Virus record (IMG/VR): IMGVR_UViG_3300032224_000487
Span: 1-43,503 of that record
Direction: 5' to 3' (one strand)
DNA: 43,503 bases
From: a virus
Under the pieces are notes generated by a model. That model searched no databases and was not told where the DNA came from. It saw only the letters and a program-made list of their open reading frames with translations. Each line of letters opens with the position of its first letter. Position 1 is the first letter of the stretch. This document shows positions 1 through 43,503 of this stretch, piece after piece. The translations under genes were made by a program, and so were the position numbers.

Positions 1-40
1 CAGCAATATATTCCTCACGGGTAATATCAAATACTTGCAT
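1..40 (-). CDS. Start of an unidentified gene, cut by window edge
   Basis: Only the first 13 codons are inside the window (MQVFDITREEYIA). The ATG at 38-40 shares one base with the TGA stop of the DsbA-like gene, and an AGGTGA-type ribosome binding site lies just upstream, inside the end of that gene. This is the same tight coupling seen across the operon. Clamp-loader genes (44/62) often lie near gp45 in T4-like phages, but 13 residues are not enough to assign anything. Confidence 0.6.
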   Translation of the reverse strand, partial: MQVFDITREEYIA

Positions 41-315
41 CACTTCACCTCAACCATACTTTCGTATAATGCTTCAAATTCTTTTGATTCAGCCACTTCA
101 GTCTGAAAAGAATTCTTGTGTTGAGTTTTTGCCATGCGTTTAAGAATTTTTTTAGGAATTTTCAACTCATCATGTGCAATATCAACAATGTCTTTGATGG
201 CAGCATTGTTACCATCATTCTTATGCATATGCACGACAACTTCATCTACATAACCTTTTAGTTTTTTCAATGCTTCTTCATCAAAAGAACCGAATAATGT
301 ATTCACTTTAGTCAT
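40..315 (-). CDS. dsbA: DsbA-like late-promoter dsDNA-binding protein
   Basis: A 91-residue protein resembling T4 DsbA, a small dsDNA-binding protein that binds near late promoters and modulates gp55-dependent transcription. From memory of T4 DsbA, the shared pattern is IKDI-x4-A-x-DEL, then a basic stretch with a conserved H-K, then an acidic E-x-LY-x-S/A ending. Length is close to T4 DsbA (89 aa). The start at 313-315 is chosen over an ATG 24 bases upstream because an AGGA motif sits five bases before it. It is in one operon with gp45, and gp55 is encoded elsewhere in the window, which fits a late-transcription role. The assignment rests on visual alignment only. Confidence 0.65.
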   Translation of the reverse strand: MTKVNTLFGSFDEEALKKLKGYVDEVVVHMHKNDGNNAAIKDIVDIAHDELKIPKKILKRMAKTQHKNSFQTEVAESKEFEALYESMVEVK

Positions 316-325
316 ATTAATCCTA

Positions 326-946
326 TTATGTTGTTTCAAATATTGAATTGATTACACACCTGTAAGCCTTAGATTTAGGAATGTTTGCAGAATGTACTTG
401 ATTAGAATCAAAAATTATAGCACTACCTTTTTTAGGTGTGATTCTCATTTGTTCAGTCAATACTGCAATAGGTTCTCCAGTAAATCTTTCATTGTAAAAG
501 ACTGTATCTCCGTCAGCATTGTTAACGTAATACAATAATGTTTTTTTGCCAATACAACTATAAACTCCGTTCTCATCTTTAATCATACCATCAACGTGTG
601 GTGGTTGTAAAGATGGACCTTCCAAGTTCAATAGAAGATTGGCTTTCATGCGTGTTGTGTGTGTAATTTTTTGACCAGTAAAGTTTTCAAATTGTGCTAC
701 TAAAACCATTAGATGTTTGGTGAAATTAGCATCAACCAAAACATTATCTCTAATGAATGAATGAGTAAATCTTACGTGGTCTTTTGTTTCCTGTTCAACA
801 GGAAATAATTTGGATGTCGAACCATCATAATCTACAGAAAACTTTGAAAAGTGCCAAGTTAGTTCTGTGTTCTCACCAGTAAGCATTTGATATATGTTTT
901 GAGCATATGCTTCCGGTAAGAAATTATTGATTACAATCGGATCCAT
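326..946 (-). CDS. 2-oxoglutarate/Fe(II)-dependent oxygenase (prolyl-hydroxylase-like)
   Basis: A 206-residue protein with the double-stranded beta-helix iron site: H117-x-D119 (PPHVDG) and a distal H185 in NQVHSAN. R196 (KAYRCVIN) is the likely 2-oxoglutarate carboxylate ligand. These residues define the P4Hc/2OG-Fe(II) oxygenase superfamily, which hydroxylates protein side chains or small molecules using 2-oxoglutarate and O2. Such genes are common in T4-like phages of aquatic bacteria, but their substrates are mostly unknown. The ATG (944-946) shares one base with the stop of the 64-aa gene. The substrate cannot be inferred: neither a TET/JBP-type nor an AlkB-type motif set is evident, so DNA-base oxidation or repair is not supported. 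Confidence 0.88.
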   Translation of the reverse strand: MDPIVINNFLPEAYAQNIYQMLTGENTELTWHFSKFSVDYDGSTSKLFPVEQETKDHVRFTHSFIRDNVLVDANFTKHLMVLVAQFENFTGQKITHTTRMKANLLLNLEGPSLQPPHVDGMIKDENGVYSCIGKKTLLYYVNNADGDTVFYNERFTGEPIAVLTEQMRITPKKGSAIIFDSNQVHSANIPKSKAYRCVINSIFETT

Positions 947-1140
947 TATTTTCTCAACTCACCCTGTAAAGCACCAACCACATCAAGATATGATTCTTCA
1001 ACAAAAATGGCACCATTGATTAGATGAACAACTGCCTTTTCATTTTTTTCATCATCATGTCCAATAGATACGCAAACAACATATTCTGGATTGACAGCAA
1101 AAGCAGTTTTAGATTTTGAATCTGTAAAGGTTAACAACAT
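946..1140 (-). CDS. Small protein of unknown function, 64 aa
   Basis: A 64-residue ORF with a good ribosome binding site (GGAG, seven bases before the ATG), placed between gp45 and the oxygenase with a one-base stop/start overlap downstream. The pattern (short N-terminal strand, NPEYV, a charged turn, then V-x-LING-x2-F-VEES and a C-terminal helix) looks like the small beta-barrel layout of the FlbD/LSm-like group, but this is shape similarity only. I do not recognise a family with confidence. Operon position suggests a replication or late-transcription accessory role, which is inference. Confidence 0.7.
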   Translation of the reverse strand: MLLTFTDSKSKTAFAVNPEYVVCVSIGHDDEKNEKAVVHLINGAIFVEESYLDVVGALQGELRK

Positions 1141-1142
1141 TA

Positions 1143-1820
1143 TTATTCTCCGATTTTTGTATGTTTAGCCTCAGACGCAATCCAATATTGAATATTGTCT
1201 TTGGTATTTTTAAAGTTGGTAAGACCTTTGAATGAAACAGTAACATCATAGGTACCAGGAATCAATTTAAAGTTATCTACAGAGAATACAATTTTATATT
1301 TTTTGCCTGTACCATTTGTATTGAGTTCGAGTGAGTTGATGTGTGCCGAATCAACAGCTGCATCAAATGTTACAATCTCAACTTTCTCACCATCAGATTG
1401 AATACAGATGTGTGGTGAAGAAAGTACTTTAGATGTTTTTAAAATCCAATCATAATCTTCCGCAGCCAAAGTAAATTTAACATCTTCAGATGGAAGTGTA
1501 AGTGTCTTATCTGGTGGTGTAACAATAACAGTCTTTGAGGTTTTGCGGTATTTAATTTTACGGCGGTCACCTTTAAAAAGAATGTTATGTTCATCGAATG
1601 ATAGTTCTGCTTTGTCTTGGAACAAAGAATGAACGGACAAAAATTCGTTCAAGTCCTCAACACAGAACTCATCGGTAAAATCATCTTTGAGTATTGCTTC
1701 AGCAAGTACAGTTTTGGTAGGTGAAACTGTTGCCAGTTTAGTACCTTTTTTAAATTCTAAGTTCTGATTGATAGAAGCAAAGTTCTTCAGAACTGTTAGG
1801 GTTTCATTTGAAAGTTTCAT
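1143..1820 (-). CDS. 45: Sliding clamp, T4 gp45 family
   Basis: A 225-residue protein close in length to T4 gp45 (228 aa). The start MKLSNETLTVLKNFASIN closely follows the T4 pattern (MKLS, then T-x-LLKNFA-x-IN), followed by the clamp layout F-x-V-EDLNEFL-x3-SLF typical of PCNA-fold phage clamps. The trimeric ring tethers the replicative polymerase and, in T4, also activates late transcription through gp55 and gp33. The ATG is overlapped by the TGA of the MazZ-like gene (ATGA) and preceded by GGAGAACGTGA. gp55 and a DsbA-like protein are also encoded in this window. Confidence 0.93.
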   Translation of the reverse strand: MKLSNETLTVLKNFASINQNLEFKKGTKLATVSPTKTVLAEAILKDDFTDEFCVEDLNEFLSVHSLFQDKAELSFDEHNILFKGDRRKIKYRKTSKTVIVTPPDKTLTLPSEDVKFTLAAEDYDWILKTSKVLSSPHICIQSDGEKVEIVTFDAAVDSAHINSLELNTNGTGKKYKIVFSVDNFKLIPGTYDVTVSFKGLTNFKNTKDNIQYWIASEAKHTKIGE

Positions 1821-2185
1821 TCACGTTCTCCATTATCTAATGAATACATTATATCATGTTCATATAAAAACATCAAGCAGCACATAGCGTGTGCCAAGTG
1901 ATGTATACCAGATTCAAGGTCATATTGTTCACCTTTTTTCCAAGCCCATACATGACGTTCTAAGGCATCAAAGTACCTGCGTTTTGCATCAGGTACTTTT
2001 TGCCAATTATCACGTTCATATTTTTGAGCACCAAAAGTAAGAACTCTGACCGTTTCTTCTAATGCAAGGGGTGGCAGTAAACCATATTCTAATTTACCAC
2101 CATCAAACTTACGACCTTTACTTGGAATAACACCAATAGGTTTTAATTGATCCGATGATAGAGCAGAAATTGGTTTAACTTCCAT
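1817..2185 (-). CDS. MazZ-like dATP/dGTP diphosphohydrolase-family protein
   Basis: A 122-residue protein of the phage family annotated as dATP/dGTP diphosphohydrolase N-terminal domain (formerly DUF5664), an all-alpha MazG-like NTP pyrophosphatase group. Visible signature: KFDGGK-x4-LLPP near the N-terminus, then FGAQKY-x2-NW, then A-LERH-x-WAW and the metal-site helix D-LESG-x-HHLAHA. Family members hydrolyse (d)ATP/(d)GTP to monophosphates; the cyanophage S-2L enzyme MazZ supplies dGMP for 2-aminoadenine synthesis. No PurZ or DpoZ partner is visible here, so a role in modified DNA is not supported. A longer frame extends 29 codons upstream, but the ATG at 2183-2185 has GGAGA seven bases before it and forms a TAATG junction with the glycosyltransferase stop. 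Confidence 0.75.
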   Translation of the reverse strand: MEVKPISALSSDQLKPIGVIPSKGRKFDGGKLEYGLLPPLALEETVRVLTFGAQKYERDNWQKVPDAKRRYFDALERHVWAWKKGEQYDLESGIHHLAHAMCCLMFLYEHDIMYSLDNGERE

Positions 2186-3081
2186 TACATTTCTCCGACA
2201 AAGTTTGCAACAGCTGGCATATCGCCTTGGAAGTGATAAGTACCAATGTGTGCAGTTTTCATCCATGGACACAAATAGATTGTACCACCAATGTTACGCC
2301 AGTATTGACAGAACATATAATCTTCTGATAGGTAACGATGTGAAGCATTTTTCTCAAGTTTAAGTAACTTATCAAAACCTTCTTTAACATCTTTACCAGC
2401 GGCCGCTTCAACCATCAATGAGTGTACATGGTCAAAAGGATAACCATTATCAATCACGGTATCAAAGTACGCATGAATGTAACGTGAACCATCAAAGTTG
2501 GCCTGACCAACGTGGTCTGGTTTATAACGGAACTCAGGGTAGGCTGCTTCCCACTTAGGAAATACTTCACGCTTAACCATCATAAAACCGGTACCAATTT
2601 CCAAAACCTCAAGTGGTTCTGTTACATTAAATTGTGCGGTGCCTTTGACAGGGTTAAACACATAATCACCTGTAAGTTTTTCTAACGCACCAGGATCGAT
2701 TGTGGGGTTCTTTTCAACGGCTCTTTTGATTGAACGCCACTTGATTGCTTTCTTAGGATAAGGACCACCGATAACATCTTTGTCTAATGCCAACATTGCA
2801 ATAACGTCTTGTGGATTAAAGTGAATATCTGAGTCGATAAACAACATATGTGTGCAATCAGAACGATGCAAGAATTCATCTACGAGATAGTTTCTTGCTC
2901 GAGTAATTAGGGACTCATTAAATAAGAACGAGAATTTTACTTGAACGCCATACTGCATACAGAGCCCTTGCAAGTCAAGGCAAGACTTCATGTACAATCC
3001 ATGGTTCATGCCACCATACATCGGTGTGGCCACAAATAATCGTTTTTTTCTTAGTTCTTCGGTTTCAATTTGGATTTCCAT
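2185..3081 (-). CDS. GT-A fold glycosyltransferase
   Basis: A 298-residue protein. The start KKRLFVATPMYGG is a typical nucleotide-sugar-binding first strand. The metal-binding DxD motif is in HMLFIDSDIHF (D83-x-D85). Further on are GGPYPKK, an EIGTGFMMVKR strand and a C-terminal SEDYMFCQYWR...H region, all matching glycosyltransferase-like families common in aquatic T4-like phages. The acceptor (host glycan, virion protein or DNA base) cannot be told from sequence. The gene follows a terminator and starts at an ATG with GGAG five bases upstream. It is coupled to the MazZ-like gene, so it is probably co-expressed with the gp45 cluster. Confidence 0.82.
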   Translation of the reverse strand: MEIQIETEELRKKRLFVATPMYGGMNHGLYMKSCLDLQGLCMQYGVQVKFSFLFNESLITRARNYLVDEFLHRSDCTHMLFIDSDIHFNPQDVIAMLALDKDVIGGPYPKKAIKWRSIKRAVEKNPTIDPGALEKLTGDYVFNPVKGTAQFNVTEPLEVLEIGTGFMMVKREVFPKWEAAYPEFRYKPDHVGQANFDGSRYIHAYFDTVIDNGYPFDHVHSLMVEAAAGKDVKEGFDKLLKLEKNASHRYLSEDYMFCQYWRNIGGTIYLCPWMKTAHIGTYHFQGDMPAVANFVGEM

Positions 3082-3096
3082 TTGAGCTCCATAGGT

Positions 3097-3131
3097 AAAA
3101 AAATGGGGCCCACCAATGAAGGTGCAGCCCC
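3097..3131 (-). terminator. Rho-independent terminator after the HTH gene
   Basis: Read on the minus strand, GGGGC...ACC pairs with GGTG...GCCCC around a six-base loop (one small internal loop) and is followed by seven T residues. It lies between the stop of the HTH gene (3148) and the glycosyltransferase start (3081). It closes a short transcription unit opened by the promoter at 3469-3497. Confidence 0.85.
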
Positions 3132-3147
3132 TCTAAATCAGGTTAGA

Positions 3148-3414
3148 TTAAGCAGCAAAGCTGAAACCAGATTTGATAGCTGCACGAACCATAGCTTTGG
3201 TTGGTTTGCCGATGCGGTATGCTTTAACTTTAGAACCATCACCACGGGAAACGGTGTTGGTGTAGATGCAATGACCTTCTTGGCGCAGTTCTTCGATACG
3301 TGCGGCAACGTTTTGAATGCCGAAACGAGCACGTGCTTGTGCTGTGGTCAATGTGTTGTAACCTTCGCTCTTGCTCAGGTAATTAAGGATTTTTTGCTTA
3401 GCGGATTGTTTCAT
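3148..3414 (-). CDS. Small helix-turn-helix protein
   Basis: An 88-residue basic protein. Residues about 5-55 read as a winged-helix/HTH: QKILNYLSKSEGYNTLTTAQAR-type first helices, then FGIQNVAARIEELRQEGHCI as a recognition helix, then a wing (NTVSRGDGSKVKAYRI). This matches the phage HTH_39-type domain. The ATG at 3412-3414 is chosen over one ten bases upstream because GGAG lies six bases before it. The gene stands alone between a consensus promoter (3469-3497) and a terminator (3097-3131), so it is probably made early and separately from its neighbours. It may be a transcriptional regulator; the target is unknown. Confidence 0.82.
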   Translation of the reverse strand: MKQSAKQKILNYLSKSEGYNTLTTAQARARFGIQNVAARIEELRQEGHCIYTNTVSRGDGSKVKAYRIGKPTKAMVRAAIKSGFSFAA

Positions 3415-3468
3415 ATAAAACTCCATATTTAATTAATAAAAAATTTCTTGCGGGTTGCAAGTTCTCAC

Positions 3469-3497
3469 ATCATACTATTATATAGTATAAAAGTCAA
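3469..3497 (-). promoter_or_regulatory. Sigma70-type promoter for the HTH gene
   Basis: On the minus strand, TTGACT (3492-3497), a 17-base spacer and TATGAT (3469-3474). It is close to consensus and sits in a roughly 100-base intergenic gap upstream of the HTH gene. An AT-rich palindromic stretch (TACTATATAATAGTA) overlaps the spacer and the -10, and could be an operator. The predicted leader is about 50 bases. Confidence 0.75.
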
Positions 3498-3519
3498 GCA
3501 CCTATGCGGTATACTTAAC

Positions 3520-4785
3520 TTATCTGCCTACTTGTGGCAGATATTTTGCCTTGGTATCTTCCCAAGATAAGTAAATCAAGTCATCATAGAAAAGGGATTC
3601 GTATGATACGTTGTCCTTTTTCTGCAACTGCCTGATTCGACCCTTAGCATACTTGGTTTTCCAAATATTGGCAAGGGTTTCTTCACTTGTATCGAACATC
3701 TTTACCAGATTTTCATCAGTAATTTCTTTTCGCAAATACTCATTGGTATTTGTATACAGAGGTGAAAAATAAATTCCACGTTGGTGTTCTGTACGAATTA
3801 AATTCTTAGGAATACCAAGTTTGGAATAGGCAAAGTTTAGTGACCGGTTTTTATGGTCACGTTTGAGTGGCAAACCTTGTTGATTCTTTGCCTCCCACCA
3901 CTCAAAATATTTACGTGTATGATTCTCTTTAATCCAATCAAATACTAATCGTTTGGTTGCTCTACTAGGTTCAAATGCCACAGAACCTGAGGAGAACCCC
4001 ATTTTATTCCAATGTTCTAATCCATCATACTGAGATAGACCACCAGACTTAGTATTCCCATAAAGAGAAGTAGTTGTAACTCCAACAAGGACATCTCCAT
4101 ATTGTCTTTTCCAATCCTTTTGAACTGTATCGGATAAACACATTAGTGCCAACAACTTGCCACCCATGTAATTAAACCCAAGTGGTTGTAATGGAACGAT
4201 TGTAGAACCGATTGCAGTATGGTTAATCATGTGTTGCTGTGTCTTAATATCTCTCGACCATCCAATTGCATTATCTCTTGGAGTCAAATCCAGAAAGTCT
4301 GAGGAGATACAGATGACACCAAGGTATTTATTAGTTACTTCATCTGTAAGTGTATAGAATAGATTGCGACCAATGTTACTGTTATTCTTCATTGTGGAAG
4401 AAAAGGTGCGAATGGCATTCCATGTCTCTGCCAATTCACCATTGGAAAGTTTCATAACAGGTTTTAGTTTTTCAAAATCATCAGGTGATTCTGGCATCCA
4501 AAAGTTAGATTTAACTTTGTCCACTAATTTCTTTTGTTCAGGATAAACCATCTGAAGTTCTGTACCCCAAAGAGTACTAACTTCATCAACAGGATAACGT
4601 TCTTTTACTTCACACCATTTTTGATACAGAGTATACTCACGTACATCCATTTTAGATGCATATGTCAAATCATTGATAAGAGTTTCTTTAAGTAAATTCT
4701 CATCGATGTGTTGAAAAGAATCTTTTGAATTAGACTCTTGCCATTCATCCCATTGTTTATCTACAAATTCAATTGGTGTCGCCAT
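3520..4785 (-). CDS. DruA homologue (DUF4338 family)
   Basis: A 421-residue protein. Residues about 150-275 carry the DUF4338/DruA signature: a strand YLGVICISSD, then RD-x2-IGWS (170-177), a PLQPLGFNYMGGKLLAL strand-helix, DWKRQYGD (224-231), then T-x-SLYG and a YDGLEHWNKMGFSSG segment. DruA is a component of the bacterial Druantia anti-phage system, but stand-alone DUF4338 proteins exist and their biochemical activity is not established. N- and C-terminal regions (about 1-150 and 280-421) are not recognised. The ATG shares a TAATG junction with the deformylase stop, so it belongs to the uvsY-to-deformylase transcription unit. Anti-defence or DNA-processing roles are speculation. Confidence 0.72.
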   Translation of the reverse strand: MATPIEFVDKQWDEWQESNSKDSFQHIDENLLKETLINDLTYASKMDVREYTLYQKWCEVKERYPVDEVSTLWGTELQMVYPEQKKLVDKVKSNFWMPESPDDFEKLKPVMKLSNGELAETWNAIRTFSSTMKNNSNIGRNLFYTLTDEVTNKYLGVICISSDFLDLTPRDNAIGWSRDIKTQQHMINHTAIGSTIVPLQPLGFNYMGGKLLALMCLSDTVQKDWKRQYGDVLVGVTTTSLYGNTKSGGLSQYDGLEHWNKMGFSSGSVAFEPSRATKRLVFDWIKENHTRKYFEWWEAKNQQGLPLKRDHKNRSLNFAYSKLGIPKNLIRTEHQRGIYFSPLYTNTNEYLRKEITDENLVKMFDTSEETLANIWKTKYAKGRIRQLQKKDNVSYESLFYDDLIYLSWEDTKAKYLPQVGR

Positions 4786-5369
4786 TATTTTTTATTGACT
4801 CTAGTATATTTTTTCATAATCTTTGCCCGTTTTTTCAAAGCCATTTGCATAGCTAACGGTTTCACTTTACTAGTATACACGATACCATTCATGTGGTCAA
4901 GCTCATGTTGAAAACAACGAGCAGTTAAGCCAATATAGTGTGCCTCTTTTTTGGCACCAGTAAAATCTTGGTACTCTACCCAAATTTGTTCTGCCCTTTG
5001 AATCTTAAAAGTCAACAGAGGAAAACTTAGGCAACCTTCTTCCATTGTTGTCTCACCTTCGGTCTTAACGATTTTTGGATTATAGAATGCCACAAAATTT
5101 TCACCTGAACCCATTACAAATACACGATGATTATATCCACATTGATTGGCAGATAAACCCATGCCATTATATGCCCTACAGGTTTCCACCAATGAAGATG
5201 CAAACCAATTAGGATCAACTGGAGGTTTTGAGAAATCAAATTCAGGTAATACCTGATGTAGTGTAGGATGTGTATCAGGTAATACTTTAAATACATCAAA
5301 CTTCTTTTCCTCAAAAGCCTGCATCAGTCCTTCTGAGGTATCAATTTTAATAATGCCGTCTTTCATCAT
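4785..5369 (-). CDS. def: Peptide deformylase
   Basis: A 194-residue zinc/iron hydrolase that removes the formyl group from the N-terminal Met of nascent proteins. All three motifs are intact: motif 1 GMGLSANQ (69-76), motif 2 EGCLS (metal ligand C113) and motif 3 QHELDH (H155, catalytic E156, H159). It keeps a basic C-terminal helix (about 171-194). Phage deformylases are well known in cyanophages, where they are proposed to speed maturation of host proteins needed during infection. The start overlaps the gp46 stop; two consecutive ATG codons follow an AGGTGG ribosome binding site. Confidence 0.96.
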   Translation of the reverse strand: MMKDGIIKIDTSEGLMQAFEEKKFDVFKVLPDTHPTLHQVLPEFDFSKPPVDPNWFASSLVETCRAYNGMGLSANQCGYNHRVFVMGSGENFVAFYNPKIVKTEGETTMEEGCLSFPLLTFKIQRAEQIWVEYQDFTGAKKEAHYIGLTARCFQHELDHMNGIVYTSKVKPLAMQMALKKRAKIMKKYTRVNKK

Positions 5370-7081
5370 TTTGCCACCTGTGAAAAATTATTTTTCTTTT
5401 CAAATTTAATTGTAGACCTAAACTTATCAAAGAGTTGGTCGCCCTTATGAGAGATAACAAATATATTGGTATCGGATCCCATTTCATATATCAGTTTTAA
5501 AAATTCTTCTGTACCTACGGTATCTAAAGAAGAATCAAATACTTCATCCAATATCAACAGATTAGTATTGGTTGAATTCTTCAACTTGGCAATCTGACGC
5601 CAAGTAAATAATAGTGCTAAGTCAATACGCATCTTCTCACCTTCGGAGAAATTGGCATAGGAAAATTCATCACGGTGACGAGACTTAATTGTTTCTTCGA
5701 ATGATTCATTGATATTGAAGTTAACAAAGAAATCCATGGCAGTCAGGTACTTGTTAATCAACTTGTTCATAATTGGCAAATACTGTTTGATGATTTTGGT
5801 TTTAATACCACCATCTTTCAATAGGTTACTTGCGAAATCATAGTATTGTTTTTCTACCGATAATTCTTCCAATTCCCTGAGCAACAAGGACAATTCTCCT
5901 TTGAGTTCCTTGAGCTTCTGATTTTCTTCTTCCAAATTGTCTTTATGATTCTCCAAATCATTAATCTCAGATTGTATCTTTGTGATGTAACTATTGACGG
6001 CAGAAATCGTTGAGTTGTGTTTGATGATTTCATTGTTATGTGCCTGAATATGTTTAATTATTTTTTGGATTTCTTCGATGCGTTGGTTTGCTTCTTGGAT
6101 TTTAATTTCGATATCTTTGACTGCAACTCCAACTTCTCCTTTTGTTTGATTGATTCCACTAAGTTGGTTATGTCTGAAGGAGTCATCGATACTTTGTTTG
6201 CAGGTTGGGCAGTCATGGTTTTCTTCATAGAACTTTTCATCTTTATCCAATTTTTTAAGTTTAGTTTCAAGCTTGGCTTCAAGTTGTAATAACTTGGAAC
6301 TTTTCTTTTCAATCACTATCTTATCAGAAATCTTACCATTCAATATATCAATGTGTTTCTGAATCAGAGTATTATCTTTATTGAGTTTGCCAATTTGTTG
6401 TTGACTGGTAACGAGTTCTTGTTTCTTCTTTTCAATTTCTTCTTCGTTACGTGTTTTGTGGTCCTCAATACTTTGCTTTTGAAACTTAATCTTTTCAGAT
6501 GTTAGTTCAATGGCATACTTTGTTTTTGTGGTAGTTTCTTTGATGATGGCCACTTTTTCTTTGACCAAACCATTCATTGAGGAAAAAATTTGAATGTCCA
6601 ACAAATCTTCAATGATAGACCTTCTATCAGCAGGTGATAACTGCATGAAAGGAATAAAAGAGGCTGAACCAAGAATAACAACTTGCGTAAAAGATTTGTA
6701 ATTTATTTTGAGAATAAATTTCTCTAGGTAATCTTGATAATCTTTTGCTTTTGAATCTTGGTCAGCCAACACTCCGTTACAATAAACCTCAAACACATTT
6801 GGTTTGATGCCACGTATTACTTTATATTTTTTCTGTCCAATTGAAAACTCAATTTCAACCACACATTGCTGTTGATTGATAGAGTTTAACAACTGCGGTT
6901 TATTTATTTTACGAAATGGTTTACCAAACAAACCAAAACACAATGCATCCAAAATAGTAGACTTGCCCGCACCATTGTTACCAATGATGAGGGTATTAGG
7001 TGATTTGTTTAGATTGATTTCGGTAAAATTATTACCTGTTGATAAGAAATTCTTCCAACGAACAGTTTCAAAAATAATCAT
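5366..7081 (-). CDS. 46: Recombination endonuclease subunit gp46 (Rad50/SbcC-like)
   Basis: A 571-residue SMC-like ATPase (T4 gp46 is 560 aa). N-terminal Walker A GNNGAGKS is at 34-41; long coiled-coil arms flank a zinc-hook CPTC at 291-294. The C-terminal ABC signature SEGEK (479-483) and Walker B NLLILDE (507-513) are followed by a D-loop-like SSLD and an ISHK switch. With gp47 it forms the Mre11/Rad50-type complex that resects DNA ends for recombination-dependent replication and degrades host DNA. Its ATG overlaps the gp47 stop (ATGA), the conserved gp47-gp46 arrangement. Confidence 0.96.
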   Translation of the reverse strand: MIIFETVRWKNFLSTGNNFTEINLNKSPNTLIIGNNGAGKSTILDALCFGLFGKPFRKINKPQLLNSINQQQCVVEIEFSIGQKKYKVIRGIKPNVFEVYCNGVLADQDSKAKDYQDYLEKFILKINYKSFTQVVILGSASFIPFMQLSPADRRSIIEDLLDIQIFSSMNGLVKEKVAIIKETTTKTKYAIELTSEKIKFQKQSIEDHKTRNEEEIEKKKQELVTSQQQIGKLNKDNTLIQKHIDILNGKISDKIVIEKKSSKLLQLEAKLETKLKKLDKDEKFYEENHDCPTCKQSIDDSFRHNQLSGINQTKGEVGVAVKDIEIKIQEANQRIEEIQKIIKHIQAHNNEIIKHNSTISAVNSYITKIQSEINDLENHKDNLEEENQKLKELKGELSLLLRELEELSVEKQYYDFASNLLKDGGIKTKIIKQYLPIMNKLINKYLTAMDFFVNFNINESFEETIKSRHRDEFSYANFSEGEKMRIDLALLFTWRQIAKLKNSTNTNLLILDEVFDSSLDTVGTEEFLKLIYEMGSDTNIFVISHKGDQLFDKFRSTIKFEKKNNFSQVAK

Positions 7082-8160
7082 GTTTTTTCAGTATTCAATG
7101 CCTCTACGTATAGTTCACGTATTACAGTTTTCAATTTGTTGTTGTCTATGTGGTCTTCCTGTATTGAGTCCACATATTTGTTTATGATAGTTAAAGTATC
7201 TTCTGCTTGGTCTATCATATCATCTTCTAGACCTTCTGTCAAGTCTGCAATATCTTCCGCAATGGTAATATCGATTGGATTTTGTTTGTATAGATTTTCT
7301 AGAAACTTATCAAACAGATATGGATTGGTCTTATTAACCACAACCACTTTGACATAACTGCTGGCATACTTTGTTAAATCTTTTTCGGTTATTTCGGTGA
7401 TAGATTCCAGTTTATCATCATAGGTAATACGATGAAACATAATGTTTGGATTTGGGATAAAATCCAATTCATATGTGTTCAAATTAAATAAGTGAAAGCC
7501 TCTTTGGTCATTATAGTCTACCCAAGTTAGTTCGTAAGGATTTCCAAGATAATAAATGTTGTCTGAACTTGACCGATGATGAAAATGTCCAGACATAACC
7601 ATATCAAATCGTTTGAATATACTTCTATCTAGTCCATCATCAGAGGTCAAACCACGATGCATTTGAAAACCAGCAATATCAAAATGTCCCATGCAAATAG
7701 TGGCCGAAGTATTTTTCATTTCTTCCATACTATTTACATAGTTGTCGGTACAAATCCACGGCATCATACAGATATCATGATTTACATTTTCATAGTTTAA
7801 ATGTATTGTTTGTGGTGTATCAATAACTGTTATGTTATCATATTCACGCAATAACAGGTCTACTGAATTAACATCGTTGGTATTCTTAAAGTAGGTGTCA
7901 TGGTTGCCTGCCAACATCCATACCTGAATGTTTCGTTTAGCTAATTCATCAAAGAACATTGTTTTAGTTCTTTTGAGTGAATAAAAGTTTACGTACTTGC
8001 GCCTATCGAAAGTGTCACCGAGTATAAGAACAGTACTAATGCCATTGCTGTCAAGGCATGGAAAAAATGTTTCTCTATAAAATTTTTCATAATAATCCAA
8101 AAATGCTATTGAATCATTTCTAGCACCAAAATGTTGGTCAGTAATAATTGCTACTTTCAT
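7078..8160 (-). CDS. 47: Recombination endonuclease subunit gp47 (Mre11/SbcD-like)
   Basis: A 360-residue metallophosphoesterase (T4 gp47 is 339 aa). Dinuclear metal-site motifs are present: D8-x-H10 (TDQHFG), GD49TFD, GNHD (85-88), then GHFD and GHFHHR further on. It is the nuclease partner of gp46. The gene is translationally coupled at both ends: its ATG overlaps the TGA of the 54-aa ORF and its TGA overlaps the gp46 ATG. Confidence 0.96.
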   Translation of the reverse strand: MKVAIITDQHFGARNDSIAFLDYYEKFYRETFFPCLDSNGISTVLILGDTFDRRKYVNFYSLKRTKTMFFDELAKRNIQVWMLAGNHDTYFKNTNDVNSVDLLLREYDNITVIDTPQTIHLNYENVNHDICMMPWICTDNYVNSMEEMKNTSATICMGHFDIAGFQMHRGLTSDDGLDRSIFKRFDMVMSGHFHHRSSSDNIYYLGNPYELTWVDYNDQRGFHLFNLNTYELDFIPNPNIMFHRITYDDKLESITEITEKDLTKYASSYVKVVVVNKTNPYLFDKFLENLYKQNPIDITIAEDIADLTEGLEDDMIDQAEDTLTIINKYVDSIQEDHIDNNKLKTVIRELYVEALNTEKT

Positions 8161-8321
8161 TTGCTTTCAGCTTCTTCAACTTCATCATTTAAGTATTGTT
8201 TAATTTCTAAAACGGATTCTTTCTCTTGGGTTCCAGCAAAATTTACTGCTTCTGAAAAAGTTTTGAACCATTTAAATCCTACATGGCTAGTTCCATTAAG
8301 GTAATAAACTACTTTGTACAT
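8157..8321 (-). CDS. Small conserved-context protein, 54 aa
   Basis: A short ORF between gp55 and gp47. The start (MYKVVYYLNGTSHVGFKW) and the end (DEVEEAESK, then TGA) give 54 residues. An ideal GAGGAG ribosome binding site lies six bases before the ATG, and the TGA overlaps the gp47 start as ATGA, so it is almost certainly translated. The predicted fold is a beta hairpin (residues 1-20) followed by two helices with an acidic tail. No family is recognised. The position suggests an accessory to gp47/gp46 or to late transcription. Confidence 0.8.
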   Translation of the reverse strand: MYKVVYYLNGTSHVGFKWFKTFSEAVNFAGTQEKESVLEIKQYLNDEVEEAESK

Positions 8322-8350
8322 TGTAATCTCCTCTACAAAAGTTCAGTATA

Positions 8351-8899
8351 TCATTCTCCTAGGAACTTTTCAATACCTTTGGGCTTCTTTACCTTAATTT
8401 TTTCGGCTTTTTTAGTTTTCTTGGTCTGTTCATAGGTCTCTATGAATTCGGAAATATTGTCATACATCTCAAATTGTTTGAACATACCATCTTCAGCCTC
8501 ATACATTTCAAACTCATCAAAGATACCCATTTGTTCGGTAGCTTTGTACTTCACATAAGTTTGTTTCTTTTCTTTTTGTATACGTCTTAGAAAGGCATAG
8601 TAAATGATTTGAGTAAAGTATGCAAATGGATTTTTAGACTTGTTTGGGTCAAAGTTATTGAAGTACATCAGACAGTTTTCAATACCATCCGATATCATTT
8701 CATCTCGATAGGTATAGTTAATGAAGTTTGGTTTATGTGATAGACCTTCGGCAATCTTCATAAAACATTCACCAATATAATTTGGTATTGGTGGTTCAGA
8801 TTTATTTTCTTTCTTTGCAGTCGCACAGTCTTGTTTATACTGTACAAGCGCTTGTAGAAAATCTGCGTTGTTGATGTAATGTTTGGTTTTTGTATTCAT
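8351..8899 (-). CDS. 55: Late-transcription sigma factor gp55
   Basis: A 182-residue relative of T4 gp55 (185 aa), the minimal sigma factor that directs host RNA polymerase to TATAAATA late promoters together with gp33 and the gp45 clamp. Shared features include an N-terminal Y-x-NN-x2-LQA start, IAEGLS followed by NF-x2-YTYRDEMI-x-DGIE (sigma region 2-like), then FD-x-NKSKNPFAYFTQI-x2-AF-RRI-x-KEKK. A basic C-terminal stretch (KKTKKAEKIKVKKPKG) ends in a hydrophobic EKFLGE tail, in the place of the T4 clamp-binding C-terminus. The ATG at 8897-8899 has GGA upstream and matches the T4 start better than the ATG nine bases earlier. Confidence 0.93.
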   Translation of the reverse strand: MNTKTKHYINNADFLQALVQYKQDCATAKKENKSEPPIPNYIGECFMKIAEGLSHKPNFINYTYRDEMISDGIENCLMYFNNFDPNKSKNPFAYFTQIIYYAFLRRIQKEKKQTYVKYKATEQMGIFDEFEMYEAEDGMFKQFEMYDNISEFIETYEQTKKTKKAEKIKVKKPKGIEKFLGE

Positions 8900-8970
8900 A
8901 TATTCCATAAAGTAGTATTGACAAAGGGCTTGACAACCTGTACAGTCGAGTATGTCCCCCTTTGAAAGTG

Positions 8971-9351
8971 TTAATGAACTGTAACTGATTTCTTATTAGA
9001 TAGGTGGTCCATAATCTGTTTAATTTCTTCCTCACCCATATTATCAACCTCATTCTTTGCTTCCACCAATCTTTTGATTTTTTCAATAGTGTTAAGATAG
9101 TATTCACAGAATTCTTCATCTGGTTCCAACACAGAAAGAATATCAATACCTTGTATCTTAGCCTCATTCTTTTTAACTAATGCCACAGGCAACCAATGTT
9201 TCATCATTAGATTACCTGCATTTTGTCCCGATTCAAATACGTCAAATTCCATTGGTTCTTCCAATAGATAATTGCCATCAATGACAGACACATTAGCAAT
9301 CAAGTTTTCCCCATTCTTCAATTTTACGATTTGAATGTTTGTATTATTCAT
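8971..9351 (-). CDS. LSm-like conserved phage protein
   Basis: A 126-residue protein between uvsW and gp55. Residues about 5-45 (IVKLKNGENLIANV, a GNYLLEEPMEF strand) have the short five-strand look of an LSm/Hfq-type barrel. The rest is predicted helical and acidic, ending in a His-containing tail. A small protein in this slot is usual in aquatic T4-like phages, but I know of no demonstrated function. The ATG overlaps the uvsW stop by eight bases. RNA binding is only a guess from the fold. Confidence 0.7.
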   Translation of the reverse strand: MNNTNIQIVKLKNGENLIANVSVIDGNYLLEEPMEFDVFESGQNAGNLMMKHWLPVALVKKNEAKIQGIDILSVLEPDEEFCEYYLNTIEKIKRLVEAKNEVDNMGEEEIKQIMDHLSNKKSVTVH

Positions 9352-10870
9352 GTTTTAAACCTATTTTGTAAATCTTAAAAGGAAACTTCTCATCATTATA
9401 TATCTTTGTTCTTTCTACAAAATGTTTCAAGGTAAAGTTCATATGATTTTTATATCTCATATCATCCGCAATGTCATACAACACCGCTTTATCTTTACCT
9501 TCCGCTTGTCTCAAACTTCTACCTATAGATTGTAGGTTTCGGACTCTTGACTTTGACGGAGAAGCGAATATAATATTGTGAAGGTTCTTAATGTTAATAC
9601 CTGTAGAAAAAGTTCCAAAAGACGCAACGATAATGGCATCTTTTTCTGTTTCCATAATCTTACGTATTTCTTCTCTATCTTCGGTGTCAACACCTCCGTG
9701 GACAAAAAAGACTTTTCTATTACCAATCTTCTCTGTGCCTCTAATCATATCATACAGGATTTGACCATGTTTGTCAACCATTTGATAAAGAATAAGAGTA
9801 TTATTTTGTAAACTTACCGCTAAATTTTTAATAAATTTATTTCTATTTGTATTAGAAATTAAATACTGTATCTCATCTTGATAGGTTTTTTCTTTATATT
9901 CTTTACAGATAGAATCATCATGTTTGAGTACCAGACATTTAATTTCAAAATCTGATACTTTCTTATCATCAATTAATTGTCTTGTTGTTGTGACTTGTTT
10001 AACTGGACCAAACAAACCTTCTAGTACAAGTTTGTGAGTTTTCGTGCCATCCAACGTTCCAGTAAGTCCTACACGGTATTTGGTTTTATTGGCAGAAGTC
10101 ATAATTGTTGTCAAAGACTGTGCTTTGAATAGGTGGGCTTCGTCACCTATGATATAATCAAACTGTTCAAAGTATTCTTTAGGCATCTGATACAAAGATT
10201 GCCATGTAGATATAATTAAACTCTTGTCAGAATGTTTTGCTTTGCCTTGATATATTCTATGAACTACTTGTTCAACATCAAAATCTTCTTCCGATGAATA
10301 GTCTGCAAAGTCTGAATATAATTGTTCTACCAATGAGGTCGTGGGTACAATGATTAGACCTTTAAGATTTTGATAGTCAAGTAATTGTCTAAAAATTAAA
10401 TATATGATTAGAGATTTACCTGATGCCGTAGGTGACAATAACAATGTTCTACGTGATTGCATGGCATGAATATATGCAGCCAATTGGTGTTCTCTTACCT
10501 CAATTGGTTTACCAGCGGAATGTAGATTGAGATTTTCTATGAACTTTTTTGCGTGATAGACCGAGTATTCATCTTCAACAAAATCGTGTGAGTATGGATA
10601 GTTACGTTCTTCACAAAACGTTTTTAAATATGGTAATAGACCAAGATATAATTGACTTGTTTGTAGATTAAATAAACGTATCTTACCATCCCAAATTCTA
10701 TTCCTATATGCAGGAACGAACTGGTAACCAGGAACAAAAAACGTAAAGTATTCCGATAACTCTCTTGCAATATGTCTTTCGCAGGTTATCTTGGCAAATA
10801 CTTCGTCTTTTTTTGTTATGATTAAATGGTCATTGTCCGCCAACAAATTTCTCCCATGAAATGAAATCAC
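9344..10870 (-). CDS. uvsW: DNA/RNA helicase UvsW
   Basis: A superfamily-2 helicase of 508 residues (T4 UvsW is 503 aa) that unwinds R-loops and branched DNA and, in T4, helps switch replication from origin- to recombination-dependent initiation. Motifs: I SPTASGKS (146-153), Ia IIVPTTSL, II DEAH (243-246), III LTGT (269-272) and VI SIGRSLRQ near 449. An N-terminal domain (1-115) matches the UvsW DNA-binding region (GYQF-x-P-x-YRNRIWDGKIRLF). The listed start is a GTG. A TTG ten codons in has GGGAG seven bases upstream and fits the T4 N-terminus better, so the true start may be 10843. It overlaps the end of uvsY either way. Confidence 0.95.
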   Translation of the reverse strand: MISFHGRNLLADNDHLIITKKDEVFAKITCERHIARELSEYFTFFVPGYQFVPAYRNRIWDGKIRLFNLQTSQLYLGLLPYLKTFCEERNYPYSHDFVEDEYSVYHAKKFIENLNLHSAGKPIEVREHQLAAYIHAMQSRRTLLLSPTASGKSLIIYLIFRQLLDYQNLKGLIIVPTTSLVEQLYSDFADYSSEEDFDVEQVVHRIYQGKAKHSDKSLIISTWQSLYQMPKEYFEQFDYIIGDEAHLFKAQSLTTIMTSANKTKYRVGLTGTLDGTKTHKLVLEGLFGPVKQVTTTRQLIDDKKVSDFEIKCLVLKHDDSICKEYKEKTYQDEIQYLISNTNRNKFIKNLAVSLQNNTLILYQMVDKHGQILYDMIRGTEKIGNRKVFFVHGGVDTEDREEIRKIMETEKDAIIVASFGTFSTGINIKNLHNIIFASPSKSRVRNLQSIGRSLRQAEGKDKAVLYDIADDMRYKNHMNFTLKHFVERTKIYNDEKFPFKIYKIGLKHE

Positions 10871-11264
10871 GCAACTGCCATGTACGTTGTTTTAATTCGT
10901 TCATAATACTTTCAATGACTGATACAATTTCCTCATGGTACGCTTTCTTTTCCAAAAGTTTAATGAGGTCTGTATCTGCTTCCAGATATGTGGTTATATC
11001 TGACTTCAAAGTAAATTGAAATGGTTCCCAACCATATTCTTCCAATTCTTCTTTGGATAGTTTACCAGTAAAGTATTCCCATTTTATCTTACGCATACGT
11101 AGATAATCAAAGTGTGCTTTCTTTGAGGCAATCTTATGCTTTGTTAGGATTTGTAGGTACTTACTGTGTAGTAGGGGTATGCGTATAAGTTCTTTACCAG
11201 GTTCTGTCTGGTCTATTTCCGCATCACGTTCCCAATTCTTTAATACTTGTTCTAAGTTTTCCAT
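10830..11264 (-). CDS. uvsY: Recombination mediator UvsY
   Basis: A 144-residue protein resembling T4 UvsY (137 aa), which loads UvsX recombinase onto gp32-coated ssDNA. The sequence is mostly helical; the HSKYLQILTKHKIASKKAHFDYLRMRKIKWEYFTGK region parallels the T4 segment around YSKWLNKH...ALKARLDYYSGR, and the C-terminus (IMNELKQRTWQLRDFISWEKF) parallels the T4 ending. The ATG at 11262-11264 is preferred over an in-frame TTG at 11288, which falls at the predicted transcription start. uvsY-uvsW order is typical of T4-like phages. It is the first gene of its transcription unit. Confidence 0.9.
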   Translation of the reverse strand: MENLEQVLKNWERDAEIDQTEPGKELIRIPLLHSKYLQILTKHKIASKKAHFDYLRMRKIKWEYFTGKLSKEELEEYGWEPFQFTLKSDITTYLEADTDLIKLLEKKAYHEEIVSVIESIMNELKQRTWQLRDFISWEKFVGGQ

Positions 11265-11294
11265 AATCAATTCAAAAAGTAATTTCAAAATTAC

Positions 11295-11323
11295 ACTATA
11301 ACATAATCATGTCATAATGTCAA
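11295..11323 (-). promoter_or_regulatory. Sigma70-type promoter upstream of uvsY
   Basis: On the minus strand, TTGACA (11318-11323), a 17-base spacer and TATAGT (11295-11300): a near-consensus host-sigma promoter. It would start transcription near 11288, giving a leader of about 24 bases before the uvsY ATG. It lies between the last structural-type gene (stop at 11327) and the recombination cluster. Confidence 0.72.
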
Positions 11324-11326
11324 GCC

Positions 11327-11854
11327 TTATAGTGGTTGAAAATCAAAATAATCAAACATAAAAGTGGCATCAGCAGTTATCGTATCTTCTGCTGACATAG
11401 TGGTATCAAATACAACATCTGACAAGTTAATTGGATATAAATTGTAAAATTGCACACGCAATATTGGGTTGTTCAAAGAAGAAAGAATGGTAAGCATTCC
11501 ATCAGAATAAGGAGATTTGGTACCTTTGGTACTGTTTTGTATTGCAGTTAATCTGTTTCTTTCATCTGTACCAGTTGGTGCTGCAATAGAACGAAACCAA
11601 TTATGTAGGTCTTGCCACGATTGTAGTTTTTCGTCCACCAAAAACCGAATGTTAAATTGGTTGTACATAATTTTATTTCCTGGTGCAGTTACATCCAAAC
11701 CAGGATAAGAAAGAGGTGCGCTACCAAGATTAATTCCTGGTATGTTTGCAGACTGGCAGAAGTATTGACTTGTGCCTATCCTATCAATCGACAAGGTAAA
11801 CTTGGTCGGTTGTAGAAAGTTTGTATTTTGTGGGGTTCTAGTAAGTGCTGTCAT
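11327..11854 (-). CDS. Tail-tube-superfamily protein (gp19/gp54-like)
   Basis: A 175-residue protein. The pattern F-x-QPTKFTLSIDRIG, a CQSANIPG-type loop, then YNQFNIRFLVDE-x-L-x-SW-x-DLHNWF and a terminal AEDTITADATFMFDYFDF strand resembles the gp19 tail-tube fold seen in tube, tube-initiator (gp54) and related proteins. In T4-like cyanophages a gene in this slot between gp23 and uvsY is sometimes annotated as tail completion protein gp3. I cannot decide between these. An in-frame ATG at 11909-11911 would place the start upstream of the terminator, so the ATG at 11852-11854 is used. No ribosome binding site precedes it. Confidence 0.78.
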   Translation of the reverse strand: MTALTRTPQNTNFLQPTKFTLSIDRIGTSQYFCQSANIPGINLGSAPLSYPGLDVTAPGNKIMYNQFNIRFLVDEKLQSWQDLHNWFRSIAAPTGTDERNRLTAIQNSTKGTKSPYSDGMLTILSSLNNPILRVQFYNLYPINLSDVVFDTTMSAEDTITADATFMFDYFDFQPL

Positions 11855-11859
11855 ATGTT

Positions 11860-11867
11860 TATTTATG
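11860..11867 (-). promoter_or_regulatory. T4-type late promoter octamer CATAAATA
   Basis: CATAAATA on the minus strand, a one-base variant of TATAAATA. It sits between the gp23 terminator and the tail-tube-like gene, only five bases from the ATG. With T4 spacing, the transcript would start at or next to that ATG, implying a leaderless mRNA. Confidence 0.55.
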
Positions 11868-11871
11868 AGCC

Positions 11872-11900
11872 AAAAAAAAGAGACCGCCGAAGCGGTCTCT
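11872..11900 (-). terminator. Rho-independent terminator after gp23
   Basis: On the minus strand, a perfect nine-base-pair stem AGAGACCGC / GCGGTCTCT closed by a TTCG tetraloop, followed by an eight-T tract. It lies about 30 bases downstream of the major capsid gene stop, the expected place to end the most abundant late transcript. It is the strongest terminator in the window. Confidence 0.95.
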
Positions 11901-11932
11901 GTAAATGTCACTCTTAATGGTGACTCCCTTGA

Positions 11933-13267
11933 TTACATCAAGTTCTTAACACCGAAGATACGGTAGTAAACGTTAGTACGAGCATTCAAAATGCCGTTAC
12001 CTGCGTTTAGACCTTCAGCGAATGGGTTTGCAACCATGCCGTAACGAGTCTTGAATCCAATTTTTGGTTGGAATGTGAACTGGTCAACTGCACGAACCAT
12101 TTGTAGAGGTACGTATGGGCAGTAGAAAATACCTGCGTCATAAGGAGAAGAACCCTTATAACCGATAGTAACCAACTCTTGGTTAGATGTATAACCACCA
12201 AAGTATGGGTCAATGTACACTTTGATACGACCATGCAACAGACCTGCGAAGGTGTTACCGGTATCATCAACTTGTAGGTCAGCTTGTAGAGCAGGTGTAT
12301 ATTGTAGAACACCAGCCATAGCCATTGCAGATGCAACGTCTGAAGAAACAATCAGAACGTTACCTTTGCCTCTACGAGTTTGTTTTGCAATAACGTTTGC
12401 ATCACGTTCAATTTGGAAAATCAAACCTTTGAAACGTTCAACAGACCAACGACCGTTGGAGTCTGTGTCTAGGTCGAAATAACCAGCAGTAGTTGTACCA
12501 TACTGAGCACCTGCAACAGCAGTAGTGTAGATAGTACGGATAACTTCACGGTTAATCTCAGCAAGAATCTCTGTAGACAGAATGTTAGACAATTCTGTTT
12601 CTGCGTCCAAGCCATGAATTGCCTTCAAGTCTTGTGCAAGTTCTAGTGAGTATTCAGCTTTCAATGCACGGCTAACTGCGGTAACAGTAACTTTCTCGAT
12701 AGAGAAGGCCATTTGTTGGAACGCAGGAGCATTGTCAGCACCCAATACTTCAGCAACAGCTGTTAGGTTACCGATACCAGTTGTGTAACTGTTAGCAGTT
12801 AAGCTTGAAACAGGGTTTGTACCTGTGTCGGTGATGCCTGTACCTTTGAAACCGTATTGGTTGTATGTACCAGCTTGCGATGTGTTACCAGAGAATACTG
12901 TGTTAGCTTCGTTGAAGAAAGCTTCAGAACCAGTTTGGTTAGAGTAACGAGCACGCATTGCAAAGATAAGACCAGTAGGTCCAGTCATTGGCTGAACGCC
13001 AGCAACGTCATACGCAATCAGGTTAGGCAACGCACGGCGAACCAAACTAATCAAGATTGGATCAAAGTTCTGTACACCACCAGCTACGTTGGTAGGTCCA
13101 GAAGCAGTTGCTTCCATCAAAGACTGACGGTCTTGTTGCATTGCTTGTTGTTGATTTTCCAAAACAAGTGCGGTAACCGCTTTCTTGTAAGGATCCTTGA
13201 TGGCTTCTAATTCTGGATGTTCCAGAACTGGCTGCCATTTCTTTTGAAGTTCTTCTGTTAGATACAT
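11933..13267 (-). CDS. 23: Major capsid protein gp23
   Basis: A 444-residue HK97-fold capsid protein of the T4 gp23 family. The N-terminus (LTEELQKKWQPVLEHPELE-type) is the delta region removed during maturation. The SL-M-E|A site at residues 50-53 fits the gp21 cleavage rule (I/L-x-E), giving a mature protein of about 392 residues. Downstream blocks are typical: FDPILISLVRRA-PNLIAYDV-GVQPMTGPTGLIFAMRARY, a central I-domain-like insertion, and a C-terminus with DPYFGGY and FQPKIGFKTRYGMVANPF. A late promoter at 13306 and GGAG before the ATG support high late expression; a strong terminator follows. Confidence 0.98.
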   Translation of the reverse strand: MYLTEELQKKWQPVLEHPELEAIKDPYKKAVTALVLENQQQAMQQDRQSLMEATASGPTNVAGGVQNFDPILISLVRRALPNLIAYDVAGVQPMTGPTGLIFAMRARYSNQTGSEAFFNEANTVFSGNTSQAGTYNQYGFKGTGITDTGTNPVSSLTANSYTTGIGNLTAVAEVLGADNAPAFQQMAFSIEKVTVTAVSRALKAEYSLELAQDLKAIHGLDAETELSNILSTEILAEINREVIRTIYTTAVAGAQYGTTTAGYFDLDTDSNGRWSVERFKGLIFQIERDANVIAKQTRRGKGNVLIVSSDVASAMAMAGVLQYTPALQADLQVDDTGNTFAGLLHGRIKVYIDPYFGGYTSNQELVTIGYKGSSPYDAGIFYCPYVPLQMVRAVDQFTFQPKIGFKTRYGMVANPFAEGLNAGNGILNARTNVYYRIFGVKNLM

Positions 13268-13305
13268 TTAATAGTTCTCCTTGTTAAGTATCTTTAATGG
13301 TAATC

Positions 13306-13313
13306 TATTTATT
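13306..13313 (-). promoter_or_regulatory. Late promoter of gp23 (AATAAATA)
   Basis: AATAAATA on the minus strand, differing from T4 TATAAATA only in the first base. It contains the TAA stop codon of the scaffold gene. The leader to the gp23 ATG (13267) is about 32-38 bases and includes an AAGGAG ribosome binding site. Confidence 0.75.
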
Positions 13314-14574
13314 TTACCAAAGTTTTAGAAATTGTTTGTGCGTATAAATTCATATCTGGTGAAGTAGAAACGGATTTCTTTTCTTCTTCAACTGTAATTT
13401 CTTCGTTTAGATATGAACTGTCTGCCACCTTTACTTCAGCCTTAAAATAAGACTCTTTCAAAGTTTCAAGTTTTGCGACAAATTCTTCCTCAGTAGTATA
13501 CTCAACACCTTCTGCAAGTGACTTAAGCTTCTCTACTTGGGTTTGTGTCAGGCCTTCACACGCTGTGTGGATTGCCTCAATTTTAACTTGTTCAGTTAGT
13601 TGTTTTGTTAATTCAACATTAGAATTGATTTCTTCATTCAAAGCAGATTCGAGTTCTTCAATCTTGCTTGTCAATTCTTCAACAACATTTACTTTATCTT
13701 CTGGAATATCGATGTGGTGTTCGATGAACAAATCACGTAGACCTGTCATAAAGTCTTCAGCAATTTCAGAACGTAGACCAGTTTCAATTGCCAATTCGTT
13801 TTGGTTCATCCATTCTTCTACCATGTAATTTAGGTAGTCATCAACTTTAGATGCCAAATCTTCTTTGATTTCTTCAACAGCTGCTTCGAATTCTTCGAAC
13901 ATAACTTCTTGTGCTTCAGCGATAACTTCTTCTGCACGAGCGAATACGGCTGCTTCAAAAATGGTAGTTGCTCTGTTGACAAATTCTTCAGAAAGACTTT
14001 CACCAGAAAGAAGTGCATCGATATCTTCTTTCATTTTTTCTTTCTGAGTTTCTTTCTTCATCATTTTCTTGATGAGTGCTTTGTCTTGAGCTTCATCTTC
14101 ATGGCCTTTTTCTTCTTTTTCTTCTGCTACCATATCTTCATCGGTTTCAGTTTCTTCACCGTAAGATTGGAATGTGGCACCAGGATTTGGCTTCATTGTT
14201 TGTGGTGCCAATTTAGCTTTAATGCGGTCACGGATAGATGAGTAATCAGTTGCTGGTTGTTGAACTGGATCATCGTCAATACCCATGCTTTGATTTGGTT
14301 GACCTTTTAGTTTTGGCATTGGCTCAGAACCTACAGGAGGCTTTGCACCTGGTGGTGTTGCTGATGGTACACCTTTAGTGAATTGAGGCATTGAATCCTT
14401 TTCTTCTTGAGGTGTATCACCAATTTTACCAACATCACCTTGAACGGTTGCTGGTAGTCTTTGTGGTTTATCTTGGCCACCACGTTTAGAAGCAACGCTA
14501 GCGTCTAATGTTTCTTTAGCGCCTTCGTTAGCTAATATTGATTTAGCGGCTTCGGACAGATTGAATTTTGTCAT
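13309..14574 (-). CDS. 22: Prohead core scaffolding protein gp22
   Basis: A 421-residue, highly acidic and helical protein between gp21 and gp23, where T4 encodes its main scaffold gp22 (269 aa). Residues 1-135 are Pro/Gly/Gln-rich and look disordered. Residues about 140-190 are a charged K/E stretch. Residues about 195-300 hold the conserved block LSEEFVNRATTIFEAAV...VDDYLNYMVEEWMNQNELAIE...DFMTGLRDLFIEHHIDIPE. The C-terminal part is coiled coil. It directs capsid assembly and is digested by gp21. The N-terminal extension is longer than in T4. It has its own late promoter (14603) and an AAGGAG site. Confidence 0.92.
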   Translation of the reverse strand: MTKFNLSEAAKSILANEGAKETLDASVASKRGGQDKPQRLPATVQGDVGKIGDTPQEEKDSMPQFTKGVPSATPPGAKPPVGSEPMPKLKGQPNQSMGIDDDPVQQPATDYSSIRDRIKAKLAPQTMKPNPGATFQSYGEETETDEDMVAEEKEEKGHEDEAQDKALIKKMMKKETQKEKMKEDIDALLSGESLSEEFVNRATTIFEAAVFARAEEVIAEAQEVMFEEFEAAVEEIKEDLASKVDDYLNYMVEEWMNQNELAIETGLRSEIAEDFMTGLRDLFIEHHIDIPEDKVNVVEELTSKIEELESALNEEINSNVELTKQLTEQVKIEAIHTACEGLTQTQVEKLKSLAEGVEYTTEEEFVAKLETLKESYFKAEVKVADSSYLNEEITVEEEKKSVSTSPDMNLYAQTISKTLVK

Positions 14575-14602
14575 TTTAAAAATCTCCTTGATTTATTGGA
14601 TA

Positions 14603-14610
14603 TATTTATA
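14603..14610 (-). promoter_or_regulatory. Late promoter of gp22 (TATAAATA)
   Basis: An exact TATAAATA octamer on the minus strand, starting one base after the gp21 stop codon. The scaffold ATG (14574) follows about 28 bases later, with an AAGGAG ribosome binding site between. An exact match to the T4 gp55 recognition element. Confidence 0.85.
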
Positions 14611-14611
14611 A

Positions 14612-15256
14612 TTAAAGTTTTTTGATGAAGTTTTCAAATATGCGTAAACTTACTTGTTCGATTTCTCTACGTGATGCTTTACGAATTTGTTGTATCGCTT
14701 GAGAGTGATCCTGTTCGGTCCATACGCCATCGACTAACATCCATTCTTTACCTTCCATGATACCTTGAACAAAAGCTCCAGGTGCAGAAGGGTCTGCTAC
14801 AATATCCGCCGCTGTGGCTAGATAAAAATCGGGCTGAACAACGTTAACACCGTTAACATTCTTCAACGAACCCATACCTCTTGAAGAAACACCTAATTGA
14901 GCACCGTTCTCTATAAGATTGCGGGCAATTTCTCCATAAGGTGTAGAGAGTATTTTTGCTTTACCAATCCATTGGTTGCCATCTTCTTTCAAAGATTTGA
15001 TTAAAATGGCAGTTCTTTCCAAATTGATTGTAGGTGTTTCAGGATGACCCAATTCACCAAAAGCACGATTTTTGTTTATGTATTCTTCGGTATAACGATG
15101 AACTTCTTTCTTCATCGTGTTGTATTCATACAAACGACCGTTTTTATTTTTAGTTTCGGCGACAAGGAATGGTCCTTCGATATGAAGTTCCTTCTTACCG
15201 TCAGCACCTTCGGTAATATAATTTACCGTTTCTTGTATTTCTCTAATGAGTTTCAT
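14612..15256 (-). CDS. 21: Prohead maturation protease gp21
   Basis: A 214-residue serine protease of the T4 gp21/U9 family (T4 gp21 is 212 aa). Catalytic-region motifs: GELGHPE with H71, and QLGVSSRGMGS with the nucleophile at S124 or S125. The AA-DIVADPSAPGAF segment near 148-163 is typical of the family. It cleaves scaffold, gp23 and other head proteins at I/L-x-E sites; one such site is visible in the gp23 of this window. The start overlaps the stop of the basic core protein (ATGA). Confidence 0.95.
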   Translation of the reverse strand: MKLIREIQETVNYITEGADGKKELHIEGPFLVAETKNKNGRLYEYNTMKKEVHRYTEEYINKNRAFGELGHPETPTINLERTAILIKSLKEDGNQWIGKAKILSTPYGEIARNLIENGAQLGVSSRGMGSLKNVNGVNVVQPDFYLATAADIVADPSAPGAFVQGIMEGKEWMLVDGVWTEQDHSQAIQQIRKASRREIEQVSLRIFENFIKKL

Positions 15257-15672
15257 TGTAGTCCTAGCGCCCCTCTTTTTCTAATAGACACTTTTCTTTT
15301 TCTGAGTGCCAAACCTAATTTACCTCTACGTTTCAGTTTGGCTCTTCTTTGTGCCATTCTTCTGTGTAATCTTTCCGCTTGTGGCATTCTAGTAACCTTG
15401 CCACCCCTTATTGTATAACCTTTTACGGTTGCCAATTTTTTTCTTCTCTGAACCTTACCTTTACGAATACGAATCTTAATTAGTTTAACTCTGCCCATTT
15501 TCTGGACATTACCTTCTTCTAATTCTTCTTCATCATAATCGTAAGGCTCAGATGCTATTTCTAACTTTAATTCTTCCAGTTTTTGTCTAACAATCTCATC
15601 TATTCTCTCATGCAATATTTTTCTTGCTTCGACCAAATTATTGGAAAAAATATTTGAAACATACGGTTTCAT
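15253..15672 (-). CDS. 68: Basic prohead core protein, gp68-like
   Basis: A 139-residue protein with a strikingly bipartite charge. Residues 1-55 are a helical, acidic part (EARKILHERIDEIVRQKLEELKLEIA, then an acidic DYDEEELEEG linker). Residues 56-139 are extremely Arg/Lys-rich (RRKKLATVKGY, RRMAQRRAKLKRRGK, RKRKVSIRKR). It lies directly upstream of gp21, as T4 gene 68 does, and the first half resembles the T4 gp68 N-terminus. T4 gp68 is a minor prohead core component of about the same length. The basic tail may contact the acidic scaffold or DNA (inference). Confidence 0.78.
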   Translation of the reverse strand: MKPYVSNIFSNNLVEARKILHERIDEIVRQKLEELKLEIASEPYDYDEEELEEGNVQKMGRVKLIKIRIRKGKVQRRKKLATVKGYTIRGGKVTRMPQAERLHRRMAQRRAKLKRRGKLGLALRKRKVSIRKRGALGLQ

Positions 15673-16199
15673 TACGGTGTTACACCATATGGTGGGTAGT
15701 TGAATGCCGCAGGATCTTGGAACTGACCAGCACTATAATAAGTATTGTTTTTATGTAGTTCAATAATTACTGTGTATGCTGCGTTTGCTGTAGTACCAAC
15801 TGTTTTAATTGTTACGTTACCTGTTGGACCTGTTGCATTATTTGAAATTGATGGAAATTGATATTGTGGATTAGAATCTAATACGCCAACACCCATGGCC
15901 ACGATTGTTGCATCGGATGTAGTACCTTCCCACTTCAATTGCAAGTGTCCTACTTCAGCATCAACAGCTGCAATAATTCTAGAAATTGTAAATGCTGAAT
16001 TGGCAAAACCTGGTGCAACAGTATTACCTCCACCCGAAGTATTAATCCATAAAGCGCCATTGGCGTTCAATGCACCGAATAGTGTTTTAGGATTGATGAT
16101 TACTGTTGTATTTTCATCTGAATCTAAAATACCGATACGTTTGATAACAGTTCGTTTATTTGTATCTACTAATATTTGTGTACTATTTGAAATTGCCAT
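15672..16199 (-). CDS. Unknown virion-like beta-rich protein
   Basis: A 175-residue protein placed between gp67 and the gp68-like gene, an insertion relative to T4. The sequence is beta-strand rich and Ser/Thr/Asn/Gly rich (RIIAAVDAEVGHLQLKWEGTTSDATIVAMGVGV; TVIIELHKNN), which looks like a structural or decoration protein, and it ends FNYPPYGVTP. It has an AAGGA site before the ATG and a one-base TAATG junction with the next gene. No family is recognised. A head decoration or core role is a guess from context. Confidence 0.75.
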   Translation of the reverse strand: MAISNSTQILVDTNKRTVIKRIGILDSDENTTVIINPKTLFGALNANGALWINTSGGGNTVAPGFANSAFTISRIIAAVDAEVGHLQLKWEGTTSDATIVAMGVGVLDSNPQYQFPSISNNATGPTGNVTIKTVGTTANAAYTVIIELHKNNTYYSAGQFQDPAAFNYPPYGVTP

Positions 16200-16208
16200 T
16201 TATTATCC

Positions 16209-16409
16209 TTAGACGTTTTCATCTGAAGATGGTTCTTCAGAAGATACCTGTTCTTCTGGTTCAGCTTCAGGTTTAATAAAATTTTGAGCAACTGCTTGTT
16301 TGGCAGCTTCTATGTGTGTAGATACTTTGTCATGGATTTGAGAATATAAAGTTTCTCTAAATTTAACACCATCTCCATCCATTGCGTAATCAATAATTTT
16401 TGAATCCAT
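16209..16409 (-). CDS. 67: Prohead core protein gp67
   Basis: A 66-residue protein matching the layout of T4 gp67 (80 aa): a helical N-terminal half (FRETLYSQIHDKVSTHIE-x2-KQAVAQNFI, parallel to T4 ...AMAARTIDLIKEEKIAIARNFL) and a disordered acidic tail (EPEEQ...EEPSSDENV). gp67 is a prohead core component cleaved by gp21. It follows gp20, as in T4, and has a TATAAATA late promoter plus a GGAGAC site upstream. Confidence 0.85.
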   Translation of the reverse strand: MDSKIIDYAMDGDGVKFRETLYSQIHDKVSTHIEAAKQAVAQNFIKPEAEPEEQVSSEEPSSDENV

Positions 16410-16432
16410 TTTTGTCTCCGTAATTGGTTAAT

Positions 16433-16440
16433 TATTTATA
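16433..16440 (-). promoter_or_regulatory. Late promoter of gp67 (TATAAATA)
   Basis: An exact TATAAATA on the minus strand, with the TAA stop of the portal gene embedded in it. It is followed about 23 bases later by the gp67 ATG (16409), with a GGAG site between. It is likely to drive gp67, the 175-aa gene, the gp68-like gene and gp21, which are tightly packed without another visible promoter. Confidence 0.85.
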
Positions 16441-18067
16441 ATATTCTTTTCAACTTTGTTAAAGTAGATTCAGAAGTAGAAGCTGGTTGTTGTTCACCTT
16501 GTGGCATATCTTGTCCTAACTCTTGTGCCATTGCTTGTTGAGTAATAGGATTTGTTACTTGAACTGGAACACCTAAACCTAATTTCTTTTCTTCTTCTAT
16601 CTCTTTATCCATCTCTATAATTTCATCATCAGTCAAACGTAAAACATTCTTTTGAATCCAAACATGAGAGAAATAACGACCTGTGTATGGATCAATATTA
16701 GTCAACAGAGATAATCTGTTTGTCATCAATTCAGCATCTTTAAGTTCTGCATAATTATTTTCTTTAATGAAATCATAAAAGACATATTCTTTAAATTGAT
16801 CCCATTCTTCTGCTGTACAGATACCTTTTAAAACACATTGCACACGCAACGCTTGGTCAAAGATATCTGCAAACTTGTTACGCATACGGTCAACAAATTT
16901 TGCAAATTTTAATTCGTCACGGGTAATCTCCGATACTCTACCCAATGAGAAACCATTTTGTTCTGGATTTAAACGAGAAACTGGAACGTTAAGAGACTTA
17001 TATAGTTTCTTTTCAAAGTATTTGACATCTTCTAACTCACCTAAGTTTTGACCACCAGGTAATGTAGTAATCTCTGTACCTTTTCCACCTTCACGGCGAG
17101 GTAACCAGAAATCTTCCATCATTGATAAGAATTTACGGTCATCACGAACTTCACCTGTGTTGGCATCATAGACAAGTTTGTTCTTATACTTAACCATGAT
17201 ATCACGGAGATATTGTTCTGCTTTTAATTTTGGTAAATTACCAACATCGATGTAAAAAATACGGCGTTCTGGCGCTCTTGAGATACGATATATGACCGTT
17301 GCATCTTCAATCATACGAAGCTGATTGAGAGGTTTAATTGCCTTATGTAGATAACTCAGAACGACCGCCCTACGTGAATCCATTAATCCTGAAACAACAG
17401 AAATAATAGAATCGGTAGTGATGCGAACACCAACAGGACCAAAATTACCTCCGCTACCTGTGGTGATTTTGTCATTAAAAATATAATATTCATTAATGAC
17501 ATTCATGATTTCTACGCCAGTACGTTCATCTTTTTGTTTTTTGATTTCACGAACTTTACGTAGTTTACGAGGATCAATATATCTTAATTCTTTGACACCC
17601 GCTGCTGGATTTTCCCTATCAATAATGATGTGATAAAACATTCTACCATCAACATAATATCTACGGAAAATATCATGTGCCATGTTGTTATAATTTAACA
17701 AACGGAGAATAGTATTAAACTCTTCCCTAATGGCTTTTTTGATTTTTTCAGGTTGTTCTAATTCATCTAAAACTATTTTGATATTCTTACCAGTATCGTC
17801 CTGACAAATTGCTTCGTTGACGATATCATCGATTGCTGCTTCTATCTCTGGTTGCATTGCCATTTCTCTGTAACGAGAAATTAATTCGACTTCATTTTTT
17901 GCGGTGCCATCTAGGTCAACATATGTACCATAGTACGCCGCAGATTGTATCGTTAACGCTCCGTCATCACTTACCGGAGGCGTGAAAGATTGTTGCACTT
18001 CTTGGTCTTCTTCAGACCTATTACGTGCAATCGTGAAGCCAAAAAGAGAAAATTTATTAGCTGCCAT
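16436..18067 (-). CDS. 20: Portal protein gp20
   Basis: A 543-residue portal of the T4 gp20 family (T4: 524 aa), the dodecameric vertex that nucleates head assembly and through which gp17 packages DNA. Recognisable blocks include LISRYREMAMQPEIEAAIDDIVNEAI, the RRYYVDGRMFYHIIID region, ELRYIDPRKLRKVREI, DSRRAVVLSYLHKAIKPLNQLRMIEDA and the stem/crown segment RNKFADIFD...KGI. A Gln/Pro-rich C-terminal tail is probably flexible. The ribosome binding site is weak, and a hairpin separates it from gp19. Confidence 0.97.
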   Translation of the reverse strand: MAANKFSLFGFTIARNRSEEDQEVQQSFTPPVSDDGALTIQSAAYYGTYVDLDGTAKNEVELISRYREMAMQPEIEAAIDDIVNEAICQDDTGKNIKIVLDELEQPEKIKKAIREEFNTILRLLNYNNMAHDIFRRYYVDGRMFYHIIIDRENPAAGVKELRYIDPRKLRKVREIKKQKDERTGVEIMNVINEYYIFNDKITTGSGGNFGPVGVRITTDSIISVVSGLMDSRRAVVLSYLHKAIKPLNQLRMIEDATVIYRISRAPERRIFYIDVGNLPKLKAEQYLRDIMVKYKNKLVYDANTGEVRDDRKFLSMMEDFWLPRREGGKGTEITTLPGGQNLGELEDVKYFEKKLYKSLNVPVSRLNPEQNGFSLGRVSEITRDELKFAKFVDRMRNKFADIFDQALRVQCVLKGICTAEEWDQFKEYVFYDFIKENNYAELKDAELMTNRLSLLTNIDPYTGRYFSHVWIQKNVLRLTDDEIIEMDKEIEEEKKLGLGVPVQVTNPITQQAMAQELGQDMPQGEQQPASTSESTLTKLKRIL

Positions 18068-18101
18068 ATTGTTTTATTTTCCAATTCAAGTAAACATAAA
18101 T

Positions 18102-18123
18102 GGAGAGAACCGAAATTCTCTCC
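18102..18123 (-). terminator. Hairpin between gp19 and gp20
   Basis: On the minus strand, an eight-base-pair stem GGAGAGAA / TTCTCTCC with a six-base loop, followed by a T-rich but broken stretch (ATTTATGTTTA). It lies just downstream of the tail-tube gene. It may be a weak terminator that reduces portal expression relative to tube, or an RNA processing or stability hairpin. Confidence 0.5.
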
Positions 18124-18138
18124 GTAAAATAGTATATA

Positions 18139-18681
18139 TTAAGAAGTTGTAAGAGCTTCCCACCATTGATAAGCAAATGTTACGCTGTATTCTTCAATCG
18201 CATCATTTGAACCCCAATCTAAATCGATTGGTGCTAAATCAAGTGGGAACATACCAACAAACTTATAGTTTTTAATCGGGTCTCCAGCTTTACTATACTG
18301 AGTAACCTCTGCGTCAACTGTGTAACCAGATGGACTTGTTGCTGCACCATTACGCACGTTTCCTGCATGGCTGTTAATACCATTCATCCAGGATTCAATT
18401 GCGTTACGAACGGTGAAATCTTCATCGTTAATGATTTGCAAAGTCCAATCTGCGAATGAACGGTTACCAGCAAATTTTAATTCACGACCAAAATAGTACA
18501 CAGGTACCTGACCCACGGTGGAACCAGGTAACTGTGCTGCTTTAGCCATGAATGTAGTCTTTGATGATGCAACCGCACCGCCAGCTGCAATCGCAGGGAA
18601 GGATAGAGACACTTGGAACAGATTGGGACGGGCACCGTCACCAACCATGTTCGCTCTAAATTCTGCTACATTGAATGCCAT
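18139..18681 (-). CDS. 19: Tail tube protein gp19
   Basis: A 180-residue tube subunit (T4 gp19 is 163 aa). The T4 pattern is clear: ARPNLFQVSLSFP, a CKAT-like KAAQLPGSTVGQVPVYYFGR loop, GNRSFADWTLQIINDEDFTVR and a C-terminal LDLAPIDLDWGSNDAIEEYSVTFAYQWWE. It forms the inner tube inside the sheath, through which DNA is ejected. It sits between gp18 and gp20 as in T4, with its own late promoter (18705) and an AGGAG site. Confidence 0.97.
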   Translation of the reverse strand: MAFNVAEFRANMVGDGARPNLFQVSLSFPAIAAGGAVASSKTTFMAKAAQLPGSTVGQVPVYYFGRELKFAGNRSFADWTLQIINDEDFTVRNAIESWMNGINSHAGNVRNGAATSPSGYTVDAEVTQYSKAGDPIKNYKFVGMFPLDLAPIDLDWGSNDAIEEYSVTFAYQWWEALTTS

Positions 18682-18704
18682 TCTTTTCTCCTATATCGTT
18701 GAAT

Positions 18705-18712
18705 TATTTATT
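18705..18712 (-). promoter_or_regulatory. Late promoter of gp19 (AATAAATA)
   Basis: AATAAATA on the minus strand. Its first two bases are the last two of the gp18 TAA stop, giving TAATAAATA. The gp19 ATG (18681) is about 23 bases downstream with AGGAG between. Confidence 0.75.
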
Positions 18713-20465
18713 AGAACTTACCAACGACTTCTGTAAAGTCTACGCCAGTTCTTACTGCAACGAAGTTCAACTGGATAAAGTTGATAGAACGAGCAGGTTT
18801 AACGTAGATATCACCAACGAATTGGTTAGAATCGATGACCTGTGGTGTGTTATTGGTTGTATCGCAAACAACACGGAAGTCATAGATACCACGGCGTCCT
18901 TGAATATCACGTAGGAATGGAGTTACCAATGCCACAAATTGAGCACGGGTAAATTCATCGTTAAATTCGAACAGCGAGTACTGAGCAGCTTTAGCAATTG
19001 CTTTTTCTAGTACGATGAATAGACGGCGAACGTTGATGCGGTCAAACGCACTTGGTTTTGCTTGTAATGTCTTATCACCAAATAGTACTGTTCCATTACC
19101 TGGGAAGGTTGCAACAGGGTTTACACCAATTGAATAAATTGCGTCACGGTATGTTTTGTTTGGATTCCATGCAAGACGTACAACGTTCTTCAAGTTACCA
19201 CGGTTAAAACCAGCTGGAGACCACCATGCATCACGCACATAGTCTGTATATACACATAAACCAGCAATGTCACCATTCAATGGTACCCAACGATATGCGT
19301 TGTTGTATTTGTCAAACATATACTTCCAACCAGAGTCAGCAACAACATAGGAAGATGAACGTGCTACACTATTAATCCAAGATGTAATCAATGCTGATTC
19401 TTGTCCACCTTGATTAATAACTGCTGTAGATGGTGGAGAAATAAATGCTACACAATCTTTACGTTGATTTGCAACGTTGTCAATAACCCATTGTTGTACA
19501 GTTACTGAAGCTTCAGCAGTCAATACTAATGAAATATCAACTTCATCGGCATTTGTAAATAGACCATAAGCAGTAATAATATTACTATCCGATGATGCAA
19601 CATCTGTACCACCACCTAAAGATGTTGTTACGTATGTTGAGTTAGCATCAGCGGTATTTGCACGAGCTGCAATTCTTGCAAAATTTGTACCAATTAAAGA
19701 ACCACCCCATGTTGCATTTGTATTTGCATAATCAGCTGGGTCTATTGCATAGATGTAATTTGAGTTATTAAAAATAACTTGTTTGTAATAGTTAGAGTTA
19801 CCTAATGCATCAATAGCATCAACAGCTTTTGATAGATATGGGAATGTTTCTAGTACAGTACCTCTTACACCTTGACTGAAGTAACCTTCTTCATCGATAA
19901 CTGCAACGTGCATTTCATCATATGAACCACCAGCTGTAACTGAAGCTATAGATGTGTTTGGTGCACCGTTGAAATAAGATGCGTAAGCCCAATTATTAAA
20001 TACGTTTGCAGCATCTACTGAGCCGTCAGCTTTAACTTTACCGGCATCAATTACAGAAACTTTTAATGAATTACCTACAGCACCAGGATAACGTGCGATG
20101 AATGGACCGTACGTATTTGCACTTTTCTGGAACAAATATGTTGGTTGGAATGTTTCTTCATTGGGCATATACAAAGCAGTATTGCTTGTAGCATTGTATG
20201 AAGTAGTGTTACCTGCACGAACAACAGTCAAATTATTACCATATGCCAAGAAACTGGCACAAGTAAAGAATTCTTGATATGATACACCGTCAGGTGCACC
20301 GAATGTGTTTACTAGGGTAATTTCATCTGGAATTAGTACACGCTTGTTTACTGGACCCCACACGAAGTATCCAGCAAAAGCACCGGCAGATGTTGATACC
20401 GAAGGAACGACTGTTGTTAAGTCAATTTCGGATACATTTACGCCCGGAGACAATTGGAATGGCAT
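18711..20465 (-). CDS. 18: Contractile tail sheath protein gp18
   Basis: A 584-residue sheath subunit (T4 gp18 is 659 aa). The N-terminus (LSPGVNVSEIDLTTVVPSVST, AGAFAGYFVWGPVNKRVLI) and the C-terminus (FLRDIQGRRGIYDFRVVCD, FVGDIYVKPARSINFIQLNFVAVRTGVDF) are the conserved sheath core that interlocks neighbouring subunits. The middle third is the variable, surface-exposed domain, rich in Asn/Ala/Thr. It contracts on infection. A late promoter lies at 20516 and AAGGAG precedes the ATG. Confidence 0.97.
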   Translation of the reverse strand: MPFQLSPGVNVSEIDLTTVVPSVSTSAGAFAGYFVWGPVNKRVLIPDEITLVNTFGAPDGVSYQEFFTCASFLAYGNNLTVVRAGNTTSYNATSNTALYMPNEETFQPTYLFQKSANTYGPFIARYPGAVGNSLKVSVIDAGKVKADGSVDAANVFNNWAYASYFNGAPNTSIASVTAGGSYDEMHVAVIDEEGYFSQGVRGTVLETFPYLSKAVDAIDALGNSNYYKQVIFNNSNYIYAIDPADYANTNATWGGSLIGTNFARIAARANTADANSTYVTTSLGGGTDVASSDSNIITAYGLFTNADEVDISLVLTAEASVTVQQWVIDNVANQRKDCVAFISPPSTAVINQGGQESALITSWINSVARSSSYVVADSGWKYMFDKYNNAYRWVPLNGDIAGLCVYTDYVRDAWWSPAGFNRGNLKNVVRLAWNPNKTYRDAIYSIGVNPVATFPGNGTVLFGDKTLQAKPSAFDRINVRRLFIVLEKAIAKAAQYSLFEFNDEFTRAQFVALVTPFLRDIQGRRGIYDFRVVCDTTNNTPQVIDSNQFVGDIYVKPARSINFIQLNFVAVRTGVDFTEVVGKF

Positions 20466-20515
20466 TTGTTTTCTCCTTGAATATTATTTTTTGTTTGGCA
20501 TTTAAACCATAACTA

Positions 20516-20523
20516 TATTTATT
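20516..20523 (-). promoter_or_regulatory. Late promoter of gp18 (AATAAATA)
   Basis: AATAAATA on the minus strand in the spacer between gp17 (stop 20535) and gp18 (ATG 20465), one base from TATAAATA. The leader of about 45 bases carries an AAGGAG ribosome binding site. Confidence 0.72.
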
Positions 20524-20534
20524 ATGGAAGGCAT

Positions 20535-22211
20535 TTACATATTTCTATGTAATTCCCTAATAAAAGATGAATAGGTATCAGACCCATTAGCCACTTCCCA
20601 CACATCACCACCTTCAAGCATAAACTCATGCTCTAAACCATTTTCTATTACTGGCGCAGGAAGAACATCTTCATCCATTTGATTCATGTTTTCCAACTGA
20701 ATCTGCTTTCGGATATCGTGGTTAACAATCTCCTTAAAGTATTTTTGAGTAGTTACCCACCCAAACATAACTAAACCCATGACCATATCATCATTGGCAC
20801 CATCTTCAGCTGCAAAAGAATTCTTTTGAGCCACAAAAGTAGTCAATTCTGAAATGGTATCAAAGTCATTAATGATTAACTTGTCACCTTCAATCAATGT
20901 TTTTAAATTGGAACAACCAATTCTTTTTACCTGAGGAGACATTTTCAAACCTAACTGTATACCTCTGGCAAAGCCAGCTGATAATTGTTGGGGTTTTTTG
21001 TTGCCTGTGAATACTTTCCATAAGTTTTCGTATTCTAGGTCTTGGTGAATAATGTCTGCAACTTGCGGTGTATTATTTATTTCAACTAAAATATACGCAT
21101 CATTATAGTATCTTGCTGCGTTATAAATGATGGTTGGGAACAACATTGGAGATACCGATGAACTCTTATAGGTTGCAACTTGTCGGTATGGAGTGGTAGA
21201 TATATCAATAACTGAGAACGTTGATGAGTCCAAACCTTTACCTTCAGATATGTCAACCATGACCGCATATAGATGGTCTTTGATGGTTTCATCATCACCT
21301 TTGACAGGTAATTCATATATTTTCATCATATCATGTTCACGTTCTGCATCTTTATAGGTCATAACTTGAAGTTTTAGACCAGAAATCAACGTGTTAGATG
21401 AACCTAAGAACTCAGTCTCAAACTCTTGACGGAACTGACGTTCACTTGTGTTACGAATTGTTTCTTCTTTCCACTTCTCATCACGACCTGGTACCATTGA
21501 CCAATGAACTTCAAAAGGAACATAATTGTTTTTCTTATTGACCGCATCGTTCCAAATTTTGTAGAACAAGTTCATACCATTAGGAGTTGATACGATAATA
21601 ATCTTTGTTTTTGTACCAGCAGTAATAACAGGGTAAACGGATGTAAAGAAGTCTGTTGCAATGTTAGACGGAACGAAAGCAAATTCGTCTAAGAATACGA
21701 TGTTGAAAGAACCTGAACGAGCCGCAGAAGATGAAGTAGAAGATGCAATGATAACAGAACCATTCTCCAACTCTACACGACCTTTGTTCCATTCGACCAC
21801 ACCTTGTTGCAACCACATAGGTAGGTTTTCATATGCAAGTTGTAGTTTACCCAAAATACCACGGGCAGTTTCACCACGGTTGGCAAGAACTGCAACTGTT
21901 TGCGCTTCTTGGAAAAGAATAGTCCAAAGTAAATATGCAACTGTTGTGGTTGTTTTACCAACCTGACGAGGACATTTCATAATTGTAAAACGATTATTAT
22001 GAAACGTTTTAATCATGTCCTCTTGGAAGTCATACATATTAAATGATGTTACACCTTCATCGAGTGTAATAATCTTAATATATTTTGCAAAGTAAATTGG
22101 ATCCTTAGCACACTTAATGTACTCTTGAACCTGTTCCTCTGTAAATTTGACCTGTACACCCACCCTTTTTAACAGGGGGTTGTCACGGTACGACTCTTTC
22201 TTCATTGCCAT
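20535..22211 (-). CDS. 17: Terminase large subunit gp17
   Basis: A 558-residue packaging motor (T4 gp17 is 610 aa). ATPase motifs: Walker A CPRQVGKT (80-87), Walker B IVFLDE (171-176, catalytic E176) and coupling motif STPNG (208-212). The C-terminal RNase H-like nuclease begins at MVDISEGKG (first Asp at 320), with a later acidic cluster DGANDD. It cuts concatemers and pumps DNA through the portal. The ATG shares a TAATG junction with the gp16 stop; a second ATG two codons in could also be used. Confidence 0.98.
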   Translation of the reverse strand: MAMKKESYRDNPLLKRVGVQVKFTEEQVQEYIKCAKDPIYFAKYIKIITLDEGVTSFNMYDFQEDMIKTFHNNRFTIMKCPRQVGKTTTTVAYLLWTILFQEAQTVAVLANRGETARGILGKLQLAYENLPMWLQQGVVEWNKGRVELENGSVIIASSTSSSAARSGSFNIVFLDEFAFVPSNIATDFFTSVYPVITAGTKTKIIIVSTPNGMNLFYKIWNDAVNKKNNYVPFEVHWSMVPGRDEKWKEETIRNTSERQFRQEFETEFLGSSNTLISGLKLQVMTYKDAEREHDMMKIYELPVKGDDETIKDHLYAVMVDISEGKGLDSSTFSVIDISTTPYRQVATYKSSSVSPMLFPTIIYNAARYYNDAYILVEINNTPQVADIIHQDLEYENLWKVFTGNKKPQQLSAGFARGIQLGLKMSPQVKRIGCSNLKTLIEGDKLIINDFDTISELTTFVAQKNSFAAEDGANDDMVMGLVMFGWVTTQKYFKEIVNHDIRKQIQLENMNQMDEDVLPAPVIENGLEHEFMLEGGDVWEVANGSDTYSSFIRELHRNM

Positions 22212-22624
22212 TATTTGCCTTTAATCAGCTTACTCAATTCAGCTGTAGAACCCACAAAAATTGCTTTGTCGATGGTTGTATTGTTTGTTTCTTTTTGTTT
22301 GCCGTCCATGTCACGCATTTGTTTTTGTATGTTCAGAAGTTCTTTATTGGCATCAACCATGTTTTTAAGTATGGTTCCGTAAACTTCAAATGCTCTAGGA
22401 TGTTGACCTGCTTTGGCAACTTGTAAGATTTCTTCCATGGCTTCTTTGCCTTGGTCTATAATACCTTGCAAGTTTTCTTTTGATTGTTGATAGGCGTCAT
22501 TTAAATCCTGCTCAATATCAGGTTCATTGTATTTGGTAGACACAGTAGGAAGTTTTTCTTTTTTAACTTCACCTAATGGTGTTACATCAAATACTTCAGA
22601 CAAATTTTTGTCAAGCTTGTTCAT
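22211..22624 (-). CDS. 16: Terminase small subunit gp16
   Basis: A 137-residue helical protein in the T4 gp16 position (T4: 164 aa). The central coiled-coil segment (EEILQVAKAGQHPRAFEVYGTILKNMVDANKELLNIQKQMRDM) parallels the T4 block ETAKNADSPRHMEVFATL, and the C-terminal ATVFMGSPTEL-like motif is present as AIFVGSTAELSKL. It regulates gp17 and is thought to recognise DNA for packaging. The ATG at 22622-22624 is favoured over one four codons upstream because GGA precedes it at suitable spacing; the earlier ATG has no ribosome binding site. Confidence 0.92.
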   Translation of the reverse strand: MNKLDKNLSEVFDVTPLGEVKKEKLPTVSTKYNEPDIEQDLNDAYQQSKENLQGIIDQGKEAMEEILQVAKAGQHPRAFEVYGTILKNMVDANKELLNIQKQMRDMDGKQKETNNTTIDKAIFVGSTAELSKLIKGK

Positions 22625-22637
22625 AATTAATTCCATT

Positions 22638-23633
22638 TTATTTTATAATCTTAATTCCTGAATTACCAGTTTCATATATTGCAATATTATATGTATAATT
22701 ACTATCAGCATTTGCTGTTGCTGGATTAGGAGTTATGATTACATTTGCATACTTCATAGGTGAAGTTTTGTATCTTATGAATGTTCGACTTGCATGGGTA
22801 CTTGCACCAATGATTGGAGATGTAGATATAAAATTTCCGGCAGTTTCAGTTAACACCAATTCTTTTGTTGTATTACTCCAAGATTGAACTTTACCTGTTG
22901 CCAAGGCATTAGGTAAACTATAACCCTGATATGCAATCTCTCCAGTTTGGTATATTCCTGTTCCTGTGTTAGCCATTATAAAATAAATATCTGAATCGTT
23001 GTATATGTTTGTAATAGATGTTTTGATAAGACCAGCTGTGGTTGTTTTACCAAATATAAAACCTTTGACGGTAAAATTTAATGTCCAAATGATTATACGA
23101 GTATCACTTTCTCTGTTGCCTTCATATTGAATGTCATAATCAGTACCATTTAATACCACAGGAATTTCTTTTACGATTCCCATTTCAGGTATCAAATTTA
23201 ATTTGATTGTATAATCTGGTGTGAAGAATGGAAGAATGTGTTCAATTATTTGTGTGCCATCTTCAATATTACGCACATAGATACTCAAAGAAAAATCAAA
23301 GTTATATGGCACAGGCATATATTGTGACACTACACCTGAAGCTGTCTGTGCAAAATTTTTAATATTAGTGTTTTGTTTTCTTGATGCATCATAATTGATG
23401 CCTGTCATTTCAAATGACATACGTGGCAAAGTGATTTGAACTTTTTTGTCCAACTCAGGATCACCTTGCAAACGCATTACGTATTTTTCTTTTGTGGCAT
23501 AAGTCAACGGAACAAGAAAACGTTCCTGTTCAGAATAATCGGGATTGTATCTGACTAAGGTAATATTATCAAACAAATTACCAAAGCCAACAACCAATTT
23601 TCGGATGATTCTATTGTATGTTGTATCTGCCAT
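22638..23633 (-). CDS. 15: Tail sheath stabilizer gp15
   Basis: A 331-residue protein in the gp14-gp15-gp16 order (T4 gp15 is 272 aa). The first 190 residues carry the gp15 pattern: FGNLFDNITLVRYN, FLVPLTYATKEKYV-x-RLQGDP, QITLPRMSFEMTGINYD-x-RK, and PVPYNFDFSLSIYVRN-x-EDG-QI-EHILPFFTPDYT. The C-terminal 120 residues form an extra beta-rich domain (GQ-like strands, SNTTKELVLTETAGNF) not found in T4. It caps the tail and joins it to the neck. The start overlaps the gp14 stop by one base. Confidence 0.94.
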   Translation of the reverse strand: MADTTYNRIIRKLVVGFGNLFDNITLVRYNPDYSEQERFLVPLTYATKEKYVMRLQGDPELDKKVQITLPRMSFEMTGINYDASRKQNTNIKNFAQTASGVVSQYMPVPYNFDFSLSIYVRNIEDGTQIIEHILPFFTPDYTIKLNLIPEMGIVKEIPVVLNGTDYDIQYEGNRESDTRIIIWTLNFTVKGFIFGKTTTAGLIKTSITNIYNDSDIYFIMANTGTGIYQTGEIAYQGYSLPNALATGKVQSWSNTTKELVLTETAGNFISTSPIIGASTHASRTFIRYKTSPMKYANVIITPNPATANADSNYTYNIAIYETGNSGIKIIK

Positions 23634-24517
23634 TATATACTACCAAAAGGATTTGATTCTGAAAAATCAATAATTGAATTCGCAGAAGAATAAATTAATT
23701 TGTTGTCGTATTGTTCTCTAGTCAATGGGTTATACATTGGATCGTAATCAACCAATCTGTAACGAGCATTACTTGTTTCACCATAAACAATTACATTATC
23801 TGTAAATACACCTTTAATGTTTGTTATTGCAAGTGTATTTGCGGTTGGTGTCCAAGCTTGTACAACTGCTGTTGTAGTAGCAAAATGTATATTGGCATTT
23901 GGTCCTTGAAACACAGTCTCATAGATAATATAGTTGTTTCCATTGCCCGTACTTGTTGTAAGATTGATTGTGTAACCAGATTCTGTGACCACATTATCAA
24001 TATCTGGCACACCAGAATCGATAACTTCTTGTGAGTATTTGAATTTCTCTAATGACAATTCATAGAAATAAGGTGCTTTTCTACCTAACATATGAAAGTC
24101 TTTAGACTGTTCAACATATTTAATCTCAAAGATTTCACCAGTACCATTTAAAAATGGAACATAAACCAAATCACCTTCTCTTGGTCGAGTAAAGGTGTTT
24201 GTTGGAACTCTTTGATTGAATGAACGTCTGGAGAATATGACATTGACATTGTTTCTAATTTCTAAACCAAACTTAGAGAAAAATTCTTTTTCTCCTGTAT
24301 AATCCATGCTATTACTTAAATACATTTCAAGTTGAAATGCCGTACTAAATCGCTTCACGGGGTCCTCACCAAACAATAAATCACGAGCTTGGTCGTTATC
24401 ATTTGGTAAGTAGTATGCATCGAAACCCATAATCTTAATTGATTCAACAATTAAGTCATCTATAACTCTTTGTTCGGGTAACGATCCATAGTTATTAAAA
24501 TATTGTGATGTTGCCAT
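23633..24517 (-). CDS. 14: Neck protein gp14
   Basis: A 294-residue protein (T4 gp14 is 256 aa). Diagnostic blocks are EQRVIDDLIVESIKIMGFDAYYLPN, DPVKRFSTAFQLEMYLSN, EFFSKFGLEIRNNVNVIFSRRSF, RPREGDLVYVPFLNGTGEIFEIKYVEQS and FHMLGRKAPYFYELSLEKFKYSQE. It forms the head-completion/neck ring with gp13. An inserted beta-rich segment near 185-260 resembles the extra domain in gp15. It is directly coupled to gp13 and gp15. Confidence 0.95.
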   Translation of the reverse strand: MATSQYFNNYGSLPEQRVIDDLIVESIKIMGFDAYYLPNDNDQARDLLFGEDPVKRFSTAFQLEMYLSNSMDYTGEKEFFSKFGLEIRNNVNVIFSRRSFNQRVPTNTFTRPREGDLVYVPFLNGTGEIFEIKYVEQSKDFHMLGRKAPYFYELSLEKFKYSQEVIDSGVPDIDNVVTESGYTINLTTSTGNGNNYIIYETVFQGPNANIHFATTTAVVQAWTPTANTLAITNIKGVFTDNVIVYGETSNARYRLVDYDPMYNPLTREQYDNKLIYSSANSIIDFSESNPFGSI

Positions 24518-24518
24518 T

Positions 24519-25292
24519 TTAGTTTAGATAGAATTCTAACGGCGCACCGTATTCAGATTGCATTTCGGATTCCAACTTTTCAATTTCTGCAACTGCTTCA
24601 TTGTAGATTTGGTCACCATTCAGAGTTACACCGCCTGGTAGTTGTAAGCCATTAAATTTCTTAATGTTATTTCCCCAACTTCTTTTGATTAATGCCGTTG
24701 CATATTCTTTCAACCAACGGTCATTCCAAACGGAAGAATAAGCACTTGGGTCAATAATCGCATATGCTTCGGCAATTACCATTGTACCTGCGGGTGCCTC
24801 ACTACCACCCCAAGCCCAATCGATGTAGAGTCTTTTCATATGTCTCTGATATCGAATAGGAACCTCTCCAGTAAACAATATCTCCAGCGAACGTAAATGC
24901 TGTTGTGTCATCGTATAATTGATGTATGAGGCGGAGGTGAAGTCGTAGAGTTCGTTTAGACGTAGTTGATATCTCAGGTCAAACATATTAATAGTTGCCT
25001 GTGAATCTTGTAGTGGAAATATTCTTGTGATACCAATAATTTCTATATGATTATTGGTACTATCTACTGCGTTAGAAACATCCAGATACCTGTTCTGAAC
25101 ATCTGTATTAGTTACTTTTTTGATCCAAAATACTTTTTGTATACCATCAAAATGGTAGTCTTGCCAGTATTGTAAAGCGTCATCAATACGGTCCTGTACT
25201 TGGTCATCATCAACGTTAATTTCAATAACAGGGAAACCTAGTCTACGCAGGCAATAGTCAGTAAAGTCTTGTCTTGTTGTTATTGTTGCCAT
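24519..25292 (-). CDS. 13: Neck protein gp13
   Basis: A 257-residue protein (T4 gp13 is 309 aa). The start (RQDFTDYCLRRLGFPVIEINVDDDQVQDRIDDALQYWQDYHFDG) and the middle (YTMTQQHLRSLEILFTGEVPIRYQRHMKRLYIDWAW) match the family. It binds the portal and gp14 at the neck after packaging. GGAGAACCGCA precedes the ATG. It is the first gene of the conserved gp13-to-gp23 block. Confidence 0.94.
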   Translation of the reverse strand: MATITTRQDFTDYCLRRLGFPVIEINVDDDQVQDRIDDALQYWQDYHFDGIQKVFWIKKVTNTDVQNRYLDVSNAVDSTNNHIEIIGITRIFPLQDSQATINMFDLRYQLRLNELYDFTSASYINYTMTQQHLRSLEILFTGEVPIRYQRHMKRLYIDWAWGGSEAPAGTMVIAEAYAIIDPSAYSSVWNDRWLKEYATALIKRSWGNNIKKFNGLQLPGGVTLNGDQIYNEAVAEIEKLESEMQSEYGAPLEFYLN

Positions 25293-25304
25293 TGCGGTTC
25301 TCCG

Positions 25305-25859
25305 TTATACACTTTTCTTTTCTAATGATTCTACTTTTGCATTTAATTCTTTGATAGCTTCAATCAATAAAGGTATTAACTTTTGGTAATGAACAGTTAA
25401 ATATTGATTATCAATTGGTGCAGGAACAACGGCTTCAGGTAAAACCTTTTGAACTTCTTGTGCAGAAACTCCTACTTCGGGTACAATTTTATAACCTAAA
25501 CTTTGTGCCAAATCATTTGCATGATAATGAAAACCATTAAGAGATAATGTTTTTGTTAATGCATCAACAATATTTCCATGTCGGCTCTTTAATCTATCAT
25601 CAGAATAATATGCTGTTATATTATTTATGGCAACTATTTCACCTTTAACACCACTTGCGGCCGCACCAATACCTACAGAACCGACCTGTAAATTAACGCT
25701 ATTTGCGGTTAAAGTATTGGTAGATGGTCTGAAAGCCATAGAGGGAGAAGAATAGATGTAATTCGTTCTCCCACCTTGAGTAGGCTGTAGCGACATGAAA
25801 AACGTAGGTGAATCGTTCGCTACAGGTAATACTTGAAGTGCGCTGAGTGTCAAAGACAT
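25305..25859 (-). CDS. Short fibre protein with S74 intramolecular chaperone
   Basis: A 184-residue protein. Residues about 84-180 are a Peptidase_S74/intramolecular chaperone domain: YYSDDRLK with the S86/K91 self-cleavage dyad, then GFHYHAND-x-AQSLGYK-VPEVG-SAQEVQKVLPEAV-PAPID and a C-terminal trimerising helix. Only about 85 residues precede the cleavage site (a strand region LSALQVLPVANDSPTF and a hexapeptide-like SVNLQVGSVGIGAA). It sits immediately upstream of gp13, the slot of wac (fibritin) in T4. It may be a short collar or tail spike; it could also help fold another fibre. Confidence 0.85.
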   Translation of the reverse strand: MSLTLSALQVLPVANDSPTFFMSLQPTQGGRTNYIYSSPSMAFRPSTNTLTANSVNLQVGSVGIGAAASGVKGEIVAINNITAYYSDDRLKSRHGNIVDALTKTLSLNGFHYHANDLAQSLGYKIVPEVGVSAQEVQKVLPEAVVPAPIDNQYLTVHYQKLIPLLIEAIKELNAKVESLEKKSV

Positions 25860-25868
25860 AAGGTCTCC

Positions 25869-28800
25869 TTATGCCTGTGCTTCGTTCCAGGAATATCTAG
25901 CTTGAATTGCTCGAACCGCAGTAGGATCAATATTTCTGGCAACAATTGTTAGCACATCTGGACCATCAGGATAAATGTTGGTTGCAGCGTTTGCTGTACC
26001 ACCACTTAAAATACTTGTACCCAAATCACGCACATCAGACATAGATTGTGATGTTGCTGCAAACGTACCAGCTGGAGCATTTAAGTAGAAACCAAATGCA
26101 GGTTCACCACCAGATATGGTTGTACCTGCATTGTGGATAATGTATTGTGATAGACTTGAGCCGCCTACGTTTGTCCAAGTTTCTGCATTATTGGATGTTC
26201 TACCATTAAACACAACAGACATTAGGAAAGAACCGTTCGCATACATATCTGCCGCATATGGAATGTGTTGCATACGATTAATAATTTCACGTACACCAAT
26301 GTTGGTGTTTGCGATACCATTACTTACAGAAGGTGCAATACGGAAACTCATAACAGGTTGAACTTGGTTTGCGTTAACCAAAATGTTGTTGTTCATACCT
26401 TGTGTGAAAATCAGCGACTTATCGTTTGTGAAGCCGCCGTCCATGATTGCAGAAGTACCCCAATGGTTAATTTCTGGTCCAAATCCTGGTGCGTGTAATT
26501 CGACCGCTGTCTGTGCAGAAGGTGACGTTAATACTGTAAATGTTTGTGCAACGTTCGCCATTGGTGGGAAATATAAGAATACATTACCCGAACCAATTGC
26601 AGCTGAACTTAATTTTAATGATACGTTAGGTGTTAATTGAGTTACATATGTTTGTGATGCTACGTTAATACCAAATACATATTGACCAACTTGAACACCA
26701 TTAGTGTTATTGCCACCTGGAATGGTGACTGTTGTATTACCTAAAGTTGTGTTTGCCCAAATACCAATTACGTTACCTGGTTGTCCTCTTGTTAAACCAG
26801 TTAATGTATTACCAGTAATACCTGAATAGTTAATATATTCGGTGTTTGCAATGTTTGTACCGCCGTTATTGGCAGTACGAATCACCACAGTACCTGATGT
26901 TGGCCAACTGGTTAAATCTGCACAAGCTGCTGTAACGTCTGTTGATAACAAGTTTGCAGTTAAGAAAGTTGTTTTACTAAATGTTGAAGTCTCATAACGA
27001 CCAGGCAAGTTACCTGAACGCATATAAGCCAAATAGTTAACGTTATTGTTTACATATTTGTGACAGTAAATAATATTGCCGTCAGGTCCACGTACACCAA
27101 AACGAATGAAACCAGCACCGTACCAGCTGTAGTCAACATAGTACATTTGCATTTTAGTTAAATCTACATTGTAACCAGATGGTCCTGTTCCGTCCATTCT
27201 GTCAATGTTGAAAGCACTTTGTGGTGTTTTGATATCAACAGTTTTACTTGTTTGTGCAAAAGTAATTGGAACATTACCTCTATATGCAGGAGAAATGTAT
27301 AGAGTTTGGTCTGAAAGAATATCAGTAACTCTGTATGACATACCTTTAATGACAACAAAATCATTAACTGAAAGTTGTTTATTGAAAATTGTACCTGTTC
27401 CAGTAATTACATGAGAACCAGGGTTTGCAGCAACTGTACCACCAATTTGATATGTTGATGTACGTCTTACAGCAAATAATGTTTGACCATCATATTCCCA
27501 AAACAATCCGTTTTGTGCATCAAATATACCAATTTGATTCTTTGCACCATACCAGTTTGCAACTGAAGCAACATAAGTTCCACTAGCAACTAAATTACTT
27601 GGAATTGAGTTTGCTAGATATGTAAATTGATATGGAGAAAGAATATCTCTAACTGTAAAATAACCGTTGTATGCAGTTTCAGTTGCACCTTGAACAGAAA
27701 TCGTTACTGAGTTAGCAATATCATGTGGGTCTTTTGTTGTTACTGTTACAACACCGGTTGTTCCGTTTGCAACAAGAGCATCGATGTTATATTGTGGTTT
27801 CAATGTTGTACCAGTTGACAACTGAATACCTTTACCAGATTGATAACGGAAATAACGGCGTGTCTGACGAATGAATGATTGATTATGACTTGCTGCGTTT
27901 GTTGAGAAACGAACACCACCATCATATGAACGGTGTACAGAAGCGCCTTGGGGTCTTACATACAATGCAGATGGTGTACCTGCGGTGATACCACCAGAAG
28001 GTTGTGCGTATGTGTCCCAAAATTGGAATGATGTTGGATTTAAAACAGTTGCAACAGTCCATGAACCGTTTGGTGCGTTTGTGCCTGCCAAACCTGTAAT
28101 AGCAATTTCGTTACCAATTAATAATCCGTGTGCTACGTTGGTTGTAACAGTAACAGTATTAGTTGTGTTAACAATAGCGGTGATACCAATGTTTGCACCA
28201 GTAAATGTGTTAGCACGATAACCAACAGTCACACCTGAAATAAACAATGAATTACCTGTAGCAGAAACACCAGTAAATGGGAATTTACCTGTATATGAAA
28301 TAGATGTGGCTGTATTAGAATCAACAACATATGTACCATCTGCACCCGCATAAGCAGTATCCAAAACTGTAAACACGTTACCAATCGGAAGTGGATTTGC
28401 CATTACAAGCACGTAGTTTCTAGAACCTGTATTTGCTCTAACGTCTTGAATTACTAGTGGATTGTTAATATCATAAAAAGCAAAAGGTCTGTTATTCAAC
28501 AGAGAAATTTGTTCCCATTTTGTTTGTTGTAGACCATATTCAAAGTCGGTATCGATTAAGGCTTGTGGAGTAGAGACACGTAATTTGTTAACGGGATCCA
28601 AATAAGTTTCAGAAGGAGAGAACTTCTCATCATATTCATCAATCATAATCTGCAACTTATCTGTTGCAGCCATTTGAGTTGTGTTATAATTTAATACGAG
28701 AGTTGTTGTGGTTATAGCACCAGTTGCGTCAGTTGCAATATTATATGATGTAGTTTTCAGATTAGGGTCTGAAAAGTTGTAAATAACCTGACTTGTATTT

Positions 28801-28910
28801 GCGTTGGTAATTAAAGCCAAACGTTCTCTCGGCACAGCTCGAGGTAAGACTACCGTTCTAGTCGAAGGTGTGAATGTGTAATATGTATCTAAAATCACTT
28901 TACGTGCCAT
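25869..28910 (-). CDS. Large virion structural protein with repeated beta domains
   Basis: A 1013-residue protein in the baseplate/fibre block. The N-terminal 100 residues (VILDTYYTFTPSTRTVVLPR, TDKLQIMIDEYDE) form a domain. Two similar segments at about 250-298 and 386-434 share TVTVTT-x3-H-x-I-x-N, I-x-G and NG-x-FTV-x2-I-x-P-F-F, i.e. an internally duplicated Ig-like or beta-sandwich module. FIRQTRRYFRYQSGKGIQLSTGTTLKP near 348 is a motif I associate with large structural proteins of T4-like cyanophages. The ATG at 28908-28910 (AGGAG eight bases upstream) is the start; an in-frame TTG lies just before it. The exact location in the virion is unknown. Confidence 0.8.
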   Translation of the reverse strand: MARKVILDTYYTFTPSTRTVVLPRAVPRERLALITNANTSQVIYNFSDPNLKTTSYNIATDATGAITTTTLVLNYNTTQMAATDKLQIMIDEYDEKFSPSETYLDPVNKLRVSTPQALIDTDFEYGLQQTKWEQISLLNNRPFAFYDINNPLVIQDVRANTGSRNYVLVMANPLPIGNVFTVLDTAYAGADGTYVVDSNTATSISYTGKFPFTGVSATGNSLFISGVTVGYRANTFTGANIGITAIVNTTNTVTVTTNVAHGLLIGNEIAITGLAGTNAPNGSWTVATVLNPTSFQFWDTYAQPSGGITAGTPSALYVRPQGASVHRSYDGGVRFSTNAASHNQSFIRQTRRYFRYQSGKGIQLSTGTTLKPQYNIDALVANGTTGVVTVTTKDPHDIANSVTISVQGATETAYNGYFTVRDILSPYQFTYLANSIPSNLVASGTYVASVANWYGAKNQIGIFDAQNGLFWEYDGQTLFAVRRTSTYQIGGTVAANPGSHVITGTGTIFNKQLSVNDFVVIKGMSYRVTDILSDQTLYISPAYRGNVPITFAQTSKTVDIKTPQSAFNIDRMDGTGPSGYNVDLTKMQMYYVDYSWYGAGFIRFGVRGPDGNIIYCHKYVNNNVNYLAYMRSGNLPGRYETSTFSKTTFLTANLLSTDVTAACADLTSWPTSGTVVIRTANNGGTNIANTEYINYSGITGNTLTGLTRGQPGNVIGIWANTTLGNTTVTIPGGNNTNGVQVGQYVFGINVASQTYVTQLTPNVSLKLSSAAIGSGNVFLYFPPMANVAQTFTVLTSPSAQTAVELHAPGFGPEINHWGTSAIMDGGFTNDKSLIFTQGMNNNILVNANQVQPVMSFRIAPSVSNGIANTNIGVREIINRMQHIPYAADMYANGSFLMSVVFNGRTSNNAETWTNVGGSSLSQYIIHNAGTTISGGEPAFGFYLNAPAGTFAATSQSMSDVRDLGTSILSGGTANAATNIYPDGPDVLTIVARNIDPTAVRAIQARYSWNEAQA

Positions 28911-28941
28911 CAATATTCTCCTGAATAAATTCTTTGCCTAA

Positions 28942-28949
28942 TATTTATC
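28942..28949 (-). promoter_or_regulatory. Late promoter candidate (GATAAATA)
   Basis: GATAAATA on the minus strand, one base from TATAAATA, in the spacer upstream of the 1013-aa virion gene and four bases after the stop of the fibre gene. The leader contains AGGAG. Confidence 0.65.
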
Positions 28950-28952
28950 TAT

Positions 28953-30404
28953 TTAGTAGCCCACCATTATGTCAATCGGACTGAATGGGTATACCTTTTT
29001 AGTTGTGGTAATTGCACCAACAACCGTTCTTGCAACGATTTGAGCACCAGAAGGTGGTGCATCTGAAAATCTTAATTGACCCTGATAGTCAATTGTGTAA
29101 CCTTTATATCCACCAAATACTTGGCTCAACCAAACTGTATCGCTATTGTATACAAAATTTGGTTGCATAGCACCATCGACTGAAACCTGTATTTGACTTG
29201 GAGATATAACAGTAACATTACTTGAGTTATAAGTTAATGTAAATATGTTTGTTAGACCATCAGTTACATATGATAGGTCATCAAGGTCGTATACACCATC
29301 AAAACTTGTATTTGGTGTTATTTGTGCTGCGCTATTTTGTCTGGTACCATCACCAAATATTATATTACCTGAGCTCGATAAAGATAAATTACCAGAAATA
29401 CCAACACCACCAGAAACAACTAATGAACCGGTGGTAGATGTATTTGAAGGTTTATTTCCAGATATGTAAACACCAACAGTTGTTGATGTTGAAGTGTTAG
29501 TTTTAAGTGTGATAAGAGGATCGGTAGGACCTCCACCAGCATTAGGTCCAACCATAATATAATTAGATATCAAGTTAGCTGTACTACCACTTCTGGAACC
29601 AGAAGATATAATTACTTGACCTTCATAAAATTTTTGACCTGACCATTGGTTATAAACAGATGCTGGGAAAATTCCAATACCAGTTGTATAATTGTTACTT
29701 GCAACTATACTTAAAGGTGAGTTAGCTTGGTCAAGTTGGCCATTGACAGCACCAGGGAAAAATTGTGTGGTACTTACTATTTTATTCCATCTCAAGAAAT
29801 CGGATGAAAATATGCCGCCATTGTTTGCCCAACCAAAAGTAGGGTTAACAGAAATTCTTGCACGATTTAAGACATAGGGACCATTTTGTGCATCATTATA
29901 AGCTTCTAAGAAATTTACTGGACCAAGTTGAAAAGTTCCATTGGAATCTAAAATTATATTTGATACATTAATAGTTCCTGTGTATACTGTTGTATCATTT
30001 GATGAATAGTATAATAAATTAGTAACATTGGTCAAATAACCTGTAGAGTTGGCTATGATAACCGCATTAGCCAAATAACCAGAAGATGAACCACCACTAC
30101 CACCAGCCGCAGAACTATTAATTGTGATTGTTTTTAATATGGTATCCGTAGTAATAGTGACATTATTACCAGGAATAATAGATAAAGTATCTGTGGTTGT
30201 TGAAGCGATAATTAAAGAACCGTTTGAATTTACAGTACCAAATGTTAATTGGTTTGTAATGTTCTTAATTGTTCCTGTTGTATCTTTATAAAACAGTTTT
30301 CCATCGGCCGCATTAATAGCCAGTTCGCCGTTTGCTAATGAAGCGGGAACATTACCAGTCGCTGTGGACTTCTTTATTTGGATTACTGTATTTGCAATTG
30401 GCAT
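28953..30404 (-). CDS. Tail fibre-like protein A
   Basis: A 483-residue protein. Residues 1-50 share a head module with fibre-like protein B: MPI-x-NT-x-I-x-IK-x-STA, then GELA and LF-x-KDTTG, a virion-attachment N-terminus seen in many phage fibres. The middle is Ser/Thr/Asn-rich beta structure. TTGSLVVSGGVGISGNL near 345 is a common fibre repeat. The last 110 residues (SFDGVYDLDDLSYVTDG to MVGY) form a separate terminal domain. The start has only a weak ribosome binding site and follows the coiled-coil gene by four bases. The receptor is unknown. Confidence 0.78.
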   Translation of the reverse strand: MPIANTVIQIKKSTATGNVPASLANGELAINAADGKLFYKDTTGTIKNITNQLTFGTVNSNGSLIIASTTTDTLSIIPGNNVTITTDTILKTITINSSAAGGSGGSSSGYLANAVIIANSTGYLTNVTNLLYYSSNDTTVYTGTINVSNIILDSNGTFQLGPVNFLEAYNDAQNGPYVLNRARISVNPTFGWANNGGIFSSDFLRWNKIVSTTQFFPGAVNGQLDQANSPLSIVASNNYTTGIGIFPASVYNQWSGQKFYEGQVIISSGSRSGSTANLISNYIMVGPNAGGGPTDPLITLKTNTSTSTTVGVYISGNKPSNTSTTGSLVVSGGVGISGNLSLSSSGNIIFGDGTRQNSAAQITPNTSFDGVYDLDDLSYVTDGLTNIFTLTYNSSNVTVISPSQIQVSVDGAMQPNFVYNSDTVWLSQVFGGYKGYTIDYQGQLRFSDAPPSGAQIVARTVVGAITTTKKVYPFSPIDIMVGY

Positions 30405-30408
30405 TTAA

Positions 30409-30894
30409 TTAAAAACTTCCGCCGTCTTCTGTTGTTGTATTGGCATTCGTTACCAATAATGGAGTTGAATTGGCCACGACCTCATCAACTTTTTTTCTTT
30501 TAGCAGGAGTTAATTGTAAATATTCAATGCGCTTATTTAATTCCAAAATTTGTTTGTCGTAAGACTCACGGGTTTGCTGATGCAAATCTCTTTCTTTAAT
30601 CAATTCATTTCTAAATGTATCAACGTGTTGCACCTGATGCTTAACATTATTAAATTCAGATTCTTTGGATTCTAACTGAGCAAGTCTTTCTTGCAAATTT
30701 TTTGTAGAATTTTCTGCTGCAATTAATTTATTTTCAGTATCACTTTTTAATGTACCAATTAACTTTGCTTGTTCTTCTATTGTTTCATTGCCTATTCGAA
30801 CACTTGCTTGTAAAGATACATTCTTCAACATTGCATCGGTTAACATAGATGTTAAACCTTCAATATAATAATTAACATAATTTTCATTATTCAT
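30409..30894 (-). CDS. Coiled-coil protein between two fibre genes
   Basis: A 161-residue protein, mostly a long coiled coil (about 45-130: repeated E/K/L heptads such as NLQERLAQLESKESEF and YDKQILELNKRIEYL). The N-terminus (MNNENYVNYYIEGLTSMLTDAML) looks like a separate helical head. The C-terminus ends in DGGSF, the same five residues that end fibre-like protein B. AGGAG precedes the ATG. It is likely a virion or fibre-associated rod; a trimeric stalk is inference. Confidence 0.78.
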   Translation of the reverse strand: MNNENYVNYYIEGLTSMLTDAMLKNVSLQASVRIGNETIEEQAKLIGTLKSDTENKLIAAENSTKNLQERLAQLESKESEFNNVKHQVQHVDTFRNELIKERDLHQQTRESYDKQILELNKRIEYLQLTPAKRKKVDEVVANSTPLLVTNANTTTEDGGSF

Positions 30895-30927
30895 TTCAAA
30901 CTCCTATTATAAAAAACATCAAAGTAT

Positions 30928-32616
30928 TTAGAATGATCCTCCATCCATGTTTGTTGCCCAAACTGGAGTTCCTGTGTTAGTTACAGTTAGAATCTGGTTA
31001 CTCCATGTTTGGTCAGAAGCACCTGCAAGAGCAGTCGCTTGCAAGGCACCTGTTCCGGCACCATAAATGATACCGTTTGATTGGAATGTACCTGCGCCAG
31101 TACCACCTCTTGGTACAGTTAATGTGCCTGCATTAATTTGTGATGCATCAATTGCAATATCTGCACCAGTTGCAGCAGTCACACGACCATATGCATCTAC
31201 AGATAAAGATGTGATTGTTTTTGCAGCACTTAATGCACCAGTCAATGTGTAAGTACTGTTTGCAAGTCCTGTAAATTTAGTACCATCAGAAATAACTAAT
31301 GCACCTGGCACATAGTTGTTTTGGTTTGTACCACCACGGTTCAATGCCAAGTTACCAGATGTTACTTGACTTGCATCAATTTGAATTAATGTATTTGAGA
31401 TAGATGCAAGACGGCCATATACATCAACACCGATGATTGCATTGTATGCTGCGTTAGCATATGTGTTTGCAGCTGCAAGTGCAGTAAAGTTGTTGCCTAA
31501 TTGTTGTACAGGTTGTGTGCCACCGCCACCGATAATGATTTGACCAGCGTTGAATGTTGCAACACCTGTACCACCACTAGCAACACCAATTGCGGAACTC
31601 AAACTACTAATTGTACCACCAACAATTGTTGGATTAAAGATGTTTGAACTTAGAACCCAACCGTTTACAAGGTTTGCAGAAACGTTTGCAAGTCTGAATG
31701 ATGTATTGCCTGTATCAATGTTATTATTACCAGAAAGTTCTGGTAAATAGTTATCAAAGATATAGAATTGTTTGTTGGTTGAATCACGGAACATACCAGT
31801 ATGGCGTTCCCATGTACCATCAAAGTAATTTGCAGCCCAACCTAAGTCTGCTGTATCACTTGTATAGTTGTTTGCACCCAAGTAAATCATTGGGTCACCA
31901 ATCACCAAATCGTTGGTGTATGATGTTGTTGTATTACCTTGAACAACCAAGTTACCTGTAATAACCAAGTTGGTATTAATAACTTGAGCACCAACAGCGT
32001 TTGTATTTGAACGTAAAACTGTTGTGTCCGTACCAAATGTTATAGTATTTGTTGTGACAGCTGTGGTAATACCTTTTGTACCTAAATTTACGAATGTGTT
32101 ACCGGTACTGAAAGAGGATGAAGTTGTGCCGTCACTAATATTAAATGATGTTGAAATTGCAGCATTAGAAACCGCAACGATACGGCCGTTTGCAGCAACA
32201 GTAAGCACAGGAATATTGGTTGAACTTCCGTAATTGTTGGCCGCAGGACCTGCACCAATCGTGTTACTTAAAGCTGCTGAAAGAGCAACTGCGCCGGTAC
32301 CATCAAACGATACAGATGATGCAAGAACGTCACCAGTAATAGAGAAATTTTGTGCGGTATCTAATCTGACCGCAGAGTTTGCAACACCAAACAATCTACC
32401 AAAGAACGCACCTTGTTGGTTACGTTGTACAATACTGTTTGCAACGTTCGCTGCTGACGAAAAACCACCAATTTGTAGGTAACCTGCACCATCTGATGTA
32501 CCAATGAACAGACCATTACTTGCATAAGAATAGGCTAATTCACCAGCTTTAAGTGACGTTGGAGTACTATTTGCGGTCGAGCGTTTGATTAAAATACTGG
32601 TGTTTGAAATTGGCAT
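30928..32616 (-). CDS. Tail fibre-like protein B
   Basis: A 562-residue fibre. The N-terminal 50 residues are the same module as protein A (MPI-x-NTSILIKRSTA, GELAYSY, LFIGTSDG). Internal repeats are visible: VAANGRIVAVSN, VDVYGRLASISN and VDAYGRVTAATG, two of them followed by IDASQ(V/I)-x-(A/S)G-L-x3-RGGT, and three GGTG-x2-TF-x-AG-like turns. These are typical of shaft repeats. The C-terminus ends NMDGGSF. An AAGGG site precedes the ATG and a late promoter lies at 32647. Confidence 0.82.
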   Translation of the reverse strand: MPISNTSILIKRSTANSTPTSLKAGELAYSYASNGLFIGTSDGAGYLQIGGFSSAANVANSIVQRNQQGAFFGRLFGVANSAVRLDTAQNFSITGDVLASSVSFDGTGAVALSAALSNTIGAGPAANNYGSSTNIPVLTVAANGRIVAVSNAAISTSFNISDGTTSSSFSTGNTFVNLGTKGITTAVTTNTITFGTDTTVLRSNTNAVGAQVINTNLVITGNLVVQGNTTTSYTNDLVIGDPMIYLGANNYTSDTADLGWAANYFDGTWERHTGMFRDSTNKQFYIFDNYLPELSGNNNIDTGNTSFRLANVSANLVNGWVLSSNIFNPTIVGGTISSLSSAIGVASGGTGVATFNAGQIIIGGGGTQPVQQLGNNFTALAAANTYANAAYNAIIGVDVYGRLASISNTLIQIDASQVTSGNLALNRGGTNQNNYVPGALVISDGTKFTGLANSTYTLTGALSAAKTITSLSVDAYGRVTAATGADIAIDASQINAGTLTVPRGGTGAGTFQSNGIIYGAGTGALQATALAGASDQTWSNQILTVTNTGTPVWATNMDGGSF

Positions 32617-32646
32617 ATTAAACCCTTATAATTGTTATTTTACTGG

Positions 32647-32654
32647 TATTTATT
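32647..32654 (-). promoter_or_regulatory. Late promoter of fibre-like protein B (AATAAATA)
   Basis: AATAAATA on the minus strand, overlapping the TAA stop of the preceding 192-aa gene (TAATAAATA). The ATG at 32616 follows about 30 bases later with an AAGGG site. Confidence 0.72.
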
Positions 32655-33231
32655 AAAAAGTGCCACCGTTGACCGTGACTATAGTTCCATAAATTTCGTT
32701 GAATGGTTTGTTTTGAGAACCTAAATTTGAAGTATTTGCCACAGCCGGAATAACATTACCAGGTAGTCCTAAAGAACTATCTTTACCAAAAGTCCAAAGA
32801 GCACCTGCTCCACCTGTATCGGTAATTATCTCTACACGACCATTGGAATATACTTGTGCTAAACCTCCATCACCCTCTTGAACTGAAACAGCAGTATCCC
32901 CAATAAGATTATTTGCTACAAGTGATACTATATTGTTACTATCATTTCCTATTAATGCACTACCACCACTAAACTTTAAATTAGTACCTCCACCAGAGAG
33001 TATTAATGATCCGGTCATTGTGTCACCGGATTTACTTAACTTACTGTTTACGTTAGCTGCAGCTGCGTTTGCGGTAGCCGAAGCTTGTTCAGCTAAATCG
33101 ACCGCATAATTGATTTCATTAACTAGATTGGCGGAAGAACCAACAAAGGTAGCTGAAGAAGTTACTCTTGGAGCTAAAGGAGTTCCTACCCTGACAGTAA
33201 TGGGAGGATTTGTTATTCTAACAACAGTCAT
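32653..33231 (-). CDS. Small fibre-like protein
   Basis: A 192-residue protein. It has an Ala/Asn-rich helical stretch (INYAVDLAEQASATANAAAANVNSKL) followed by KSGDTMTGSLILSGG, the common phage tail-fibre repeat motif. The C-terminal half is beta-rich (GALWTFGKDSSLGLPG; SNLGSQNKPFNEIYGT), a pattern used in phage proteins that display grid-like beta repeats, and it ends VNGGTF, similar to DGGSF in its neighbours. GGGAAG precedes the ATG. The exact position in the fibre is unknown. Confidence 0.78.
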   Translation of the reverse strand: MTVVRITNPPITVRVGTPLAPRVTSSATFVGSSANLVNEINYAVDLAEQASATANAAAANVNSKLSKSGDTMTGSLILSGGGTNLKFSGGSALIGNDSNNIVSLVANNLIGDTAVSVQEGDGGLAQVYSNGRVEIITDTGGAGALWTFGKDSSLGLPGNVIPAVANTSNLGSQNKPFNEIYGTIVTVNGGTF

Positions 33232-33582
33232 TTAACTTCCCGATTTAGTGGCTGCAGGAGAAACGAATATCTGTCCTTCTAAAATACGTGTTATTGTTCC
33301 TGTTCCTGTGTCTGTGGCAATCACATCATACACTAATTTTCCAGCTGGAACATTGGCGGTCACCGCAGAGTTGGCACTTAGAGTAACCAATCCATTGTTA
33401 GCATTGGTGATAGATGCCACAAAATTAATTGTGGCATTTGCGGAATAATAACTTCTTCTGGCTTGGGACCTGATAGTGTATCCTGTCAGATTGATTGGAC
33501 TTCCATATACATCATCTAAAGTAAGTTCTACTTTAAAAGTGGTGCCTTGTTCTAAGAATTGGTCTTGATATCCAGCTGGCAT
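33232..33582 (-). CDS. Small Ig-like virion protein
   Basis: A 116-residue beta-rich protein: YQDQFLEQGTTFKVELTLDDVYGSPINLTGYTIRSQARRSY, then strands GLVTLSANSAVTANVPAGKLVYDVIATD and ILEGQIFVSP. The layout resembles the N-terminal Ig-like domain of baseplate/upper-fibre proteins (BppU-type) found as short stand-alone ORFs next to fibres in many phages. It abuts the neighbouring gene exactly (stop at 33232-33234, next ATG ends at 33231). It may act as a fibre-to-baseplate adaptor; this is inference. Confidence 0.75.
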   Translation of the reverse strand: MPAGYQDQFLEQGTTFKVELTLDDVYGSPINLTGYTIRSQARRSYYSANATINFVASITNANNGLVTLSANSAVTANVPAGKLVYDVIATDTGTGTITRILEGQIFVSPAATKSGS

Positions 33583-33583
33583 C

Positions 33584-36500
33584 TTATCTCACCTTCTTTA
33601 ATTCTTCTATCTCAGCTCTCAGTTCTTTGATTGCCTCGACAAGTAATGGAATAACCCTTTCATAACGAATTGTCAAATACTTGTCATCAATAGGTGCAGG
33701 AGAAATAACCTCTGGTAGAACTGCTTGAACTTGTTGTGCAGACAGACCAACTTCTTTGGTTAGTTTGTAACCTAAAGACTGTGCAGTTTCGTTTGGTTCA
33801 TAGTAGAAACCATCCAAAGTTCCAATTTTATCAAGTGCATTATCAATGTTACCTAACCTGGTTTTCAATCTATCATCAGAGTAGTAAGCAACAATGTTAT
33901 TGATTGCACGGATAGAACCTGTATTTGCAGTATCTGGTGCAGTACCAACACCTAGTGAACCTGTCAGATAGGTATTACCTGTTGCAAATGTATTGTTACT
34001 TGCAAAGTATTGTAGGTTAGCAACGTTAGCTACATAACCAGTTGTGTTTGCAAACAATACAGAGTTTGCACGATAACCAAATGTGTTTGCGTTACCTGTA
34101 CCAATAGAACCAATATCCGAGAACGTAACTTCATTTGTAACAACGTTATAGAATACTAGGTTGTTTGTGTTTGCAGCATCTTTACGAATTGGATTGATAT
34201 ACAATCCAGAATTGTTTGCAAATAAATTATTTGCACTAGCATTAATTGCAATACTGTTTGCTACTTGATTTGATGGACCTGCTCGGTTACCAATTGCAAT
34301 TGCATATGTACCTTGATTATAATTACCCGCAGAAGAACCGATTGCAATAGTATTACTTGATTGATAAATAGAGCCTGCTCGGTTACCAATTGCAATTGAA
34401 TTAAGACCATCATTTGCATTTATTCCACCCGAATTACCACTTTGATGGCCAATTGCAATAGAGTTGGCGCCTTGGTTATAACCAGCCGAGTTACCAATTG
34501 CAACACCATTGTTTTGTTGTTGGTAACCAGCTGCCGAACCTAAAGCAACACCATTGTTTCCAGTTTGATTCACACCAGCAGCATTGCCAATTGCAATAGA
34601 AGAACCACCTTGAGATGATGTTCCAGCACTTGTACCAATTGCAACTGAGTATTGACCTTGGTTTGCACTACCAGCACTAGATCCAATTGCAACAGCACTA
34701 CTACTTTGAGATGATGATCCAGCACCAGATCCAATTGCAACAGAACTTCCGCCTTGAGTTGTTTGACCAGCGTATTTACCAATTGCAACAGATTCCATAC
34801 CTTGTGAATCATAACCAGCAGAAGGACCAACTGCAACTGAGTATTGACCTTGTGTTTGTTGGCCAGCTTGAACACCAACTGCAACAGAGCTTGAACCTTG
34901 AACAAGTTTACCAGCATATGGACCAACTGCAACTGCTGAAATTTGTTGAGAACTTGATCCTGCTTCAATACCAATTGCAACACCGGCAAGGCTTTGTGAA
35001 TTATAACCAGCATATTGGCCAATTGCAATTGCACCAAAGCTTTGTACATAATTGCCTGCATCAACACCAATTGCTACAGCATTTACGCCTTGATAATAAT
35101 TACCTGCATTTAAACCAATTGCCACACTATTATATTGTTGCGTGTCTAAGCCTGCATTTGTACCAATAGCAACTGTATTATCCCATTGATTGTTATTTCC
35201 AGCATATGTACCAATTGAAATAGAATAATTATTTTGTGAAGTTAAACCTGCATAGGTACCAATTGCAATAGAGTTAGCACCTTGGTTAGCAGCTGCAGCA
35301 TTAGTACCAACCGCAATACTAAATGAATTTTGATTTGCTCGAGCTGCATAGGTACCAATTGCAATAGAATAATTGTTTTGGTTTGATAGTCCAGCACTTG
35401 CACCAATTGAAATTGCATTTATTAATTGTCTACTATTACCTGCGGTTTGGCCAATTGCAATACTTCTTGAACCTTGGCTTGTTGCTCCTGCGCCGTTACC
35501 AATAGCAACAGCAAATGTTCCTTGGCTTGTTACTCCTGTTGCATTACCAATAGCAATTGCACTTTGCCCTTGGCTTGTTGTTGCTGTTGAGGGACCAATT
35601 GCAACAGCACTTAAACCTTGGCTTGTTGTTCCTGTTGAAAGACCGATTGCAATTGCTTGAGTTGATTGATTAGTTGTACCAGCATTAGTACCAATTGCTA
35701 TAGCATTTGAGGAGTTTGGTGATGAGCGTCCAGCACTTGTACCAATTGAGATTGAATAAACACCAGAGTTATTTGCAGCTTTAGAACCTATACCAACAGA
35801 ATAAGTATTTGAACCAGCTACATCACCAATTGCAATACCATACTGTCCTTTTTTAGGTGTACCTGCTTGATATCCTATTGATGTTCCATAACTGTTAGCT
35901 TTAGTTTCTGCACCCACAAGTACTGAATAACTTGGTGCATCACCTGAAGCGCTGCCAGCGCTGCCACCAATTACAACAGAAGCATCGCCTTGGTAATAAG
36001 CAGCAGCTGCACCAATTGCAACTGAACTTAATCCTTGACCACTATAAGCTGCCGAATCACCAATTGCAATTCCCTGTAAACTTTGATTTTGATATCCTGC
36101 GTCATTACCAATTGCAATTGCAAGAGCTCCTTGGCCACTATAACCTGCAGCTGCACCAATTGCAATAGCACTTGCACCAGAGGTTCCTCCAGCATCAACA
36201 CCAATTATAACTGAGTCACCAGAAGTTCCAGCACCTGCATTTTTACCAATAATAATATCATTTAGGTCATTTAATCCACCTGCATCATTACCAATAATGA
36301 CAGAATTTTGTCCAGTAAGTGTGCCACCAGCATTAGTACCAATGTGTATACTATTTGCTGCAATACCTCTGGTATTATAACCAATTCCAATTGCAAAAGG
36401 AATATTTGTAGCGGGAAATGCATTAAGACCGATTGCAATTGAGTTTTCTCCCAACTGACTGCGACCAGCATTAGTACCAATTGCAACAGAGTTTGCTGAT

Positions 36501-38446
36501 TGAGAACTGCGGCCTGCATTGGTACCTATTGCAACAGCGTATGCTCTTTGACTATCATATGCGGCTTGATAACCTATACCAATAGAATAAGAGTTTTGAG
36601 TTCCTGATACAGCAGATTCAGAACCGATTGCAATTGAGAAAGAATTTTGTGTGTAACCTGCATTATATCCAACTGCAATAGAATTATTTCCTTGGCTTGT
36701 ATAACCTGCGGCATTTCCAATTGCAACTGAGTTTTGTTTTTGGTTGGAATTACCTGAACCAACACCAATTGCAACTGCAGCATTTGCTTGATTTGTTTGA
36801 CCTGCATATTGACCTACTGCAACACTTTGACTACTTTGTTCTGTTGTACCGGCCGCAAAACCAATTGCAACACTATTCTGGCCTTGATTTGTTTTACCTG
36901 CCTCAAATCCAACCGCAACAGCAACATCTTTTTGATTTGTTTTACCCGCAGAAGCACCAATTGCAACAGCTTGCGAACCTTGGCTTGCATTACCGGAGTC
37001 CGTACCAATTGCAATAGAATATGCTCCTTGGTTGTTATATCCAGCCGCCCAACCCATTGCAACGCCAAAGTCTTTCTGAGCCGTACCACCTGCAGCATTA
37101 GTACCAATTGCGACAGCACCCACACCTTGATTGTTTACACCAGCGAATTGACCAATTGCAACGGATCCGGTGTTTTGACTTACTTGACCAGCGTTGAGAC
37201 CAATGGCAACTGCCGAGTCTTGTTGAGTTAATTGACCAGCATTAGGGCCAATTGCAACTGCATTATAACCTTGATAACTTGTACCAGCTTGATAACCAAC
37301 AGCGATTGCTTGAGCATTTTGTGTAGTTTGGCCGGCGTATCGGCCAATAGAGATTGCAGTTTCACCTTGGTTTGCGTAACCTGCTTCAGAACCTAATGCA
37401 ACCGCATATCGACCTTGAGTACCACCGGTATTATAACCAATTGCAATCGCATACGTATTTTGGCTAGTAGATGCTGCGTTATAACCAATTGCAATACTTG
37501 CAAAGCCTTGGTTTGTGCCACCAGCACTTTGACCTAATGAAACAGCAAATGATCCTTGGCCAATTTCACCAGCACTATTACCAATTGCAACAGCAAAACT
37601 GTTTTGAGAAACTCTAGCCGCTTGATAACCAATTGCAAGAGAATATGATGATTGATTAGTATTAGCTGCTAGATAACCAATTGCAACCGCATATTGTCCT
37701 TGACTATTCATACCAGCAGATGTGCCAATTGAAATAGTCTGTACATTTGTTTTTGTTTTGTTTAACGCATCAGTAGAAATAGTAATCGATGATGTAACAG
37801 AATTGATTGCAAACACCATTGAGTTAACAGTTAACGTATTGTTTGCAGTAATATTGTTTGCGGTAATAGTACCAGAGAATAATGTTGGTACTCTCACAGA
37901 AGTAAACACCGCACCGTTGGCAGTCATACTATTAACATTGGCTGTTTCAACTCTTAAAGTTGGAACGTATGCGTTTGTTATTGTAGAGTTTGTAACCGTC
38001 TCGGTTGTTATTGTTGCAGTATTTAAAGTGGAAATATTTGCGTTTAGGTTTTTAATATAACCAGTTGTTGCATATGCAGATGCCATATTGGCATTAACTG
38101 CAACTGTCATTGTGTTGACAGTAATTGTATTTGGTGTAATTAAATTTGCTGTGATTGTGCCAGTAACAACTCTGGTTATAAATGCGTTACCACCAATTGA
38201 TACATCACCTGTTACTTGTAGTGTGTTACCTGATGTAGCAGCTTGAGAGAGTACAAGGTTACCGCCAATCAGAGCGTTATTAGAAACGGAAAGAGTTGTT
38301 CCCGATCCAGAGAGAGTTAATAAACCACTATCTTTTGTGTAGTTGCTTTTTGCTAATACATTATTTTCAATGACAAGTTGACCTGTGGCGGTCAACCATT
38401 CGCTGAATGTATTTGCTAAGCTTAGGGAATTTACTGTATTTGCCAT
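33584..38446 (-). CDS. Giant tail fibre with YadA-head-like repeats and S74 chaperone
   Basis: A 1620-residue adhesin-like fibre. Residues 1-237 are a beta-rich N-terminal region with repeated NNITVN-like strands. Residues 238-1405 hold about 74 copies of a 16-residue unit, consensus (V/I)A(I/V)G-x2-AG-x3-QG-x2-S, related to the YadA/Hep_Hag trimeric autotransporter head repeat (usual period about 14). Residues 1405-1522 are a linker. Residues 1523-1620 are a Peptidase_S74 chaperone with SDDRLK (S1523, K1528), GFYYEPNETAQSLGYK and a trimerising C-terminal helix. The chaperone should cleave itself off after trimer folding. The start shares a TAATG junction with the small coiled-coil gene. A trimeric receptor-binding fibre is the likely role. 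Confidence 0.88.
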   Translation of the reverse strand: MANTVNSLSLANTFSEWLTATGQLVIENNVLAKSNYTKDSGLLTLSGSGTTLSVSNNALIGGNLVLSQAATSGNTLQVTGDVSIGGNAFITRVVTGTITANLITPNTITVNTMTVAVNANMASAYATTGYIKNLNANISTLNTATITTETVTNSTITNAYVPTLRVETANVNSMTANGAVFTSVRVPTLFSGTITANNITANNTLTVNSMVFAINSVTSSITISTDALNKTKTNVQTISIGTSAGMNSQGQYAVAIGYLAANTNQSSYSLAIGYQAARVSQNSFAVAIGNSAGEIGQGSFAVSLGQSAGGTNQGFASIAIGYNAASTSQNTYAIAIGYNTGGTQGRYAVALGSEAGYANQGETAISIGRYAGQTTQNAQAIAVGYQAGTSYQGYNAVAIGPNAGQLTQQDSAVAIGLNAGQVSQNTGSVAIGQFAGVNNQGVGAVAIGTNAAGGTAQKDFGVAMGWAAGYNNQGAYSIAIGTDSGNASQGSQAVAIGASAGKTNQKDVAVAVGFEAGKTNQGQNSVAIGFAAGTTEQSSQSVAVGQYAGQTNQANAAVAIGVGSGNSNQKQNSVAIGNAAGYTSQGNNSIAVGYNAGYTQNSFSIAIGSESAVSGTQNSYSIGIGYQAAYDSQRAYAVAIGTNAGRSSQSANSVAIGTNAGRSQLGENSIAIGLNAFPATNIPFAIGIGYNTRGIAANSIHIGTNAGGTLTGQNSVIIGNDAGGLNDLNDIIIGKNAGAGTSGDSVIIGVDAGGTSGASAIAIGAAAGYSGQGALAIAIGNDAGYQNQSLQGIAIGDSAAYSGQGLSSVAIGAAAAYYQGDASVVIGGSAGSASGDAPSYSVLVGAETKANSYGTSIGYQAGTPKKGQYGIAIGDVAGSNTYSVGIGSKAANNSGVYSISIGTSAGRSSPNSSNAIAIGTNAGTTNQSTQAIAIGLSTGTTSQGLSAVAIGPSTATTSQGQSAIAIGNATGVTSQGTFAVAIGNGAGATSQGSRSIAIGQTAGNSRQLINAISIGASAGLSNQNNYSIAIGTYAARANQNSFSIAVGTNAAAANQGANSIAIGTYAGLTSQNNYSISIGTYAGNNNQWDNTVAIGTNAGLDTQQYNSVAIGLNAGNYYQGVNAVAIGVDAGNYVQSFGAIAIGQYAGYNSQSLAGVAIGIEAGSSSQQISAVAVGPYAGKLVQGSSSVAVGVQAGQQTQGQYSVAVGPSAGYDSQGMESVAIGKYAGQTTQGGSSVAIGSGAGSSSQSSSAVAIGSSAGSANQGQYSVAIGTSAGTSSQGGSSIAIGNAAGVNQTGNNGVALGSAAGYQQQNNGVAIGNSAGYNQGANSIAIGHQSGNSGGINANDGLNSIAIGNRAGSIYQSSNTIAIGSSAGNYNQGTYAIAIGNRAGPSNQVANSIAINASANNLFANNSGLYINPIRKDAANTNNLVFYNVVTNEVTFSDIGSIGTGNANTFGYRANSVLFANTTGYVANVANLQYFASNNTFATGNTYLTGSLGVGTAPDTANTGSIRAINNIVAYYSDDRLKTRLGNIDNALDKIGTLDGFYYEPNETAQSLGYKLTKEVGLSAQQVQAVLPEVISPAPIDDKYLTIRYERVIPLLVEAIKELRAEIEELKKVR
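34231..37735 (-). repeat. Coding tandem repeat, about 74 units of 48 bases
   Basis: Degenerate in-frame repeats of 16 codons encoding the YadA-like units of the fibre. Nearly every unit contains a version of CAATTGC in forward orientation (from the AIG codons). Units diverge strongly at the DNA level but the reading frame is kept throughout, so selection is on protein. A few units are irregular (14-18 residues), notably around 35900-36350, where the Gln residues are missing. Confidence 0.93.
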
Positions 38447-38664
38447 TATTGTCTATCTATAAGCTGTTTGAGTAGAGATTTGATATCATTCATTTCGTTC
38501 TTTAACTCTGATATCTCAGTATTTACTTTATTTAGTTCATCTTTTTGGTTCTTTAACATACGAACCTTTGCATAATATTCATTCTTTTCTGTGATATTAG
38601 TATTGAGGAGGGCCATCGATTCAGTATCTCTGACCATTTCCACATTGTTTACTTTTACCAACAT
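38446..38664 (-). CDS. Small coiled-coil protein beside the giant fibre
   Basis: A 72-residue protein starting MLVKVNNVEMVRDTESMALL, followed by a coiled coil (NEYYAKVRMLKNQKDEL, EISELKNEMNDIKSLLKQLIDR). A longer frame begins 12 codons upstream, but the ATG at 38662-38664 has AGGA seven bases before it and lies one base after the stop of the large structural gene. A fibre-associated or assembly-helper role is suggested by its position only. Confidence 0.75.
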   Translation of the reverse strand: MLVKVNNVEMVRDTESMALLNTNITEKNEYYAKVRMLKNQKDELNKVNTEISELKNEMNDIKSLLKQLIDRQ

Positions 38665-38665
38665 A

Positions 38666-41600
38666 TTAAATTCCTGTTCCTGATGGTAAGGCAAGCGCAC
38701 GAATGTCTGTTAATATCGGAGTGTTGGTTGGATCTGATGCAGCCAATACAACTTTGATAACAAACTGATTGAAACTATTATAAGTTGTACCAGTTGTCAC
38801 ACTAGTATATTGCACAGCGTTGTTTGCCAAGTTGGACAAAATATTTCCTGGAGCATACTCATACTCAATTACGTTTGTTCTATCACTAGAATAAACACCA
38901 GGTCTTCCACTTTGTGCCATTAATTGCCATGGTTGGTCTTCCATTTTTGCAGAATCCGCAGCATTTATAATCTTATAGTAAACGTAGACCTGTGAACCAA
39001 CTGGTTTGTATGCACTCAGATAAACTCTCAGGTCACCAGATTCATTACCAGTTTGTAGAACAACTTTCTTGGTGATGTATCTTGCAAGACCATTACCACC
39101 TGATGGTGATGTTTCACCAGAGATTGTAATGACTGCGTTGGCATTACCAGTTTGACGAGTTGTTGGATCGGAGATGGTGATTGTTGGTGTCACCACATAA
39201 CCAGAACCTCTGTAAGTTGTAAAGACTGACTGGATTGAACCAGAGATTGCGTTGGTTGTGTAACCAAACACAGGCAAATCATTCACACCAAAGTCGTTCT
39301 GTGTATTAGAACCAGTTAGACCGGAAGTAATAACAACAGTTGCAAGGTTACTGTATCCATTACCAGTATTGGCAACAGAAATAACATTTGGTGGAATACC
39401 CATGTTATTAATAGAATATTGAATCGAATACAAAGTAGTACCGTCATCGGATATAATTGGTGTCACCCATGGATCAGTTGAACTCATAGTTGCTATCATG
39501 TCGAATGAAGCAGATGAATCTTTTAACAACAAACGAGAACCTTTACCATCACTTAAATAGAAGTCATCAGGTAATGGATTACCAAATCTTCCTGGAGTAA
39601 CCGCTGCAGCTGCAGTTTTAGTCTGGTCACTTGCCAATAGTGAAGAATATGTGTAGTTGATACTTGTTCCTGTTGGAGCAAAATCGGTTGTTGTCAAATT
39701 AAATGCGTGTAAAGATTGTGTTGGTGCAAAGTTACCTTGCAAATTATTTACCGTATTGGCATTCATTGCGTAAGATAATCCTTGTGAACCAACTTTTCTC
39801 ATAGGCAGATTTTTTGAAACACTAAATGTTATGTCTGGAGTTTTTGTAGTATCAAACTTACAAGCATTCAGTACAAACATTAGTGACTTACCTTGGTCTG
39901 CGGTCCATGTCAATGAGTTTTGAGATTCAAACAATGAACCAACATATGGTGTTGCACCAATTTTTGTTGCTTTGGATGGATTTGCATCTGTGGGTAATGC
40001 TTTTGCACTTGATGCTACTGCCAATTCATTTTGACCACCATAATACAACAGATAATCTGTACTATTTGCATTAACCATAAAGGCATACAATACACCAGAT
40101 TGTACATATACTGGTGCATCGAATACAAATTCAGTCCATGTGGTACTATCCAAATAGTGTGGAGTATTTGATGTTCTAATGTCAGAAGCGTTGATAATAG
40201 TTGTTGAGTAATCCAATACTTTACCTGTTGGATAACCATTGAGTGTTTCAACAAGACTTACTGTAACAGGAACTGTTGGTTTCTTAACAGTAGTATATGG
40301 TGCAAAGAACAGTCTTGTAGAATATAAATATGCACCATTTGGATAATTCTTCTTGTCTAAGATGAATGTTTGTGCTAACGGATCCATTGGAGCTGTTAAG
40401 CTGACAATATTATATCCTTGTTTACTTTGTGGAGTAAATGTCAATGCAGAAGAATCCACAGAAGGTGAAGATGTTCCAGTATTTCTATAAGCACCTGATG
40501 CAAAGAATGTTGCCTCCGCAAAGGTAGTTGCTGTTGAAGGATTATTGGTACTTCTTACACGATTGTCTACACGGAACACTCGGTTACCACTAAAGAATTG
40601 GGAACCTGGCATATTAAAGACAGCAGTAAAGTTGCCATTCTCATCAGAAGAAAGTGCGGGTATAGTATTGCCTATTGCTTTTGCGCCAGCTAAACTTACT
40701 GATGAACCTCTGATACTATATGCTGAAGTTAAGTTACCAAACTCACTATTATTTCCTATAGAAACAGCAACAGGAACATCCAATGTGGCAGTTCTTGTTG
40801 GCCCATAATAGTTAGTGATGTTCGCAGTCATTGTAGTTGTTGCAACTAACAATGCAGTCTTAGATTTTTGACCATCTTGTTTTGTTTTGTTTGCAGCAAT
40901 CGCAGCAGTATCGTCTGCCCAACCCATAGCCCATGGTCGACCTGCGTCACCATCACCTGTTCTGTAACCCAAGTTAACTAGTATTTCTGGAGGTGGTGCC
41001 AAATATTCAGCTGCATAGTTATATTGATACGCATAAGATGTTTTAATTGTAAGCGCACCGCCTGTATAGAAATTATTTGCAGCAGATGCATTTGGAGCAA
41101 AGTTGATACTTGTTACACCATCATAGTAATTGCCACCACCAGGCATTGCAATATTTGATGTTGCACCAGATGAGAACAATAAACCAGCAGGAGATACTGA
41201 ATTCCAAACAACGATGTTGTTGGCATCTGTAACTGTTGCACCAATGGCAGCTGTTACTGTTCCTGGTGTAGTTAAAGTCCAACTAATATTAGTGTTACTA
41301 TTTGCAAAGAATGCTCCACCACCACTAAAGTTTTTGCTTAATGTTAATATTGTACCAGGATCTGCCGTTGCAGTTAATGTTCCTGTGTTACCAAAGTTGA
41401 TTGTACCAGAAGCATTTGTTACAACTTTAAGTGTGTATGTTCCATTTGCCGTGATAGGCATCTTCCATGCACCACCATTATACGGGCTATTATTATTTGG
41501 ATTACCCCAAACACCGTAGTTGTTAATGATTGTACCAGCTTCTGTTGTACCCCACAGTTTCTGTGTTTTATAGATGTATGAAGGTGAAGTCTGTGCTACT

Positions 41601-43503
41601 GTAGTAAATTGACCACCTATACCAGAAATTAAACCACTAGTAGACATACTCAATATAGAATTTGCATCACTAACTTTTACGTTACCGGAAGCAGTTGTTG
41701 ATAGATATGTACCAGTTGGTCCAAAGTATGCGTTAATCAGATTAGCTGAACTGCTGACTGTATTTGGTGTTTGAATGAAGTCTGCAATATACAAACGTGT
41801 TTGATTATTTGTTGGGTAGTTGTAAACTGAAACAACACGACCAACAGGGAAAAATTTAGAAATATTGGTGTCATAGAAACCAATAATATCATCTTCATTA
41901 AATTTACCTTTTACACCAGTCAATTCAATTGAATCTGGTATAGTCATGTATTTGTCAACATTTAAACCATCAAAGTAACAACCTAGAATTGCATCAGTTT
42001 GTAAACCTTTTGCTCTAACAATAACTTCTTGCGGTCTAATATAAGCCTGTACACCATCATTGTTCACATAACCATTTTGTACTGATAATGGTGTTGGTGC
42101 CGCAGTAGAAGCTTTTGTTGCATTTTGAAAACCAGTAGTTTGACTTGCATAATTTTGCTGAATGTTTGTATAATCATCCGCAGTAGGTACCAAATTAGTA
42201 CCAACAAGTGATGCATAGTCACCTGAGTTGGTTAAGTTTGTTCCACCAGATTGTTGTGCAAAGTTAAACTTTGGATCATTAATAACAATATTAGGAACTT
42301 CAAATGTATTAATCCAATTATCAAGTGGTGGATTCAACAAACAAACACCTTGATAATTAATAACACCAAATGGGTTTACACTAATCGTATTACTTGCTAA
42401 TTGTTGAACTGCAACGTTAGCAATAGTATATGGAAGTGTGTAAATATTACTTAATGAATTGTTAATTCCATTAATTGTAAATGAACTTGTTGGTGTTGTG
42501 TTTGAACCATAACTTGCATTTACAAAAGCGTTTTGCAATTGGAAGTTTTCAACATATTGTAATGGTGATAATGTTTTCTTTCTGATGTTGATGTTACATC
42601 TGAAATTATTTTGTGTAGTATCTGCGGTACCAAATGAACTGAAGTCATCTACCAAAATACCATTCTTAAATCTATTCAAACCATTAACGTCAGGAACTTG
42701 TAATGAATTTGCATTTGATTCCAACAAACTCAATGAAGTATAATATTCTAAGTTGTTAACTTGTGTTTGTAAGTCTGAAATATCAGATTTAGCCCAACGT
42801 TTATGTAAAACTTTTTGGAACGACAAGTTAGATGCGGTACTATTTTGTGTAATACCATATGTTGATTCTGCTGAAACATAATTAGAACCTTCACCTGGAA
42901 CAAACGCAGTATATGGATCCAAATTAAAATTAGCAAGTAACAATGAATCATCTGGTTCAACAGGATATACTGGTGATGAAGCAGGTGTTCCAAGAACCAT
43001 AATAAACTGACTGTCTTTGGTTAGAACAAGTTTATCTTTTCTACCCAAGTAATAGTTATAACCAGCAGTAAAGTTGGATCTATTTTGTGGAAGGAACAAA
43101 CCACCACTTGTTGTTGATGGTGATGACTTATAGTTCCATGTGTAAGATGTTACACCATTTTGTCTAGATGGACGGAAATCAATTGAATCTCTCAACTGAT
43201 ATAATGTTCCAGCTTTGGTTGTGTATGATGGAATTTGTGAGTATGTTTCATTTACATATGAACTCACAGTAAAGTATCCATCACCACCACTATGTGCATA
43301 GTAATCGTATGCAACAAGAATGTTACCAATTGGTGCAGAGGCGCCTGGTTTTAATTTAATTGATGCATGGTCATAAAAACCATCTCTTTGTCCAGTATCC
43401 AAACTATAAGATGATGTGATGTTTCTATAGTTAGAAAACGTTGTTCAGTTACCTGTGGTACCACTTGAGAATATATAAGTACCTGTAGCACCAGTATCAA
43501 TAA
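38666..43503 (-). CDS. Large DUF4815-type virion protein, 5' end outside window, in-frame TGA
   Basis: At least 1578 codons run without interruption from 43444 down to the stop. Sequence near the visible start (YDYYAHSGGDGYFTVSSYVNET...LYQLRDSIDFRPSRQ) and PLAQTFILDKKNYPNGAYLYSTRLFFA further on resemble large DUF4815-type structural proteins of T4-like cyanophages. Upstream of 43444 the same frame continues to encode virion-like residues (IDTGATGTYIFSSGTTGN) but is cut by TGA at 43445-43447. No ATG with a ribosome binding site follows the TGA. The gene therefore either carries a nonsense mutation, a read error or a recoded stop. The virion location is unknown; baseplate or tail periphery is likely from gene order. 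Confidence 0.72.

Follow-up and report, generated by a model that had tools for sequence, protein, structure and literature searches.

Trimeric autotransporter adhesins (TAAs) carry heads of stacked repeats (Pfam YadA_head, PF05658) with an NSVAIG core and an invariant glycine, one unit forming one layer, as in YadA (1P9H), BoaA (3S6L), BpaC (7O23) and UspA1. The unit has 14 residues (mostly 15 in UspA1) and the proteins end in an autotransporter barrel; insertions also occur in the inter-layer loop, and the C-terminal head of BpaC is predicted to have 42 layers (PMC9543794). A tail fibre with a YadA-like domain was reported from a pelagiphage in 2014 (Mizuno et al., cluster C24; PMC3909814), and the figure concerned gives a YadA-like (3S6L_A) region, with S74 among the domains, for a T7-like podovirus fibre. 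The cultured Pelagibacter phage HTVC111P (31.6-kb genome) encodes an 811-aa protein, gp52 (MN698245), with an N-terminal region, a long AIG-type array of mostly 17-residue NTTG-type units and a C-terminal S74 with SDxRxK, although Pfam YadA_head was not detected on its array. Structural proteins with a 'YadA domain' are also named in two cyanophage papers (PMC6224464, PMC9146016), and one of them, S-SZBM1_54, was seen in virions (PMC9146016).

Here we analyse a tail-fibre protein encoded on a viral contig of 43,503 bases (the window), in which an array of YadA-head-like repeats precedes a C-terminal S74 domain. It shares with TAA heads the core motif, one unit per layer and the predicted fold, but its unit mostly has 16 residues with a conserved Gln that probably lies in the inter-layer loop, it has 74 layers against the 42 predicted for BpaC, and it ends in S74 instead of a barrel. 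Its overall plan is that of HTVC111P gp52 and, as far as the published figure goes, its main domains are those of the 2014 podovirus fibre, whereas the phage here is T4-like. The preliminary description of this DNA had pointed to YadA repeats combined with S74; given the pelagiphage precedents, the architecture is already known. This fibre is a long example of it and firmly links a fold of bacterial adhesins with the fibre shafts of T4-like phages from aquatic settings. The remark in that description on similar repeats in some large-virus proteins proved sound. Array proteins of chloroviruses, the marseillevirus-like LCMAC101 and the Qinghai Lake virophage (BFVD) match our structural model, and the best of them superpose within 0.6-1.0 A across 123-128 columns of the alignment, with 40-49% identity; these come from viruses of eukaryotes and were compared by the array only. 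The chlorovirus glycoprotein repeat PF06598 matched neither the window nor the 55 array segments described below, which is weak evidence as the control genomes were also without a match.

Genome context of the fibre gene

The genes of the contig include T4-type gp13-gp20, gp23, gp55, 46/47-like genes and uvsY, and its gp23 is 66% identical to that of Methylophilales phage Melnitz and 64% to that of Pelagibacter phage Mosig; on these genes we class the phage as T4-like. Two tail-tube paralogues, both PHROG 45, lie on this one T4-like contig (11327-11911 and 18139-18681, minus strand). The fibre gene sits between VrlC and gp13 (Table 1), the gene order of cyanophage S-TIM4, with matches in the same order for VrlC (E 3e-38), gp13 (3e-46) and gp14 (1e-55), and the VrlC-gp13 locus is the host-recognition cluster of pelagimyophages (PMC7029224). 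S-TIM4 ORF108 (L190:35209-41919) occupies the same locus as our fibre and was considered as a YadA precedent, but 560-aa pieces of it gave no YadA_head, only Mtd_N; at least one phage protein with a published 'YadA domain' label lacks the repeat. At the contig end, the VrlC-like frame appears to run upstream of its TTG start past a single in-frame stop (43402-43503, minus strand), and whether the TTG is the true start or marks an interruption is uncertain. At the gp13 edge, the 184-aa protein is mostly a second S74 (Pfam 1.6e-8), so that hardly any fibre accompanies the chaperone domain.

The 116-aa protein adjacent to the fibre matches PHROG 3304 (L-shaped tail fibre assembly) at E 8e-19, its best two PDB matches are 8HQZ (4.9e-4) and 7QG9 (9.3e-4; p132), and the gene recurs in six related loci (L015, L030, L100, L123, L135 and L138). 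We regard it as a putative T5 p132/LtfC-like fibre collar. The L-shaped tail fibre pb1 of T5, a siphovirus, is S74-terminated and has a p132 collar, so that both phages combine an S74-ended fibre with a p132-like attachment protein; the T5 shaft is not known to be a YadA-type roll.

Table 1 Features of the fibre gene and its cluster in the window
Feature	Position	Strand	Basis or remark
Tail-fibre gene, 1620 aa	33584..38446	-	Open reading frame, as in the preliminary description
N-terminal region presumed to attach to the virion, aa 1-235	37742..38446	-	L030 homologue, 49% identity; role presumed
74 YadA-head-like repeats (mostly 16-residue units), aa 236-1412	34211..37741	-	Score matrix, Pfam, model
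Irregular array stretch, aa 684-913	35708..36397	-	Units of 13-18 residues, most without the Gln
Segment from array to S74, aa 1413-1522, presumed to be the mature fibre's distal tip	33881..34210	-	Role presumed
Peptidase_S74 intramolecular chaperone, aa 1523-1620	33587..33880	-	Pfam, profile, residue conservation
S1523 codon	33878-33880	-	S74 domain
K1528 codon	33863-33865	-	S74 domain
VrlC-like baseplate protein, one cluster edge	38666..43402	-	Match to S-TIM4
84-aa virion protein between VrlC and fibre	38446..38700	-	Homologue of S-TIM4 ORF106
116-aa putative T5 p132/L-shaped tail fibre assembly relative (fibre collar/attachment)	33232..33582	-	Conserved beside such fibres
192-aa small fibre-like cluster protein	32653..33231	-	Cluster comparison
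Second fibre gene, 562 aa, without array	30928..32616	-	L123 homologue has 31 repeats
161-aa cluster protein	30409..30894	-	Conserved in L030, L123, L135
Third fibre gene, 483 aa, without array	28953..30404	-	L030 homologue has 36 repeats
1014-aa virion structural protein	25869..28913	-	
184-aa protein, mostly second S74 domain	25305..25859	-	Pfam
gp13 neck protein, other cluster edge	24519..25292	-	Match to S-TIM4

The repeat array and its predicted fold

Iterating a 16-column score matrix over the protein yields 74 scorable units with the consensus N[SA][VI]AIGxxAGxxxQGx. The start-to-start spacing is 16 in 56 of 73 cases and 15 in nine, the others ranging from 13 to 21, and conservation is highest for G at position 6 (73/74), followed by A at 9 (64/74), G at 10 (58/74) and Q at 14 (52/74). 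The motif [IVL]x[IVLM]G occurs 73 times in the protein and 54 of the spacings are exactly 16, compared with a mean of 5.4 motifs (maximum 14) and 0.017 such spacings (maximum 1) in 2000 shuffles, and a degenerate two-unit DNA repeat pattern has 18 exact matches in the real sequence and none in 100 shuffles. Units one to three places apart resemble each other slightly more (0.19-0.23 versus about 0.15), but a higher-order repeat like that of BpaC was not found in the unit similarities, which have no fixed period. The C-terminus matches PF13884 over aa 1523-1580 (E 3.3e-8, 34-38 bits, cut-off 22). The earlier observation of a repeat array with S74 is hence confirmed, including the count of about 74 repeats, the span of about 1170 residues, the 16-residue unit with its conserved Gln and the S74 beginning at S1523; it is refined by the irregular stretch at aa 684-913 (Table 1).

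A profile of the S74 domain matches MYRF (7DC3) and the tail fibres 8JOV and 6F45 in the PDB. Its S-D-x-R-x-K motif places Ser and Lys five residues apart, and S1523 and K1528 are invariant in all 13 sequences compared. MYRF S578 and K583 have the same spacing, and their counterparts are the catalytic dyad of phage endosialidases (PMC3742443); we infer that the fibre protein cleaves itself before S1523. Among array proteins, Pfam found S74 in the C-terminal tails of only 3 of 75 viral proteins, and in 1 of 24 encoded by cellular genomes; array and S74 are therefore not an obligate pair.

The preliminary description had staked its reading on similarity to YadA-head profiles, and this was found. 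Three array pieces of 250-265 aa score 38.4, 31.0 and 28.0 bits against Pfam YadA_head (cut-off 25) and a single 128-aa segment scores 31.9, whereas the control copies made of one piece, one reversed and two shuffled, gave no match. We cut 55 non-overlapping segments from the arrays of the window and other loci as the basis of an array profile and an AlphaFold2 alignment; 49 of them match YadA_head, and the profile has only two PDB matches, YadA 1P9H (2.9e-6) and EibD 2XQH (1.8e-4). The full-length protein searched against Pfam (hmmscan, E 0.1) reported no YadA_head, for which the composition handling of HMMER is the probable cause. Full-length profile scans can miss long YadA-type arrays that are recovered when the protein is cut into pieces, and such arrays are probably under-annotated. 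We considered and rejected a trimeric autotransporter adhesin (type Vc secretion) identity, with only the head repeat in common: Pfam scans of the fibre protein found no C-terminal YadA anchor beta-barrel, S74 being there instead.

AlphaFold2 predicts a monomer of eight repeats (55 sequences; pLDDT 84, pTM 0.80) as a left-handed parallel beta-roll like that of TAA heads. In VIA-align the nine best rows are all TAA heads, led by BoaA 3S6L (Z 16.1), BpaC 7O23 (15.8) and YadA 1P9H (14.8), with EibD, AtaA, UspA1 and CbpF next. Of the 128 model residues, 112 align with both 3S6L and 7O23, which corresponds to 14 of 16 per layer (8 x 14 of 8 x 16); therefore the two extra residues of each layer most likely belong to the inter-layer loop. 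DSSP of the model places a bridge at or beside the Gln in most layers, which makes a row of Gln along the shaft plausible. Foldseek against the PDB returned nothing under E 0.001 (best TAA 1P9H at E 0.25; 3S6L at probability 0.91), while predicted viral proteins gave strong matches. Overall, a YadA-like beta-roll reading of the array is supported. At the rise per layer of the BpaC head, 4.29 A from 81.5 A over 19 steps (PMC9543794), 74 layers would measure about 31 nm; of the very long left-handed beta-roll fibre that had been proposed, the roll stands in the predicted monomer and its TAA alignments, and 'very long' is relative. For the tip with S74, the predicted structure has a pLDDT of 46.

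Array length in related fibres and the proposed function

With one common threshold across syntenic T4-like clusters, the first fibre gene has 74 repeats in the window, 11 in L030 and none detected in L123; the second has 31 in L123 and 4 in L135 but none in the window or L030; and the third has 36 in L030 and none in the window, even though the first 100 residues of the two third-gene products are 70% identical. The fibre and its L030 homologue are 49% identical in the N-terminal region and 73% in the tip and S74 region, in contrast to the array sequence, which is not conserved between relatives. In this handful of loci there is evidence that the array behaves like a length-variable, exchangeable shaft cassette. 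A search for relatives of the N-terminal region in viral contigs and 50,697 phage records found none, and the L030 and L123 homologues came via the array search only. Equivalent fibre genes with 74, 36, 31, 11 and 0 layers form a natural homologue set that could be used to test fibre length in adsorption. The 36-repeat fibre of L030 (L030:7309-10092) ends in a different C-terminal domain, which has a SLEGPEYGVYVRG motif, is unmatched in Pfam and may be a further domain for fibre maturation.

Taken as a whole, the protein is very probably a homotrimeric T4-like myovirus tail fibre with a beta-roll shaft, a distal tip and a self-cleaving S74, serving host-surface binding. The N-terminal 235 residues would attach it to the virion, probably aided by the adjacent T5-p132-like protein, and the gene context suggests that the fibre is incorporated into virions. 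Each of the 74 repeats would supply one layer of a left-handed parallel beta-roll, a stiff shaft of the kind seen in YadA, BpaC and BoaA heads, with each layer carrying its two extra loop residues at the Gln-bearing edge between layers; residues 1413-1522 would form the distal tip. The S74 domain may nucleate trimerisation and then cut itself off by its Ser-Lys dyad, locking the fibre. In this account the repeat number, the family match, the gene context and the conserved dyad are direct observations and the monomer fold is a model prediction, while trimer formation, cleavage, virion attachment and host binding are proposed.

The most likely role of the array is that of a shaft that sets fibre length, but the array could instead be the receptor-binding part in place of the tip, its variable outer positions offering a long multivalent adhesive surface comparable to the collagen-binding YadA head. 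The head is indeed the binding domain of YadA (1P9H is titled the collagen-binding domain), and in our array nine variable positions have a mean identity of 17% around a fixed core, so every layer exposes a different surface. However, the repeat number varies from 74 to 11 to none detected in homologous fibres, as would suit a spacer, and what the relatives share is the C-terminal region and not the array sequence. We therefore think an array that replaces the tip in receptor binding unlikely; its variable outer face might, however, add some weak adhesion to the shaft role.

Two further readings concern the array itself. Left-handed beta-helix acyltransferases are the top PDB rows by E-value in Foldseek, and left-handed beta-helix transferases, at Z 11.7 or less, are the best non-TAA rows in VIA-align, so a helix like those of LbH transferases or antifreeze proteins might be envisaged in place of a TAA-type roll. 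All nine leading VIA rows are nevertheless TAA heads, the sequence profiles match TAA heads only and a period of 16 is not a multiple of six; we consider such a helix very improbable. Even less credible is that the array was created during assembly or is a degenerating repeat without a structural role, as might be suspected because the contig comes from an uncultured virus and repeats are easily misassembled. The 16-residue units average 42% DNA identity and never exceed 77%, which makes the array old and not a recent slippage product and allows unique read placement; in addition, the reading frame is open throughout, core positions are conserved while the remainder diverges, and L030 provides a syntenic homologue of the same architecture.

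Distribution of the Gln-type unit

Relatives were gathered with an IUPAC DNA pattern for the Gln-type unit, and the sample is accordingly biased to that type. The pattern occurs in at least 120 IMG/VR stretches, so the 16-residue Gln form, which had been treated as unusual, is not peculiar to this protein; it also occurs in 47 bacterial genome contigs, mostly Bacteroidota, some of which are perhaps viral. A broader reading is that these arrays form a class of their own among YadA-type beta-rolls, with Gln-bearing units of 16 residues, in aquatic phages, eukaryotic viruses and Bacteroidota, an exchangeable cassette that moves between the fibre genes of one host-recognition cluster, with the number of layers setting fibre length, and that full-length annotation largely misses; we put this forward tentatively, as somewhat less than an even prospect. 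Four of the genome contigs (L175, L170, L161 and L181), short and binned as Proteobacteria or Chitinophagia, carry 40-70 nearly uniform 16-residue Gln-type repeats and are possibly viral.
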